Shown: in pieces, positions 1 to 64,000 of the stretch
Layout: every line of letters starts with the position of its first letter
Numbering within the stretch: the first letter of the stretch is position 1
Origin: Prauserella flavalba
Lineage (GTDB): Bacteria > Actinomycetota > Actinomycetes > Mycobacteriales > Pseudonocardiaceae
DNA: 64,000 bases
Reading direction: 5' to 3'
NCBI RefSeq assembly: GCF_003202235.1
Contig: NZ_MASU01000008.1
Span: 124,001 to 188,000, forward strand
The notes under the pieces: generated by a model
What the model was told of the DNA's origin: nothing
Database searches by the model: none
The model's input: the letters and a program-made list of their open reading frames with translations, nothing else
Translations under genes and position numbers: made by a program

Positions 1-611
1 TGGCTGCACTTCGTGCGCACCGGCCGCCCGCACGTGACGTGGAAGTACGCCGCCACGCTCGACGGCAGGGTCGCCGCCGCCGACCGGACGAGCCGGTGGA
101 TCTCCGGCCCCGTCTCGCGCGCGGAGGTCCACGCCATCCGGGCCGCGGCCGACGCGATCGTAGTGGGCACGGGCACCGTGCGCGCCGACGACGCGTGGCT
201 CACCGTGCGCGACGCCGACGGCGCGCTCGCGCCCCGGCAGCCGCTGCGCGTGGTGGTGGGCACCGGCGGCATACCGGAGGGCGCGCGGGTGCTGGACGAG
301 TCGGCGGAGACGCTGCTCGCCAGGACCCACGAGCCCGACGAGGTGCTCACGGCACTCGCGGAGCGCGGCGTGGTGGACGTGCTGCTGGAGGGCGGGCCGA
401 CGCTCGCGGGCGCATTCGTGCGGGCCGGCCGGGTGGACCGGATCCTGGCCTATGTCGCGCCGATGCTCCTGGGGGCCGGGCCCGCGGCGCTCGGGCCTTC
501 CGGAGTGTCAACCATCACCGAAGCACACCGTTGGCGGGTCGAAGGGGTCACCATGAGCGGTGACGACGTGCGGATCGCCGCCGTCCCGCTCACCGGCGAG
601 GGAGGCAGCTA

Positions 612-612
<1 letters not shown>
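1..612 (+). CDS. ribD: Riboflavin biosynthesis protein RibD, C-terminal reductase part (5' truncated by the window)
   Basis: This is the reductase half of the bifunctional deaminase/reductase that converts 2,5-diamino-6-ribosylamino-pyrimidinone 5'-phosphate to the ribitylamino-pyrimidinedione intermediate. The frame is open from base 1, and the residues before the first GTG at 13 (WLHF) continue the family alignment, so the gene starts upstream and the zinc deaminase domain is outside the window. Visible motifs are VTWKYAATLDGR, SRWISGP, VVGTGTVRADDAWLTVRD and the late VLLEGGPTLAGAFV, typical of RibD_C (a DHFR-like NADPH-binding fold). The stop overlaps the start of ribE by 1 nt (TAGTG), so it is the upstream part of a rib operon. 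Assignment is firm; the true start is not visible. Confidence 0.93.
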
Positions 613-3494
<2,882 letters not shown>

Positions 3495-3503
3495 GCCCAC
3501 GTG

Positions 3504-3554
3504 CCCCCAAGGCCACCTTTGTTGCGTTCAACGCAACAAAGGTGGCCTTGGGGG
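3504..3554. terminator. Long perfect hairpin between convergent genes (family copy 1)
   Basis: Two 25-nt arms (3504-3528 and 3530-3554) pair perfectly around a single C. The arm runs CCCCCAAGGCCACC then TTTGTT then GCGTT. It lies between the rib operon end (3494) and the xthA end (3563), facing both, so it is well placed as a bidirectional terminator. There is no clear U-tract on either side. Related copies are at 11130, 18634, 38484 and 47487. Confidence 0.75.
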
Positions 3555-3562
3555 CGGTTTCG

Positions 3563-4342
3563 TCAGACGGTGAGGTCGACGACCACCGGGGCGTGGTCGC
3601 TGGCGCCTTTGCCCTTGCGTTCCTCGCGGTCGACGTAGGCGTCGCTCACGGCGCCCGCGAACGCCGGGTTGGCGTAGACCAGGTCGATGCGCATGCCGTT
3701 GTTCTTCGGGAACGCGAGCTGCCGGTAATCCCAGTAGGTGTACGGGCGGTCGTACTTGAGCGCCCTCGGGACCACGTCGGTCAGCCCGGTCTCCCGCAGC
3801 ATCGCGAGTGCCTTGCGCTCCGGCTCGGTGACGTGCGTCGACTCGGTGAACAACGAGATGTCCCAGACGTCCTCGTCGGTGGGCGCGATGTTGAAGTCGC
3901 CGAGCACCGCGAACGGGCGGCCGGCGCCGGACTCGGCGAGCACCGTCGCCTGCAGGGCCTCCAGCCAGCGCAGCTTGTAGGCGTAGTGCGCGTGGCCGGG
4001 CTCGCGTCCGTTGGGCACGTACACCGACCACACGCGCACCCCGCCGCACGTGGCACCGATCGCCCTGGGCTCGGTGACGTCCTCGTACGCCGGCTGGTCG
4101 GTGAGCCCGCGGGTGACGTCGTCAAGGCCCGCCTTCGACAGGATCGCGACGCCGTTCCACCGGCCCGTGCCGTGGCACGCGACGTCGTAGCCGAGCTCGG
4201 CGATCTCGGCCCGGGGGAACGCCTCGTCGGTGCACTTCAGCTCCTGCACGCACAGCACGTCGGGCTGCGCGGACGACAGCCAGCCGAGCAGCCGGGGCAG
4301 GCGAGCGGTGACCGAGTTGACGTTCCACGTGGCGATCCGCAT
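3563..4342 (-). CDS. xthA: Exodeoxyribonuclease III (AP endonuclease)
   Basis: A Mg-dependent AP endonuclease and 3'-5' exonuclease for base-excision repair. The 259-residue protein has the EEP-family motifs in order: WNVNSVTAR (N-terminus), CVQELKC (metal-binding Glu), GRWNGVAILS, SVYVPNG, VLGDFNIAPTDED (Asp and Asn of the active site), a YTYWDY segment, MRIDLVYANP and the terminal SDHAPVVVDL. The start is ATG 4342, preceded on the coding strand by AAGG. It is transcribed divergently from the HAD gene, and the 72-bp gap between them is unusually AT-rich (tatac-type boxes) for this window, so it probably holds both promoters. Confidence 0.93.
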   Translation of the reverse strand: MRIATWNVNSVTARLPRLLGWLSSAQPDVLCVQELKCTDEAFPRAEIAELGYDVACHGTGRWNGVAILSKAGLDDVTRGLTDQPAYEDVTEPRAIGATCGGVRVWSVYVPNGREPGHAHYAYKLRWLEALQATVLAESGAGRPFAVLGDFNIAPTDEDVWDISLFTESTHVTEPERKALAMLRETGLTDVVPRALKYDRPYTYWDYRQLAFPKNNGMRIDLVYANPAFAGAVSDAYVDREERKGKGASDHAPVVVDLTV

Positions 4343-4402
4343 GCGGCAACCTTCGCACACATGTTCTGCGTATAACGACCTATACAGCATGGCCCTGGGC
4401 CG

Positions 4403-4408
4403 TACCCT
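4403..4408 (+). promoter_or_regulatory. -10 box TACCCT for a likely leaderless HAD transcript
   Basis: TACCCT sits 6 nt before ATG 4415. No ribosome-binding site fits between the box and the start codon, which is the arrangement of leaderless actinobacterial mRNAs. Confidence 0.5.
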
Positions 4409-4414
4409 GGGATC

Positions 4415-5092
4415 ATGGCGCGCGCGACGGCGAGGAAGCCCGAGGTGGTCCTGTTCGACGTGTTCGAGACGCTCGTGCGCCTCGACCCGCTGCGGGAACG
4501 GTTCCTGGAAGCGGGCAGACCCGGCCACGAGCTGGAGCTGTTCTTCGCCCGCACGCTGCGCGACGGCATGGCGTTCACCCTCGCAGGGGAGGCGCCGCCG
4601 TTCCGCGAGGTCGCGCGGGCTCAGCTGGCCGCCACCACCGGCTACACCCTCAGCGACGCGTGGCTCACCCACATCCTGGACGGGTTCGCCGAGCTGCCGC
4701 TGCAGCCCGACGCCGAGCCCGCCTTCGACCTGCTGGCCGGCGCCGGGGTGCCCGCCTACGGCTTCACGCACGGCTCCGCCGCGGTCCTGGAGTCCATTGC
4801 GGACAGACATGGGATCCGGCACAAGTTCAGGGAGGTCCTGTCGGCCGAGGCGATCCATTCGTTCAAACCACCCGCGAAGGTCTACGAGTGGGCGTGCGGG
4901 CGGGCCGGCTCGCGGCCGGAGGCGACCGCGCTCGTGGCCGTGCACTCGTGGGACACCCACGGCGCGGTGCGCGCGGGCCTGCTCGCCGGGTTCGCCACGC
5001 GGCTGGAGGGCCGCCTGCCCGAGGTGGTCGAGCGCCCGCACGTGGTGGCCGAGCGGGTCGACGAGGTCGTGGCCGGGCTGCTCGCGCTCTAA
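4415..5092 (+). CDS. HAD-superfamily hydrolase, haloacid dehalogenase type II-like
   Basis: A 225-residue HAD enzyme. Motif I is VLFDVFETL near residue 12, with the nucleophile Asp but Val where phosphatases usually have the second Asp, as in L-2-haloacid dehalogenases. Motif II is YGFTHGS, motif III the Lys in HSFKPPAKVYEWA, and motif IV the region VAVHSWDTHGA. The overall pattern matches (S)-2-haloacid dehalogenase type II proteins, but many actinobacterial members have untested substrates, so phosphatase activity is possible. It probably has its own leaderless promoter. It is not obviously linked in function to its neighbours xthA or uvrC. Confidence 0.8.
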   Translation: MARATARKPEVVLFDVFETLVRLDPLRERFLEAGRPGHELELFFARTLRDGMAFTLAGEAPPFREVARAQLAATTGYTLSDAWLTHILDGFAELPLQPDAEPAFDLLAGAGVPAYGFTHGSAAVLESIADRHGIRHKFREVLSAEAIHSFKPPAKVYEWACGRAGSRPEATALVAVHSWDTHGAVRAGLLAGFATRLEGRLPEVVERPHVVAERVDEVVAGLLAL

Positions 5093-5124
5093 CGGGGCCC
5101 CGGCGGGATGTCGGAGGCTCGCCA

Positions 5125-5130
5125 TAGGCT
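5125..5130 (+). promoter_or_regulatory. -10 box TAGGCT for leaderless uvrC
   Basis: TAGGCT is followed by 6 nt and then GTG 5137, with no Shine-Dalgarno sequence in between. The geometry is the same as at several other starts in this window. Confidence 0.5.
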
Positions 5131-5136
5131 TGAAGC

Positions 5137-7113
5137 GTGGCTGACCCCTCGACCTACCGGCCCTCGCCCGGCAGCATCCCGGACGCCCCCGGCGTCTACA
5201 AGTTCCGCGACGCCACCAGGCGGGTCATCTACGTCGGCAAGGCCAAGAGCCTGCGCAGCAGGCTGAACTCCTACTTCGCCGACCTCGCCGGCCTGCACCC
5301 CCGCACCCGGCAGATGGTCACCACCGCGGCGAGCGTCGAGTGGACCGTCGTGTCCACCGAGGTCGAGGCGCTGCAGCTGGAGTACAACTGGATCAAGGAG
5401 TTCGACCCGCGGTTCAACGTCCGCTACCGCGACGACAAGTCCTACCCCGTGCTGGCGGTCACGCTGCACGAGGAGTTCCCGCGCCTGCACGTCTACCGGG
5501 GCCCGCGCAAGAAGGGCGTGCGCTACTTCGGCCCGTACGCCCACGCCTGGGCGATCCGCGAGACGCTCGACCTGCTGCTGCGCGTGTTCCCCGCGCGGAC
5601 CTGCTCCAACGGCGTGTTCCGCAGGCACGGCCAGATCGGCAGGCCCTGCCTGCTCGGCTACATCGACAAGTGCTCGGCGCCGTGCGTCGGCCGGGTGACC
5701 GCAGAGGAGCACCGCGACATCGTCGAGGACTTCTGTGATTTTCTCGCCGGCCGCACCGACACCATGATCCGCAGGCTGGAGAAGGAGATGGCTCAGGCGG
5801 CGGAGTCGCTCGAGTTCGAGCGCGCCGCGCGCCTTCGCGACGACCTCGGCGCGCTGCGCAGAGCGATGGAGAAGCAGGCCGTGGTGTTCGGCGACGGCAC
5901 GGACGCCGACGTGATCGCGTTCGCCCACGACGAGCTGGAAGCCGCCGTGCAGGTGTTCCACGTGCGGGGAGGCCGGGTGCGCGGCCAGCGCGGCTGGGTG
6001 ATCGACAAGGTCGAGGAGATGGACGTCCCCGCGCTGGTGGAGCAGTTCCTCAGCCAGTTCTACGCCGAGCAGGCCGAGCTGGCGGAGGACACGCCGAACG
6101 GCGGCGGCGCGGTGGTGCCGCGCGAGGTGCTGGTGCCGGAGCTGCCCGCCGACGCCGACGCGCTCGCCGAGTGGCTGAGCGGGCTGCGCGGCGCCCGCGT
6201 GCAGCTGCGCGTTCCGCAGCGGGGCGACAAGCGGGCGCTGGCCGAGACCGTGGCCCGCAACGCGCAGGAGGCGTTCGCCCAGCACAAGCTGCGCAGGTCC
6301 GGCGACCTCACCGCCCGTTCGGCGGCGTTGTCGGAGCTGCAGGAGAACCTCGGGCTCGACACGGCGCCGCTGCGCATCGAGTGCGTCGACATCAGCCACA
6401 TCGCCGGCAGCGACGTCGTGGCGTCGCTCGTGGTGTTCGAGGACGGCGTGCCCCGCAAGTCCGAGTACCGCCGGTTCGCGCTGCGCGAGGCCGCCACCGA
6501 GGGCGACGTCGCCGCGATCGCGGAGGTCGTGCGGCGCCGGTTCGCCCGCTACCTCAAGGAGACCGGGGAGAGCGGCGAGCAGGAACAGCCCGAGAGCACG
6601 CCCGGCATCGACCCGGAGACGGGCAGGCCGCGCAAGTTCGCCTACCCGCCGAACCTGCTCGTCGTCGACGGCGCGGGCCCGCAGGCGACCGCCGCCGCCG
6701 ACGTGCTCGCCGAGCTCGGGATCACCGACGTCGCCGTGGTCGGGCTCGCCAAGCGCCTCGAGGAGGTGTGGCTGCCCGCCGACCCGGATCCGGTCATCCT
6801 CCCGAGGACGTCCGACGCGCTGTACCTTCTCCAGCGGGTACGCGACGAGGCGCACCGCTTCGCCATCCGGTACCACCGCGAGAAGCGGTCGAAGCGCGTG
6901 CAGGCCTCGGCACTGGACGGGGTCCCGGGGCTCGGTCAGGCGCGCAAGGCCGCGCTGATCAAGCACTTCGGCTCCGTCAAGAGACTGAGGCAGGCCAGTG
7001 TGGACGACATCGCGGGCGTGCCCGGGTTCGGCAGGCGCACGGCGGAGGTCGTGCACGCCGCGCTCGCGGAGGGGGCAACAGTGAAGAACGAGGGGAGTCA
7101 CGGACGTGACTGA
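5137..7113 (+). CDS. uvrC: Excinuclease ABC subunit C
   Basis: Makes the 3' and 5' incisions around lesions held by UvrB in nucleotide-excision repair. The 658-residue protein contains the N-terminal GIY-YIG nuclease ([19 protein letters not shown], about residues 15-33), the conserved [19 protein letters not shown], a UVR UvrB-binding motif (about 205-240), the RNase H-like UvrC domain with [20 protein letters not shown] and [10 protein letters not shown], and a C-terminal helix-hairpin-helix pair ([19 protein letters not shown]). Length is normal. GTG 5137 follows a TAGGCT box. Its end overlaps rapZ by 8 nt, so uvrC-rapZ-yvcK-whiA is read as one operon, a common actinobacterial order. Confidence 0.96.
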
Positions 7114-7993
7114 CGAAGAAGCCAGGACCTCGGGCATCGAGGTCGCCGTGGTGAGCGGCCTGTCCGGCGCCGGCCGCAGTACCGCGGCCAAGTGCCTCGA
7201 GGATCTCGGCTGGTTCGTGGTGGACAACCTGCCGCCGGAGCTGATCTCCACCATGGTGGAGCTCGGCGCGCAGGCGCGGGGCGCGATCACCAAGGTGGCC
7301 GTGGTGATGGACGTGCGCTCGCGGGCGTTCACCGACGATCTCGCGTCCGTGATCAAGGACCTCGACGCGCGCGGCTACAAGCCGAGGGTGCTGTTCCTCG
7401 AGGCGACCGACGCGGTGCTGATCCGGCGCTTCGAGCAGGTCCGCCGGGGACACCCGATGCAGGGTGACGGCAGGCTGATCGACGGCATCGCCGCCGAGCG
7501 CGCCCTGCTGGCCCCCCTGCGCGAGGAGGCCGACCTGCTGCTCGACACGTCCGCGCTGTCGGTGCACGACCTGCGCGCGAAGATCGAGGACGCGTTCGGT
7601 ACCGAGGCCAGCAGCCAGACGCGGGTCACGGTGCTGTCCTTCGGCTACAAGTACGGTCTGCCGATGGACTCCGACCTCGTGATGGACGTGCGCTTCCTGC
7701 CCAACCCGTTCTGGATCCCCGAACTGCGCGACCACAGCGGGCTCGACGGCGACGTGCGCAACTACGTGCTCACGCAGGAAGGCGCCGAGGAGTTCCTCGA
7801 CCGCTACCACGAGCTGCTGCGGCTGATCGGCGCCGGCTACAAGCGCGAGGGCAAGCGGTACCTGACGCTCGCCGTGGGCTGCACGGGCGGAAAGCACCGC
7901 AGCGTCGCCATTTCCGAGGAGCTCGCCGCCCGTCTGTCCAAAGAGGATGGCATGGCCGTGAAGGTGGTGCACCGGGACCTGGGCAGGGAGTGA
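7106..7993 (+). CDS. rapZ: RNase adapter RapZ / P-loop nucleotide-binding protein
   Basis: A 295-residue member of the RapZ (YvcJ) family. The N-terminal P-loop is GLSGAGRST (residues 18-26), followed by [16 protein letters not shown]. The C-terminal domain has [29 protein letters not shown] and the phosphate-binding [12 protein letters not shown]. In E. coli RapZ steers RNase E and glmS control, while in Gram-positives YvcJ is a GTP/ATP-binding protein tied to competence; its actinobacterial role is poorly defined. It overlaps uvrC by 8 nt and yvcK by 4 nt, so expression is tightly coupled. Confidence 0.93.
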
Positions 7994-8967
7994 GCTCGGG
8001 CATGCGGGCCGTCGCACTCGGTGGTGGGCACGGACTGCACGCGACGCTGACGGCGTTGCGCCGCATCACGACGGACGTCACCGCCGTGGTCACCGTCGCC
8101 GACGACGGGGGCTCGTCGGGACGGTTGCGCCGCGAGCTGGGCCTGCTGCCGCCGGGCGACCTGCGGCAGGCGCTGGCGGCGCTGTCGGAGGCCGAGGACG
8201 GCGGCGCGCTGTGGGCGCAGGTGTTCCAGCACCGCTTCGGCGGCACCGGCGCGCTCACCGGGCACGCGGTGGGCAACCTCCTGCTGGCGGGGCTGTTCGA
8301 GGTGCTCGGCGACCCCGTCGCGGGGCTCGACGAGGCGGGCAGGCTGCTCGGGCTGTCGGGCCGGGTGCTGCCGATGTCGGCCGACGCGCTCGACATCGAG
8401 GCCGAGGTCACCGGCCTGGAACCCGGCGGCGAGGTCAGCCGCATCCGCGGCCAGGTCGCCGTCGCGAGCACCCCCGGTCAGGTCCGGCGCATCACCCTGC
8501 ACACCGCGGGCAGGCCGGGCAAACCGCCCGCGGCGTGCCCGGAGGCGGTCGAGGCCGTGCTGGGCGCCGACGCGGTGTTCCTCGGCCCCGGCTCGTGGTT
8601 CACGAGCGTGCTGCCGCACCTGCTGGTGCCCGAGCTGCACGACGCCCTCGTGCGCACCCCCGCCACCAAGATCGTCATACTCAACCTCGTTCCGCAGCCG
8701 GGAGAGACGGCTGGCTTCTCACCCGAACGGCACTTGGACGTACTCTTCGAACACGCTCCCCGGCTGCGGGTCGACGCGGTGATCGCCGACCGTGACTCCG
8801 TGCCGACGCCGGCGCGCCTCCGCGGCGCCGCGGCCGCGCTGGGCGGGCGTGCGCATCTGGCGTCGGTGGCTGACCCGAGCGTGGTGGGACGCCATGATCC
8901 GGATGCCCTGGCTGGCTGTGTGCGAGAGGCTCTCGGTCTGACCGAGAGCGAGAGGGAGGGGCAGTAA
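7990..8967 (+). CDS. yvcK: YvcK/CofD-like gluconeogenesis factor
   Basis: A 325-residue protein of the YvcK family (CofD-like fold). Visible motifs are [13 protein letters not shown] (nucleotide-sugar-binding loop near residue 9), [39 protein letters not shown] and [15 protein letters not shown]. YvcK binds UDP-GlcNAc and supports growth and cell-wall synthesis on gluconeogenic substrates (Bacillus; CuvA in mycobacteria). GTG 7990 overlaps the rapZ stop and the end overlaps whiA by 1 nt. It is not the F420 enzyme CofD, since the context and length fit YvcK. Confidence 0.92.
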
Positions 8968-9953
8968 TGGCCATGACGGCTGCGGTCAAGGACGAACTGA
9001 GCAGGCTGGAGATCACCAAGACCGCCCCGCGCCGCTCCGAGGTCGCCTCGATGCTGCGGTTCGCGGGCGGTCTGCACATCGTCGCGGGCAGGGTGGTCGT
9101 GGAGGCCGAGCTGGACACCGGCTCGGTCGCAAGGCGGCTGCGCAAGGAGATCTACGACCTGTACGGCCACCAGGCCGACGTGCACATGATCACCTCCGGC
9201 GGGTTGCGCAAGGGGACGCGCTACGTCGTGCGGGTGGTGAAGGACGGCGAGGGTCTCGCCAGGCAGACCGGGCTCATCGACCAGCGTGGGCGCCCGGTGC
9301 GCGGGCTGCCGGCCGCCGTGGTCTCCGGCGGCATCGCCGACGCGGAGGCCGCGTGGCGGGGCGCGTTCCTCGCGCACGGTTCGCTGACCGAGCCGGGCCG
9401 GTCGTCGTCGCTCGAGGTGACCTGCCCCGGCCCCGAGGCGGCGCTCGCGCTCGTCGGCGCCGCGCGCAGGCTCGGCATCCAGGCGAAGTCGCGGGAGGTG
9501 CGAGGCGCCGACCGCGTGGTGGTGCGCGACGGCGACGCGATCGGCGCGCTGCTCACCCGGCTCGGCGCCCACGAGAGCGTGCTGGCGTGGGAGGAGCGCC
9601 GGATGCGCCGTGAGGTGCGCGCCACCGCCAACCGGCTCGCCAACTTCGACGACGCGAACCTGCGCCGCTCCGCCCGCGCCGCCGTGGCCGCGGCCGCGAG
9701 GGTCGAGCGGGCGATGGAGATCCTCGGCGACACCGCGCCGGACCACCTGCTCGCCGCCGGCAAGCTGCGGCTGACCAACCGGCAGGCGTCGCTGGAGGAG
9801 CTCGGGCAGCTCTCCGACCCGCCGATGACGAAGGACGCCGTCGCGGGCCGCATCCGGCGGCTGCTGGCGATGGCCGACAAGCGCGCGGGCGAGCTGGGCA
9901 TCCCCGACACCGAGTCGGCGGTCACGCCGGACATGCTGGAGGAAGAGGCGTAG
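8967..9953 (+). CDS. whiA: Sporulation/cell-division regulator WhiA
   Basis: A DNA-binding regulator with a degenerate LAGLIDADG homing-endonuclease-like N-terminal domain and a C-terminal helix-turn-helix. In Streptomyces it works with WhiB to switch on sporulation division genes. The 328-residue protein shows [13 protein letters not shown] at the start, [16 protein letters not shown], the mid-region [20 protein letters not shown], and the C-terminal HTH part from about residue 225: [19 protein letters not shown] then [23 protein letters not shown] 8967 overlaps the yvcK stop by 1 nt (TAATG). It is the last gene of the uvrC operon. Confidence 0.95.
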
Positions 9954-10095
9954 GGGTGTGAACGCGGCCCGTTACGTGGGCCCGGCACTCCGCCGAACTC
10001 GTAACCCAGCGGTTTCCCGCGCGCGCCCCGGCTCGAAACGCGGCGGGCCAACTCTCGATCACGGCAGCACAGCCGGTTCGAGGAAAGGGGCCCTC

Positions 10096-11121
10096 GTGCA
10101 CGCGACAGGGACTGGGGTGGACACCGCCGAGAACGCCGTACCGGCGGCGATCGGCACCTGGCTGCGCCGGCGCTCCGCTCGCGCCGACGACTGGACGGCG
10201 GCCGAGCTGGTGGCCGCCAAGCGCGGGCGCACCGTGAGCGTCGTGATCCCGGCCAGGGACGAGCAGGAGACCGTGGGCGAGATCGTGCGGACCATCCGCA
10301 CCGCGCTCGTCGACGAGCATCCGCTGGTGGACGAGGTGCTGGTGGTCGACTCGCACTCCACCGACGCCACGGCCGAGGTCGCCGCCGCGGCCGGGGCGAC
10401 CGTGGTGGCGCAGGACGCCGTGCTGTACCCCCTGCCGGGCCTGCGCGGCAAGGGGGAGGCGCTGTGGAAGGGCCTCGCGGCCACCACCGGCGACCTCGTG
10501 GTGTTCGTCGACGGCGACCTCTACGACTTCACGGCTGGGTACGTCATCGGGCTGCTGGGCCCGTTGCTCGCCGACCGGGGCGTGGACTACGTGAAGGGCT
10601 TCTACCACCGGCCGCTCGTCGGCGCCGGGCACACCGACGCCGACGGCGGCGGGCGCGTCACGGAGCTCGTGGCGCGGCCGCTGCTGAACATGTACTGGCC
10701 GCAGCTGGCGGGTTTCGTGCAGCCGCTCGCGGGCGAGTACGCGGGCAGGCGCGAGGTGCTGGAGCGCATCCCGTTCGTGACGCACTACGGCGTCGAGGTG
10801 GGTCACCTGATCGACCTGGTGGAGTGGCGGGGCCTCGACGCGCTCGCGCAGGTGGACCTCGGGACCCGGACCCACCGGCACCAGGGCACGCAGGCGCTGG
10901 GGCGGATGTCGGGCCAGATCATGCTGACGATCATGGACCGGCTGAAGGCGCACGGGCGGCTCGTGTCGGCCGAGTCCCCGAGCACGCTGCTCGCCCAGTT
11001 CCAGCGCGGCGAGCCCACTCACGGCGTCGAGCGGGAACTGGTGCTCACCGACCTGGCGCTCACCCAGCGCCCGCCGCTCTCCACCTTCCGCCAGAGGGAA
11101 CCCCTCCGCGAATCGGCGTAG
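10096..11121 (+). CDS. gpgS: Glucosyl-3-phosphoglycerate synthase-like family 2/81 glycosyltransferase
   Basis: A 341-residue GT-A glycosyltransferase resembling GpgS, which transfers glucose to 3-phosphoglycerate as the first step towards (methyl)glucosylglycerate and methylglucose lipopolysaccharide. Motifs: VSVVIPARDEQETV for donor binding, VDSHSTDAT, LPGLRGKGEALWKGL, the DXD-type metal site VFVDGDLYDF, and late FVTHYGVEVGHLIDL and THRHQ. GTG 10096 is chosen because of the AGGAAAGGGG before it and because residues upstream to 9958 do not look coding. The 142 nt between whiA and this gene are probably its leader; I see no other gene there. It ends just before hairpin copy 2. Confidence 0.85.
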   Translation: MHATGTGVDTAENAVPAAIGTWLRRRSARADDWTAAELVAAKRGRTVSVVIPARDEQETVGEIVRTIRTALVDEHPLVDEVLVVDSHSTDATAEVAAAAGATVVAQDAVLYPLPGLRGKGEALWKGLAATTGDLVVFVDGDLYDFTAGYVIGLLGPLLADRGVDYVKGFYHRPLVGAGHTDADGGGRVTELVARPLLNMYWPQLAGFVQPLAGEYAGRREVLERIPFVTHYGVEVGHLIDLVEWRGLDALAQVDLGTRTHRHQGTQALGRMSGQIMLTIMDRLKAHGRLVSAESPSTLLAQFQRGEPTHGVERELVLTDLALTQRPPLSTFRQREPLRESA

Positions 11122-11129
11122 CCCGACTG

Positions 11130-11180
11130 CCCCCAAGGCCACCTTTGTTGCGTTCAACGCAACAAAGGTGGCCTTGGGGG
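11130..11180. terminator. Long perfect hairpin between convergent genes (family copy 2)
   Basis: Identical in sequence to copy 1 over 51 nt: arms 11130-11154 and 11156-11180 around one C. It lies between the gpgS-like stop (11121) and the end of the minus-strand oxidoreductase (11185), so it can terminate both. No U-tract. Confidence 0.75.
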
Positions 11181-11184
11181 GCGG

Positions 11185-11622
11185 TCAGTCGGCCATGTCG
11201 GCGATGGCGATCACCCTGGTGATCTTCGCGCGGACCAGGAGCTCGCCCTCGACGGCGTTGCGCTTGCCGAACGCCTCCGCCTGATCCTCACCCATGTACC
11301 GGCCGCCGATCATCGTCGACCACGGGAGCATCTCGTCGAGGTCCTCCGAGATCCGCGCCTCGGCCGTGAACTGGACGAAGTGGTACGGCGGCCGCTGGTC
11401 GTCGACGGTCACCGAGATGCGCGGGTCCCGGCGCAGCGCCTTGCCCTTCACCGTGCCGGCGCCCGTGTTGAAGATCAGCTCGTCGCCGTCGGGTCCCTCG
11501 TTGAGCACGAACCAGATCGGCGTGACGTGCGGGGAGCCGTCGGCCCGCACCACGCCCAGCTTGCCGGTGAGCGTGCCGGAGCCCGCGAACTTCCACCACT
11601 CGTCTCTCGTCATCTCGCGCAT
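11185..11622 (-). CDS. PPOX-class (F420- or FMN-dependent) split-barrel oxidoreductase
   Basis: A 145-residue member of the pyridoxamine-phosphate-oxidase-like split-barrel family, many actinobacterial members of which use F420H2 and some FMN. It shows LTGKLGVVRADGSPHVTPIW, then FNTGAGTVKGKALRRDPR and ISVTVDDQRPPYHFVQF, the order typical of TIGR03618-type F420-dependent reductases. ATG 11622 is used; a TTG at 11631 sits closer to the GGGAGG on the coding strand and another ATG at 11613 would give a start just before TRDEWW, so the start is uncertain by a few codons. The substrate cannot be predicted. Confidence 0.8.
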   Translation of the reverse strand: MREMTRDEWWKFAGSGTLTGKLGVVRADGSPHVTPIWFVLNEGPDGDELIFNTGAGTVKGKALRRDPRISVTVDDQRPPYHFVQFTAEARISEDLDEMLPWSTMIGGRYMGEDQAEAFGKRNAVEGELLVRAKITRVIAIADMAD

Positions 11623-11703
11623 GAGCTGCAAGCTACCTCCCGCGCAGGCGGGCCCGCCCGTCTCCCACCACCGCCCAAGAGGACACGCTCCGCGTGGCTC
11701 ACC

Positions 11704-11709
11704 TAGTCT
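11704..11709 (+). promoter_or_regulatory. -10 box TAGTCT upstream of the SMC-like operon
   Basis: TAGTCT ends 8 nt before GTG 11718, the spacing of a leaderless start. The competing start GTG 11694, preceded by AAGAGGA, would put this box inside the gene, so the two readings exclude each other. Confidence 0.35.
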
Positions 11710-11717
11710 TTGGCGCT

Positions 11718-13199
11718 GTGCGTGTTGACGACATGGCCGGGCTGGGGGATCCCGACGAGGGGCTGGCCCGCAGGCTCAAGGCGCTCGCGTGCACCGCGCC
11801 CCTGCACGACCTCGACGCGCGCAAGGCGAAGCTGGACTGGGCCGACGCGACGGTCTACCAGATGGCCGAGATCGGCTTGCACACGATCGACCAGGTCACC
11901 ATCGCCATGGACTTCGACACCGGGGCCGACCACCAGCAGGTGGTCAACCGGCTGCTGCCGTTCATCGCGGCGCAGGCGCCCGGCAGGGGCGCGGGCGAGC
12001 ACACCCGCGTCGCGCGCTGGGTCCTGGACAACCTGATCAACGTCGGCACCACCGACCGCGGCTTCCGGCGCGTCTACGGCTCGGTCGACGCCGACGGGCG
12101 GTACCGGCGCCGCGCGTTCGACTTCAAGCTCCTCGTCGAGCTGGCCGCCCCGGACGGCGAGGTGTACCTGCGGGCCACGGACGAGGCGATCAACGTGCTC
12201 GTCGGCGCGCTGGACACCGATGTGGAGTCCGCGCAGATCGCCGCCGAGGTGAAGCTGGAGAACCTGATCACCAGGGGCAGGCTCGCCGACGCCAAGCTGG
12301 CCGCCGAGCAGGCGCGCTACCGCACCGTGCAGTACGGCGAGACCCTGCGCGCCAGGCTCGACGCCACCCGCCGCGACGTGCGGTCGGTCGACTGGGAGCG
12401 CGAGGTGCCGGAGCTGCTGGACTCGGCGCTGTCGCACATCGAGTCCCGGTTCCGCGCCGAGACCGCGATCCTCAAGAACATCACCGCCGCCCGCGACGAG
12501 GCCGAGGACCCAGGCCACAAACGGCGCGCGGCGGAGCTCGTCGAGATCGTCGGCGACTGCATCCGCAGGCACACCCAGCTCCAGTCGCGCCTGCAGGCCG
12601 CGGGCGCGGTGTTCCGGGCAGAGCAGGACCGCCAGCAGTTCTCCGGCCCGCCACAGCGCGCCGCGATCGACGTGTTCGGGCAGCTGCTCACGCCGACGCT
12701 GGAGCTGCCTCTGGCCGACGCGGTCGCCCCGACGCAGGCGTTCTTCCACGCCGCCACGGGCATCGCGGTGCCCGCGCTGCCGTCGCTGCCGTCACTGGTG
12801 TCGCTGCTCCTGCGGCCCGCGCCCGAACGGGAACAGCTCGTCGGCGAGGTCCCGGAACCCGAGCTGGCGCCGGCCGAGGTGACCGACAGCTACAGCGACG
12901 AGCAGTGGCGCCTCGCCGACGAGCTGCTCGACCTGCCCGAGGTGCCGCGCAGGCTCTCCGGGCTGCTCGCCGAGGCGCGGGAGACCGACGCGGGCGTGGC
13001 GCGGCTGGTGGCCCTGCGGGCACTGCACGCCTACGGTCCCGAGGTGGGCGCCGCGATCAGGCAGGGGGAGCGGCGGGTGCTGCTCGCGTTCGACGACGGC
13101 ACGATGCTGGACGATCCCGAGTTCGGTGGTGCGGACCTCCTGCTCATGTCCGCCGGGGTCGACGGCAGGGACGGCACCGAAACGGAGGAGGTGGCGTGA
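11718..13199 (+). CDS. MksF/JetA-like candidate kleisin subunit of a condensin-like complex
   Basis: A 493-residue cytoplasmic protein I do not recognise by name. Its place, first of three tightly spaced genes ahead of an SMC-like ATPase, and its make-up suggest the kleisin (MukF/MksF/JetA) role. An N-terminal part with IDQVTIAMDFDTGADHQQVV and FIAAQAPG could form a winged helix. A helical middle (YLRATDEAINVLVGALDTDV to about residue 280) resembles the long helices of JetA-type proteins. The C-terminal third contains EVTDSYSDEQWRLADELLDLP. The last codons overlap the next gene by 4 nt (GTGA). The start may instead be GTG 11694. Function is inferred from the operon, not from a clear motif. 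Confidence 0.65.
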   Translation: MRVDDMAGLGDPDEGLARRLKALACTAPLHDLDARKAKLDWADATVYQMAEIGLHTIDQVTIAMDFDTGADHQQVVNRLLPFIAAQAPGRGAGEHTRVARWVLDNLINVGTTDRGFRRVYGSVDADGRYRRRAFDFKLLVELAAPDGEVYLRATDEAINVLVGALDTDVESAQIAAEVKLENLITRGRLADAKLAAEQARYRTVQYGETLRARLDATRRDVRSVDWEREVPELLDSALSHIESRFRAETAILKNITAARDEAEDPGHKRRAAELVEIVGDCIRRHTQLQSRLQAAGAVFRAEQDRQQFSGPPQRAAIDVFGQLLTPTLELPLADAVAPTQAFFHAATGIAVPALPSLPSLVSLLLRPAPEREQLVGEVPEPELAPAEVTDSYSDEQWRLADELLDLPEVPRRLSGLLAEARETDAGVARLVALRALHAYGPEVGAAIRQGERRVLLAFDDGTMLDDPEFGGADLLLMSAGVDGRDGTETEEVA

Positions 13200-13987
13200 G
13201 CACAGGACATTCGTCGGCGGACGCGGAGGCCGCGGCGCGGCTGGTGTCGTTCGGCATGCGGCCGAAGCTGCTGCCCGGCCGTGACGTGGTGTACGGCGAG
13301 CTGGTGCGCCGCTACGGCGAGGACAGTGCCTTCAAACAGCTCACGCACGCGGTCGCCGCGGGGCTCGGGCTCATGGTGCTGGAGGTCAGCACGCAGGCGG
13401 GCGCGGTGCTGGCCGCCACCGACGAGTCGATCTTCGAGATCAAGATGGACACCTACGCGCGGCAGAGCAAGATCCGCGAGCGGCGTGACACCGAGAAGGT
13501 GCTGCACGGGCTGATCCACCTCGCCACGGCCGCGCTCGGCTACCCGAGGCCCGACGACCTCGCCAACGACACCTACATCGGCCGCGTGAGCGTGGAACAG
13601 GTCGACGGCGTGGTCCGCGAGGCGTGCCGGATCCTCGACGAGCGGGCCGGCGGCAACAAGGACCCGCTCGCCGACGCGCCCGAGCTGGAGCAGGCGTGGC
13701 GGGCGTATGCGCGCAGGCCGGCCGCCGCCGCGACCAAGGACGGCAGGCTCGCCTCGGACACCACGCGCGGGATGGTGGCGAGGGCGCTACGGTTCCTGTC
13801 CGAGCACGGGTTCCTGGTACAGGTGAGCGGCGAGCAGGGCGGCACCTACCGCACCACGCCGCGCTACCAGGTGCAGGTGCGCGAGCTGGCCGCCGACGCC
13901 GCGTTCGACGAGCTGCTGACACTGGGAGTCGTGTCGGTGCCCGGCGGCGAGGGCAGCCTGCGGGCCACCGCTTCCGACACGCTGTAG
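13196..13987 (+). CDS. MksE/JetB-like candidate winged-helix subunit
   Basis: A 263-residue protein that would fill the KITE-like (MukE/MksE/JetB) position between the candidate kleisin and the SMC ATPase. It is mostly helical with a C-terminal winged-helix-like stretch: TRGMVARALRFLSEHGFLVQ, then GGTYRTTPRYQVQVREL, as in MksE proteins that end in a tandem winged helix. The N-terminal segment FGMRPKLLPGRDVVYGELVR is a plausible dimerisation region. It begins inside the stop of the upstream gene and ends 182 nt before the SMC gene. I see no enzyme motif. The assignment rests on architecture and context. Confidence 0.6.
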   Translation: MSTGHSSADAEAAARLVSFGMRPKLLPGRDVVYGELVRRYGEDSAFKQLTHAVAAGLGLMVLEVSTQAGAVLAATDESIFEIKMDTYARQSKIRERRDTEKVLHGLIHLATAALGYPRPDDLANDTYIGRVSVEQVDGVVREACRILDERAGGNKDPLADAPELEQAWRAYARRPAAAATKDGRLASDTTRGMVARALRFLSEHGFLVQVSGEQGGTYRTTPRYQVQVRELAADAAFDELLTLGVVSVPGGEGSLRATASDTL

Positions 13988-13998
13988 GGACGAGAGGG

Positions 13999-14157
13999 AT
14001 GAGGGACCAGGCGGCACCCGAGCGGGCCACCGAGCGCGCTACGGCCGAAGGCCCCGCGATCGTGGCGGCGGGGCGACCGGACGGTCACACAGGACGAAGG
14101 CGGCAGGGCGGAGCCCCGGCGACGCGATCGTGTCGCGCGCAGGGTCGCCGAAGGTAG
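13999..14157 (+). CDS. Possible 52-residue basic ORF between the two SMC-operon genes
   Basis: ATG 13999, with AGGGA about 8 nt upstream, opens a 52-codon frame rich in Arg, Gly and Ala that ends 12 nt before the SMC-like gene. Nothing in it resembles a known protein, and in DNA this GC-rich such frames arise by chance. It is listed because the 182-nt gap inside an otherwise overlapping operon is odd. It could equally be a leader or a spacer with RNA structure. Confidence 0.18.
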   Translation: MRDQAAPERATERATAEGPAIVAAGRPDGHTGRRRQGGAPATRSCRAQGRRR

Positions 14158-14169
14158 GGGGAAGAACGC

Positions 14170-17100
14170 ATGTACGAGCTGTCGCGGGTGCGGCTGCACT
14201 CCGTGGGGCCGAGCGGTGCCCGCTACCAGGACGTGCTGCTGGACCTCAGCGGCGTCGGCGAGGTGATCACCGCCCCGAAGCAGGACGCGCTCTTCGGCGC
14301 GGGCATCCACAGCGCCGAGCAGGGCCTGCCGCGCAGGCCGTCGCCCGCCAGCGTGCTGTTCCTGGAGAACGGCGGCGGCAAGTCGGTGCTGATCAAGCTG
14401 ATCTTCTCCGTGATGTTGCCGGGCAGGCGGCAGGTGGTGGGGACCACCAACACGCGCGTGCTGGAGAAGTTCGTCGGTGCCAAGGACGTCGCCCACGTGG
14501 TGCTCGAATGGCAGCACACCGAGACCGGCGAGCGCGTGATCACCGGCAAGGCGTCGGAGTGGCGCGGGCACGTCGCCTCGTCCGACCCGGCGAACCTCAT
14601 CGACTCCTGGTACTGCTTCCGGCCCAGCACCTCCGTCGGCCTCGACACGCTGCCGCTGACGGAGGACGGCAGGCTGCTCACGATGTCCGGCTTCCACGAC
14701 CGGCTCGGCGAGCTCCACGCCGAGGTGCCCGAGCTGGAACTGTTCTGGACGCGCAGGCACCACGAGTGGACCGAGCGGCTCGACCTGCTGGGCCTCGACA
14801 CCGAGCTGTTCCGCTACCAGCGGGCGATGAACGCGGGCGAGGGTGAGGCCGCCGACGCGTTCGCGTTCAACACCGACGAGGCGTTCGTCGAGTTCCTCCT
14901 GCGGGCCGTGGTGACCGAGGACGAGCCGAAGGATCTCGCCGAGGTGGTGGCCACCTACGCGCACAACCTCGCCCAGCGCGGCGACCTCATGTCCGAACGC
15001 GACTTCGTGGCAGGGGCGCTGGACCTGCTCACCCCGCTGACCGACGAGGAACGGCTCGCCGCCGCGTCCCGCAAGCTCGCCGCGTCCGCGCGCGGCGAGC
15101 TGGAGACGCTCGCCGGGCGGATCGCCGCGCGGGACCGGATCGAGAACGAGCGGCTCGCGGGCCTGGAGGCGCACGTCGAGGAGGTCGCCGACGCCGAGAA
15201 GCTCGCCGAGGGCGACCATCGCCGCCTCTCCGCCGTGGTCACCGAGTTGCGCCGCACGGTCGCGAGCCTGCTGCTCGACGAGGCGCAGGCGAGCAAGGAG
15301 CGCGTCGACGCCGAGCTGGCCGAGGCGAAGACCCTCGCCGAGGCGTGGCGCGAGACCAGCACCGTGCTCACCCACCTCAACGCCACGCGCAGGGCCCGCG
15401 ACATCCGCGAGCTCGTGGGCACCCGCGAGCAGAAGGCCCAGCCTGCGCTGGAGGCCAAGAACGCCGCCGCGCTCGCGCTCGCCAGGGGACTGCTGGGGCT
15501 CGCGCGCGAGGCGCAGGCGCAGGCCGACGAGGCCGAGAGCGCCGCCGAGGCGGCGCGAGCCGAGGCCGAGCAGGCGCAGGCCGACCGGGACGAGGCGACC
15601 GGCACGGCCGCCAACCGGCGGGCCGAGGCCGACGGGCTCACCGCCCGCATCGAGGAGGTGCGCGCCGAGATCGCCCGCGCGAGCAGGGACGGACTGCTGG
15701 CCTCGGGGGCCGACGTCGGCGACGCGGCCAGGATCGCGAGCGCCGCCGCCGAGACCGCCGCGGCGGAGCTCGCGCGCAGGGAGGCCGAGCTGGAGCGGGT
15801 CGCCGAGGAGTTCGGCGCCGCGCAGTCCGCCGTCAACGAGGCCCACCGCACGGCCGGGTCGGCCCGCGACCGCGCGGAGCGCACCGCCGAGGAGCTGGAG
15901 CGCGCGCACCGGCGCACCGACAGCCTCGCCGCCGAGGCCCGGCTCGGGGAACTGCTCGGCACCGGCGACGTCGCGCTGGAGACCGACACCCCGGCGCTGC
16001 TGGACCGGCTGCGCGAGGCCCGCGGCACCGCGGAGAACGAGCAGACCGCGCTGCGCATCGAGGAGTCGCTCGACGAGCGCGCGCTGGGCGCGCTCGGTTC
16101 GGGCGGCCTGCTGCCACCGCCGCAGGAGGTGCAGGCCGCGCTCGACGCACTGGAGGCGGCGGGCATCACGGCGTGGTCCGGCTGGCGCTATCTGTCCAAA
16201 CTAGACTCCGAGCGCCGGGCGGAGGCCCTGCGCCGCGCGCCACACCTGGTGTCGGGCGTGCTGCTGAACGACGCCGCGCACCTGCCGAGAGCGCGGGAGG
16301 TGCTGGCCGAGCAGCGGCTGCTGCCGAGCGCCGCGATCGCGGTCGGCGTCACGGCCTCGCTCGCGGACGCGGACCTGGACGCCGCGCCGGGCGTGGAGTT
16401 CCTCGTGCCGCCCAACCCCGCGATGTACGACGAGGAGGCCGCCGACAGCGAGCGCGAGGCCATCGCGCGCAGGCAGGCCGAGCGGCACCGGCGGCTCGCG
16501 CGGCTGGAGGAGTCGATCGGCGCGGACGCCGCGCTGTCGTGGAAGCTCACCACGTGGCGCGAGGACTACCCGCCCGGCAGCATCGCCGTGCTCGCGGAGC
16601 AGGCGCAGGCGGCCGTCACCGCGCGCGACGCCGCGGACGCGGCCGTCGCCGAGGCCGAGGCGCGGCTGGAGCGGCTGACGTCCACACGCGACACCGCGCG
16701 CGAGCGCGTTCCGGCTCTGCGCGCCACCCTGCGGGAGGCTGAGGAGAAGGCCCGGCGGCTGGAGGACCTCGCTGGCCGGGCCGCCCGCATTCCACAGTGG
16801 ACCGAAGAGGCGGCGCACGCGCGGGAGATCGCCGACCGCGCCGAGGCGAGTGCGCTGGAGGCGGGCGCCAAGGCCGCACGGCTGCGCGAACGTGCCGCGG
16901 AGCACCAGCGCACCGCCGACGGCCACCGCAGGACCGCGAGCACCGCGAGGGCGGAGCTCGCCGAGGTGCCCGGCGGCGGCTCGGTGTCCGAAGCGGACAC
17001 CGCGCCCTCGGAGCCGGTGGACGCGCTGCGCCGGGCCTTCGCCTCCGCGGCGGAGGCGTACGCGAAGGTCGAGGTGGGCAGCGACCTGCGCGCTGAGCTG

Positions 17101-18615
17101 GAACAGGCCGAGAGCGCGGAGTCCTCGGCGAGGGCCGCGCTGGAGAACCTGCCCGAGGCCGTGCGGGCACTGGCCGGGGAGCTGCTGGAGACCCCGGACG
17201 GCTCCGACGCCTCCACGAGGGCCGCGGCGCAGGCCAGGACCGCACGGACCGTGTCGGCGCTGGAGGACGAGCGCGCCGAGGTGATTGGCCTGCTCGCCAC
17301 GCGCAGGGCCGAGCTCGACCAGCTGCCCAGGCAGCAGGGGCCGCTCGACTCCTTCGACAAGCCCCGCGCCGTCGAGCACGGCCGGGAGCTGATCGACGCC
17401 GCGGCCGCCGAGGTCTCCGCCGCCGCCCGTACGTGGGAGGAGCTGCGCGAGCAGCGGGCCGCCGCGCAGGCGTCGCTGGACTCGGCGCGCCAGTCGGCGT
17501 CCGGGTTCCGGCTGCTCGCCGAATCGCTCGCCCCGTACCTGCCCTCCGGGGAGCCGGACCAGGTCTACGACGCCGACGTGGACACCGCGCGGGCCCGCTA
17601 CAGCGAGCTCAGCGCGAGCCTCACGCGGGCACAGGAGACCGTCGACGAGTCGGAGAAGCGCGTGCGCGCGGCCGCCGACACGCTCGCGCAGTACGCGACC
17701 GAGAAGCGGTTCGAGAAGCTCACCACGCCGGTGCGCCAGCAGGTGATCTCCGTGCGCCGGGACAACCTGCCGCAGCACGCGGAGGAGTGGGCGCAGGCGC
17801 TGCGGCCCCGGCTGCGCACGCTGACCGACGACCTCGCCCAGATCGACCGGCACCGCTCCGGGATCATCACGCGGTTGCAGAGCATGGTCGAGGGCGCGTT
17901 GCGCACCCTGCGTTCCGCGCAGCGGGTGTCCCGCCTGCCGGACGGGCTCGGCGACTGGTCGGGTCAGGAGTTCCTGCGGATCCGCTTCACGGAGCTGGAG
18001 GGCACGGAGCTCGCCGAGCGGCTCGGCGACGTGGTGGACGAGGCCGCGGCGGGCAAGACCAGCGACGGCAGGGACGTCAAGCGGGACGGGATGTCCCTGC
18101 TGCTGCGCGGTGTGCAGGCCGCGGTGCCGAAGGGCTACCGCGTCGACATGCTCAAGCCGGACTCGGTGCTGCGGACCGAGCGGCAGCGGGTGTCGGAGAT
18201 CCGGGACGTCTTCTCGGGTGGTCAGCAGCTCACCGCGGCGATCATCCTCTACTGCACGCTCGCGGCACTGCGGGCCAACAACCGCGGCAAGATGCGCAAC
18301 CCGCACTCGGGGGTGCTGTTCCTCGACAACCCGATCGGCCGCGCCTCGGCGGGCTACCTGCTGGAGCTGCAGCGGGCGGTGGCGAAGGCGCTCGGCGTGC
18401 AGCTGATCTACACGACGGGGCTGTTCGACGCCGGGGCGCTCAGCGAGTTCCCGTTGATCATCCGCCTGCGCAACGACGCCGACCTGCGGGCTGGCCGCAA
18501 GTACCTGTCCGTGGAGGCGACGCTGCGGCAGCAGCTCGACGAGCTGGCGGAGCCGGACGGCGTGGCCCGCCTCTCGGCGACCCGCCTCTACGCGAAGCCC
18601 GCGGCCACCGCCTGA
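14170..18615 (+). CDS. SMC/MukB/JetC-like large ATPase (condensin-like)
   Basis: A 1481-residue protein with SMC layout: N-terminal ATPase half, Walker A ENGGGKS (residues 66-72); long Ala/Glu/Arg coiled coil (about 300-650); a non-coil hinge-like segment near 650-760 (AWSGWRYLSKL, VLLNDAAHLPRAREVL); a second coiled coil (about 770-1250); and a C-terminal half with signature FSGGQQLTAA (from 1348) and Walker B VLFLDNPIGRAS (D1386). The residue after the Walker B Asp is Asn rather than the usual catalytic Glu. Members of the MukB/MksB/JetC group load on DNA with kleisin and KITE partners, for chromosome organisation or plasmid defence (Wadjet). No JetD nuclease follows; the next gene is convergent. 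Other readings include an orphan SbcC-like ATPase. Confidence 0.75.
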   Translation: MYELSRVRLHSVGPSGARYQDVLLDLSGVGEVITAPKQDALFGAGIHSAEQGLPRRPSPASVLFLENGGGKSVLIKLIFSVMLPGRRQVVGTTNTRVLEKFVGAKDVAHVVLEWQHTETGERVITGKASEWRGHVASSDPANLIDSWYCFRPSTSVGLDTLPLTEDGRLLTMSGFHDRLGELHAEVPELELFWTRRHHEWTERLDLLGLDTELFRYQRAMNAGEGEAADAFAFNTDEAFVEFLLRAVVTEDEPKDLAEVVATYAHNLAQRGDLMSERDFVAGALDLLTPLTDEERLAAASRKLAASARGELETLAGRIAARDRIENERLAGLEAHVEEVADAEKLAEGDHRRLSAVVTELRRTVASLLLDEAQASKERVDAELAEAKTLAEAWRETSTVLTHLNATRRARDIRELVGTREQKAQPALEAKNAAALALARGLLGLAREAQAQADEAESAAEAARAEAEQAQADRDEATGTAANRRAEADGLTARIEEVRAEIARASRDGLLASGADVGDAARIASAAAETAAAELARREAELERVAEEFGAAQSAVNEAHRTAGSARDRAERTAEELERAHRRTDSLAAEARLGELLGTGDVALETDTPALLDRLREARGTAENEQTALRIEESLDERALGALGSGGLLPPPQEVQAALDALEAAGITAWSGWRYLSKLDSERRAEALRRAPHLVSGVLLNDAAHLPRAREVLAEQRLLPSAAIAVGVTASLADADLDAAPGVEFLVPPNPAMYDEEAADSEREAIARRQAERHRRLARLEESIGADAALSWKLTTWREDYPPGSIAVLAEQAQAAVTARDAADAAVAEAEARLERLTSTRDTARERVPALRATLREAEEKARRLEDLAGRAARIPQWTEEAAHAREIADRAEASALEAGAKAARLRERAAEHQRTADGHRRTASTARAELAEVPGGGSVSEADTAPSEPVDALRRAFASAAEAYAKVEVGSDLRAELEQAESAESSARAALENLPEAVRALAGELLETPDGSDASTRAAAQARTARTVSALEDERAEVIGLLATRRAELDQLPRQQGPLDSFDKPRAVEHGRELIDAAAAEVSAAARTWEELREQRAAAQASLDSARQSASGFRLLAESLAPYLPSGEPDQVYDADVDTARARYSELSASLTRAQETVDESEKRVRAAADTLAQYATEKRFEKLTTPVRQQVISVRRDNLPQHAEEWAQALRPRLRTLTDDLAQIDRHRSGIITRLQSMVEGALRTLRSAQRVSRLPDGLGDWSGQEFLRIRFTELEGTELAERLGDVVDEAAAGKTSDGRDVKRDGMSLLLRGVQAAVPKGYRVDMLKPDSVLRTERQRVSEIRDVFSGGQQLTAAIILYCTLAALRANNRGKMRNPHSGVLFLDNPIGRASAGYLLELQRAVAKALGVQLIYTTGLFDAGALSEFPLIIRLRNDADLRAGRKYLSVEATLRQQLDELAEPDGVARLSATRLYAKPAATA

Positions 18616-18633
18616 CCACACAGGTGCGCTAAC

Positions 18634-18690
18634 TGTCCCCCAAGGCCACCTTTGTTGCACTCAACGCAACAAAGGTGGCCTTGGGGGACA
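18634..18690. terminator. Long hairpin between convergent genes (family copy 3)
   Basis: 25-nt perfect arms (18634-18658 and 18666-18690) around a 7-nt loop. The core differs from copies 1 and 2 by one base (GCACT for GCGTT) that opens the top of the stem. The outer stem is extended by TGT/ACA. It lies between the SMC-like gene (18615) and the LysE-type gene (18698). Confidence 0.72.
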
Positions 18691-18697
18691 GCCGGGG

Positions 18698-19342
18698 TCA
18701 GTCCTTGCGGCCGGTGAAGGCGAGGGTGGCGCCGAGGCCGATCATCGTGAGGCCGCCCGCGCCGCCGACCAGCTCCAGTCTGCGCGGCGAACGGGCGAAC
18801 CAGTCGCGTGCCGTGCCCGCGACGAACGCCCACGCGCTGTCCGACAGCACCGCGATCACCGGCAGCAGGACGCCCAGCACCAGGATCTGCAGGGGCACCG
18901 ACCCGGCCTGCTGGTTCACGAACTGCGGCAGCACGGCCGCCAGGAACACGATCGACTTGGGGTTGAGGAAGCCCACCACGAACCCGTCGTGCAGCACCCG
19001 CAGGGTGCGTCCCCGCGTGGCCTCGATTCCGGCGCTGAACACGTCGGCCAGTGAGCGGCGGTGCCGCCACGCCTGCACGCCCAGGTACACCAGGTAGGCG
19101 GCACCGGCGAGCTTGACGATCGTGAACACCGTCGCCGAGCGCTCCACGAGCGTGCCCAGCCCGAAGGCCACGGCCACGACCTGCGCGTACACGCCGGCGG
19201 CGTTGCCGAGCACGGTCAGCAGCGCGTCGCGGCGCCCGACCGTGAGCGCCCGGCTGATGGTGAACAACACGCTCGGCCCGGGGACGACGACCATGACGAA
19301 CGTGAGTGCGGCGAAGGCGGCCAGCTGGCTCGCGGAGACCAT
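18698..19342 (-). CDS. LysE/RhtB-family amino-acid exporter
   Basis: A 214-residue integral membrane protein with about six hydrophobic segments. The start has the family mark VVPGPSVLFTISRAL (the PGP motif), then a GNAAGVYAQ turn, and mid-protein FVVGFLNPKSIVFLAAVLPQFV, the NPK motif typical of LysE/RhtB carriers. These export amino acids or analogues by proton exchange; the substrate is not predictable. ATG 19342 follows a TAGGCT box by 7 nt on the coding strand. It is divergent from the winged-helix gene, with only 49 bp between the two starts. Confidence 0.85.
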   Translation of the reverse strand: MVSASQLAAFAALTFVMVVVPGPSVLFTISRALTVGRRDALLTVLGNAAGVYAQVVAVAFGLGTLVERSATVFTIVKLAGAAYLVYLGVQAWRHRRSLADVFSAGIEATRGRTLRVLHDGFVVGFLNPKSIVFLAAVLPQFVNQQAGSVPLQILVLGVLLPVIAVLSDSAWAFVAGTARDWFARSPRRLELVGGAGGLTMIGLGATLAFTGRKD

Positions 19343-19349
19343 GCCGCCG

Positions 19350-19355
19350 AGCCTA
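19350..19355 (-). promoter_or_regulatory. -10 box TAGGCT for the leaderless LysE-type gene
   Basis: Read on the minus strand, TAGGCT is followed by 7 nt and then ATG 19342, with no ribosome-binding site in the interval. Confidence 0.45.
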
Positions 19356-19391
19356 CGGCGATTGTCGGGAGCCGGTGGTAGGAAAAAAGTT

Positions 19392-20567
19392 GTGACCCGG
19401 AACGTGAGCGTCGCCGAGCGGCGGGCGCGCCTGGGGGTGCGGCACCGGCTCGCGCCCCCGGCCCGCGCGAGCAGCCCCGAGGACGTCGCCGAGAGCCTGC
19501 TCGCCCTGCATGCGACCGACCCGGCGAGCGTGTACCTCGCGGCGGCAGCGCGGATGGCGCGGCCGGAGGTGGGCGCGGTCGAGGACGCGCTCTACGAACG
19601 GCGCTCGCTGGTGCGGATGCTGGGGATGCGGCGCACGATGTTCGTCGTGCCCGCCGATGTGGCGCCGCTGGTGCAGTCCGGCTGCGCCGTCGACATCGAG
19701 CGCAAACAGCGGCGACTGCTGCTGCAGCACCTCGAGCAGACCGGCATCCCCGGCCTCGACCGGTGGCTGCGCGACGTCGAGGACGCCACCGTGCGGGCGC
19801 TCGAGGCGCGGGGCACCGCGCACGCCACGCAGCTGGCCGAGGACGTGCCGAGGCTGCGCACGGAGATCGTCATGGCGCGCGGCAAGCCGTACGAGTCGCG
19901 CGGGTACATCACCAACCGCGTGCTGGTCCTGCTCGCGGTGAGCGGGCGGATCGTGCGCGGCCGCCCGCGCGGCACGTGGCTGTCGACGCAGTACGAGTGG
20001 GCGCCCGCGGACAAGTGGCTGCCCGGCGGGCTCGGTGACCTCGACCCCGACACGGCGCGGGTGGAGCTGGCGCGACGCTGGCTCGGGACGTTCGGGCCCG
20101 CGCAGGTGAGCGACCTGGTGTGGTGGACGGGCTGGACCGCGCGCCAGGCCAGGCAGGCGCTGGCCGCACTCGGCACCGTCGCCGTCGAGATGGACGGCAT
20201 TCCCGGCGTCGTGCTGGCCGGGGACGCCGACCCGGTCCCGGAACCGGAGCCGTGGGTCGCGCTGCTGCCCGCGCTCGACCCCACTGCGATGGGCTGGGCC
20301 GAGCGCGGCTGGTTCGTCGGCGCGCATCGGGCGGCGCTGTTCGACCGCACCGGCAACATCGGGCCCACGGTGTGGAGCGACGGGCGGGTCGTCGGCGGCT
20401 GGGCACAACGCCCGGACGGCGAGGTCGTGGTCCGGCTGCTGGAGGACCCCGGCACCGAGGCGGCCGCCGCGATCGAGGCCGAGGCGGCCCGGCTGACGGC
20501 GTGGCTCGGCGACACCGTGGTGGTCCCCAGGTTCCGCACACCGGTCGAGAAGGAGCTGTCTTCTTGA
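19392..20567 (+). CDS. Winged-helix DNA-binding protein (HTH_42, AlkX/YcaQ-like)
   Basis: A 391-residue protein of the HTH_42 superfamily, whose studied members (AlkX, AlkZ, YcaQ) are DNA glycosylases that remove bulky or cross-linked bases. It carries the usual start (SVAERRARLGVRHRLA), the ESLLALHATDPASVYLAA segment, EDALYERRSLVRMLGMRRTM, and the late region VALLPALDPTAMGWAERGW. I cannot find a clear copy of the catalytic QxD or QxQ motif, so glycosylase activity is not assured. GTG 19392 is chosen because the residues upstream of it do not fit. A weak TAGGAA box lies 7 nt before it. Confidence 0.78.
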   Translation: MTRNVSVAERRARLGVRHRLAPPARASSPEDVAESLLALHATDPASVYLAAAARMARPEVGAVEDALYERRSLVRMLGMRRTMFVVPADVAPLVQSGCAVDIERKQRRLLLQHLEQTGIPGLDRWLRDVEDATVRALEARGTAHATQLAEDVPRLRTEIVMARGKPYESRGYITNRVLVLLAVSGRIVRGRPRGTWLSTQYEWAPADKWLPGGLGDLDPDTARVELARRWLGTFGPAQVSDLVWWTGWTARQARQALAALGTVAVEMDGIPGVVLAGDADPVPEPEPWVALLPALDPTAMGWAERGWFVGAHRAALFDRTGNIGPTVWSDGRVVGGWAQRPDGEVVVRLLEDPGTEAAAAIEAEAARLTAWLGDTVVVPRFRTPVEKELSS

Positions 20568-20639
20568 TCGATTCCCTGAATGCTTCGAGGTGGGGGACGT
20601 CTCGCTCGGGGGATGAGGGTCCGCCCAGGCCAGGCACGC

Positions 20640-20645
20640 TAGGGT
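20640..20645 (+). promoter_or_regulatory. Candidate -10 box TAGGGT for the glycolytic operon
   Basis: TAGGGT lies 66 nt before the gap start and predicts an untranslated leader of about 60 nt. That leader contains a small GC hairpin (CCCGGC-TCC-GGCCGGG region, about 20671-20687) and ends in a GAGGAGAG ribosome-binding site at about 20697. No convincing -35 hexamer. Confidence 0.4.
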
Positions 20646-20654
20646 GGCGGTTGA

Positions 20655-21716
<1,062 letters not shown>

Positions 21717-21719
21717 CCG

Positions 21720-22925
21720 ATGGCGCTCAAGTCACTCGACGACCTGCTGTCCGAGGGTGTCTCCGGGCGGTACGTGCTGGTGCGTTCGGACCTGAACGTG
21801 CCGCTCGACGGCGCCACCATCACCGATGACGGCCGCGTGCGGGCCGCGCTGCCGACCATCGAGCGCCTCGCCGACGCGGGCGCGAAGGTGGTCGTCACGG
21901 CCCACCTCGGCAGGCCCAAGGGCACGCCCGACGAGAAGTACTCGCTGCGCCCCGTCGCCGCGCGGCTCGGTGAGCTGCTCGGCAGCGAGGTGCCGCTGGC
22001 CGGTGACGTGGTCGGTGAGCAGGCGAAGGCCGTCACCGGCTCGCTGGCCGACGGCCAGGTGGCCCTGCTGGAGAACGTGCGCTTCGACCCGCGCGAGACG
22101 AGCAAGGACGAGGGCGAGCGCGCCGCGCTGGCCCGCGACCTCGCGGCGCTCGTGCCTGGTGCCGCGTTCGTCTCCGACGGCTTCGGCGTGGTGCACCGCA
22201 AGCAGGCCTCCGTCTACGACGTGGCCCGGGTGCTGCCCGCGTACGCGGGCGGCCTGGTGCTCGCCGAGCTCGACGTGCTCGCCAAGCTCACCGGCGACCC
22301 GCAGCGCCCCTACGCGGTGGTGCTCGGCGGCTCGAAGGTCTCCGACAAGCTGGCCGTGATCGAGGCGCTGCTGCCGAAGGTCGACCGGCTGCTCGTGGGC
22401 GGCGGCATGTGCTTCACGTTCCTCGCCGCGCAGGGCCACGGCGTCGGCAGCTCGCTGCTGGAGACCGACATGGTCGACACCTGCAAGCGGCTGCTGGGGG
22501 AGGCGGGCGGCAAGCTCCTGCTGCCCGTCGACGTCGTCGCGGCGGACTCCTTCGCCGCCGACGCCGCCACCCGCACGGTCGCCGCCACGGAGATCGAGGA
22601 CGGCTGGATGGGCCTCGACATCGGCCCGGAGAGCACCACCGCGTTCGCCGCCGCCATCGGCAACGCGGAGACGATCTTCTGGAACGGCCCGATGGGCGTG
22701 TTCGAGATGGCGCCCTTCGCCGAGGGCACCCGCGGCGTCGCGCAGGCCATCGCCGACTCCGGGGCGTTCAGCGTCGTCGGCGGTGGTGACTCCGCCGCCG
22801 CCGTGCGCCTGCTGGGCCTGCCCGAGGACGGCTTCTCGCACATCTCCACCGGCGGCGGCGCGTCGCTGGAGTACCTCGAAGGCAAGGAACTGCCCGGCGT
22901 GGCGGTCCTGAGTGAAGGAGCCTGA
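21720..22925 (+). CDS. pgk: Phosphoglycerate kinase
   Basis: Transfers phosphate from 1,3-bisphosphoglycerate to ADP in glycolysis. The 401-residue enzyme shows [12 protein letters not shown] (substrate site), [32 protein letters not shown] and the C-terminal [12 protein letters not shown] with [18 protein letters not shown]. Its TGA overlaps an ATG (TGATG) that opens a short ORF copying the start of TpiA, so the original pgk-tpiA junction was probably a direct translational coupling. Confidence 0.97.
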
Positions 22926-23029
22926 TGGCGCGCAAGCCGTTGATCGCGGGCAACTGGCCGTGTCCAATTCCTGGGGGGAGCTCCGCTCCACCCCAGACCC
23001 CCCTCGACGAGCGGGAGGTACGCGCGTGA
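22925..23029 (+). CDS. 34-codon ORF duplicating the TpiA N-terminus, between pgk and tpiA
   Basis: ATG 22925 overlaps the pgk stop and reads [11 protein letters not shown], almost the same as the TpiA start ([14 protein letters not shown]). The frame then runs through a proline-rich, hairpin-forming sequence to a TGA at 23027-23029 that overlaps the GTG of tpiA. The ORF is therefore linked by start/stop overlap to both neighbours and may carry ribosomes from pgk to tpiA. It looks like a remnant of an insertion or duplication at the tpiA start. The peptide itself is unlikely to have an enzymatic role. Confidence 0.5.
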
Positions 23030-23058
23030 GCCGCAAGCCGTTGATCGCGGGCAACTGG
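22931..23058 (+). repeat. 27-bp direct repeat flanking a 74-bp GC-rich palindromic insert at the tpiA start
   Basis: A 27-bp stretch starting CGCAAGCCGTTGATCGCGGG occurs at 22931-22957 and again at 23032-23058. The 74 bp between (22958-23031) contain an imperfect hairpin, CTGGGGGGAGC against GCTCCACCCCAG with one bulged base, then a C-rich run, and a fresh GGGAGG ribosome-binding site for tpiA. The pattern is that of a small repetitive element or replication slippage duplicating the coding start. Confidence 0.7.
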
Positions 23059-23811
23059 AAGATGAACCTCAACCACCTCGAGGCCATCGCACTGGTGCAG
23101 AAGATCGCGTTCTCGCTGCCCGAGAAGTACTACGCCAAGGTCGACGTCACCGTCATCCCGCCGTTCACCGACATCCGCAGCGTGCAGACGCTGGTGGACG
23201 GCGACAAGCTCCTGCTCACCTACGGCGCCCAGGACCTGGCGCCGCAGGACTCCGGGGCCTACACCGGTGACGTCTCGGGCCCGATGCTCGCCAAGCTCGG
23301 CTGCACCTACGTCGTGGTCGGCCACTCCGAGCGCCGCGAGTACCACGCCGAGACCGACGAGGTCGTGAACAAGAAGGTGCGCGCCGCCCACAAGCACGGG
23401 ATCTCGCCGATCCTGTGCGTCGGCGAGCAGCTGGAGGTGCGTGAGGCCGGCGGGCACATCGAGCACACGACCGCGCAGCTCATCGCCGGGCTGAAGGGCC
23501 TCAAGGCCGAGCAGGTGCAGAACACGGTGATCGCCTACGAACCCGTGTGGGCGATCGGCACGGGCCGCGTGGCGACCCCGGCGGACGCCGAGGAGGTGTG
23601 CGCGGCCCTGCGGGCGGCGCTCGCCGAGAAGTACGGCGCCGAGGTGGCCGAGCAGGTCCGGGTGCTCTACGGCGGTTCGGTCAAGTCGGGCAACATCGCC
23701 GACCTGGTCAAGTGCGACAATGTCGACGGCGCGCTCGTGGGCGGCGCCAGCCTCGACGGTGACGAGTTCACGAAACTGTGCGCTCTCGCCGCCGGAGGGC
23801 CTCTACCCTGA
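23026..23811 (+). CDS. tpiA: Triosephosphate isomerase
   Basis: Interconverts dihydroxyacetone phosphate and glyceraldehyde 3-phosphate. The 261-residue TIM barrel shows GNWKMN (catalytic Lys), [10 protein letters not shown] (catalytic His), [16 protein letters not shown] (catalytic Glu), and the phosphate loop [14 protein letters not shown] 23026 is chosen over the upstream in-frame start at 22912 because the family start is only a few residues before RKPLIAGNW and a GGGAGG precedes it. The intact copy follows the duplicated fragment described separately. Confidence 0.95.
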
Positions 23812-23870
23812 TCTCAGTGGGGACCCGCTACTCTGGGTACCCCCGCCACCCGCAGTACACAGAGGATGAC

Positions 23871-24101
23871 ATGAAGCTTTTCCTGCAGATCCTGTTGATC
23901 GCGACCAGCGTGCTGCTGATCATCGCGGTGTTGCTGCACCGTGGCCGCGGCGGCGGGCTGTCCTCCCTGTTCGGTGGTGGTATGCAGTCGAGCCTGGCCG
24001 GGTCGAGCGTGGCCGAGAAGAACCTCGACCGCATCACGCTCGGTCTCGGCGCCGTATGGATCATCTCCATCATCGGTCTCGGTCTGCTGCTGAAGATCTG
24101 A
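23871..24101 (+). CDS. secG: Preprotein translocase subunit SecG
   Basis: A small accessory subunit of the SecYEG channel. The 76-residue protein has two membrane helices (about residues 4-22 and 54-74) joined by the loop LLHRGRGGGLSSLFGGG and SSVAEKNLDRIT, the SecG signature. ATG 23871 has AGAGGA 5 nt upstream. A TACTCT box at 23829-23834 may give it its own promoter, although it also follows tpiA closely, as in other actinobacteria. Confidence 0.93.
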   Translation: MKLFLQILLIATSVLLIIAVLLHRGRGGGLSSLFGGGMQSSLAGSSVAEKNLDRITLGLGAVWIISIIGLGLLLKI

Positions 24102-24157
24102 TCGGAATCGGCGTGCCTGGCGGGGTACGTCAACTTCACTGGTGGGTGTGAGGAAGC

Positions 24158-24499
24158 ATGGTTGGCGGTAACGCGATTCGAGGCACGAGAGTCGGGGCGG
24201 GTCCCTCCGGCGAGTCGGAGCGTGGGGAGGCCGCTCCGAGGCGCCGGGTGTCCTACTGGTGTGCCAACGGGCATGAATCCCGGCCGTCGTTCGCGATGGA
24301 TGCCGAGGTTCCGGAGGAGTGGGACTGCCCTCGGTGCGGGCTGCCCGGTGGGCAGGACGAGCAGAACCCGCCCGCGGCTCCGCGCACGGAGCCGTACAAG
24401 ACTCACCTGGCGTACGTGAAGGAACGGCGCAGCGACGCCGACGGTGAGGCCATCCTCGCCGAGGCGCTGGAGCGGCTGCGTCAGCGCCGCCAGATCTGA
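24158..24499 (+). CDS. rbpA: RNA polymerase-binding protein RbpA
   Basis: An actinobacterial RNA polymerase activator that binds sigma and stabilises the open complex, and affects rifampicin tolerance. The 113-residue protein has an N-terminal tail with GGNAIRGTRVG, a zinc/core domain YWCANGHESRPSF with WDCPRCGLPGG (Cys-His-Cys-Cys), a basic linker, and the C-terminal sigma-interaction helix KTHLAYVKERRSDADGEAIL. ATG 24158 follows GAGGA. It ends just before a perfect 20-bp hairpin terminator. Confidence 0.94.
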   Translation: MVGGNAIRGTRVGAGPSGESERGEAAPRRRVSYWCANGHESRPSFAMDAEVPEEWDCPRCGLPGGQDEQNPPAAPRTEPYKTHLAYVKERRSDADGEAILAEALERLRQRRQI

Positions 24500-24506
24500 G
24501 AGTCGG

Positions 24507-24550
24507 CACGACGAGGGCCGCCGGGCACGCGCCCGGCGGCCCTCGTCGTG
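24507..24550. terminator. Perfect 20-bp hairpin between rbpA and a convergent histidine kinase
   Basis: Arms 24507-24526 and 24531-24550 pair without mismatch around ACGC. The stem carries CGACGAGGGCCGCCGGGC on the plus strand. It begins 7 nt after the rbpA stop and ends 7 nt before the kinase stop. It is unrelated in sequence to the five-member AAGGCCACC hairpin family. Confidence 0.8.
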
Positions 24551-24557
24551 TTCAGAG

Positions 24558-25775
24558 TCAGAACGCCACGGGGTACCTCGCGGCCACCCGCCAGCCACCG
24601 TCGGGCGTCGGCGTGGTCTCGAACGTGCCGCCGAGCAGGCGGGCCCGCTCCGCGAGGCCCGTGAGCCCGTAGCCGCCAGAGGGGAACTCGGCGCCGTCCT
24701 GCGGCTCGTCCGGCCGGTCGTTGCGCACCTCCACCGAGAGGCCGTCCTGGTCGCCGCACAGGCGCACGAACGCCGTCGCGCCCGGTGCGTGCTTCCGGAC
24801 GTTCGTGAGGCACTCCTGCACGGTCCGGTAGGCCGCCGCGGACACCTTCGGCGGCAGGTCCTCCGGCACCCGCTCGACGGCCAGCTGCACGGGCACGTCC
24901 GCGGCCCTGATGAGCTCCGAGAGGTCCCCCAGGTCGGGCTGCGGGCCGTCGTCCTCGGTGCCGGAGCGCAGCACCCCCACGAGCGCACGCAGCTCCTCCA
25001 GTGTGCGGGTGGAGAGCTGGCGGATCGTGCGGGCCGTGCGCTCCGCGTCACCGCTCGGGCTGATCGCGGCCAGCGCGCCCGCCTGCATCGCGATGAGCGT
25101 GATGTCGTGGGAGACGACGTCGTGCATCTCCCTCGCCAGCCGGGCCCGCTCGTCGGCGCGCACGGTCTCGGCGTACAGCTTGCGCTCCCGGTCCCGGCTG
25201 GCGGCCAGCTCGGCGAGCCGGGCGGCCAGCTCCTGCCGCGCGCCGATGAGCAGGCCGATCGCCACCGGCATCCCGGCGACGATCACGCCGTAGATGGCCG
25301 ACAGGGCGTGCTCGCGCCACGTCAGCGCGACGAAGTCCGGCAGCGGCCACAGCACGAACCTGGACAGCCACACCAGTCCCGCGCCGACCCAGGTCTGCCA
25401 GTGCATCTGCTTGCGGGTCGCCAGATAACCCAGCGCGATCATCGCGGCCAGCTGCGCCCATCCGGCGATGAACCCGGGGAACGTCAGCAGCACCACCGTG
25501 AACGGCAGCCAGCGGCGCGCGACCAGTGCCACGCAGCTCGCCGCCGAGAGCCAGACGGAGTACGTCTCGGCGCCCTCAGGGATCACCAGCCAGACGTCGA
25601 GTACGGCGATGAGGATGACGGCCGCGTCGACCGCGGCCTTGCGCACGCCAGGGTGGTTCCACAGTGCTGTCGTCGCTGTCGGGACGGTCGTCCGGCGCGA
25701 CCGCGCGCGGTCGGCGGCCCCCGCGCCTGGGCCGCCGACCGAAACCCCGGGGATGGTCATTCCCTCTGTGGTCAT
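24558..25775 (-). CDS. Sensor histidine kinase (HisKA_3/DesK-NarX class), orphan
   Basis: A 405-residue membrane kinase. A variable N-terminus is followed by about five hydrophobic segments (residues 50-180), a linker, the dimerisation/phosphoacceptor helix LAREMHDVVSHDITLI (His about 223) and a C-terminal HATPase with YRTVQECLTNVRKHAP and GYGLTGLAERARLLGG. No response regulator is adjacent: rbpA lies on one side and pgl on the other, so the partner is elsewhere. The signal is unknown. Its promoter must lie in the 166 bp towards pgl. Confidence 0.85.
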   Translation of the reverse strand: MTTEGMTIPGVSVGGPGAGAADRARSRRTTVPTATTALWNHPGVRKAAVDAAVILIAVLDVWLVIPEGAETYSVWLSAASCVALVARRWLPFTVVLLTFPGFIAGWAQLAAMIALGYLATRKQMHWQTWVGAGLVWLSRFVLWPLPDFVALTWREHALSAIYGVIVAGMPVAIGLLIGARQELAARLAELAASRDRERKLYAETVRADERARLAREMHDVVSHDITLIAMQAGALAAISPSGDAERTARTIRQLSTRTLEELRALVGVLRSGTEDDGPQPDLGDLSELIRAADVPVQLAVERVPEDLPPKVSAAAYRTVQECLTNVRKHAPGATAFVRLCGDQDGLSVEVRNDRPDEPQDGAEFPSGGYGLTGLAERARLLGGTFETTPTPDGGWRVAARYPVAF

Positions 25776-25867
25776 GGCTTGGACCTCTCGTCTTGTGGAC
25801 TCGACAATGAGAGGCCATCGGGACCCGGTTGGGACGCGAAAACCTGAAAAAGTGTGCGGAAGTTAAC

Positions 25868-25907
25868 GCCCCGCACACACGGTGTGACTCGTCCGTGCGT
25901 GCGGGGC
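25868..25907 (-). terminator. Terminator hairpin after the pentose phosphate operon
   Basis: 15-nt arms (25868-25882 and 25893-25907, GCCCCGCAC core) pair with a single mismatch around a 10-nt loop. It lies 34 nt beyond the pgl stop in the direction of transcription and upstream of the kinase promoter region. Confidence 0.6.
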
Positions 25908-25941
25908 CAGGGAAAACAGCGGAGTGCGCCGGGGAAACCGC

Positions 25942-26724
25942 CTACACGCGCGGGGACGCCGGCACGTCGCCGAGCTTGCCCGCGGCGGCCTTGTCCAGCA
26001 GCCACAGCGTGCGGCGCCTGCCGCGCGCGCCGGCCACCGGCAGCTGCACCTCGCCCGCGCCCGAGAGCGCGAGCGCCACGGCGTCCGCCTTCGCCTCGCC
26101 CGTGGTCACCAGCCACACCTCGGCCGCGCTGCGAATCGCCGGGAACGTCAGCGAGACGCGGGTGGGCGGCGGCTTGGGGCAGTTGCGCACCGCCACCACC
26201 GGCCGCTCCGTCTCGTAGGCGGCGGGCGACTCGGGGAAGATCGACGCCGTGTGACCCTCGCCGCCGAGGCCGAGCAGCAGGACGTCGAACGTCGGCACCG
26301 GGCCGTGGTCCTCCGGCAGCGCGTTCGCCGCGAGCACGTCGGCGTAGGCCGCCGCCGCGGCCTCCGGGTCGTCGCCGAACTCGCCGTCGGACGGCGCCAT
26401 CGCGTGCACCCGCGCCGGATCCACCGGCACGTGGTCCAGCAGCGCCTCCCGTGCCTGCTTCTCGTTGCGCTCCGGGTCGTCCGAGGGCACGAACCGCTCG
26501 TCACCCCAGTACAGGTCCAGCCGCGACCAGTCGATCGCGTCCCGCGCGGGGGAGTGGCGCAGCTGCTCCAGGATCGCGATCCCGGTGCCCCCTCCGGTCA
26601 GCACCAGCGACGCCGACCCCTTGGCGGCCTGCAGGTCCACCAGCTTCGTCACCAGCCGGGCCGCGCACGCCGCCGCCAGCAGACCCGGGTTGGCGTAGAC
26701 CACCACCTCCGACGCCGGGTTCAT
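25942..26724 (-). CDS. pgl: 6-phosphogluconolactonase
   Basis: Hydrolyses 6-phosphogluconolactone, the product of Zwf. The 260-residue protein of the DevB/SugarP-isomerase fold shows LVLTGGGTGIAILEQL, DLYWGDERFVPSDDPERN, the mid motif LLLGLGGEGHTASIFP and a late VWLVTTGEAKADAV. ATG 26724 overlaps the opcA stop by 4 nt. It is the last gene of the tkt-tal-pgi-zwf-opcA-pgl operon and is followed by a hairpin. Confidence 0.95.
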   Translation of the reverse strand: MNPASEVVVYANPGLLAAACAARLVTKLVDLQAAKGSASLVLTGGGTGIAILEQLRHSPARDAIDWSRLDLYWGDERFVPSDDPERNEKQAREALLDHVPVDPARVHAMAPSDGEFGDDPEAAAAAYADVLAANALPEDHGPVPTFDVLLLGLGGEGHTASIFPESPAAYETERPVVAVRNCPKPPPTRVSLTFPAIRSAAEVWLVTTGEAKADAVALALSGAGEVQLPVAGARGRRRTLWLLDKAAAGKLGDVPASPRV

Positions 26725-27695
26725 GCCTTCGCCTTCGTCTTCGCCGCGGCGGTCCTGCCCGCCGCCGGCTTCTTCCTGGCCGCCGAGAGCTTGGCGAGCC
26801 CCAGCAGCGCGGCCTCGTAGATCTCGTCCGGGTCCAGCCTGCGCAGCTCCTCGATCAGGCAGTCGCGGTTGTCCCTGCGGTGCAGTGAGATCCGCCGGGT
26901 CGGCTGGCCCGGCTGGGTCAGCGTGCCCGTGCGGCCGTCGGGCCGGTAGATCTCGATCGCCCCGGAGGGCCGCTCCAGCGACACCGCCACGATGCCCTGC
27001 GCGCTCGTGGTCTTGACCCGCTTCACGGGCACCCTCAGGTACTCGGCGAGCCAGCCCGCGAGCAGCTCGGTGGACGGAGAGTCCGCCTCGCCCGTCACCG
27101 ACGCCGCGGTGACCCGCTCGTACGGCGGCAGGTCCAGCGCCGAGACGAGCTGCGCCCGCCAGTTGGTGAGCCTGGTCCAGGCCAGGTCCGTGTCACCGTC
27201 GACATAGGACTTCGCCCGCGTCAGCAGCGCCCTGATCGGGTTCTTCTCCGCGGCCGAGTCGGTGATCCGCCGCTGGGCGAGCTCGCCGAGCGGGTCCTTC
27301 GCCGGAGCCTTCGGCCCGCCTCCCGGCCACCACGTGACGATCGGGGCGTCGGGCAGCAGCAGCGGCACCACCGCGCTCTGGCCCTGGCTCGCCAGCGCGC
27401 CGTAGAGCCGCAGCACGATCACCTCGCTGGCCCCCGCGTCACCGCCGACACGGATCTGGCCGTCGATGCGCGGCGCCGCCGTACGGGCGCCCTTGGCGAC
27501 CACGATCACCCGCGACGGGTGCTCGCGGCTGGCCTCGTTGGCCGCATCGATGGCGTCCTCGAGCTGCTCGTCGTCCTCCGCGGCGATCACGAGCGTGAGC
27601 ACGCGGCCGAGCGCGATCGCGCCGCCGCGCTCGCGCAGCTCGACCAGCTTCTTGTTCAGCTGGGACGTCGTGGTCGAGGGCAGATCGATGATCAC
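26721..27695 (-). CDS. opcA: Glucose-6-phosphate dehydrogenase assembly protein OpcA
   Basis: A 324-residue protein needed for full assembly or activity of Zwf in actinobacteria and cyanobacteria. It shows the family start (MIIDLPSTTTSQLNKKLVEL), ALGRVLTLVIAAEDDEQLED, LLLPDAPIVTWWPG, and RALLTRAKSYVDGDTDLAWTR. The end is an Ala/Lys-rich tail. It overlaps zwf and pgl by 4 nt each, so the three proteins are made from coupled reading frames. Confidence 0.95.
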   Translation of the reverse strand: MIIDLPSTTTSQLNKKLVELRERGGAIALGRVLTLVIAAEDDEQLEDAIDAANEASREHPSRVIVVAKGARTAAPRIDGQIRVGGDAGASEVIVLRLYGALASQGQSAVVPLLLPDAPIVTWWPGGGPKAPAKDPLGELAQRRITDSAAEKNPIRALLTRAKSYVDGDTDLAWTRLTNWRAQLVSALDLPPYERVTAASVTGEADSPSTELLAGWLAEYLRVPVKRVKTTSAQGIVAVSLERPSGAIEIYRPDGRTGTLTQPGQPTRRISLHRRDNRDCLIEELRRLDPDEIYEAALLGLAKLSAARKKPAAGRTAAAKTKAKA

Positions 27696-29221
27696 GGCCG
27701 CCTCCAGTGCCTACCGCTGCGTTCCAGCATCGCTTCCGCCGACGGCGGCCCCCACGAGCCCGGCTGGTACGGCTCGGGCGCCCCGCGCTTCGCCCAGTGC
27801 TCCAGGATCGGGTCCAGGATCTGCCAGGACAGCTCGACCTCCTCGTTCACCGGGAACAACGACGGCTCGCCCAGCAGCACGTCCAGGATCAGCCGCTCGT
27901 AGGCCTCCGGCGAGGTCTCGGTGAACGCGTGGCCGTAGCCGAAGTCCATCGTGACGTCGCGGACCTCCATCGTGGTGCCCGGGACCTTGGAGCCGAACCG
28001 CATCGTGATGCCCTCGTCCGGCTGTACCCGGATCACCAGCGCGTTCTCGCCCAGCTCCTCGGTGGAGGTGTAGTCGAACGGCAGGTGCGGCGCCCGCTTG
28101 AACACCACGGCGACCTCGGTGACCCTGCGGCCGAGGCGCTTGCCGGTGCGCAGGTAGAAGGGCACCCCGGCCCAGCGCCGGTTCTGCACCTCCAGCGTCA
28201 CCGCGGCGTAGGTCTCGGTGGTCGACTCCTTCGAGAAGCCGGCCTCCTGCAGCAGGCCCGGCACCTTCTTGCCGCCCTGCCAGCCGCCCGCGTACTGGCC
28301 CCGCGCCGTGGTCTCGTCGAACGGCCTGACCGGCTTGGTGGCGCTCAGCACCTTGACCTTCTCGGCGCGCAGCGCCCTCGGGTGGAAGGAGACGGGCTCC
28401 TCCATCGCCGTGAGCGCCAGCAGCTGCAGCAGGTGGTTCTGGATCACGTCCCGCGCGGCGCCGATGCCGTCGTAGTACCCCGCGCGGCCGCCGAGGCCGA
28501 TGTCCTCGGCCATCGTGATCTGCACGTGGTCGACGAAGTTGGCGTTCCAGATCGGCTCGAACATCTGGTTGGCGAACCGCAGCGCCAGGATGTTCTGCAC
28601 CGTCTCCTTGCCGAGGTAGTGGTCGATGCGGAACACCGACTCCTCGGGGAACACGTCGTTGACGACGGCGTTGAGTTCCTTGGCGCTCGTCAGGTCGTGG
28701 CCGAACGGCTTCTCGATCACGACCCGGCGCCACACGTCCTCGCTGGACTCCGCGAGCCCGCAGCGCGCGAGCTGCTTGGTGACCACGGGGAACGCCCACG
28801 GCGGGATGGAGAGGTAGAACGCGGTGTTGCCGCCCGTGCCGCGCGCCTCGTCGAGGTCGTGCACGGTCTGGGCGAGCCGGTCGAACGCGTCGTCGTCGTC
28901 GAACGTGCCCTGCACGAACCGGATGCCCTCGGCGAGCCGGTTCCACACCGACTCGCGGAACGGCGTCCTGGCGTGCTCGGCCACCGAGTCGTGGACGAGC
29001 TCGCCGAAGTCCTGGTCCTCCCAGTCCCGCCGCGCGAACCCGACGAGCGAGAACCCCGCGGGCAGCAGGCCCCGGTTGGCGAGGTCGTAGATGGCGGGCA
29101 TGAGCTTCTTGCGCGAGAGGTCCCCGGTGACGCCGAAGATCACCAGGCCGGAAGGCCCGGCGATCCTCGGCAGCCGCTTGTCGCGGGGATCCCGCAGGGG
29201 GTTGGTCCACCCTCGTTTCAT
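27692..29221 (-). CDS. zwf: Glucose-6-phosphate 1-dehydrogenase
   Basis: The first enzyme of the oxidative pentose phosphate branch, making NADPH. The 509-residue protein has the nucleotide-binding VIFGVTGDLSRKKLMPAIY, the substrate-binding RIDHYLGKETVQN and the VVIEKPFGHDL loop, then a C-terminal dimerisation half (FYLRTGKRLGRRVTEV). ATG 29221 overlaps the pgi stop (ATGA). The frame stays open further upstream, but those residues do not fit the family. OpcA, encoded next, is its assembly partner. Confidence 0.96.
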   Translation of the reverse strand: MKRGWTNPLRDPRDKRLPRIAGPSGLVIFGVTGDLSRKKLMPAIYDLANRGLLPAGFSLVGFARRDWEDQDFGELVHDSVAEHARTPFRESVWNRLAEGIRFVQGTFDDDDAFDRLAQTVHDLDEARGTGGNTAFYLSIPPWAFPVVTKQLARCGLAESSEDVWRRVVIEKPFGHDLTSAKELNAVVNDVFPEESVFRIDHYLGKETVQNILALRFANQMFEPIWNANFVDHVQITMAEDIGLGGRAGYYDGIGAARDVIQNHLLQLLALTAMEEPVSFHPRALRAEKVKVLSATKPVRPFDETTARGQYAGGWQGGKKVPGLLQEAGFSKESTTETYAAVTLEVQNRRWAGVPFYLRTGKRLGRRVTEVAVVFKRAPHLPFDYTSTEELGENALVIRVQPDEGITMRFGSKVPGTTMEVRDVTMDFGYGHAFTETSPEAYERLILDVLLGEPSLFPVNEEVELSWQILDPILEHWAKRGAPEPYQPGSWGPPSAEAMLERSGRHWRRP

Positions 29222-30837
29222 GAAGCGAGCTCCTGTACGGCACGCATCAGTTCGGCGAGACCCGCGGCCCGGTCGGTCAGGTGCAGCCGCAGCACGGGCC
29301 TGCCGCCCTCGGCGAGCACCTGGCCGTCGCCCAGCGCCTGCGCCCGCTGCAGCTGTCCCAGCGTGTACGGCCGGTCCGGCACGTCGAGGTCCTCCTCGGG
29401 TGTGCCGGTGAGCTGCAGGAAGACGCCGTTCGGGTGGCCGCCCTTGTGGTACTGGCCCGTGGAGTGCAGGAACCGCGGTCCCCAGCCGAACGTCGTCTGC
29501 AGCCCGGTGCGCTTGGCCAGCTCGGGCCGCAGCAGCGACGCCGAGGCGTCGTCGAGCCGGTCCAGGTAGGCCTGCACGGCCAGGTAGCCGCCCTCCGGCG
29601 CGCTGTCGAGGAACTCCCGCAGGACGTCGGTCAGCGAACCCTCTCCGGTGGTTCCCGCGCCGCCGTACACCTCGACGGAGCCGAGCACCGCCGACGGCTC
29701 GGCGGAGCCGGTGAGCGCGGCCGGATCGTCCAGCAGCGACCGGGCGGCCTTCTTCGCGGCCTCCACGTCGGGCTGGTCGAACGGGTTGATCCCGAGCAGC
29801 CTGCCCGCGATCGCCACCGCGAACTCCCACAGCAGGAACTGGGCGCCGAGCGGGCCCGTGACGGCGACCTTCGCCTCGCCCGAGGCGGGGCCGACGGCCA
29901 CCGGGGTCGCGTCGGAGCCCCCGCCGGCGAAACCGGGGGCCGTGTGGCCCTCGACCACGACGGGCAGCAGGCCGGTGCCCTGCTTGCCGGTGGACTCGGC
30001 GATGAGCTGCTCGGCCCAGTCGCCGAGGCCCGTGATACCGGAGCCGGTGTCGGCGAGCACGACCTTCTCGGCGCCGTCGGCGTGGGCGGCGCCGAGCGCG
30101 GCGGCCAGCCGCAGCGCCGGGTTGTCCGCCGAGTCCGCCGTCAGCGTGTCGGCGACGCCCGCCGCCTGGTCGAGCAGCCGCGCCACGTCGGCACCGGCGA
30201 GCCCGGCCGGGACGAGCCCGAACGCGGTGAGCGCCGAGTAGCGGCCGCCGACGTGCGGGTCGGCGAGGAACACCTTGCGGTAGCCCTCGGCCTCGCCCAG
30301 CTCCGCCAGCGGCGAACCGGGATCGGTGACCACGACGATGCGCCGCGCGGCGTCGATGCCCGCGTCGGCGAACGCCTTCGCGAAGATCCGCCGGTGGCTG
30401 TCGGTCTCCACCGTGGTGCCGGACTTGGACGACACCACGATCACCGTGCGGTCCAGGTCGCCGGCGAGCGCGTCGGCGACCTGGCCGGGGTCGGTGGTGT
30501 CCAGCACCGTGAGCGCGACGCCCTCGGTGCCGGTGATCACCTCCGGGGCCAGCGACGAGCCGCCCATCCCGGCGAGCACGACGCGGTCGACGCCCTCGGA
30601 GCGCAGCTCCGTGCGCAGGGCCTCGATCTCGCCGATCAGCGGGCGGGAGCTCTTGTGCAGGCTGGTCCAGGACAGCCGGATGGACGCCTCGGACTCCGCC
30701 TCGGCGCCCCAGAGGGTCGCGTCCTGGGCGCCGACCTTGCTCGCCACCGCGTCGGCGACGAGCTTGTCGAGCAGCGGCGCGGCGGCGGACTCGAGCGCGG
30801 CGTCTTCGATCGTGACTGAAGTCCGTTCTCCAGCCAT
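29218..30837 (-). CDS. pgi: Glucose-6-phosphate isomerase (SIS-domain type)
   Basis: A 539-residue SIS-domain isomerase interconverting glucose 6-phosphate and fructose 6-phosphate. Visible are VVLAGMGGSSLAPEVI and VIVVSSKSGTTVET (phosphosugar-binding loops), IVVVTDPGSPLAELGE, PHVGGRYSALTAFGLVPAGL, and HSTGQYHKGGHPNGVFLQL near the end. It matches the divergent isomerases found inside actinobacterial tkt-tal-zwf operons rather than the common PgiA. It lies 7 nt after tal and overlaps zwf by 4 nt. Position suggests it feeds glucose 6-phosphate into the oxidative branch. Confidence 0.88.
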   Translation of the reverse strand: MAGERTSVTIEDAALESAAAPLLDKLVADAVASKVGAQDATLWGAEAESEASIRLSWTSLHKSSRPLIGEIEALRTELRSEGVDRVVLAGMGGSSLAPEVITGTEGVALTVLDTTDPGQVADALAGDLDRTVIVVSSKSGTTVETDSHRRIFAKAFADAGIDAARRIVVVTDPGSPLAELGEAEGYRKVFLADPHVGGRYSALTAFGLVPAGLAGADVARLLDQAAGVADTLTADSADNPALRLAAALGAAHADGAEKVVLADTGSGITGLGDWAEQLIAESTGKQGTGLLPVVVEGHTAPGFAGGGSDATPVAVGPASGEAKVAVTGPLGAQFLLWEFAVAIAGRLLGINPFDQPDVEAAKKAARSLLDDPAALTGSAEPSAVLGSVEVYGGAGTTGEGSLTDVLREFLDSAPEGGYLAVQAYLDRLDDASASLLRPELAKRTGLQTTFGWGPRFLHSTGQYHKGGHPNGVFLQLTGTPEEDLDVPDRPYTLGQLQRAQALGDGQVLAEGGRPVLRLHLTDRAAGLAELMRAVQELAS

Positions 30838-30844
30838 CGCCGGC

Positions 30845-31960
30845 TCAGCCCTTCGCCTTGTCGAGCTGGCCGGTGACGGTGTCCAGCAGCTCGGCCCAGG
30901 ACTTGTCGAACTTCTCGACGCCCTCGTTCTCCAGCGTGAGGAACACGTCGGCGATGTCGATGCCGGCGGCCGACAGCTTGTCGAACACCTCCTGCGCCCG
31001 CGCGCCCGTGCCGCTCACCTTGTCGCCGACGACCTCGGCGTGGTCGGCGGCCGCGAACAGCGTCTTCTCCGGCATCGTGTTGACCGTGCCCGCCACCACG
31101 AGCTCGTCGACGTAGCGGGTGTCGGAGTACTCCGGGTTCTTCACGCCGGTGGAGGCCCACAGCGGGCGCTGCGGGTTGGCGCCGTCGGCCTTGAGCGCCG
31201 CCCACCGCTCGGAGGCGAACAGCTCCTCGTAGGCCGCGTAGGCGAGGCGGGCGTTGGCGATCGCGGCCTCGCCGCGCAGGGCCAGCGCCTCGTCGGTGCC
31301 GATGGCCTCGAGCCGCTTGTCGACCTCGCTGTCCACCCGGGACACGAAGAACGACGCGACGGACTGGATGCCCTTGAGGTCGTGGCCGTTGGCCTTGGCC
31401 TGCTCCAGCCCGGCGAAGAACGCCTCGATCACGGCGCGGTACCGCTCGACGGAGAAGATCAGCGTGACGTTGACGCTGATGCCCTCGGCGAGGGTCCGCG
31501 TGATCGCCGGCAGCCCCTGCTCGGTGGCCGGGATCTTCACCAGGATGTTCGGGCGGTCGACCGTCTTCCACAGGTCCTGCGCCTCGGCGACGGTCTTCTC
31601 GGTGTCCCGCGCGAGGCCGGGATCGACCTCGATCGAGACGCGGCCGTCGACACCGCCCGTGGCGGTGTAGACGTCGCGGAAGAGGTCCGCGGCGTTGCGC
31701 ACGTCGGTGGTGGTCAGCTCGCGGACCGCGGCGTGCAGGTCGGCGCCGCGCTCGGCGAGCTCGCGCACCTGCTCGTCGTAGGCCTCGCCGTTGGACAGCG
31801 CGCCCGCGAAGATCGTCGGGTTGGTGGTCACACCCACGACGTGCTTGTCGCGGATGAGCTCGGCGAGGTTGCCCGAGGTGAGCCGCTCCCTCGACAGGTC
31901 GTCGAGCCAGATCGACACGCCGGCCTGCGAGAGCTGGGCCAGCCGGTCGGTGTTGCTCAT
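30845..31960 (-). CDS. tal: Transaldolase
   Basis: Moves a dihydroxyacetone unit between sugar phosphates in the non-oxidative pentose phosphate pathway. The 371-residue protein (TalB-type, actinobacterial length) shows [27 protein letters not shown], the Schiff-base region [16 protein letters not shown] and [12 protein letters not shown], and late [15 protein letters not shown] 31960 has AAGGGG upstream on the coding strand. It lies 34 nt after the tkt stop. Confidence 0.95.
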
Positions 31961-31994
31961 GACGTGATCCCCTTTGATAGTCGGGAGTTGTTTG

Positions 31995-34094
31995 TCAGGA
32001 GTTCTTCTCCAGCGAGCGGCGGGCCGCGGCGACCACGGCCTCCGCCGTGAAGCCGAACTCGCGGAACAGGGTCTTGAAGTCCGCCGAGGCACCGAAGTGC
32101 TCGATGGACACGATCTCGCCACCGTCGCCGACGAACCGGTGCCACGGCTGTGCGATGCCGGCCTCGACGGCCACGCGGGCCTTGACGGTCGGCGGGATCA
32201 CGGCGTCGCGGTAGCTCTGCTCCTGCGCGTCGAACCACTCGACACACGGCATGGACACCACACTGGTGGCAACGCCCTCGGCCTCCAGGGTCTTCCTGGC
32301 CTCGACGGCGAGCTGCACCTCGGAGCCCGTGGCGATGAGCACCACCTCGGGGTTGCCGTTGGATGCCTCGGCCAGCACGTAGCCGCCCTTGGCGACGCCC
32401 TCGGCGTTGGTGCCCTCCAGCACCGGCACGTTCTGCCGCGTCAGCGCGAGGCCGGACGGCGCGCCGGTGTCCTCCAGCACGGCCTTCCACGCGGCGGCGG
32501 TCTCGTTGGCGTCGGCGGGGCGCACGACGTTGAGGCCGGGGATGGCGCGCAGCGAGGCCAGCTGCTCGATCGGCTGGTGGGTGGGGCCGTCCTCGCCGAG
32601 ACCGATCGAGTCGTGCGTCCACACGTAGACGACCGGGGCCTTCATCAGCGCGGCGAGCCGCACCGCGGGGCGCATGTAGTCGCTGAAGATCAGGAACGTG
32701 GCGCCGTAGGGCCGGGTGCCGCCGTGCAGCGCGATGCCGTTGAGGATCGAGCCCATCGCGTGCTCGCGGACGCCGAAGTGCAGCGTGCGACCGTACGGGT
32801 TGGCCTTCCACATGTCGGTGGAGGCGCTCTCGGGGCCGAACGAGTCGGCGCCCTTCATCGTGGTGTTGTTGCTCTCGGCGAGGTCGGCGGAGCCGCCCCA
32901 CAGCTCGGGCAGCACGTCGGCGACGGCCGACAGCACCTCACCGGAGGCCTTGCGCGTGGCGATGCCCTTCTCGTCGGGCTCCCAGGTGGGCAGCTTCGCG
33001 GCCCAGCCTGCGGGCAGCGAGCGGGTGGCCAGCCGGTCGGCCAGCTCCTTGCGCTCCGGGTTCGCCTCGGCCCAGGAGTCCCACAACTCCTGCCACTTGG
33101 CGTGCTCGGCCTTGCCGCGGTCGAGCGCCTTGCGGGTGTGGGCGAGGACCTCGTCTTCGATCTGGAAGCTCTTCTCCGGGTCGAAGCCCAGGATCTCCTT
33201 GACGGCGGCGACCTCGTCGGCGCCGAGCGCGGCGCCGTGGGCCTTGCCGGTGCCCATCTTCTTCGGCGCCGGGTAGCCGATCACGGTGCGCAGCAGGATG
33301 AAGGACGGGCGCGTGGTCTCGGCCTTGGCGGCCTCGATGGCCTGCTCGAACGCGACGACGTCCTCGCCGCCGTCGACGACCTGGACGTGCCAGCCGTAGG
33401 ACTCGTAGCGCTTGGCGGTGTCCTCCGACAGCGCGATGTTGGTGTCGTCCTCGATGGAGATCTTGTTGTCGTCGTAGATCACCACGAGGTTGCCGAGCTC
33501 CTGGCGGCCCGCGATCGACGAGGCCTCGGAGGTCACCCCCTCCTCGATGTCGCCGTCGGAGGCGATCACGTAGATGTGGTGGTCGAACAGGCTCTCCCCC
33601 TGCGGTGCGTCGGGGTCGAGCAGGCCGCGCTCGCGCCGGGCCGCCATCGCCATGCCGACCGCGTTGGCCAGTCCCTGGCCGAGCGGTCCGGTAGTGGTCT
33701 CGATGCCGGGGGTGTGCCGGTACTCGGGGTGGCCGGGGGTCTTCGAGCCCCACTTGCGCAGCTGCTCGAGGTCCTCCATCTCCAGGCCGTAGCCGGCGAG
33801 GAAGAGCTGGATGTAGAGCGTCAGGCTGCTGTGCCCGGCCGAGAGGATGAACCGGTCACGCGCGGGCCACTCGGGGTCGCTCGGGTCGTGCCGCATCACG
33901 CGCTGGAACAGCGAGTAGGCCACCGGCGCCAGGCTCATGGCCGTGCCGGGGTGACCGCTGCCGCAGTTCTCCACCGCGTCGGCGGCCAGTACGCGGACGG
34001 TGTCCACCGCGCGGGTGTCCAGCTCGGTCCAGTCGGCCGGGTAGTTCCGGCGCAGTAGGGGGTTGTTCTCGGCGGTCGTGGCGTTTTCCGACAC
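31995..34094 (-). CDS. tkt: Transketolase
   Basis: A thiamine-diphosphate enzyme that transfers two-carbon units. The 699-residue protein shows [20 protein letters not shown], the ThDP/Mg site [19 protein letters not shown], the pyrimidine-binding [34 protein letters not shown], and a C-terminal [18 protein letters not shown] 34094 is preferred because an AGGAG stands about 9 nt before it; the frame upstream to 34163 lacks family similarity. It is the first gene of the pentose phosphate operon and is divergent from ctaB. Confidence 0.95.
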
Positions 34095-34414
34095 TGAACT
34101 CGGCTCCTGAGTCGTCTGCACGTAGTAGCTCTTCGTGGTTACCCGGTGGCGCCCGGCCGCCACCCACCTTAATCGATCCGGAGCCCGTTACCCTGCACTC
34201 TTGCGAGGTGACCCGGGATCCGCGATCGACGAGGGCCAGCCTAGTAGGTACCCCGTGAGCCCGCGGGAGCACCAACGGGCGGCCCCACGTGCGACGCACG
34301 TCTCTTCCGCGCGATGCCGCCACGGGACCCCGAAACGCCTTCTACTACGATCTGTCAAGGCAGCGGCCGCCAACCGTGGTATCGCTGCCGACCCGATCTG
34401 ACGCAGGGAGCGAA
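34095..34414. promoter_or_regulatory. 320-bp divergent intergenic region between tkt and ctaB
   Basis: No protein-coding gene is credible here. The region must carry the promoters of the pentose phosphate operon (minus strand) and ctaB (plus strand). On the plus strand a TACGAT box at about 34347-34352 could serve ctaB with a leader of about 55 nt. For tkt I see TAACGG- and TAGGCT-like boxes but no convincing -35 partner. No riboswitch or clear operator was recognised. Confidence 0.4.
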
Positions 34415-35395
34415 ATGTCGTTGGTGCACGCTGCGCACGGTCGCAGTGACAACACCAGCGCCGTGCATCCCACCGGTGAGTCCCCAGCCGGTGGCCGGCG
34501 AGGTTTCCGCCAGGTGGCCGGCGCGTACGCCGCGCTCGCCAAGCCGAGGGTCATCGAGCTGCTGCTCGTGACCACGATCCCCGCGATGTTCCTCGCGGGA
34601 CGCGAGATCCCGTCGCCGTGGCTGGTGCTGGCCACGCTCGTCGGCGGCACGATGGCGGCGGGCAGCGCCAACGCGCTCAACTGCGTGATCGACGCCGACA
34701 TCGACAAGGTGATGAACCGGACCAAGCGGCGCCCGCTGGTGCGTGACTCGGTCCCGAGGCGCGGCGCGCTGATCTTCGGGCTCGCGCTCGGCGCGGCCTC
34801 GTTCGCGGTCCTGTATCTCACCGTGAACCTGCTGGCGGCGCTGCTCGCGATCGCCACGATCCTCTTCTACATCTTCGTCTACACGCTCGTGCTCAAGCGG
34901 CGCACGCCGCAGAACGTCGTGTGGGGCGGCGCCGCGGGCTGCATGCCGGTGGTCATCGGCTGGGCCGCGGTGGAGGGCACCGTCCAGTGGCCCGCGTTCG
35001 TGATGTTCGGCGTGATCTTCTTCTGGACGCCGCCGCACACGTGGGCGCTCGCGATGAAGTACCGCGAGGACTACGAGCGGGCCGGTGTGCCGATGCTGCC
35101 CGTGGTGGCCACGCCGCAGCACGTCGCCAAGCAGATCGTCATCTACTCGTGGGTGATGGTCGGCTGGACACTGCTGCTGGCCCCCGCGACGAGCTGGCTC
35201 TACGCGTCGTTCGCGGCGCTGGCGGGCGCGTGGTTCCTGTTCTACGCCCACCGCCTGTACTCCTCCGTGCGGCGCGGGGTGGAGACCAAGCCGATGGCCC
35301 TGTTCCACCGGTCCAACACGTACCTGATGATCGTGTTCTGCGCGCTGGCCGTCGACTCCGCGATCGGGCTGCCGGTGCTGGGCCTGCCGTTCTGA
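34415..35395 (+). CDS. ctaB: Protoheme IX farnesyltransferase (heme O synthase)
   Basis: A UbiA-family prenyltransferase that adds farnesyl to heme B for the aa3-type cytochrome oxidase. The 326-residue protein has about eight or nine membrane helices and the two Asp-rich sites [20 protein letters not shown] (about residues 88-107) and [21 protein letters not shown] 34415 follows GCAGGGAG; the frame upstream is non-coding leader. Its partner CtaA is encoded at 46361-47335. Assignment is firm. Confidence 0.96.
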
Positions 35396-35487
35396 GTCCT
35401 GCCACGCTCGGCGGGGCGGGAATTCTCGCGAGCCGGTGTTCGTTATGACTCGGCCACCGATTCCCCTCGTTCGAAAGCAGGCTGCCC

Positions 35488-37836
35488 TTGTCCGTGTCCC
35501 CGTCCGACGACGGCAAGTCCGCCGACATCGCCGCTGAGCAGGAGTACCTCTCGCTGCTCTACGCCAAGCTCGACACCGAGCGGGACCTGGCGTCCCGCAG
35601 GCTGACCGAGGCGCTGCGCTCGGCCGGCAGCGGCCCGCAGGCGCAGGCCGAGCGGGAGGCGGCGACGGCGACGCACAGCGACCGGCTGGCCCAGCTGAGC
35701 TCCGTGGAGCAGGGCCTGTGCTTCGGCAGGCTCGACTTCGCCGAGGGCCACGACGGCGACTCGCCCATCTACATCGGCAGGCTCGGGCTGTTCGACGAGG
35801 ACGACGACTACCAGCCCCTGCTGATCGACTGGCGCGCGCCCGTCTCGCGCCCGTTCTACCTGGCGACGGCCGCCTCGCCCGACGGCGTGCGGCGCAGGCG
35901 GCACATCCGCACGCTGACCAGGCGCGTCGTGGGCGTCGACGACGAGATCCTCGACCTCGGCTCGGCCGAGAGCAGCGACCACCTGGGGCTCGCGGGGGAG
36001 GCCGCGCTGCTGGCGGCGCTGGAGAAGCGGCGCACGGGCGCGATGTCCGACATCGTCGCCACCATCCAGGCCGAGCAGGACCGCATCATCCGCGCCGACC
36101 TGGGCGGCGTCATGGTCGTGCAGGGCGGCCCCGGCACCGGCAAGACCGCCGTCGCGCTGCACCGCGCCGCGTACCTCCTCTACACCTACCGGCGGCAGCT
36201 CGACACGCGCGGCGTGCTCGTCGTGGGCCCGAACAGCACGTTCCTGCGCTACATCGGCCAGGTGCTGCCGTCACTGGGCGAGACGGGCGTGCTGCTCTCG
36301 ACCGTCGGCGAGCTGTTCCCCGGCCTCGCGGCCACGGGCACCGACTCGCCCGAGGCGGCCGAGGTCAAGGGCAGGCTCACGATGGTCGACGTCCTCACGC
36401 AGGCTGTCCGCGACCGGCAGACCGTGCCGGAGGACGTGCTGGAGATCGAGGTCGAGGGCGAGACATTCACCCTCGACAGGGCCACGTGCGCGCGGGCGAG
36501 GGAGCGGGCGAGGAGCACCCTCAAGCCGCACAACGTCGCGCGCCGCGGCTTCGTCGACGAGCTGCTCGACGCGCTGGCCGCGCAGTCGGCGCAGCGGCTG
36601 GAGTCCGTGGTGCTCGACAACGTGCCCGACATCCCGCTCGCCGAGGACGAGACCGACGACGGCGAGCTGCTGGACGCCCGCGACCTCGCCACCATCCGCC
36701 AGGAGCTGGCCGAGGACCCGGCCGTGCTGGCCGCACTGCACGGGCTGTGGCCGAAGCTCACGCCGCAGGAGCTGCTGGCCGACCTGCTGACCTCGCCCGA
36801 CCGGCTCGACTCCGCCGCGAGCGGGCACCTCACCGACGACGAGCGCGACGTGCTGCTGCGCCTGCCCGGCTCGCTGTGGACCCCCGCCGACGTCCCGCTG
36901 CTCGACGAGCTCGCCGAGCAGCTCGGCGAGGACGATACGGAGGCCCGCGCCCGGAGGGCCAGGCGCGAGCGCGAGGAGAAGGCCTACGCCGAGGGTGTGC
37001 TCGACATCCTCGAGCAGGACGAGGAGATCTTCGACGAGGAGCGCATCCGCGTGTCCGACGTGCTCGACGCCGAGTTGCTCGCCGAGCGGCAGGACGCCGC
37101 GAGCGTGCTGACCGCCGCGCAGCGCGCAGCCCAGGACCGGACGTGGACGTTCGGGCACGTGATCGTGGACGAGGCGCAGGAGCTCTCCGCGATGGACTGG
37201 CGCATCCTCATGCGCCGGTGCCCGAGCCGGTCGATGACGATCGTGGGCGACGTGTCCCAGACCGGCTCGCCCGCGGGCACGTCGTCGTGGGCGGACGTGC
37301 TCACGCCGTACGTCGCCGACCGGTGGCGCCTGCGGGAGCTGACCGTGAACTACCGCACACCGGCCGAGATCATGAACCTCGCCGCGGGCGTGCTCGCCGA
37401 GATCGCCCCGGAGCTGCGCGCGCCGACGTCGGTGCGGGAGACCGGGACGGAGCCCTGGCAGCGGGAGGTGGCCCGCGACGCCGTCGCGGGGGAGGCGCGG
37501 TCCATAGTGGACCACGAGCTGGCCGAGGTGGAGGGTGGCACCGTGGCCGTGCTGGTGCCCGCCGACCTGGAGGGACCCTTGTCGGCGGAGCTGGCCGGCG
37601 CCGGGGGCACCACGGCCGAGGACGACAACCCGAGGGTGTCGGTGCTCACGGTCGACCGGGCCAAGGGCCTGGAGTTCGACGCCGTCGTGGTGGTGGCGCC
37701 CGACGAGGTGGTCGCGGAGTCCCGGCGCGGGCTCAACGATCTCTACGTGGCCCTGACACGCGCCACGAAACGCCTCGGAATCGTCCACACCGGACCACGG
37801 ATCCCCGCACTGTCAGGCGCGCAAAGCGCCCGGTAG
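35488..37836 (+). CDS. helR: HelR/HelD-type RNA polymerase recycling helicase
   Basis: A 782-residue UvrD-like superfamily I ATPase. The N-terminal coiled coil (EQEYLSLLYAKLDTERDLA) is typical of HelD, which inserts into RNA polymerase. Next come LLIDWRAPVSRPFY, Walker A VQGGPGTGKTAVALHR, an inserted helical domain, Walker B HVIVDEAQELSAMDWR, VGDVSQTGSPAG, the NYRTPAEIMNL motif and the late VDRAKGLEFDAVVVV and LYVALTRATKRLG. HelD/HelR proteins release stalled or rifampicin-bound RNA polymerase. The start is TTG 35488 or GTG 35494. I see no rifampicin-associated inverted repeat in the 92 nt upstream. Confidence 0.85.
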   Translation: MSVSPSDDGKSADIAAEQEYLSLLYAKLDTERDLASRRLTEALRSAGSGPQAQAEREAATATHSDRLAQLSSVEQGLCFGRLDFAEGHDGDSPIYIGRLGLFDEDDDYQPLLIDWRAPVSRPFYLATAASPDGVRRRRHIRTLTRRVVGVDDEILDLGSAESSDHLGLAGEAALLAALEKRRTGAMSDIVATIQAEQDRIIRADLGGVMVVQGGPGTGKTAVALHRAAYLLYTYRRQLDTRGVLVVGPNSTFLRYIGQVLPSLGETGVLLSTVGELFPGLAATGTDSPEAAEVKGRLTMVDVLTQAVRDRQTVPEDVLEIEVEGETFTLDRATCARARERARSTLKPHNVARRGFVDELLDALAAQSAQRLESVVLDNVPDIPLAEDETDDGELLDARDLATIRQELAEDPAVLAALHGLWPKLTPQELLADLLTSPDRLDSAASGHLTDDERDVLLRLPGSLWTPADVPLLDELAEQLGEDDTEARARRARREREEKAYAEGVLDILEQDEEIFDEERIRVSDVLDAELLAERQDAASVLTAAQRAAQDRTWTFGHVIVDEAQELSAMDWRILMRRCPSRSMTIVGDVSQTGSPAGTSSWADVLTPYVADRWRLRELTVNYRTPAEIMNLAAGVLAEIAPELRAPTSVRETGTEPWQREVARDAVAGEARSIVDHELAEVEGGTVAVLVPADLEGPLSAELAGAGGTTAEDDNPRVSVLTVDRAKGLEFDAVVVVAPDEVVAESRRGLNDLYVALTRATKRLGIVHTGPRIPALSGAQSAR

Positions 37837-37845
37837 ACGCCCAGC

Positions 37846-37851
37846 TAGGGT
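37846..37851 (+). promoter_or_regulatory. -10 box TAGGGT for a leaderless FKBP-like lipoprotein gene
   Basis: TAGGGT lies 6 nt before ATG 37858, just after the helicase stop, with no ribosome-binding site between. Confidence 0.5.
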
Positions 37852-37857
37852 GTCCAC

Positions 37858-38454
37858 ATGCGCAATGCTGGCAAGATCATGATCGTGGCTGCCGTCGCCA
37901 CGGCACTCGCGGCGTGCTCGCCGTCTCGTGAGGAGCCGACTGACCTGCAGCCGGGCGAGCAGCCGACGCACACCCCCGCCCCGGTGTCCGTGTCCGCATC
38001 GGCGTCCGCGTCCGAGCAGCACGCCGCCGACGGCCACGCCCTCGAGTGCACGGCCGCCGACATCACCGTGGACACCGCCGGTGAGCAGCCGCGCGTGCAG
38101 GTCCCGAGGGACTGCGCGGCGCCGACGACCGTGCTCAGCCGCGACCTGGAGGAGGGCTCCGGGGCCGGCGCCGAGCCCGGCGACACCGTCGAGGTGAACC
38201 TGCAGGTCGTCGGCTGGTCGAACGGGCAGGTCGGGCAGAACACGTTCGCCCAGGAGCAGCCCGTGTCGGTCCAGCTGGGCGAGCCGCAGGAGATCGAGGG
38301 CCTCACCGAGGGCCTCACCGGCATCATGCAGGGCGGCAGCAGGCTGTTCGTGCTGCCCCCGGACCTCGGCTACGCGGAGCAGAGCGGCAACCCGCTCGCC
38401 GGCGAGACCCTCGTGGTGGTCGCCGAGGCCGTCCGGGTGACCACCGGCAGCTGA
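37858..38454 (+). CDS. FKBP-like lipoprotein
   Basis: A 198-residue exported lipoprotein. A signal peptide (residues 1-19, MIVAAVATALAAC) ends in the lipobox Ala-Ala-Cys at residue 20. A Pro/Ser/Ala linker (about 21-55) is followed by an FKBP-type fold (about 90-195) with PGDTVEVNLQVVGW, EIEGLTEGLTGIMQGGSRLF and VLPPDLGYAEQSGNPLAGET. The active-site Trp of FKBPs (in PGWDEGL) is replaced here (EGLTEGL), so proline isomerase activity may be reduced. It probably acts as an extracytoplasmic chaperone-like protein, by family only. Confidence 0.8.
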   Translation: MRNAGKIMIVAAVATALAACSPSREEPTDLQPGEQPTHTPAPVSVSASASASEQHAADGHALECTAADITVDTAGEQPRVQVPRDCAAPTTVLSRDLEEGSGAGAEPGDTVEVNLQVVGWSNGQVGQNTFAQEQPVSVQLGEPQEIEGLTEGLTGIMQGGSRLFVLPPDLGYAEQSGNPLAGETLVVVAEAVRVTTGS

Positions 38455-38483
38455 GCCCCCGCCCGACGTCCTCAGGGAGCGTC

Positions 38484-38542
38484 CCTGCAGTGAAGGCCAC
38501 CATCACTGCGTTCAACGCAGTGATGGTGGCCTTCACTGCAGG
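38484..38542. terminator. Long perfect hairpin between convergent genes (family copy 4, variant stem)
   Basis: 29-nt arms (38484-38512 and 38514-38542) pair perfectly around one C. It shares AAGGCCACC and GCGTT-C-AACGC with the other copies but has ATCACT paired with AGTGAT where copy 1 has TTTGTT with AACAAA, and a different outer stem (CCTGCAGTG). It lies between the FKBP-like gene and qor. Confidence 0.75.
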
Positions 38543-38550
38543 CGGGGGCG

Positions 38551-39522
38551 CTAGGGGAGCAGGAGTACCTTGCCCGTGGTGCGGCGGCCCTGGAGGTCTT
38601 CGTGGGCCTCGCGGGCCTGCGCCAGCGGGTACCTCGCCCCGACGCGGATGCCGAGCGAGCCCTCCGCGACGGCCTCGAACAGCTCGCGGGTGCGCCACTC
38701 CAGCTCCTCGCGGGTGACCACGTGGTCGTCGGTCTTCGGCCGGGTCAGGAACAGCGAGCCGCCCGCGTTGAGCCGCTGCGGGTCGATCGGCGGCACCGGT
38801 CCGCTCGCGGCACCGAACAGGGCCAGCAGGCCGCGCCTGCGCAGGCTCTTGAGACTGCCCTCGTAAGTCGACGCGCCGACGCCGTCGTAGACCACGTCCA
38901 CCCCCTCGCCTCCGGTCAGCCGCCTCGCCGCCTCGGCGAAGTCCTCCTCCGTGTAGCGGATCACCTCGTCGGCGCCGGCCTCCCGCGCGAGCCGCTCCTT
39001 CTCCTCCGTGGAGACCGTGCCGATCACCCGCGCGCCCTTCGCCTTCGCGAGCTGGACCAGCAGCAGCCCCACCCCGCCCGCGGCGGCGTGGATCAGCACC
39101 GTCTCGCCCTCGGCCACCGCATGGGTCGAGTTCAGCAGGTAGTGCGCCGTGATCCCCTGCAGCATCGTGGCCGCGGCCGTCTCGTCGGACACGCCGTCCG
39201 GAACCCGGACGGCGATCTGCGCGGGCACCACCGCCTGCTGGGCGTACCCGCCGGGATGCCCCTGCCAGGCGACGCGGTCACCCACCGACACCTCGGTGAC
39301 CTCGGCGCCCACCGCCGACACGGTGCCCGCGCCCTCCAGCCCCGGCGTGTACGGCAGCGTCATCGGGTAGATCCCGCTGCGCTGGTAGGTGTCGATGTAG
39401 TTCACCCCCGCGGCGGCCACATCGACGACGACCTCCCCCGGCCCGGGCGGGCCGATCTCGACTTCGGCGACCTCCAGCACCTCTGGACCGCCGATCTGCT
39501 GGATTCGAATCGCCGTGGGCAT
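38551..39522 (-). CDS. qor: NADPH:quinone oxidoreductase (zinc-independent MDR family)
   Basis: A 323-residue medium-chain reductase of the quinone oxidoreductase type. The N-terminal catalytic part shows VAAAGVNYIDTYQRSGIYP and GLEGAGTVSAVG and lacks the zinc-binding Cys set. The Rossmann part has LIHAAAGGVGLLLVQLAK (AAxxGVG, NADPH preference) and a late GKVLLLP end. ATG 39522 is chosen because the sequence from there matches the family start (PTAIRIQQIGGPEVLEV). It probably reduces quinones or other enone electrophiles. Mycobacteria have qor at the corresponding place (Rv1454c, from memory). Confidence 0.92.
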   Translation of the reverse strand: MPTAIRIQQIGGPEVLEVAEVEIGPPGPGEVVVDVAAAGVNYIDTYQRSGIYPMTLPYTPGLEGAGTVSAVGAEVTEVSVGDRVAWQGHPGGYAQQAVVPAQIAVRVPDGVSDETAAATMLQGITAHYLLNSTHAVAEGETVLIHAAAGGVGLLLVQLAKAKGARVIGTVSTEEKERLAREAGADEVIRYTEEDFAEAARRLTGGEGVDVVYDGVGASTYEGSLKSLRRRGLLALFGAASGPVPPIDPQRLNAGGSLFLTRPKTDDHVVTREELEWRTRELFEAVAEGSLGIRVGARYPLAQAREAHEDLQGRRTTGKVLLLP

Positions 39523-39688
39523 GCCAGTCTCCGTTTCTCGAGCGCGATCGTGTTCGCCGTTGAAGAACTCTTTCACGCCTGGTAGCCGGCCTGCACGGGG
39601 TCCGGTGTACTCTGCGGGAACCACCACGTGGGGGCATTTCACCGATACAGCCGGAATCCTTTCCCGGCGCGGAGCGCTGGTAACTGAT

Positions 39689-40672
39689 GTGTTAGTGCCT
39701 GTCTTCCTCGGTTTCGCCGCGGCGTTCTTCTTCGCCGCGTCGGCCGCGCTGCAACGCCGCGCGGTCCTGCGGGCCGCGGACAGCGACACCGAACACCGTG
39801 CCAGCAGGCACCAGGTCCCCGTCGTGTGGCTCGTGCGCAGGTTGCTGCGGCAGCGGGTCTGGCTCATCGGCTGGCTCACCAACCTTCTCGGCTTCCTCTG
39901 TCAGGCCGCCGCACTTCACCTCGGCTCCCTCGCTCTCGTTCAGCCGCTGCTGGTGACCCAGCTGCTGTTCGCGCTGCCGATGGCGTCGGCGGCGATCCGC
40001 CGGTGGCCCCCGCTGCGAGACTGGCTGGCCGCGCTCGCCGTCAGTGGCGGCGTCGCGCTCTTCCTGACGGCCGAGGGCGCCGCGCCACTGGCGGGCACGC
40101 CCGACCGGGAGCGCCTGCTGCTCGCCGTGCTCATCGCCGCGGCCACCGTCGTGACGCTGGTGCAGCTCGCCCAGCGGGGCGGGCCCCTGCTCTACGGTGC
40201 GCTGATCGCCGCGTCGGCCGGGATCTGCTACGCGATCAGCGCCGCGATGATGAAGCTGACCGCCGACAGCCTCCTCGGCGAAGGCGTGCTCGCCACCGCC
40301 ACGGACTGGCCGGGCTATGTGCTGGCCGCCTCGACCCTGTGCGGGCTGCTGCTCGGGCAGCAGGCCTACGGCTCGGGGTCGCTGTCCGCGGCGATCGCGG
40401 TCATGTCCATCGTCAACCCGGGCGCGAGCTACGCGCTGGGCCTGCTGGCCTTCGACGCGCACCTCTCCACCGCCCCGGAAGCCCTCGCCGCGGCGGCCGG
40501 AGCGGCGTTCTTGCTGATCATCGGGGTGATCGGACTCGCCCACTCGCCGAACGTACGGGAGGAGACCTCGCGCACGACGACACGCGGGATTTACCCCGAG
40601 CGGGGTAAGGTCTCAAGAACGGTAGCCACGCGGGCACCCGATCACGGTTCCGACACCTGCCCGCAGGAGTGA
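39689..40672 (+). CDS. DMT/EamA-type multi-pass membrane transporter
   Basis: A 327-residue membrane protein with about nine or ten hydrophobic helices in the pattern of DMT carriers: VPVFLGFAAAFFFAASAALQ at the start, then LGFLCQAAALHLGSLALVQP, which is typical of this actinobacterial DMT subgroup, and later GSLSAAIAVMSIVNPGASY. The tail of about 40 residues after the last helix is polar. The start is uncertain: GTG 39689 or 39695; the in-frame residues upstream to 39515 look non-coding. The substrate is unknown. It has no obvious partner gene. Confidence 0.72.
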   Translation: MLVPVFLGFAAAFFFAASAALQRRAVLRAADSDTEHRASRHQVPVVWLVRRLLRQRVWLIGWLTNLLGFLCQAAALHLGSLALVQPLLVTQLLFALPMASAAIRRWPPLRDWLAALAVSGGVALFLTAEGAAPLAGTPDRERLLLAVLIAAATVVTLVQLAQRGGPLLYGALIAASAGICYAISAAMMKLTADSLLGEGVLATATDWPGYVLAASTLCGLLLGQQAYGSGSLSAAIAVMSIVNPGASYALGLLAFDAHLSTAPEALAAAAGAAFLLIIGVIGLAHSPNVREETSRTTTRGIYPERGKVSRTVATRAPDHGSDTCPQE

Positions 40673-40712
40673 GCACCGGAGTGAGCCAGGACCACCCCTG
40701 GAGGCGTAACCC

Positions 40713-41393
40713 GTGCACCATCGATCGTCGCACCCGGAGCGACATCATCTGGTCATCGAGATCCCGCATTTGCGCAGCACCGTCGGCAGAGCACTCGTCA
40801 TCGCGCTCGAGACCGCGGTCATCCCCACCGTGTTGCTGATGTTGCTGCTGCACTACGTCGGACTGGTGGCCGGCCTGTGCGCGGTGCTCGGCTGGTGCGC
40901 CTTCGTGCTCGGCACCCGGCGCGCGCTCGGCAAGGAGATGCCGCGCACGCTGCTGCTCTGCGCCGGGATGCTCGCAGGCAAGGCCGCCTTCGCCCTGGTC
41001 ACATCGAGCGCCGTGGTGTATGTGCTGCAGCCCGCGGTCGGCTCGGTGCTCATGTTCCTGCTCTTCGTGGGCAGCGCGGCGCTCGGCAAACCCATCACGG
41101 AACGGCTCGCGCGGGATTTCGTGCAGCTGCCCGCCGAGGTGTACACGCACAAGGCCGTGCGGCGCGTCTTCGTCAACGTCGCCCTCATCTGGGGCGGTTC
41201 GCGGCTCATCGACGCCGCCATGACCGTCGGGTTCCTGCACTGGAGCGTCGAGGCCGGCCTGTTCTCCCGCGGCGTGCTCAGCGGCCTGCTGACCGCGCTC
41301 ACCATCGCGATCTGTGCCGGCCACGGCTGGCGCGCGCTGCGGCGGCTACCGGGAGTCACCCTGCGGCTCGGAGCGAAACCCGCCGTCGCGTGA
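40713..41393 (+). CDS. Uncharacterised multi-pass membrane protein (VC0807-like)
   Basis: A 226-residue protein with five or six hydrophobic segments (for example ALETAVIPTVLLMLLLHYVG and SSAVVYVLQPAVGSVLMFLL) and a conserved-looking GKPITERLARDFVQLP between helices. It resembles the VC0807 membrane family, whose function is unknown. GTG 40713 has GGAGG 8 nt upstream. It sits 40 nt after the DMT gene on the same strand and might be co-transcribed with it. I cannot propose a role. Confidence 0.6.
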   Translation: MHHRSSHPERHHLVIEIPHLRSTVGRALVIALETAVIPTVLLMLLLHYVGLVAGLCAVLGWCAFVLGTRRALGKEMPRTLLLCAGMLAGKAAFALVTSSAVVYVLQPAVGSVLMFLLFVGSAALGKPITERLARDFVQLPAEVYTHKAVRRVFVNVALIWGGSRLIDAAMTVGFLHWSVEAGLFSRGVLSGLLTALTIAICAGHGWRALRRLPGVTLRLGAKPAVA

Positions 41394-41438
41394 CCTTCGA
41401 CCCGCGCGCGCCCCTGGTCGGGCGTGATATACGGGATT

Positions 41439-42989
41439 GTGCTCACTGCGGGTTCGACCAGCAGCACGGGGCTGACGGACGGTAGCGCCGCCGGTTCGCT
41501 GCGGCGAGCCCGCTGGTGGGCCGAGCTTCTCCTCGGCCTCGGCCTGTTCGGTGTCTACCTGCTCATCAAGTTCCTGCCGCTGCCGGCCAACGTCGAGCGG
41601 GCGCAGGCCAACGGCGAGGCCATCCTCGCGCTCGAGCGGCTGGTGTCCCTGGACTTCGAGCTGCCCGTCAACCTGTGGCTCGCCGACCAGGGCTGGCTGC
41701 GTGTCGTGGCGAACTACGAGTACGCCTACACCTACATCGTCACCACGCTGATCCTGCTCGTGTGGGTGTTCGCGCGGCGCCCCGAGCACTACCGCTGGGT
41801 GCGCAACTCGTTCCTGTGGATGAACCTGCTCGCGCTCGGGGTGTTCTGGCTCTACCCGGTGGCGCCGCCGAGGATGCTGCCCGACGCCGGGTTCGTCGAC
41901 ACCGTCCGGCTCGGCCGCACGTGGGGCTCGTGGGGTTCGCCGATGGTGGACAACGCCAACCAGCTGGCGGCGATGCCGTCGCTGCACATCGGCTGGGCAC
42001 TGTGGGTGTCGGTGGTGCTCGCGCGCATCGCGGGCGGGTGGTTCGTGCAGGTCCTCAGCGCCGTGCACGTGCTGGTGACGTTCGTGGTCATCGTGGCCAC
42101 CGGCAACCACTACTGGCTCGACGCGGTGGGCGGGGCCGTGGTGGTGTGGCTCGGCATCGCGCTCACCGGCGCGGGCCGGAAGCGGGCGGACCGCCTCACC
42201 CCGGACGAGGCCCGCCTGCTGGCCACCGCGAACGGGTCGTGCGGCGCGCTCGTGCTGCTCGACACCTCGCGGGGGTCGCCGCCCGTGCCGGAGCAGGTGA
42301 AGGCCCTGGTGATGGCGCGGCTGGCCGGGCGTCCCCGGCTGCGGCAGCGCCCGCCCCGCCCCGGCCGGAGGAGACGGCGCTGGCTCGAACATCCCCGGCC
42401 GGACTGGGCGTGGCACGTGCCCGTGTTCGACGTGTCCCGGCCAGGGGGCACCGTCGCGCTGTACCGGCTCGTCGCGGACCTCGCCGTCCAGCCGCTGCCC
42501 GGCGACCGCCCGCTGTGGCGCGTCGCCGTGGTGACCGGGGTGGCCGACGACGTCGCCGCCCTGGTGATGCTCGTGCATCCCGCGCTCGCCGGCGAGGCCG
42601 GTGCGCTGGAGCTGACGTTCGACCTGCTCGGCGGCACGCCCGTGCCGGGCGCGCAGGGACGACGGTCCACGTCGGCGCCGCCTCCTCCCGGCGGCCTGGA
42701 GTTCACCGCGTGGTGTCCCGGCGAGGGCGACCCGCGGGCCCTGTCCCGCGCGCTGGGGCGGCCCGTGCCGGTGCTGACCGGCCCGGCGGGTGACCTGCGT
42801 TTCGGCGAGCTGCCCGTCACGGCGGTGGTTCCGGTGCCGCTGCCCGGCGAGGGCGTGTCGGCCGTGGCGCTCGACCGGGGCGCGGCGCCCACCGTCGGCG
42901 TGGTCGCGGCCGACGGTGAGATCGACCGCTTCGGCGCCGAGATCCGCGCGGCGCTCGGTGAGCTCCGCCTAGACTCACGGCGTGGCTGA
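41439..42989 (+). CDS. PAP2-family phosphatase fused to a degenerate acyltransferase-like domain
   Basis: A 516-residue two-part protein. Residues about 20-245 form an integral-membrane PAP2 (Aur1/inositol-phosphotransferase-like) domain with MPSLHIGWALW and VATGNHYWLDAVGG, the His/Asp sites of this family. The C-terminal part (about 255-510) resembles wax ester synthase/DGAT enzymes: ALVMARLAGRPRLRQRPP, then PLWRVAVVTGVADDVAALVM and LVHPALAGEAGALEL. In that family the active site is HHxxxDG; here it reads HPALAGE, so the catalytic residues are lost. The fusion suggests a lipid-phosphate enzyme with a substrate-binding partner domain. GTG 41439 is used; GTG 41424 is possible. Confidence 0.72.
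   Translation: MLTAGSTSSTGLTDGSAAGSLRRARWWAELLLGLGLFGVYLLIKFLPLPANVERAQANGEAILALERLVSLDFELPVNLWLADQGWLRVVANYEYAYTYIVTTLILLVWVFARRPEHYRWVRNSFLWMNLLALGVFWLYPVAPPRMLPDAGFVDTVRLGRTWGSWGSPMVDNANQLAAMPSLHIGWALWVSVVLARIAGGWFVQVLSAVHVLVTFVVIVATGNHYWLDAVGGAVVVWLGIALTGAGRKRADRLTPDEARLLATANGSCGALVLLDTSRGSPPVPEQVKALVMARLAGRPRLRQRPPRPGRRRRRWLEHPRPDWAWHVPVFDVSRPGGTVALYRLVADLAVQPLPGDRPLWRVAVVTGVADDVAALVMLVHPALAGEAGALELTFDLLGGTPVPGAQGRRSTSAPPPPGGLEFTAWCPGEGDPRALSRALGRPVPVLTGPAGDLRFGELPVTAVVPVPLPGEGVSAVALDRGAAPTVGVVAADGEIDRFGAEIRAALGELRLDSRRG
42970..42975 (+). promoter_or_regulatory. -10 box TAGACT inside the end of the PAP2 fusion gene
   Basis: TAGACT lies 6 nt before GTG 42982, giving the small downstream gene a possible leaderless transcript even though it overlaps the PAP2 gene by 8 nt. 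Confidence 0.45.
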
Positions 42990-43302
42990 CACGGAGAGCA
43001 CCGAGAAGACCGAGGCCCCCACGGGCCGCCAGCTGGCCGCCGCGCGCGCGTTCGTCGCGGAGCACGGCAAGCCGTCGAAGGCCGTGGTCGAGCGCATCGG
43101 CAGGGCGGGAGCCAGGGTGGTGCTCGTCGGCGCGGACGGCGCGCTCGGCGACGTGGTGGTGCCCAGCCCGGAGACCGGCGAGGCGCTGGTGGAGGCCGTC
43201 GAGGACCTCGAGCCCGCCGCGTGGGACGCCGAGACGGTCAACGCCACGGTGATCGGTCCGGCGCACCGGCGCCGGATGGCGGTTTCGCGCCTCCGTCGGT
43301 GA
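42982..43302 (+). CDS. Conserved-looking small protein of unknown function
   Basis: A 106-residue acidic/basic cytoplasmic protein without membrane segments. It shows TGRQLAAARAFVAEHGKPSK, AGARVVLVGADGALGDVVVP and a basic C-terminus (AHRRRMAVSRLRR). I do not recognise a named domain. It overlaps the PAP2 gene by 8 nt and the ATP-grasp gene by 4 nt, which argues that it is real and co-expressed with both. A substrate or partner of the ATP-grasp ligase is one conceivable role, but nothing in the sequence shows it. Confidence 0.65.
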   Translation: MADTESTEKTEAPTGRQLAAARAFVAEHGKPSKAVVERIGRAGARVVLVGADGALGDVVVPSPETGEALVEAVEDLEPAAWDAETVNATVIGPAHRRRMAVSRLRR

Positions 43303-44174
43303 CGGCGCGGGCGATCCTCGTCGGCTGCGCGGGCCTGCCCGAGGGCGACGGCGACGAGGCGGGCGCCCAGCGGGCGCTCGCGGAGGTCGGGGTCGGTACG
43401 CGGTGGGCGGTGTGGGACGACCCCGCCGAGGACTTCACCGATGCCGATCTGGTGATCCTGCGCGCCACCTGGGACTACTCCGCGCGGCGGGACGCGTTCC
43501 TCGACTGGTGCGCGTCGGTGCCCTCGCTGCGCAACGACGTCGACGTGGTGCGGTGGAACACCGACAAGACCTACCTGCTCGACCTGGAGAACGCCGGGAT
43601 CCCGATCGTGCCGACCCGGCTCGTCGCGCCCGGTGCGGAGCCGGAGTGGCCCGAGACCGAGTTCGTCGTGAAGCCCTCGGTCGGCGCGGGCTCGCGGGGC
43701 GCCGCACGGTTCGCGGCGGAGGAACGGGAGCGGGCGCGGGCGCACCTGCGTTCGCTGCACGCCGGGGGCCGCTCGGTGCTCGTGCAGCCGTACCAGCGCG
43801 CCGTGGACGCCGAGGGTGAGACGGCGCTCGTGTTCTTCGGCGGCGGCTACTCGCACGCCTTCACCAAGGGCGCGATGCTGACGGGCGCGGCGGTGGACGA
43901 GTCCGGCCTGTTCGTGACCGAGAAGCTCGGCGTGACCCGGCCGGAGTCCGCCTACCGGGCGCTGGCGGAGGACGTGCTCGACGCCGTGGGCGGCTGGTTC
44001 GGCGCGGGCCGGTCCGGGCTGTTGTACGCGCGGATCGACCTGGTGCGCACCGAGGACGGCACGCCCGCGGTGCTGGAGGTGGAGCTGGCCGAGCCGAGCC
44101 TCGGCTTCGGTCAGGCGGGGCCGGGCGCGGCCGCGCGGTTCGCGTCCGCGGTGCGCCGCGACCTGCGCCGCTGA
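43299..44174 (+). CDS. ATP-grasp ligase (DcsG/RimK-like)
   Basis: A 291-residue ATP-grasp protein. The N-terminal part has LVILRATWDYSARRDAFLDW and VVRWNTDKTYLLDLENAGIP, a pattern shared with DcsG-type cyclo-ligases and glutathione-synthetase-like enzymes. Then come FVVKPSVGAGSRGA (ATP-binding Lys), LVQPYQRAVDAEGETALVFF, and the metal-binding end LLYARIDLVRTEDG with LEVELAEPSLGF. Such enzymes activate a carboxylate as acyl phosphate and attack it with an amine or similar. The substrate is unknown. GTG 43299 overlaps the previous stop by 4 nt. Confidence 0.75.
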   Translation: MTARAILVGCAGLPEGDGDEAGAQRALAEVGVGTRWAVWDDPAEDFTDADLVILRATWDYSARRDAFLDWCASVPSLRNDVDVVRWNTDKTYLLDLENAGIPIVPTRLVAPGAEPEWPETEFVVKPSVGAGSRGAARFAAEERERARAHLRSLHAGGRSVLVQPYQRAVDAEGETALVFFGGGYSHAFTKGAMLTGAAVDESGLFVTEKLGVTRPESAYRALAEDVLDAVGGWFGAGRSGLLYARIDLVRTEDGTPAVLEVELAEPSLGFGQAGPGAAARFASAVRRDLRR

Positions 44175-44239
44175 ACTTCGCGAAAGATCTTCAGCCGGAC
44201 GTCACCGTACGGTCAGCCTGCCACGCTTGGCTGTCGATC

Positions 44240-45199
44240 ATGCGAAGTTTCCGGAAAGCATGGCTGGTCCCGCTCCTCGCCGCCCTGACCGTGGCGGCAC
44301 CGCTGCCCGCGACGGCCGCCGAGCGCGGCGGGGACGCGGGCTCGATCGTCATCACCGAGCAGGCGTCGCGGCGGATCCTGGTGCTGCCCGCCGACCAGGA
44401 CGCGTGGAACGCCAGGGAGTTCACGTGGTCCTGGGCGCCCAGCGCCGCCAACGGGCTCGGTGACCTGGTCTCGGCGTGGACCAACCCCGACGAGGCGAAG
44501 CTCACCGAGCGCGACGGGCAGCGGTACCTGATGACGACCGCGTCCGGCGGGCTCGCCGCGGTGGTGCCCTACCCGCAGGGCACCGGGGCGTACTGGGCGG
44601 CCGACGTCGGCGCGCCGAGCAACCCGCACAGCATCGAGCTGCTGCCGGACGGCAACGTCGCCGTGGCCGCGAGCACGGGCGGCTGGCTGCGCGTCTACAC
44701 CGCCTCGCAGGGGCCGAGGTCCACGCACTACGCCGAGTACCCGCTCGTCGGCGGGCACGGCGCCGTCTGGGACGACCGGGCGAAGGTGCTGTGGGCGCTC
44801 GGCACCCACGAGCTGGTGGCCCTGCGCGTCGGTGGCACGCCCGCCGAGCCGGTGCTGACCCCCGAGCGCGTCCACCCGCTGCCCAGCAGGGGCGGGCACG
44901 ACCTGCAGCCGGTGCCGGGCGAGCCGGGGCAGTTGTGGGTGACCACGGAATCCGAGGTGCTGCGGTTCGACAAGCACACGGGCCGGTTCTCGAAGCACCA
45001 CCCGGGCGCACGGGCGATCAGCGAGGACCACGTCAAGAGCGTGACCACCAACCCGGAGACGGGCCAGGTGCTCACGGTCTCGCCGCAGGAGGGCCACCTG
45101 TGCACGTGGTGCAGCGACACCGTGGACCTCGACCTGCCGCACGGCGAGCTCACGCTGCACGGCGCCTGGATCTACAAGGCCCGCTGGTGGAACGACTGA
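44240..45199 (+). CDS. Secreted protein, DUF6528-like (beta-propeller type)
   Basis: A 319-residue exported protein with a signal peptide (basic start MRSFRKAW, hydrophobic core, cleavage near ATAAE at about residue 27). The mature part has repeated short strands typical of propeller-like folds: SIVITEQASRRILVLPAD, NPHSIELLPDGNVAVAAS, GGHGAVWDDRAKVLWALGTH and HDLQPVPGEPGQLWVTTE. I associate it with DUF6528, whose function is unknown. Two Cys (LCTWCSD) near the C-terminus could form a disulfide or bind a ligand. It stands alone, 65 nt after the ATP-grasp gene, and ends at a hairpin. Confidence 0.7.
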   Translation: MRSFRKAWLVPLLAALTVAAPLPATAAERGGDAGSIVITEQASRRILVLPADQDAWNAREFTWSWAPSAANGLGDLVSAWTNPDEAKLTERDGQRYLMTTASGGLAAVVPYPQGTGAYWAADVGAPSNPHSIELLPDGNVAVAASTGGWLRVYTASQGPRSTHYAEYPLVGGHGAVWDDRAKVLWALGTHELVALRVGGTPAEPVLTPERVHPLPSRGGHDLQPVPGEPGQLWVTTESEVLRFDKHTGRFSKHHPGARAISEDHVKSVTTNPETGQVLTVSPQEGHLCTWCSDTVDLDLPHGELTLHGAWIYKARWWND

Positions 45200-45210
45200 C
45201 CTCCCGCTGT

Positions 45211-45251
45211 GCGAACGGCCCGGCCCCCCGTGCGGGGACCGGGCCGTTCGC
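45211..45251. terminator. Hairpin terminator between convergent genes
   Basis: 13-nt arms GCGAACGGCCCGG (45211-45223) and CCGGGCCGTTCGC (45239-45251) pair perfectly, with an inner CCCCG/CGGGG stem. It lies between the secreted protein gene and the desaturase end. It does not belong to the AAGGCCACC family. Confidence 0.7.
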
Positions 45252-45263
45252 CGTCTCGGTTGC

Positions 45264-46205
45264 TCAGGCGGTGACGCGCTTGGCCGCGACGCGCTCCGGC
45301 TTGGGCCAGCGGACGTTGTGGGCCCAGCCGAGCTTCTCGAAGATCCAGATCAGCCGCGCGGACACGTCGATCTGGCCACGCAGCACGCCGTGGCGGGCGC
45401 ACGTCGGGTCGGCGTGGTGGGAGTTGTGCCACGACTCGCCCATCGACAGGATCGCGAGCGGCCAGAAGTTCGCGGCCTTGTCCCTGCTCATGAAGGGACG
45501 CTCGCCGAACATGTGGCAGATCGAGTTCACCGACCAGGTCACGTGGTGCAGGAAGGCGATGCGCACGAGCCCGGCCCAGAAGAACGCCGTCACGGCGCCC
45601 CACCACGACCAGGTGAGCAGGCCGCCGAGCACGGCGGGCAGCGCGAGGCTCAGGGTGATCCACAGCCAGAAGTAGCGGTTGACGACGCGCAGGTCGTTGT
45701 CGGCCAGCAGGTCCGGCGCGAAGCGCTCGTAGTTGGTGACCTCACGCTTGAACATCCAGCCCATGTGGGCGTGCCAGAAGCCGCGGGCCAGCGCCATCGG
45801 CGACGAGCCGAACAGCCACGGCGAGTGCGGGTCGCCCTCGCGGTCGGCGAACGCGTGGTGCCTGCGGTGGCTGGCGACCCAGAAGATCACCGAGCCCTGC
45901 ACGGCCATGCTGCCCGCGATGGCGAGCGCCACGCGCAGCGCACGGTTGGTCTTGAACGCGCCGTGGGTGAAGTAGCGGTGGTAGCCGACGGTGACGCCGA
46001 GCGTCGCGACCGTGTAGAACACGGCCGCCAGCACCAGGTCGACCCAGCTCAGTCCCCAGCCCCACGCGAAGGGGACCGCGGCGACCAGAGCGACGAACGG
46101 AATCAGCAGGAATGCCTTCAGCACGATCATCTGGCCGGTCGTTCGCTCGTCGCCGATGATCGGCTTCGGTTCGGATTTGGCTCCGGACACGCTTGCGGTG
46201 CTCAT
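45264..46205 (-). CDS. Acyl-CoA/fatty acid delta-9-type desaturase
   Basis: A membrane di-iron desaturase introducing a double bond in long-chain acyl groups. The 313-residue protein has four hydrophobic helices and the three His boxes: GYHRYFTH (about residues 75-82), SHRRHH (about 112-117) and ESWHNSHH (about 254-261). It resembles DesA3-like and stearoyl-CoA desaturases. ATG 46205. Its promoter should lie in the 155 bp towards ctaA; no regulator gene is adjacent. Confidence 0.92.
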   Translation of the reverse strand: MSTASVSGAKSEPKPIIGDERTTGQMIVLKAFLLIPFVALVAAVPFAWGWGLSWVDLVLAAVFYTVATLGVTVGYHRYFTHGAFKTNRALRVALAIAGSMAVQGSVIFWVASHRRHHAFADREGDPHSPWLFGSSPMALARGFWHAHMGWMFKREVTNYERFAPDLLADNDLRVVNRYFWLWITLSLALPAVLGGLLTWSWWGAVTAFFWAGLVRIAFLHHVTWSVNSICHMFGERPFMSRDKAANFWPLAILSMGESWHNSHHADPTCARHGVLRGQIDVSARLIWIFEKLGWAHNVRWPKPERVAAKRVTA

Positions 46206-46360
46206 GGTTCGGTGCGACCTCGCATCGGATGAAAGGGTTCTGGTGGGGAGCGGACTCGATCATTCGGACAAATACCCGGTCACGCTAGAGCGTAACGGCG
46301 TGGACCATCACACACGCGCCGTCGGGATGACGACCGTGTGACGGGCCGAGGACGCCCGCG

Positions 46361-47335
46361 TTAGCGGGAGCCCGCGGGGGAGGCCTCGGCGGGGGCGGGG
46401 GAGAAGCTGGTCACGGGGCCGCGGTCCCTGGCCGCGCACCACAGGGCCGCCGTGGTCACGATGACGGCGGCCGAGCCGAGGACGTGGAACGAGACGAGTG
46501 CCTCCGGCACGCCCAGCGCGTACTGGACGCTGCCGAGCGCGCCCTGGGCGAGTGCGACCACCCAGACGACCGTGTAGCGGCGCCAGAGCTGCTTCGGCGC
46601 GCCCGCGCGCAGCCACTGCAGGCCGAGCACGGCCAGCACGATCAGGTACACCGCGAGCAGGCTGCCGTGGACGAACGTGAGCGTCTCGATGGGCGCCTGC
46701 AGCCGGGGGGTGTCGGGGTCGCCGCCGTGCGGTCCGGCGCCCGTGACGGTGGTGCCGGCGACGAGGACGCCCGCCATCGCGGCGACGAGCGTCACGAGCA
46801 GGGCCTTGCCGCTCTCGGCGACGCGCCAGCGCGGCCGCTCGTCGCCCTCGTTGAAGGCGTGCAGAAGCAGGGTGGCGAGCCACACCAGGACCGTCGAGGC
46901 GAGGAAGTGGATGGCGACCGTCCACCAGAGCAGGCCCGTGAGCACGGTCATGCCGCCGATGACGGCCTGCGCGACGACGCCGCCGGGCATGGTCCAGGCG
47001 AGCTTGACGAGGCGCTTGCGCTCGGGGTGGTCGAGCTGGATCCGCCAGGCCGCGAGCACGCAGAGTGCGGCGACGATGCCGACCACGCCGGTGAGCAGGC
47101 GGTTGCCGAACTCGATCCACTGCGTGAGCGTCTCATACTCGGGGTGGGAGACGGGGAACATGCTGCCCTCGAAGCACTGGGGCCACGTCGGGCACCCGAG
47201 GCCGGACCCGGTGACCCGCACGACCGACCCGGTGACCCCGATGCCGCCCTGGGTGACGATGGCGGCGATCGCGAGGGCCCGCTGCACCGCCTTGGAGGGG
47301 TACGGCAGCCGGGCGACGAGGGAACTCAGTTGCAC
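46361..47335 (-). CDS. ctaA: Heme A synthase (CtaA/COX15)
   Basis: Oxidises the heme O methyl group to formyl for cytochrome aa3. The 324-residue protein has about eight membrane helices and conserved His-bearing stretches: GGIGVTGSVVRVTGSGLGCP then WPQCFEGSMFP, WIEFGNRLLTGVVG, VAIHFLAS, FVHGSLLAVY and LVSFHVLGSA. Two Cys near the N-terminal loop are typical. GTG 47335 follows a TACTAT box by 8 nt. Upstream lie three short repeats and a hairpin. It works with CtaB (34415-35395). Confidence 0.94.
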   Translation of the reverse strand: MQLSSLVARLPYPSKAVQRALAIAAIVTQGGIGVTGSVVRVTGSGLGCPTWPQCFEGSMFPVSHPEYETLTQWIEFGNRLLTGVVGIVAALCVLAAWRIQLDHPERKRLVKLAWTMPGGVVAQAVIGGMTVLTGLLWWTVAIHFLASTVLVWLATLLLHAFNEGDERPRWRVAESGKALLVTLVAAMAGVLVAGTTVTGAGPHGGDPDTPRLQAPIETLTFVHGSLLAVYLIVLAVLGLQWLRAGAPKQLWRRYTVVWVVALAQGALGSVQYALGVPEALVSFHVLGSAAVIVTTAALWCAARDRGPVTSFSPAPAEASPAGSR

Positions 47336-47343
47336 GACACTAG

Positions 47344-47349
47344 ATAGTA
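47344..47349 (-). promoter_or_regulatory. -10 box TACTAT for ctaA
   Basis: On the minus strand TACTAT is followed by 8 nt and then GTG 47335. It overlaps by 3 bp the first of three 33-bp repeats, so the repeats occupy the upstream promoter region. Confidence 0.45.
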
Positions 47350-47480
47350 GAGCGGCGCGAAGCGCCTCCGTTTGGGTGGGGGAGGGGAAGTGGCTGGCCA
47401 GTAGAGCGGCGCGAAGCGCCTCCGTTTGGGTGGTGGGGGGAGACGGGTGGGGAGTAGAGCGGCGCGAAGCGCCTCCGTCT
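47347..47480. repeat. Three spaced copies of a 27-33-bp hairpin-bearing repeat upstream of ctaA
   Basis: Copies at 47347-47379 and 47401-47433 are identical over 33 bp. A third at 47454-47480 keeps 27 bp with one change near its end. Each contains GGCGC-GAA-GCGCC, a 5-bp stem with a GAA loop, inside GTAGAGC...CTCCG. Start-to-start spacing is 54 and 53 bp. They lie between the ctaA start and the ABC operon terminator. No spacer similarity suggests CRISPR. Confidence 0.8.
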
Positions 47481-47486
47481 GACGGC

Positions 47487-47535
47487 CCCCAAGGCCACCT
47501 TGGGTGCGTTCAACGCACCCAAGGTGGCCTTGGGG
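47487..47535 (-). terminator. Long perfect hairpin after the ABC transporter operon (family copy 5, variant stem)
   Basis: 24-nt arms (47487-47510 and 47512-47535) pair around one C. The middle of the stem is TTGGGT/ACCCAA instead of TTTGTT/AACAAA, both sides having changed together. It lies 27 nt beyond the permease stop (47563) in the direction of transcription; the next gene (ctaA) is on the same strand, so here it acts in a head-to-tail setting. Confidence 0.72.
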
Positions 47536-47562
47536 CAGGTATGTGAGCTTCTGGTTGGCCCG

Positions 47563-48360
47563 TTACGTGAGCTTGGTGGTGCGGGTGGCGAGGGCGCCGG
47601 CGGCGGCGGCCCAGACGGCCAGCGTGGCCACGGCGTCCCAGGCGAACGTGCCGTCCACGAGCGCCGTGCGCAGGCCCTCCGCGAGCGCGCCCGAAGGCAG
47701 CAGGGCCACCAGCTCACCGAGCACGCCGGGCAGCGACGACGGCGCCATCAGGATCCCGCCCGCGAGCAGCAGCACGAACCACACGATGTTGGCCAGCGCC
47801 AGCACGGCCTCCGCCCGCAGCGCCCCGCCGAGCAGCACGCCGAGCGCGCCGAAGGCGAGCGTGCCGAGCACGAGCAGCACCACCGCCGCCCCGATGCCCT
47901 CGGCCGAGGGCGACCAGCCGAGCAGCGCCGCGACGATCCCGAGCGCCACGACCTGCAGGAGCACCACGACCAAGGCGGCCACGAGCCGTCCGGCCACGAG
48001 CAGCCAGCGCGGCAGCGCGGTGGCGGAGAGGCGCTTGAGCACGCCGTAGCGGCGGTCGAAGCCGAGCGCGATGGCCTGGCCGGTGAACGCCGACGACATC
48101 ACGGCCAGCGCGAGGATCCTCGGCGTGACCCAGTCGACCCGGGACAGCGAACCCAGCTCGCCGGTGGGCAGGAAGTCGAGCAGGCTCAGGCCCACGAGCA
48201 GTGCCAGCGGGATGAGCAGCGTGAGCAGGATCTGCTCGCCGTGGCGCAGCGTGAGACTCGTCTCGATCCGCGCGTGGGTGAGCAGCATGCGCGGGTGGCT
48301 GCCCGCGCCGGGGGCGGGGGTGAACGTGCCGGGCTCGAACCGGGTGCCTGTCGCCGTCAC
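47563..48360 (-). CDS. ABC-2 type exporter permease
   Basis: A 265-residue membrane protein with six helices. A polar N-terminus is followed by ILLTLLIPLALLVGLSLLDF, then VMSSAFTGQAIALGFDRRYG with GVLKRLSATALPRW, the cytoplasmic signature of ABC-2 permeases, and four further helices. GTG 48360 overlaps the ATPase stop by 4 nt, so the pair forms one exporter. Family members export drugs, lipids or antibiotics; the substrate is unknown. The equivalent pair lies near ctaA and mptB in mycobacteria. Confidence 0.87.
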   Translation of the reverse strand: MTATGTRFEPGTFTPAPGAGSHPRMLLTHARIETSLTLRHGEQILLTLLIPLALLVGLSLLDFLPTGELGSLSRVDWVTPRILALAVMSSAFTGQAIALGFDRRYGVLKRLSATALPRWLLVAGRLVAALVVVLLQVVALGIVAALLGWSPSAEGIGAAVVLLVLGTLAFGALGVLLGGALRAEAVLALANIVWFVLLLAGGILMAPSSLPGVLGELVALLPSGALAEGLRTALVDGTFAWDAVATLAVWAAAAGALATRTTKLT

Positions 48361-49280
48361 GTCCGCAGCTCCCGTCCGGTCAGCTCGAGAAAGACCTCCT
48401 CGAGGTCGCGCTTGCCGACGTGCAGCTCCTCGGCGAGCACGCCCTGCTGCGCGCACCACGCGGTGACCGTGGACACGACCTGCGGGTTCACCAGGCCGGC
48501 GACGCGGTAGGCGCCGGGGGAGGACTCGCGCACCAGGTAGCCCTCCGGCAGTGCGGCGCCGAGCAGGTCGGTGTTGAGGCCGGGACGCGCCTTGAACCGC
48601 AACTGGGCGTCCTCGGCGTGCTCGGCGGTCAGCGCGCTCGGCGAGCCCTGCGCGATCACGCGGCCGCCGTCGACGATCACGACCTCGTCGGCGAGCGTCT
48701 CCGCCTCCTCCATGAGATGCGTGGTGAGCAGCACGCTCACGCCGTCGGCGCGCAGCGCGGCGAGCAGGTCCCACACCAGCCGCCTCGCCTGCGGGTCCAT
48801 GCCGGCGGTCGGCTCGTCGAGGAACACCAGCTCGGGGCGGCCGACCAGCGCGCACGCGAGCGAGAGGCGCTGCTGCTGGCCGCCGGAGAGCCGCTTGAAC
48901 GGGGTCCGCCGCGCGGAGGCGAGCCCGAGCACGTCGAGCAGCCAGGCCGGGTCGAGGGGGGTGGCCGCGCACGCGGCGACGAGCCGCAGCATCTCCTCGG
49001 CCCGCACACCCGGGTAGGCGCCGCCGCCCTGCGGCATCACGCCGATGCGGGGGCGCAGCGCGGCGCCGTCGCGGGCGGGGTCGAGCCCGAGCACGCGCAC
49101 GGTGCCCGCGTCGGGCCGCAGGAAGCCCTCACAGATCTCGACCGTGGTGGTCTTGCCCGCGCCGTTGGGGCCCAGCAGGGCGAGCAGGCCGGCCCTCGGC
49201 ATCTTCAGATCGAGTCCGTCGACCGCCGTGACCGCTCCGAAGCGCTTCACCAGCCCGGTGATCTCGACGGCTGCACTCAC
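48357..49280 (-). CDS. ABC exporter ATP-binding protein
   Basis: A 307-residue ATPase with all nucleotide-binding motifs: Walker A LLGPNGAGKTTT, Q-loop GVMPQGGGAYPGV, signature LSGGQQQRLSLA, Walker B LVFLDEPTAGMDP and H-loop LLTTHLMEEAE. A C-terminal extension (about residues 215-307) is typical of drug-exporter type ATPases. GTG 49280 is chosen because a TACCCT box stands 8 nt upstream; a TTG at 49289 would give 310 residues. It powers the permease encoded next. Confidence 0.93.
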   Translation of the reverse strand: MSAAVEITGLVKRFGAVTAVDGLDLKMPRAGLLALLGPNGAGKTTTVEICEGFLRPDAGTVRVLGLDPARDGAALRPRIGVMPQGGGAYPGVRAEEMLRLVAACAATPLDPAWLLDVLGLASARRTPFKRLSGGQQQRLSLACALVGRPELVFLDEPTAGMDPQARRLVWDLLAALRADGVSVLLTTHLMEEAETLADEVVIVDGGRVIAQGSPSALTAEHAEDAQLRFKARPGLNTDLLGAALPEGYLVRESSPGAYRVAGLVNPQVVSTVTAWCAQQGVLAEELHVGKRDLEEVFLELTGRELRT

Positions 49281-49288
49281 AGGTGTCA

Positions 49289-49294
49289 AGGGTA
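49289..49294 (-). promoter_or_regulatory. -10 box TACCCT for the ABC exporter operon
   Basis: On the minus strand TACCCT is followed by 8 nt and GTG 49280. It falls in the 24-bp gap after the mptB stop (49305), so the exporter can be transcribed separately from mptB. Confidence 0.45.
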
Positions 49295-49304
49295 CGGCGT
49301 GACC

Positions 49305-50969
49305 TCAGACGGCCTCGGGCCGCGTCTCGCCCATCCGCCGCGAGAACAGCAGCGGGGCGGCGCGCCACACGATCACCAGCGCGCCGAGGAGCACGATGCC
49401 GCCCGCCACGTACGCCTGCGACACGATGTACGAGCGCCCGTCGAACGTGCTGCCGGTCGGCGGGATCACCATCGCCAGCACGGCGCTCACCGCCGTGGCG
49501 GCGGCCCGGAACCGCGACGTGCCCGCCGAGGCCGCGAGCGGGATGACCGCCCACAGCAGCCACCACGGCTGCATCGCCACGTGCAGGGTCATGAACGCGC
49601 CGAGCGAGACGCCGAGGCCGATGATCGGGCGGTAGCGCCAGCGGAAGCTGTCCCACAGGAACTTGGCCGTGATCGAACCGGCCACGACGTAGCCGAGGAT
49701 GCCGAGGATCGCGATCACGGCGGCGGTGTGGTTGCCGAGACCGAGCATGATGCCGAGGATCCCGCCGAGCTGCCCGAGCTCAGCCACCGGCGAGATCCAG
49801 TTCCACACCATGCCGGGCGTGCCCAGCGCGCCGACCCAGCCGAAGCCGAGCCCGGTGCCGAAGCAGATCGCGGCGGTCACGGCGGCGCACACGGCGGTCA
49901 TTAGCGCGGCGGCCCACAGCAGGTCGGTGAGCCTGCCGTACCAGCGTCTCGCGATCATCACCCCGAAGAACCCGAGCGCGACGATCGCGTGGATCTTGAT
50001 CATGGCGGCGCCGGTGATCACGACGGCGCCGAGCAGGATGCAGGCCAGCTCGCCCTTCGCGAGCGGGGGCGGGCTGTCGCCGGAGACGCGGATGGGCAGT
50101 CTGCGGATGCCGAGCTCGAGGCCTGCCAGCATGAGGCCGATGCCGAGCGCCTCGTTGTGCGCGCCCGCCACCAGGTGAAACAGCACGAGCGGGTTGGCCG
50201 CGCCGAGCCACAGCGCGGTGCTCGGCTGCACGCCGAAGCGCCGCGCGAGGCGGGGCAGTGCCCACACGATCAGGCCGAGGCCCACGAGCGCGAGCCCGCG
50301 CATGAGCAGCACGCCGACGGCGACGTGGGTGCCGACCGCACCGGAGATCCAGCTGCCGATGTCGAGGAACAGCGGGCCGTACGGAGCCGGCGTCTCGCGC
50401 CACATGTTCGACACGCCCGCGGTGAGCGGGTCGGCGACGCCGAGTGCCTGCGCGGGACCGAGCTCGTAGGGGTCCATGCCGCGGTCGACGATCGCGCTCT
50501 GCGCGAGGTAGCTGTAGACGTCGCGCGAGAACAGCGGCGGGATGACCAGCAGCGGCACGGTCCACATCGCGAGCGTGCGGTACACCTGCGCGGGGCTGGC
50601 GAGCCGCGTCCTGCCCGGCCTCGCGAAGCGGCCGAGCAGCAGCCAGGCCGCGACCATCATGCCCATGCCGGTGAAGGCGATCGCCAGCGACACGGTGGGG
50701 ATGCGGGCGAAGAGACGCAGCACCGGGATGTCCAGCACCGGGTTCAGGATCGGCGCCGCGCCCGCGCCGAGCGAGCCGAAAGCGAGGAAGAGCGCGCCGA
50801 CGATGCCGAGCCGCTTGACGACCCGCAGTGCACGGTTCTCCTCGGCGTTCAGCGGCTCCGGATCGCCGGGGTGCACCGGCGAGAGCGAGGGGGCCGCGGC
50901 GCCGGCGGCGCCCGCGACCGCGAGGTCGCCGTCCGCCTGCTGCTGCGTTCCGCCTTTGCCCAGAGCCAC
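49305..50969 (-). CDS. mptB: Alpha-(1->6)-mannopyranosyltransferase MptB-like
   Basis: A 554-residue GT-C membrane glycosyltransferase using polyprenyl-phosphate mannose, as in early lipomannan/lipoarabinomannan core synthesis in Corynebacteriales. After a cytoplasmic tail (1-50) it has about 12-13 helices. The first external loop has SRDVYSYLAQ (Asp in the usual catalytic position) and DRGMDPYELGP, then the ETPAPYGPLFLDI motif. Late VAMQPWWLLWAVIP is also typical. GTG 50969 follows a TACGCT box by 7 nt. It is divergent from sufR, with a 95-bp shared promoter region, the same layout as I recall in mycobacteria (Rv1459c/Rv1460). Confidence 0.88.
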   Translation of the reverse strand: MALGKGGTQQQADGDLAVAGAAGAAAPSLSPVHPGDPEPLNAEENRALRVVKRLGIVGALFLAFGSLGAGAAPILNPVLDIPVLRLFARIPTVSLAIAFTGMGMMVAAWLLLGRFARPGRTRLASPAQVYRTLAMWTVPLLVIPPLFSRDVYSYLAQSAIVDRGMDPYELGPAQALGVADPLTAGVSNMWRETPAPYGPLFLDIGSWISGAVGTHVAVGVLLMRGLALVGLGLIVWALPRLARRFGVQPSTALWLGAANPLVLFHLVAGAHNEALGIGLMLAGLELGIRRLPIRVSGDSPPPLAKGELACILLGAVVITGAAMIKIHAIVALGFFGVMIARRWYGRLTDLLWAAALMTAVCAAVTAAICFGTGLGFGWVGALGTPGMVWNWISPVAELGQLGGILGIMLGLGNHTAAVIAILGILGYVVAGSITAKFLWDSFRWRYRPIIGLGVSLGAFMTLHVAMQPWWLLWAVIPLAASAGTSRFRAAATAVSAVLAMVIPPTGSTFDGRSYIVSQAYVAGGIVLLGALVIVWRAAPLLFSRRMGETRPEAV

Positions 50970-50976
50970 GAGCGAG

Positions 50977-50982
50977 AGCGTA
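50977..50982 (-). promoter_or_regulatory. -10 box TACGCT for mptB
   Basis: On the minus strand TACGCT is followed by 7 nt and GTG 50969, without a ribosome-binding site. Confidence 0.45.
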
Positions 50983-51053
50983 TCGACTGCCCCCGGACGT
51001 GAGTCCGGTCACTCGATTTTCGCGGGTCTTTGCTCCCCGCAGGGAAATACGAC

Positions 51054-51068
51054 ACACTTATGTTGTGA
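51054..51068 (+). promoter_or_regulatory. Candidate SufR operator overlapping the sufR start
   Basis: ACACT-TATGT-TGTGA matches the ACACT-N5-TGTGA motif I recall for mycobacterial SufR. It covers the sufR GTG (51065-51067) and follows a TACGAC -10-like box (51048-51053), so SufR bound here would block its own operon. The motif identity is from memory and untested for this organism. Confidence 0.5.
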
Positions 51069-51817
51069 AAAAGCAGGACACCTTCGACCAGCACGATGGC
51101 GGCCAGTCATCGGCTGCCACCGGTGTGCCTGTCCAGGTGACGGCCGAGGGCCGGACCCGCAACGAGGTCGCCCGGCTGCTGCTGGAGCAGGGGCCGATGA
51201 CAGCGGTGGCGGTCGCCGAGCAGCTCGGCATCAGCCCGACGGCGGTGCGTCGCCACCTCGACGTGCTGCTGGCCGACGCCGAGGCCGAGACCAGGGAAGC
51301 CCCCCGGCGAGGGCCGAGGGGCCGGGGCCGCCCGGCCAAGCTCTTCCTGCTGACCGAGCAGGGCAGGGCGCGGTTCGGGCACGCCTACGACGACCTCGCG
51401 GTCGCCGCCGTCCGGTTCCTCGCGGAGCACGCGGGGGACGACGCGGTGCGCGCCTTCGCCGAGAGCCGCGTGGCGGCCCTCGTCGAGCCGTACCGGGACT
51501 CGGTCACCAGCGAGGCCGCGCCCGCGTCCAGGGCGGAGGCCCTGGCAACGGCGTTGACCAGGGAGGGTTACGCTGCGTCGACCCGGCAGGTCGGCGCGGG
51601 CGAACAGCTCTGCCAGCACCACTGTCCCGTCGCTCACGTCGCAGCCGAGTTCCCGCAGCTGTGCGAGGCCGAGACGGAGGCATTCGCCAAGCTGCTCGGC
51701 ACGCACGTGCAGCGACTGGCGACGATCGCACGCGGCGACGCCGCGTGCACCACGCACGTGCCCGCCGACACGCCGGGTGACGAAGCACGATCTCCGAATG
51801 GAGGGACCACCGCATGA
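51065..51817 (+). CDS. sufR: Fe-S cluster-binding regulator SufR
   Basis: An iron-sulfur sensing repressor of the suf operon. The 250-residue protein has an N-terminal winged helix-turn-helix ([20 protein letters not shown], then [12 protein letters not shown], about residues 35-70) with a basic wing ([14 protein letters not shown]). The C-terminal region carries the cluster-ligand Cys set [19 protein letters not shown], followed by another Cys in DAACTTH. GTG 51065 is chosen; the frame upstream is non-coding. Its end overlaps sufB by 4 nt, so it is both first gene and likely autoregulator of the operon. Confidence 0.92.
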
Positions 51818-53262
51818 CTGCCGCTGCCGAGCAGCGCAATCCCACCACCACGCCGCTGAGCCAGGAAGAGACCATCGAGTCCCTTGGCAAGTACGCGTTC
51901 GGCTGGGCGGACCCGGACACCGCGGGCGCGAGCGCCCGACGCGGGCTCAACGAGGAGGTCGTCACCGACATCTCCGAGAAGAAGTCCGAGCCGGAGTGGA
52001 TGCGCGAAGCACGCCTGAAGGCTCTCAAGCTCTTCGAGCGCAAGCCCATGCCCAACTGGGGCGCGGACCTGTCGGGGATCGACTTCGACAACATCAAGTA
52101 CTTCGTGCGCTCCACGGAGAAGCAGGCCACCAGCTGGGACGAGCTGCCCGAGGACATCAAGAACACGTACGACAAGCTCGGCATCCCGGAGGCGGAGAAG
52201 CAGCGCCTCATCGCCGGTGTCGCCGCGCAGTACGAGTCCGAGGTGGTCTACCACCAGATCCGCGAGGACCTCGAGAAGCAGGGCGTGCAGTTCCTCGACA
52301 CGGACACGGCGCTCAAGGAGCACCCGGAGCTGTTCAAGGAGTACTTCGGCTCCGTGATCCCGGCCGGTGACAACAAGTTCTCCGCGCTGAACACCGCCGT
52401 GTGGTCCGGTGGCTCCTTCATCTACGTGCCGCCGGGCGTGCACGTGGACATCCCGCTGCAGGCCTACTTCCGGATCAACACCGAGAACATGGGCCAGTTC
52501 GAGCGGACCCTGATCATCGTCGACGAGGGCGCCTACGTGCACTACGTCGAGGGCTGCACCGCGCCGATCTACCAGTCCGACTCGCTGCACTCCGCGGTCG
52601 TCGAGATCATCGTGAAGAAGGGCGGCCGCTGCCGCTACACGACGATCCAGAACTGGTCGAACAACGTCTACAACCTGGTCACCAAGCGCGCCAAGTGCGA
52701 AGAGGGCGCGACGATGGAGTGGATCGACGGCAACATCGGCTCCAAGGTGACCATGAAGTACCCGTCGGTGTTCCTCATGGGCGAGCACGCGAAGGGCGAG
52801 GTGCTCTCGGTCGCGTTCGCCGGTGAGGGCCAGCACCAGGACGCGGGCGCCAAGATGGAGCACCTCGCGCCGCACACGTCCTCGACGATCGTGTCGAAGT
52901 CGGTGGCGCGCGGCGGCGGCCGCACCTCCTACCGCGGTCTGGTCAAGGTCGCCAAGCGGGCGCACCACTCGCGCTCGAGCGTGGTCTGCGACGCGCTGCT
53001 GGTGGACACCATCTCGCGCTCGGACACCTACCCCTACGTGGACATCCGCAACGACGAGGTGTCGATGGGCCACGAGGCCACGGTGTCCAAGGTGAGCGAG
53101 GACCAGCTGTTCTACCTCATGTCGCGCGGCCTGTCCGAGGACGAGGCGATGGCGATGGTGGTGCGCGGGTTCGTCGAGCCGATCGCCAGGGAGCTCCCGA
53201 TGGAGTACGCGCTCGAGCTGAACCGCCTGATCGAACTGCAGATGGAAGGAGCCGTCGGCTGA
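51814..53262 (+). CDS. sufB: Fe-S cluster assembly protein SufB
   Basis: The scaffold subunit of the SufBCD complex, on which new Fe-S clusters form. The 482-residue protein shows [53 protein letters not shown] (conserved Cys), [15 protein letters not shown] and the C-terminal [20 protein letters not shown]. There is no intein, unlike the SufB of M. tuberculosis; the frame is continuous at normal length. ATG 51814 overlaps the sufR stop, and sufD follows after a single base. Confidence 0.96.
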
Positions 53263-53263
53263 C

Positions 53264-54436
53264 ATGACGGTGACGAACGACGCGGCGCGCACGGCCGAGG
53301 CCGCGGAGGCGACCGTGCCTGCGGCCTCCCGCGCCGAGCGGTTCGCCTCCTACGACGTCGAGGCCTTCGAGGTCCCCGGCGGCCGCGAGGAGAACTGGCG
53401 CTTCACGCCGATGAAGCGGCTGCGGGGCCTGCACGACGGCTCCGCGGCCGCCACCGGCGAGGTCAAGGTCGACGCCGACGCCGCCCCCGAGGTGCGCGTC
53501 GAGACCGTCGCCCGCGACGACGAGCGCCTCGGCGAGGCCGGCGTGCCCAGCGACCGCATCGCGGCGCAGGCGTACTCGGAGTTCGAGTCCGCCACGCTCG
53601 TGACGGTGCCGAAGGAGACGGTGGCCTCCAAGCCGAGCCTGATCCGGCTGACCGGCCCCGGCGAGGGCAAGACCGCCTACGGCCACGTCCAGGTGCGCGC
53701 GGAGGCGTTCGCGCAGGCCACGATCGTGCTCGACCACGTGGGCTCCGGCACCTACGCCGACAACGTGGAGTTCGTGATCGGCGACGGCGCGCAGCTCACC
53801 GTGCTGAGCGTGCAGGACTGGGCCGACGACGCGGTGCACGTCTCCGAGCAGCACCTGCGGCTCGGCCGGGACGCGCGGCTCAAGCATGTCGTCGTGACGC
53901 TGGGCGGCGACCTGGTGCGCGTGAGCCCCACGGCCACGTTCGCCGGCCCCGGCGGCGACGTCGAGATGCTCGGCCTGCACTTCGCCGACGCCGGCCAGCA
54001 CCAGGAGCACCGGCTCTTCGTGGACCACGCGGTGCCGCACTGCAAGTCGAACGTGCTCTACAAGGGCGCCCTGCAGGGCGCCGACGCGCACTCGGTGTGG
54101 ATCGGCGACGTGCTCATCCGCGCGGCCGCCGAGGGCACCGAGACGTTCGAGCTGAACCGCAACCTGGTGCTCACCGAGGGCGCCCGCGCCGACTCGGTGC
54201 CGAACCTGGAGATCGAGACCGGTGAGATCGCCGGAGCCGGTCACGCGAGCGCGACGGGAAGGTTCGACGACGAGCAGTTGTTCTACCTGCAGTCGCGGGG
54301 GATCGCGGAGGAGCAGGCGCGCAGGCTGGTCGTGCGCGGGTTCTTCCACGAGATCCTGATGAAGATCGACGTTCCCGAGGTGCGCGAGCGCCTCGAGGCC
54401 GCGATCGAAGCCGAGTTGCAGGCCGTCGGCGCCTGA
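53264..54436 (+). CDS. sufD: Fe-S cluster assembly protein SufD
   Basis: A SufB-like beta-helix partner in the SufBC2D scaffold. The 390-residue protein shows EENWRFTPMKRLRGLHDG, a beta-helical middle with KHVVVTLGGDLVRVSPTATF and HCKSNVLYKGAL, and a C-terminal FDDEQLFYLQSRGIAEEQAR with VVRGFFHEIL. It lacks an ATPase motif, as expected. ATG 53264 directly follows the sufB stop. Confidence 0.94.
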   Translation: MTVTNDAARTAEAAEATVPAASRAERFASYDVEAFEVPGGREENWRFTPMKRLRGLHDGSAAATGEVKVDADAAPEVRVETVARDDERLGEAGVPSDRIAAQAYSEFESATLVTVPKETVASKPSLIRLTGPGEGKTAYGHVQVRAEAFAQATIVLDHVGSGTYADNVEFVIGDGAQLTVLSVQDWADDAVHVSEQHLRLGRDARLKHVVVTLGGDLVRVSPTATFAGPGGDVEMLGLHFADAGQHQEHRLFVDHAVPHCKSNVLYKGALQGADAHSVWIGDVLIRAAAEGTETFELNRNLVLTEGARADSVPNLEIETGEIAGAGHASATGRFDDEQLFYLQSRGIAEEQARRLVVRGFFHEILMKIDVPEVRERLEAAIEAELQAVGA

Positions 54437-54470
54437 CCCACCCCCGAACTGACGAGAGAAAACGAGAAGC

Positions 54471-56568
<2,098 letters not shown>

Positions 56569-57015
56569 GTGAACCTTGAGGGCATGTACCAGGAGATCAT
56601 CCTGGACCACTACAAGAACCCGCACGGGCGGGGCCTGCGGGAGCCGTACGACGCCGAGTCGTTCCAGGTCAACCCGACCTGCGGCGACGAGGTGACGCTG
56701 CGGCTGAAGGTGACCGACGGCAAGGTCGCCGACGTCTCCTACGAGGGGCAGGGCTGTTCCATCAGCCAGGCCTCGACGTCGGTGCTCACCGATCTGGTCA
56801 CCGGCCACACCGTCGGCGAGGCACTGTCCACGATGGACGCTTTCGTCGAGCTGATGCAGGGGCGCGGCACCGTCGAGCCGGACGAGGACGTGCTCGAGGA
56901 CGGCGTCGCCTTCGCCGGTGTCGCGAAGTACCCTGCGAGAGTGAAGTGCGCGTTGCTCGGCTGGATGGCGTTCAAGGACGCACTGGCCCGGACGTCGAAC
57001 GAGGTGGAAGCATGA
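56569..57015 (+). CDS. sufU: SufU-type Fe-S assembly sulfurtransferase/scaffold
   Basis: A 148-residue IscU/SufU-family protein. It has the start LEGMYQEIILDHYKNPHGRG, then the zinc/ligand residues in NPTCGDEVTL (Cys, Asp), GQGCSISQASTSVL (Cys) and VKCALLGW (Cys), with the insertion between the second and third Cys that marks SufU. In Gram-positives SufU takes sulfur from SufS. GTG 56569 abuts the sufS stop, and the end overlaps the next gene by 4 nt. Confidence 0.94.
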   Translation: MNLEGMYQEIILDHYKNPHGRGLREPYDAESFQVNPTCGDEVTLRLKVTDGKVADVSYEGQGCSISQASTSVLTDLVTGHTVGEALSTMDAFVELMQGRGTVEPDEDVLEDGVAFAGVAKYPARVKCALLGWMAFKDALARTSNEVEA

Positions 57016-57404
57016 CCGAGACGCCCGAACACCGCGAGGGCCGGACCGCCGCGGATCTGCCGGAGCAGACCCAGCCCTCCGCCGCCGAGGTGGCCAGGAT
57101 CGAGGACATCGAGGAGGCCATGCGCGACGTGGTCGACCCCGAGCTCGGCATCAACGTCGTCGACCTCGGCCTCGTCTACGACATCCGCGTCGAGCCGGAC
57201 AACACGGCCACCATCGACATGACGCTGACGTCCGCGGCGTGCCCGCTGACCGACGTGATCGAGGACCAGACCGCGTCCGTGCTCACCGGTCCCAGCCTGG
57301 TGAAGGACTTCCGCATCAACTGGGTGTGGATGCCGCCGTGGGGCCCGGAGAAGATCACCGAGGACGGTCGCGAACAACTCCGAGCCCTGGGCTTCACGGT
57401 CTGA
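57012..57404 (+). CDS. sufT: SufT/PaaD-like metal-sulfur cluster protein (MIP18 family)
   Basis: A 130-residue DUF59/MIP18 protein involved in Fe-S maturation. The core shows EAMRDVVDPELGINVVDLGL (DPE motif), TLTSAACPLTDVIEDQT (conserved Cys) and INWVWMPPWGPEKI. The first 40 residues are polar and variable. ATG 57012 overlaps the sufU stop (ATGA). It closes the suf operon 6 nt before a large inverted array of 21-bp repeats. Confidence 0.9.
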   Translation: MTETPEHREGRTAADLPEQTQPSAAEVARIEDIEEAMRDVVDPELGINVVDLGLVYDIRVEPDNTATIDMTLTSAACPLTDVIEDQTASVLTGPSLVKDFRINWVWMPPWGPEKITEDGREQLRALGFTV

Positions 57405-57410
57405 CGCCAC

Positions 57411-57663
57411 CGCGAGTCGTGCACTCAGGCGCGCGAGTCGTGCGTTCCCGCTCGCGAGTCGTGCACTCCCGTTCGCGAGTCCCCCGCTCCAGCGTGCGAG
57501 TCCCCCGTTCCTGACCGCGAGTTACCCGTTCGGTACCGCCCGAGCCGGCAACTCGTGAGCCGGAGTGGGGGACTCGGCGTCTCGAACGCACAACTCGGGG
57601 TCGGGAACGCACAACTCGGCGTCCTGGGCGTACGACTCGCGGCCGGGAGCGCACGACTCGCGG
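57411..57663. repeat. Twelve-unit palindromic array of 21-bp repeats between convergent genes
   Basis: Six direct units begin at 57411, 57432, 57453, 57474, 57495 and 57516 (exactly 21 bp apart, consensus CGCGAGTCGTGCnyTCCCG). Six inverted units follow, their ACTCG cores at 57551, 57572, 57593, 57614, 57635 and 57656, again 21 bp apart. All six pairs are symmetric about 57536.5, so the whole 253 bp is one interrupted palindrome. It fills the space between the sufT stop (57404) and the kinase stop (57665). Confidence 0.9.
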
Positions 57664-57664
57664 G

Positions 57665-58882
57665 TCAGGGCACGCTCGCCACGGGCTTCGGTTCCGGGTC
57701 CGGGTCGGGTTGCGGGGCGGGGAGCCTCGCCGACAGGGCCCAGCCGGTGCCCTCGGGTCCCGCGCGTAGCGTTCCGCCGAGTAGTTCCACGCGCTCGCGC
57801 ATTCCGATCAGACCGTGGCCAGAGTGCTGCGCGGGAACGGTGCCGGAGGGGCCACCGTCGCCGTCGTCGGCGATGTCGAGCCGCACGCCGTCGCCGGCGA
57901 GCTCGGCGGTCAGCCACACGCGGGCGGAGGAGCCCGCGTGCTTGGCGACGTTGGCCAGCCCTTCCTGTACCAGGCGCAGCACGGCGAGCGCCTTCACGGC
58001 GTCGAGCCCGGCGAGCGCGGGGTCCACCGTGGCGTCGATGCGCAGCCCCACCTGACGGCCCCGGTCGACCACCGCGGCGACGGCCGCGGGCAGCTCCGCG
58101 GGATCCACGAGGTCGCCGCCCGCCGTGTCCGCCGCCTCGGGGTCCCGCAGGACGGCGACGAGCCGCCGCAGGTCCGTGAGCGCGCCGGAACCGGTGGCGT
58201 GGACGTCGTCGAGGACCTGCCGCATCTGCTCGTCGCCCTCCCCGAGCAGATGCCGCGCCACCCCCGTCCGCAGCACGATCGACGCGACGTGGTGGGCGAC
58301 GAGGTCGTGCAGCTCGCGCGCGATCGCGGTCCGCTCGGCGACGCGCACCATCTGCGACTCCGTGCGGCGCAGGCGTTCCTGCTCCGCCGCGCGCTCCTCC
58401 GCCTGCCTCGCGCGCACGTTCATGCCGCCGATGTAGGCGCCCAGCACGAGCGGACCCACCACCACGACGGCCGTCTGGAACACGACCTCGGCCGGGGAAC
58501 GCAGCGGGTTGGTCAGCCCGATGAGGAAGTACACGCCCGACAGCGCCGTGGCCGCGGCGGGCAGCGCCCACCCGGTCCGGCGCATGGCCAGCTCCAGCAG
58601 TGCGAAGCTCGCCAGCACCTTGAGCGGGATCATGTTGTCGATGCCGAGGAGCTCGCCGGTGGCGAGCATCGCCGACTGCGTCAGCGCGCTGGCCAGCGGG
58701 CTGCGCGGCGAGAACCAGGCCGCGGCGAGGGCGCCGGACAGCAGCGCCCAGCCCGCCGGGTCCGGAAGCTCGGCCGGTGGGGCGAGCAGCAGCAGGTAGC
58801 CCACGGCGATCGCGGCCAGCAGCGAGACCCGCACCGGGGTGAGCTTGCGGTCGAAGAGTCGTTCGATGAGCGAGGCGAGCAT
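57665..58882 (-). CDS. Sensor histidine kinase (HisKA_3 class)
   Basis: A 405-residue membrane kinase with about five or six hydrophobic segments (residues 15-150), a coiled linker rich in Glu/Arg (EERAAEQERLRRTESQ), the phosphoacceptor helix IARELHDLVAHHVASIVLR, and an HATPase domain with RLVQEGLANVAKHAG and SGHGLIGMRERVELLGG. The tail is Pro/Asp/Glu-rich. It is divergent from a second kinase/regulator pair with 117 bp between the starts, so it may share or oppose that system. Its signal is unknown. Confidence 0.85.
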   Translation of the reverse strand: MLASLIERLFDRKLTPVRVSLLAAIAVGYLLLLAPPAELPDPAGWALLSGALAAAWFSPRSPLASALTQSAMLATGELLGIDNMIPLKVLASFALLELAMRRTGWALPAAATALSGVYFLIGLTNPLRSPAEVVFQTAVVVVGPLVLGAYIGGMNVRARQAEERAAEQERLRRTESQMVRVAERTAIARELHDLVAHHVASIVLRTGVARHLLGEGDEQMRQVLDDVHATGSGALTDLRRLVAVLRDPEAADTAGGDLVDPAELPAAVAAVVDRGRQVGLRIDATVDPALAGLDAVKALAVLRLVQEGLANVAKHAGSSARVWLTAELAGDGVRLDIADDGDGGPSGTVPAQHSGHGLIGMRERVELLGGTLRAGPEGTGWALSARLPAPQPDPDPEPKPVASVP

Positions 58883-58999
58883 TCGGTGGGTCCCGGTTTC
58901 TCGGTGGGCGGCGGGCCCAGGCTAACCGCCGGGGGCGGTGTTGTGGATCTCCCGCTGAGGAGGGAGGCGCGTTCTCTCAGCTTTTGCGAGGATCGCCGG

Positions 59000-60244
59000 G
59001 TGATACGGCGGATCCTCGGCCCGGTGACGAGCCGCTCGACGTACCGCCGGTTGGTGTTCCTGGTTCTCGGCGGTGCGTTGTCGGCTCCGTATGTGCTGTT
59101 CGGGGCGGTGGTGGTGCCCTCGGTCCTGCCGTTGTCGACCGACGACCTGGCGAGCGCGTTCCTCCTTGGCGGGATCGGGGCGCTGGTGGTGCTCGCCGCG
59201 ACGTCGCTGTTGCCGCCGGTGCGCGCACTGGAGCTGGCCGCCATCCGCGAACTGCTGGACGACCCGGTGCCGGAGGCCGCCTCCGGGCCCGTGAGCGGCA
59301 GGGTCCGCGTCCGCGCGGGCGCCATGTTCGTGGCGCACGTGCTGCTGGGCGCGCTGGTCAGCCTGGCGAGCCTGATGTTGCCCGCGTTCCTGGGCCTCGC
59401 GTTCGCGGCGCCGTTCACGGGAAGCTTCGGGGCGGGCACAGGCGGGCCGTTCCCGGTGCCCCGCGGCTGGGCGAGTGCGTGGTTGCCCGCCGCCTTCCTG
59501 CTGGTGACGCTGCTGCTGTTCCACGCCGTCGCGGGCGCGGGCGCGCTGCTCACGCGCGCGGCCGTGGCGTGGCTCGGCCCGTCCGCCGCGGAGCGCATCG
59601 CCCTGCTCGAACGGCGCGCCGGGCGGCTGGCCGAGCGCAACCGGCTGGCCCGCGAGCTGCACGACTCCGTGGGGCACGCCCTCAGCGTCGTGTCGCTGCA
59701 GGCCGGGGCGGCGCGGCGCACGCTGCGCCGGGATCCGGACGCCGCCGAGCGGGCGCTGGACGCGATCGGGGATTCCGCCCGCGCCGCGCTCGACGATCTG
59801 GACCACGTGCTCGGCCTGCTGCGCGAGGAGCGCGCGGGCCGGGCGCCGCAGGCCGGGCTCTCCGAGCTGCCCGCGCTGCTGTCGGCGACGCGGGCGGCGG
59901 GGGTCGAGGTGGACAGCGACGTGAGCACCGGGGCCGCCGCCGTCGCACCGGTGGTGTCGCGCGAGGCGTACCGGATCCTGCAGGAGTGCCTCACGAACGT
60001 GCTGCGGCACGCGGGCAAGGTGCCGGTCACGCTGCGCGTGGCCGAGGCAGACGGCGGGCTTGCGCTCACCGTGCGCAATCCCGTCGACGACGGGCGCGGG
60101 TACGGGCGCGCGGGCGGCGGGAGCGGGCTGCGCGGCATCGCGGAGCGGGTCGACGTGCTCGGCGGGCGGTTGCGCGCCGGGAGACAGGACGGAGACTGGG
60201 AGGTCGCCGTGTGGCTGCCTTCCGGCGTGCGAGGGGGCGAGTGA
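59000..60244 (+). CDS. Sensor histidine kinase (HisKA_3 class) of a two-component pair
   Basis: A 414-residue kinase with four hydrophobic segments (about residues 13-35, 47-67, 100-125, 150-180), the H-box LARELHDSVGHALSVVSLQA, and HATPase motifs YRILQECLTNVLRHAG and GSGLRGIAERVDVLGG. GTG 59000 has GAGGA 7 nt upstream; the long open frame before it is non-coding. It is followed directly by the response regulator gene with no gap, so the two form a standard DesK/NarX-like pair. Confidence 0.88.
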   Translation: MIRRILGPVTSRSTYRRLVFLVLGGALSAPYVLFGAVVVPSVLPLSTDDLASAFLLGGIGALVVLAATSLLPPVRALELAAIRELLDDPVPEAASGPVSGRVRVRAGAMFVAHVLLGALVSLASLMLPAFLGLAFAAPFTGSFGAGTGGPFPVPRGWASAWLPAAFLLVTLLLFHAVAGAGALLTRAAVAWLGPSAAERIALLERRAGRLAERNRLARELHDSVGHALSVVSLQAGAARRTLRRDPDAAERALDAIGDSARAALDDLDHVLGLLREERAGRAPQAGLSELPALLSATRAAGVEVDSDVSTGAAAVAPVVSREAYRILQECLTNVLRHAGKVPVTLRVAEADGGLALTVRNPVDDGRGYGRAGGGSGLRGIAERVDVLGGRLRAGRQDGDWEVAVWLPSGVRGGE

Positions 60245-60922
60245 GTGGACGGCAACCGCATCGGGGTGCTGCTCGTGGACGACGAGCAGCTCGTGCGCAC
60301 CGGCCTGCGGGCCATCCTGGAGTCGGAGCCGGACCTGGCGGTGGTCGGCGAGGCCGCCGACGGCGCGGAGGTGCCGGGGCTGGTGGCGCGCCACCGGCCC
60401 GACGTCGTGCTGATGGACGTGCGCATGCCCTCGGTGGACGGGATCAGGGCGACCGAGCACCTGCTGTCCACAACGGACCGTCCGCCGAAGATCGTGGTGG
60501 TGACGACGTTCGAGAACGACGACTACGTCTACGACGCGCTGCGGGCCGGGGCGAGCGGGTTCCTGCTCAAGCGCGCGCGGCCGGAGGAGATCGTGTCGGC
60601 GGTGCGCACGGTCGTGGGCGGTGACTCCCTGTTGTTCCCCGCGGCGATCCGCAGGCTCGCGGCGCGGCACTCCGGCCGGGCGGGCCGGGACGGGCTGCGC
60701 GGGGCCGGGCTCACCGAGCGCGAGTCGGAGGTGCTGCGGCTCATGGCGTCCGGTTTGTCCAATGTGGAGATCGCGGAGCGGTTGTTCCTCGGTCTGCAGA
60801 CCGTCAAGACCCACGTCGGCAACGTGCTCGCCAAGCTCGGCGCCCGCGACCGCACGCAGGCCGTGATCGAGGCCTACGAGTCCGGGTTCGTGTCGCCGAG
60901 CGAGGGCGCGGGCCGGTCTTGA
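60245..60922 (+). CDS. NarL/LuxR-family response regulator
   Basis: A 225-residue regulator with an N-terminal receiver domain (VLLVDDEQLVRTGLR; phosphoacceptor Asp58 in VVLMDVRMPSVDG; TTF and the conserved Lys in GFLLKRA) and a C-terminal LuxR-type helix-turn-helix (LTERESEVLRLMASGLSNVE, then LFLGLQTVKTHVGNVLAKLG). It follows the kinase stop immediately. Its targets are unknown; autoregulation of the divergent kinase region is possible. Confidence 0.93.
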   Translation: MDGNRIGVLLVDDEQLVRTGLRAILESEPDLAVVGEAADGAEVPGLVARHRPDVVLMDVRMPSVDGIRATEHLLSTTDRPPKIVVVTTFENDDYVYDALRAGASGFLLKRARPEEIVSAVRTVVGGDSLLFPAAIRRLAARHSGRAGRDGLRGAGLTERESEVLRLMASGLSNVEIAERLFLGLQTVKTHVGNVLAKLGARDRTQAVIEAYESGFVSPSEGAGRS

Positions 60923-60930
60923 TCCTCCCG

Positions 60931-60936
60931 TACGGT
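60931..60936 (+). promoter_or_regulatory. -10 box TACGGT for a leaderless dGTPase-like gene
   Basis: TACGGT is followed by 7 nt and ATG 60944. The ATG at 60938 would be only 1 nt from the box, which favours 60944 as the start. Confidence 0.45.
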
Positions 60937-60943
60937 TATGCGC

Positions 60944-62509
60944 ATGGAAGCAGAGCCGGATCCCCGAGCACGGCGCAGGGACGAGCCAGCCGAGGCGGGC
61001 GGGTTCGCCGACCTGATCAGCAGCCCGTTCCGGCTCGACCGGGACCGGATCGCCGCGTCGCCGTTCTTCGCCCGCCTCGGGGGCGTCACGCAGGTCGTGA
61101 GCGCGGGCGGGTCGGGGCTGCTGCACAACCGGCTCACCCACAGCCTCAAGGTCGCGCAGGTCGCGCGGGCGATCGCCGAGCGCATCACCGCGCAGGGCGA
61201 CACGGGTGAGATCGTCGCCAAGCTGGGCGGCTGCGACCCCGACGTCGCCGAGGCCGCGGCACTGGGCCACGACCTCGGGCACCCGCCGTTCGGTCACCTC
61301 GGCGAGCAGGTGCTCGACCGCGTGGCGCGGCACCGCTACGGCCTGCCCGACGGGTTCGAGGGCAACGCGCAGACGTTCCGCATCGTCACCAAGACCGAGG
61401 TCGGCGGGCCCACGCCGCAGGGGCTGAACCTGACGGCCGCCGTGCGCGCCGCGCTGCTGAAGTACCCGTGGGCACGCCTGCACTACCCGGACCCGCACCC
61501 CGCCGACCTCGCCGTTCCGCCGAGGGGCGCGGCCGAGCCGGACGACGCGCCGGGCACCGGCTCGGCGAAGTTCTCCGCGTACTCCACGGAGCTGGAGGAC
61601 CTGGAGCACTCGCGCGCGCCGTTCGCGGGGCGGGTGGAGCGCTGGCAGCAGACGGTGGAGGCCTCGGTGATGGACCTCGCCGACGACATCGCCTACGCCA
61701 TCCACGACATCCAGGACTTCCACCGCATCGGCGTGCTCCAGCACGCCGCCGTCGCTACCGAGCTGGGCCAGTGGCTCTCGCGCGCCGGCGAGCTGGCCGG
61801 ACTGCCGTCGGCCGCGCTGCGCGACGAGCACCGCAACCCCGGCCGTTCGCTGGAGTACCTGCGCCGCCGGATGCACGCCAAGGACGCGTGGGTGGTCGAC
61901 GACGACGCGTTCGCGCACGCCGTGGCGCGGGTGCGGGGCGAGCTGGTGGACGATCTGCTGGCGATCCCGTTCGATGGCTCGATCGAGGCCGAGCAGGCGA
62001 TGGCGACGTTCTCCGCGCGCTGGACCGCCCGGCTCGTGGACGGCGTGCTCGTCACCCCGTCGCCGCCCACCCGCACGGGGCACGTGACCCTGCGGCCGGC
62101 ACAGTGGCACGAGGTGCAGGTGCTGAAGTTCGTGCACCGCCGGTTCGTGCTCCAGCGGCCCGATCTGGCGCTGCACCAGCGCGGGCAGGCCAGCATGATC
62201 ACCAACCTGGTCGACGCGCTCGACGCGTGGCTCACCGACCGCGACGAGGCGCGCCGCCTGCCGCGCAGGCTGCACGACCTGGTCGCGCTCGCCCACCTGG
62301 AGTACACGGCGCTGGCCGAACGCTCGCCGCAACTGCTCGTCGGCGCGACCGGCGAGCCCGTGCGCGGCACCGACGCGGTGCGGGCCCTCGCGCGCGGCCG
62401 GGCGGTGGTCGATTTCGTGGCGTCGCTGACCGACCGGCAGGCCGCGAGCATGCTCGACGCGATCTCGGGGCACGCCACGCAGCCGTGGTCGGAATCGTTC
62501 GTCCTGTGA
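60944..62509 (+). CDS. dgt: dGTP triphosphohydrolase-like HD-domain protein
   Basis: A 521-residue HD-domain protein of the Dgt family, which cleaves dNTPs to nucleoside and triphosphate. It shows LLHNRLTHSLKVAQVARAIA (first metal His), AAALGHDLGHPPFGHLGEQV (the HD pair), MDLADDIAYAIHDIQDFH, and a C-terminal half that often binds allosteric nucleotides. Deoxynucleotide specificity cannot be read from sequence. Its TGA overlaps the next start (GTGA), linking it to the ribosome-rescue factor downstream. Confidence 0.88.
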   Translation: MEAEPDPRARRRDEPAEAGGFADLISSPFRLDRDRIAASPFFARLGGVTQVVSAGGSGLLHNRLTHSLKVAQVARAIAERITAQGDTGEIVAKLGGCDPDVAEAAALGHDLGHPPFGHLGEQVLDRVARHRYGLPDGFEGNAQTFRIVTKTEVGGPTPQGLNLTAAVRAALLKYPWARLHYPDPHPADLAVPPRGAAEPDDAPGTGSAKFSAYSTELEDLEHSRAPFAGRVERWQQTVEASVMDLADDIAYAIHDIQDFHRIGVLQHAAVATELGQWLSRAGELAGLPSAALRDEHRNPGRSLEYLRRRMHAKDAWVVDDDAFAHAVARVRGELVDDLLAIPFDGSIEAEQAMATFSARWTARLVDGVLVTPSPPTRTGHVTLRPAQWHEVQVLKFVHRRFVLQRPDLALHQRGQASMITNLVDALDAWLTDRDEARRLPRRLHDLVALAHLEYTALAERSPQLLVGATGEPVRGTDAVRALARGRAVVDFVASLTDRQAASMLDAISGHATQPWSESFVL

Positions 62510-63165
62510 GCGCGCGGCAGGTGCGGGGCGGCGGCAGGGCCGTCGAGGTGGAGCCCGCACGGCTCGCCGGGTGGTTCGAGCGCTTCGCCGCCCGCAACGA
62601 CGGCGTGGTGAGCACCCGGCTCGGTCCCGCGGAGGTGGTGGTGACCGGCGGGAACGGCACCACCGCGACCGTGGCGGTGCCGTTCCCGCCGCTGCCCGCC
62701 GAGGGCGAGCGGGAGGGGCTCGCGGTGGAGCCGCTCGTCGAGCACGTGCGCGCGCCCCGGCGTCTGGGGCTGCTGCTCGTGCGCCTCGGCGGGCACAGCG
62801 TGGGCGTCGCCGAGCGGGGCACGGTGCTCGTGTCGCGCACCGACCGGCATCTCGTGCACGGCCGCAGCGCCGCGGGCGGTTGGTCGCAGCAGCGGTTCGC
62901 CCGCCGCCGCGAGGGCCAGGCGCGGCAGGCGCTGCGCTCCGCGGCCGACGACGCCGCGGCGGTGCTGCTGCCCAGGTTGTCCGAATTGGACGCGGTGGTG
63001 CTCGGCGGGGACCGCAGGGCGCTCGACGAGCTGCGGGCCGACCGCAGGCTGGAGCCGCTGTTCGCGCTGGCCGTGCCGCGCGTGCTCGACCTCGGCGAGC
63101 CGCGCCGCTCGGTGCTGGACGACGCGGCGGTGCGGGCGCTCGCTGTGGAGATCGTCCTGCGGTGA
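62506..63165 (+). CDS. acVLRF1-family peptidyl-tRNA hydrolase (ribosome rescue)
   Basis: A 219-residue protein of the actinobacterial VLRF1 group, related to eukaryotic Vms1/ANKZF1 and release factor eRF1. The key stretch is AAGGWSQQRFARRREGQARQ (about residues 123-142), with the GGxSQQRF loop expected to enter the peptidyl transferase centre. A Ser/Thr-free, Arg-rich helix follows. VLRF1 proteins cleave peptidyl-tRNA on stalled ribosomes or subunits. GTG 62506 overlaps the dGTPase-like stop. The assignment rests on this motif and overall length. Confidence 0.78.
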   Translation: MSARQVRGGGRAVEVEPARLAGWFERFAARNDGVVSTRLGPAEVVVTGGNGTTATVAVPFPPLPAEGEREGLAVEPLVEHVRAPRRLGLLLVRLGGHSVGVAERGTVLVSRTDRHLVHGRSAAGGWSQQRFARRREGQARQALRSAADDAAAVLLPRLSELDAVVLGGDRRALDELRADRRLEPLFALAVPRVLDLGEPRRSVLDDAAVRALAVEIVLR

Positions 63166-63205
63166 GTCCGGTCACCGCCGGGGAAAACCGCTGGACGGCG
63201 GTCCG

Positions 63206-63211
63206 TACACT
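63206..63211 (+). promoter_or_regulatory. -10 box TACACT upstream of a tiny ORF and the ABC-F gene
   Basis: TACACT lies 7 nt before GTG 63219 and 91 nt before the ABC-F start. The spacing suggests a leaderless mini-ORF at the 5' end of the ABC-F transcript. No good -35 hexamer is visible. Confidence 0.4.
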
Positions 63212-63218
63212 GGGAGTC

Positions 63219-63239
63219 GTGGTCGTTCGCCTGGAGTAG
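63219..63239 (+). CDS. Six-codon upstream ORF (MVVRLE) before the ABC-F gene
   Basis: GTG 63219 starts a frame of six codons ending in TAG, 7 nt after a TACACT box. It lies 63 nt before the ABC-F TTG start. Position and size fit a leader peptide of the type that controls ABC-F and other ribosome-protection genes by attenuation. The intervening sequence shows only a weak CCC/GGG hairpin, so the mechanism is not clear. Confidence 0.35.
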   Translation: MVVRLE

Positions 63240-63302
63240 CCGTTCCGCCCTGCGCGGGTATCGCATGCTGTCCAGTTCCGCTTCCACGTCACGGAGAGTC
63301 CC

Positions 63303-64000
<698 letters not shown>

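Follow-up and report, generated by a model that had tools for sequence, protein, structure and literature searches.

What is the role of a phased array of short repeats lying between the 3' ends of two convergent genes? The question arises in a 64,000-nucleotide stretch of the Prauserella flavalba genome (contig NZ_MASU01000008.1, positions 124,001 to 188,000; here called the window), where a sufT-like gene and a histidine kinase gene face each other across such an array. A preliminary description of the locus regarded it as an exactly periodic array forming one palindrome and offered several readings of it: a hairpin or cruciform, a barrier to read-through in either direction, and a set of sites for a protein. 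We followed these readings through the array itself, the other arrays of the genome and those of related genomes.

The array at the sufT-kinase junction

The features of the junction are as follows (window positions).

57012..57404, + strand: SufT-like gene with PF01883 (FeS_assembly_P), its 3' end at the left arm
57411..57536, + strand: left arm, six 21-bp units in the sense orientation relative to sufT, starting at 57411, 57432, 57453, 57474, 57495 and 57516
57537..57662, − strand: right arm, six 21-bp units in the sense orientation relative to the kinase gene, starting from 57537 to 57642
57665..58882, − strand: histidine kinase gene with PF07730 (HisKA_3) and PF02518 (HATPase_c), its 3' end at the right arm

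Positions 57411-57662 thus hold twelve 21-bp units (252 bp), six forward and then six reversed, with no drift; both unit calls and TRF, which found the 21-bp period in each arm, confirmed the strict step first described. The left arm begins 7 bp after the sufT stop codon, the right arm ends 2 bp from the stop codon of the kinase gene, and the two arms abut tail to tail with no gap. Within the left arm, the outer three units are of the type GAGTCGTGC, the next two are GAGTCCCCC and the innermost is GAGTTACCC. A weight matrix recovered six forward and five reverse units, the innermost reverse unit being degenerate, and core heptamer pairs 21 bp apart (a 28-bp pattern with at most 2 mismatches) occurred six times in the window, always in the array, where shuffles lead one to expect 0.8.

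The palindrome, first given as 253 bp, needs correction: its step is exact and its dyad does lie at 57536.5, but its length is 252 bp and only 84 of 126 pairs (67%) match, facing units agreeing at 12 to 16 of their 21 positions. Likewise, the one pair of facing units reported to change together (57495 and 57558) indeed carries CCCCC on both sides, but the other CCCCC unit, at 57474, faces TGTGC at 57579. Folding of the whole array as RNA, which had been proposed as a check, gave a strong structure on both strands (z −8.6 for + and −8.9 for −), as expected when both arms carry one consensus. No Rfam family matched up to an E value of 1 across positions 57300-57800. Elsewhere in the window, 47346-47478 contains 2.5 copies of a tandem repeat with a 53-bp unit (90% matches); it ends in a GGCGCGAAGCGCC-type inverted repeat and is unrelated to the 21-bp units.

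Copy number and distribution of the arrays

In the genome of P. flavalba (G000; 8.09 Mb in 39 contigs), we counted 147 forward and 154 reverse occurrences of the unit-plus-core pattern, and a reversed-pattern control gave 0. For an unselected sample we used 1.16 Mb of contig C5 (the C5 tile), with an arm defined by at least two exact GCGAGT cores and genes called by a simple codon-usage script rather than a standard gene finder. This tile holds 42 arms. Three fall within called genes, and the remaining 39 make up 23 arrays, 16 two-armed and 7 one-armed, a split in which exact-core counting may miss degenerate second arms. Loci of Prauserella cavernicola (G053), Prauserella muralis (G041), G084, G044 and G077 were taken at the first listed pattern matches and are therefore nonrandom, the C5 tile being the only unselected sample. 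A set of named loci (L021 to L042) partly duplicates P. muralis and P. cavernicola; identical stretches were removed for the analyses of phasing, arm match and complementarity, and all named loci were excluded from the counts of site sharing, gap hairpins, and step and composition.

Among Pseudonocardiaceae, 17 of 100 genomes were positive for the first pattern and 18 of 220 genomes, from 11 of 46 genera, for a two-arm pattern; named carriers are P. muralis (itself a member of the family), P. cavernicola and Amycolatopsis thermalba. Elsewhere in the order, other families gave pair-pattern counts close to those of the control. Three consecutive units of a sister core, CGTGTC, again with a 21-bp step, were matched in 15 of 92 genomes, with at least 9 matches in ten genomes (five genera) and 5 or fewer in the other matching genomes. 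These sister arrays were seen in genera g4, g10, g15, g20 and g24, with up to 182 three-unit matches in G024, and many share a common palindromic center. In G062, three two-arm arrays (C1:534426, 802828 and 3423386) are nearly identical, the third in the opposite orientation, and may belong to a longer segment that was duplicated or is mobile.

Genomic position and conservation of sites

The arrays are tied to the ends of genes. None of the 39 intergenic arms of the C5 tile lies in a divergent gap, although such gaps make up 199 of 1,133 gaps and 36% of intergenic bases. The adjoining ending gene is read in the sense of the arm in 29 of the 39, and 22 of these 29 arms start within 12 bp of the stop codon; of the remaining 10, nine are the second arm of co-directional two-arm arrays and one is a lone two-unit arm. 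Neighboring arms within 3 kb of each other were never found in reverse-then-forward order (0 of 109, some named loci being counted twice). Whether arrays sit only between convergent genes had been named as a point to check; they do not, for 9 of the 23 arrays of the tile are convergent and 14 are co-directional. In one further arrangement (L073, 12551-13718), an open reading frame is enclosed by two arms 1 kb apart, and this arrangement recurs at the flanking genes in P. cavernicola (L085), P. muralis (L138) and G044 (L165).

Sites are also shared across species. Relatives lacking the array at the sufT end had been named as evidence that would count against it; instead, G084 and P. cavernicola both carry an array there with other numbers of units, G003, from another genus, has a one-armed array of diverged units, and several further genera have a single hairpin without a U run (read by eye). 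At orthologous gene ends of P. flavalba and P. cavernicola, an array was present in both species 22 times and in one species 5 times. Within the unselected tile, all 10 P. cavernicola array genes with an ortholog have an array in P. flavalba, against a background of 29 sense arms per 1,134 genes. Counts of sites occupied in both genomes and in one were 4 and 0 for G084, 4 and 3 for P. muralis, 4 and 7 for G044, and 1 and 6 for G077.

Order of units and their joint change among species

Of 697 core-to-core steps in the range of 15 to 27 bp, 675 measure 21 bp, even though neighboring units are not identical: they differ on average at 3.5 of their 21 positions (461 pairs), and they are closer in sequence than distant ones (0.831 versus 0.779). 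When an arm has three or more units, GAGTC nearly always occupies its outer end (T at position 7 in 0 to 7% of outermost units) and GAGTT is frequent at its inner end (48 to 84% of innermost units), in all six genomes; where an arm contains both types, a strict outer-to-inner order was kept in 108 of 134.

The predominant unit type differs by species, being CGTGC in P. flavalba (67%), CCCCC in P. cavernicola (48%) and G084 (56%), and CCTGC in P. muralis (60%). Over positions 7-15 of 20 arms common to P. flavalba and P. cavernicola, the same site compared across species agreed at 0.565, and different sites within a species agreed at 0.772 and 0.701; over the spacer (positions 16-20) of those arms, the corresponding values were 0.478 across species versus 0.476 and 0.490 within species. 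Positions 7-15 are more alike within a species than at one site across species, and the spacer is not; such joint change of units suggests a reader acting in trans more than it does arrays being copied. The four sites of P. muralis count against this, for there the spacer too is uniform within the species, as would be expected if arrays were copied from one another.

Variation of G/A and C/T at positions 12 and 13 prompted the idea of a mini-hairpin inside each unit (GAGT-N5-RYTC). This candidate gained no support, as the dyad partners remained paired in 0 of 3 units changed at position 3 and in 8% of 26 changed at position 5; the values were equivocal at position 4 (70% of 10) and at position 6 (53% of 17).

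Pairing between arms and local hairpins

If the arms were selected to pair, those of one array should match each other particularly well. Across 66 two-arm arrays, each compared within its own genome, the opposite was found: two arms of the same array complement each other less well than arms drawn from different arrays (0.728 versus 0.748). This deficit is carried by arms less than 200 bp apart (z −4.6, n = 57) and is absent from far arms (z +1.7, n = 24). The positions affected are 12, 13, 16 and 17 and, weakly, 19 and 20; positions 7-10 are spared. Failure to assemble palindromes is unlikely as its cause, since the deficit persists (z −2.5, n = 8) in two genomes that consist of 1 and 3 contigs. 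P. cavernicola taken alone showed no deficit, and no excess of G-U pairs was seen between arms. In the simplest reading, close arms would avoid forming long palindromes while their recognition positions stay; the available text of one source describes long palindromes as a danger to chromosomes (PMC3315005). Given this complementarity below chance, there is no support for co-change of facing units as a general rule or for selection acting on a hairpin or cruciform. The 7 one-armed arrays among the 23 of the tile also speak against such selection; of their seven single arms, one folds about 2 standard deviations better than shuffles.

Local hairpins are scarce where arrays are present. In convergent gaps of 60 to 450 bp without an array, the best 44-nt hairpin lies a median of 10.1 kcal/mol beyond shuffles (n = 76), compared with 0.1 in gaps with an array (n = 61, six genomes pooled; p = 7e-10), after two ambiguous gaps were dropped and with a 44-nt window that is blind to a long two-arm hairpin. 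There are two exceptions: in G044 the gaps without arrays are also hairpin poor (n = 7, −0.8), and in P. muralis some hairpins are kept in array gaps (n = 9, −3.9). Convergent gaps without arrays in the P. flavalba tile hold strong compact hairpins, which are apparently the usual terminators of this genome.

Distance between facing arms

In several genera, the distance between facing arms (D, from the innermost forward core to the first reverse core) takes preferred values roughly one helical turn apart. Testing periods of 6 to 30 bp on a discovery set (D < 130, n = 36) gave a peak at 10.4 to 10.5 bp (R = 0.70, p = 2e-8), and P. flavalba taken by itself gave R = 0.83 at 10.5 bp (n = 23). The next 11 arrays were again periodic (p = 0.008) but did not reach significance for the preset phase (p = 0.09), owing to a shift of about 3 bp in the genus to which G044 and G077 belong; three new P. 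flavalba arrays (D of 24, 45 and 46) fit it, and G020 is shifted by about 2 bp (p = 0.05 for the preset phase). Over the whole genomes of P. flavalba and G084, the 20 arrays with D between 20 and 50, 12 of them outside the discovery set, take values of 24-26, 33-36 and 45-47 only. In 14 other genomes, which leave out these two as well as G044 and G077 (the last two tested apart) and include one own-genus array from P. cavernicola, the 26 arrays with D between 36 and 66 among the matches listed take only the values 44-47, 54-57, 64 and 66 (Monte Carlo p = 5e-6, the floor of the test).

The CGTGTC arrays behave similarly. With one value for each listed array, one near-copy from G062 dropped and G024 set apart, their corresponding distance D' (34 to 64, n = 34 among the matches listed) falls at 41-43, 51-52 and 62-64, with one value of 36; judged against windows fixed beforehand, 27 of 34 lie inside, 6 are off by 1 bp and one by 2 bp. 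In G024, all 21 arrays among the matches listed have 43, and their centers are related. Phasing was not found in P. cavernicola (n = 15, R = 0.17) or in the named loci (n = 7, R = 0.24), nor was there support for phasing of same-orientation arms lying off the 21-bp lattice (16 cases). Among 14 arrays of genus g44 read by eye, a distance of 95 is clearly off the classes and one of 87 follows the phase of the P. flavalba genus and not the g44 phase. When the narrow sets of D are scanned, the peaks fall at 11.5 and 10.0 bp, the classes being alternately about 9 and 12 bp apart; this uneven spacing raises the possibility of two favored center designs half a unit apart.

Explanations for the arrays

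We propose, with a probability of roughly 0.5, that the arrays are phased sites for a putative protein that would block RNA polymerase where a hairpin terminator is absent. A sequence-specific protein would recognize every 21-bp unit by its CGCGAGTC core together with the adjoining species-specific half; with forward and reversed sites on about one face of the helix, the bound copies could form one continuous complex, and this complex, placed just after stop codons, is predicted to halt RNA polymerase where gene ends have no compact hairpin terminator, and with it read-through in both directions. A DNA-binding protein on one helix face would explain the step, the preferred distances, the joint change of the recognition half and the indifference to pairing, and the position of the arrays together with the missing hairpins suggests that stopping RNA polymerase is its task. 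Whereas position and orientation, step, distances, absence of pairing selection, lack of hairpins, shared sites, joint change and unit order are all read directly from the DNA, it is from these features that we infer the protein, its binding and termination. Among the readings offered at the outset, the best fit is a putative protein bound once per two turns of the helix, and the position of the array would suit a block to transcription arriving from either gene.

A long RNA hairpin, formed by the two arms once transcribed and serving as a bidirectional terminator or a shield for the mRNA end, could account for the very stable fold predicted on both strands, for the invariable forward-then-reverse order of the arms and for two-arm arrays even between co-directional genes. 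We nevertheless consider it unlikely, given that close arms complement each other less than expected by chance and show no G-U excess, that nearly a third of the tile's arrays are one-armed and their arms seldom fold better than shuffles, and that unit positions 3 and 5 show no compensation. Rho loading, with the RNA of the sense arm acting as a rut array that recruits Rho just past the stop codon, fits the sense orientation, the place after the stop codon and the lack of a local hairpin, as well as the excess of C over G in the units of four of the six genomes (G077, G044, G084 and P. cavernicola); in P. flavalba, however, C (0.365) and G (0.347) resemble other 3' ends, and loading on RNA explains neither an exact 21-nt step nor the distances to an arm on the opposite strand, which leaves this the least probable of the explanations considered.

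Two further explanations were weighed. A supercoiling site that wraps DNA gyrase or a similar low-specificity protein and absorbs positive supercoils at gene ends would account for the two-turn spacing and for a 3'-end, nondivergent position like that of the REP/BIME elements in the accessible part of PMC3733652. The replacement of local hairpins at arrays and the lack of a Y1/RAYT transposase in 12 of 12 genomes speak against it. Moreover, gyrase should need less than a strict core and a jointly changing recognition half, and we regard this explanation as quite unlikely. A neutral or selfish repeat family, spreading by slippage and recombination and tolerated downstream of genes, would agree with unit numbers that vary among species at one site and with the greater likeness of adjacent units; sites shared across species, as in P. 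cavernicola, are not expected of tolerated junk, nor are a strict step despite diverged spacers, ordered unit types and missing hairpins, and we view this account as about equally unlikely.

Comparison with known systems

Plasmid-origin iterons are direct repeats of about 20 to 22 bp that present one helix face and are bound by one protein; the arrays differ in being chromosome-wide, at gene ends and equipped with reversed arms. Protein-aided termination is represented by the Sal boxes of rDNA with TTF-I. DNA-bound proteins also pause or halt RNA polymerase in the H-NS filaments and LacI roadblocks treated in the available text of PMC4337669, where H-NS filaments in their bridged form assist termination by Rho in vitro, and the protein-on-DNA reading of the arrays is alike in this putative respect. 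Unlike these termination systems, the arrays are dedicated, oriented and phased at many gene ends, and their protein is putative.

REP/BIME elements resemble the arrays in their many extragenic copies in convergent or co-directional gaps downstream of coding regions, and roles involving gyrase, termination and mRNA have been proposed for them, as far as the accessible part of PMC3733652 goes. The arrays share the 3'-end, nondivergent position (0 of 39 arms divergent) but differ in having a unit that is not itself a palindrome, with only the partial dyad GAGT-N5-RYTC, and a strict 21-bp lattice. Membership in the REP/RAYT system was rejected: the Y1 transposase domain PF01797 occurred in 0 of 12 genomes, the control being positive in 5 of 14 known genomes. 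Intrinsic terminators made of hairpin clusters are also found at gene ends, and in the available portion of PMC8355165 mycobacteria are said to have many terminators of the U-less kind, but the units of the arrays have no supported hairpins of their own; the 61 array gaps of six genomes showed no excess of compact hairpins over shuffles, and complementarity within arrays below that between arrays gave no sign of compensatory change. The TAACTGA repeats of Beggiatoaceae likewise form many short intergenic sets of direct repeats but, in the accessible text of PMC4679880, lie mostly just upstream of start codons and have a different unit.

Searches of open-license papers gave no description of this family, and matches to the letters of the unit concerned unrelated subjects, judged by title; an earlier account may exist elsewhere. 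The arrays likewise fell outside REP/RAYT, hairpin terminators and Rfam families, and the function proposed for them is deduced from sequence.

Implications for Pseudonocardiaceae

At the level of the family, we advance more tentatively, and as somewhat less probable than our reading of the arrays themselves, a system of termination or insulation in which a putative protein on helically phased arrays, graded from outer to inner units and placed right behind stop codons, replaces hairpins at scores of genes per genome, its specificity and its sites changing together. If this is true, some bacteria would end many transcripts by a dedicated protein on phased DNA and not by an RNA hairpin, a mode for which we know of no described bacterial counterpart. 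The arrays would then also offer an unusually clean natural series for the study of protein-DNA coevolution, the same gene ends being of the GTG, CCC or CTG type depending on the species. Even if termination proves to be wrong, an extragenic family with a two-turn step, ordered units and apparent avoidance of palindromes needs explaining. The Pseudonocardiaceae include many antibiotic producers, and the arrays make the 3' ends of genes in this family directly testable.
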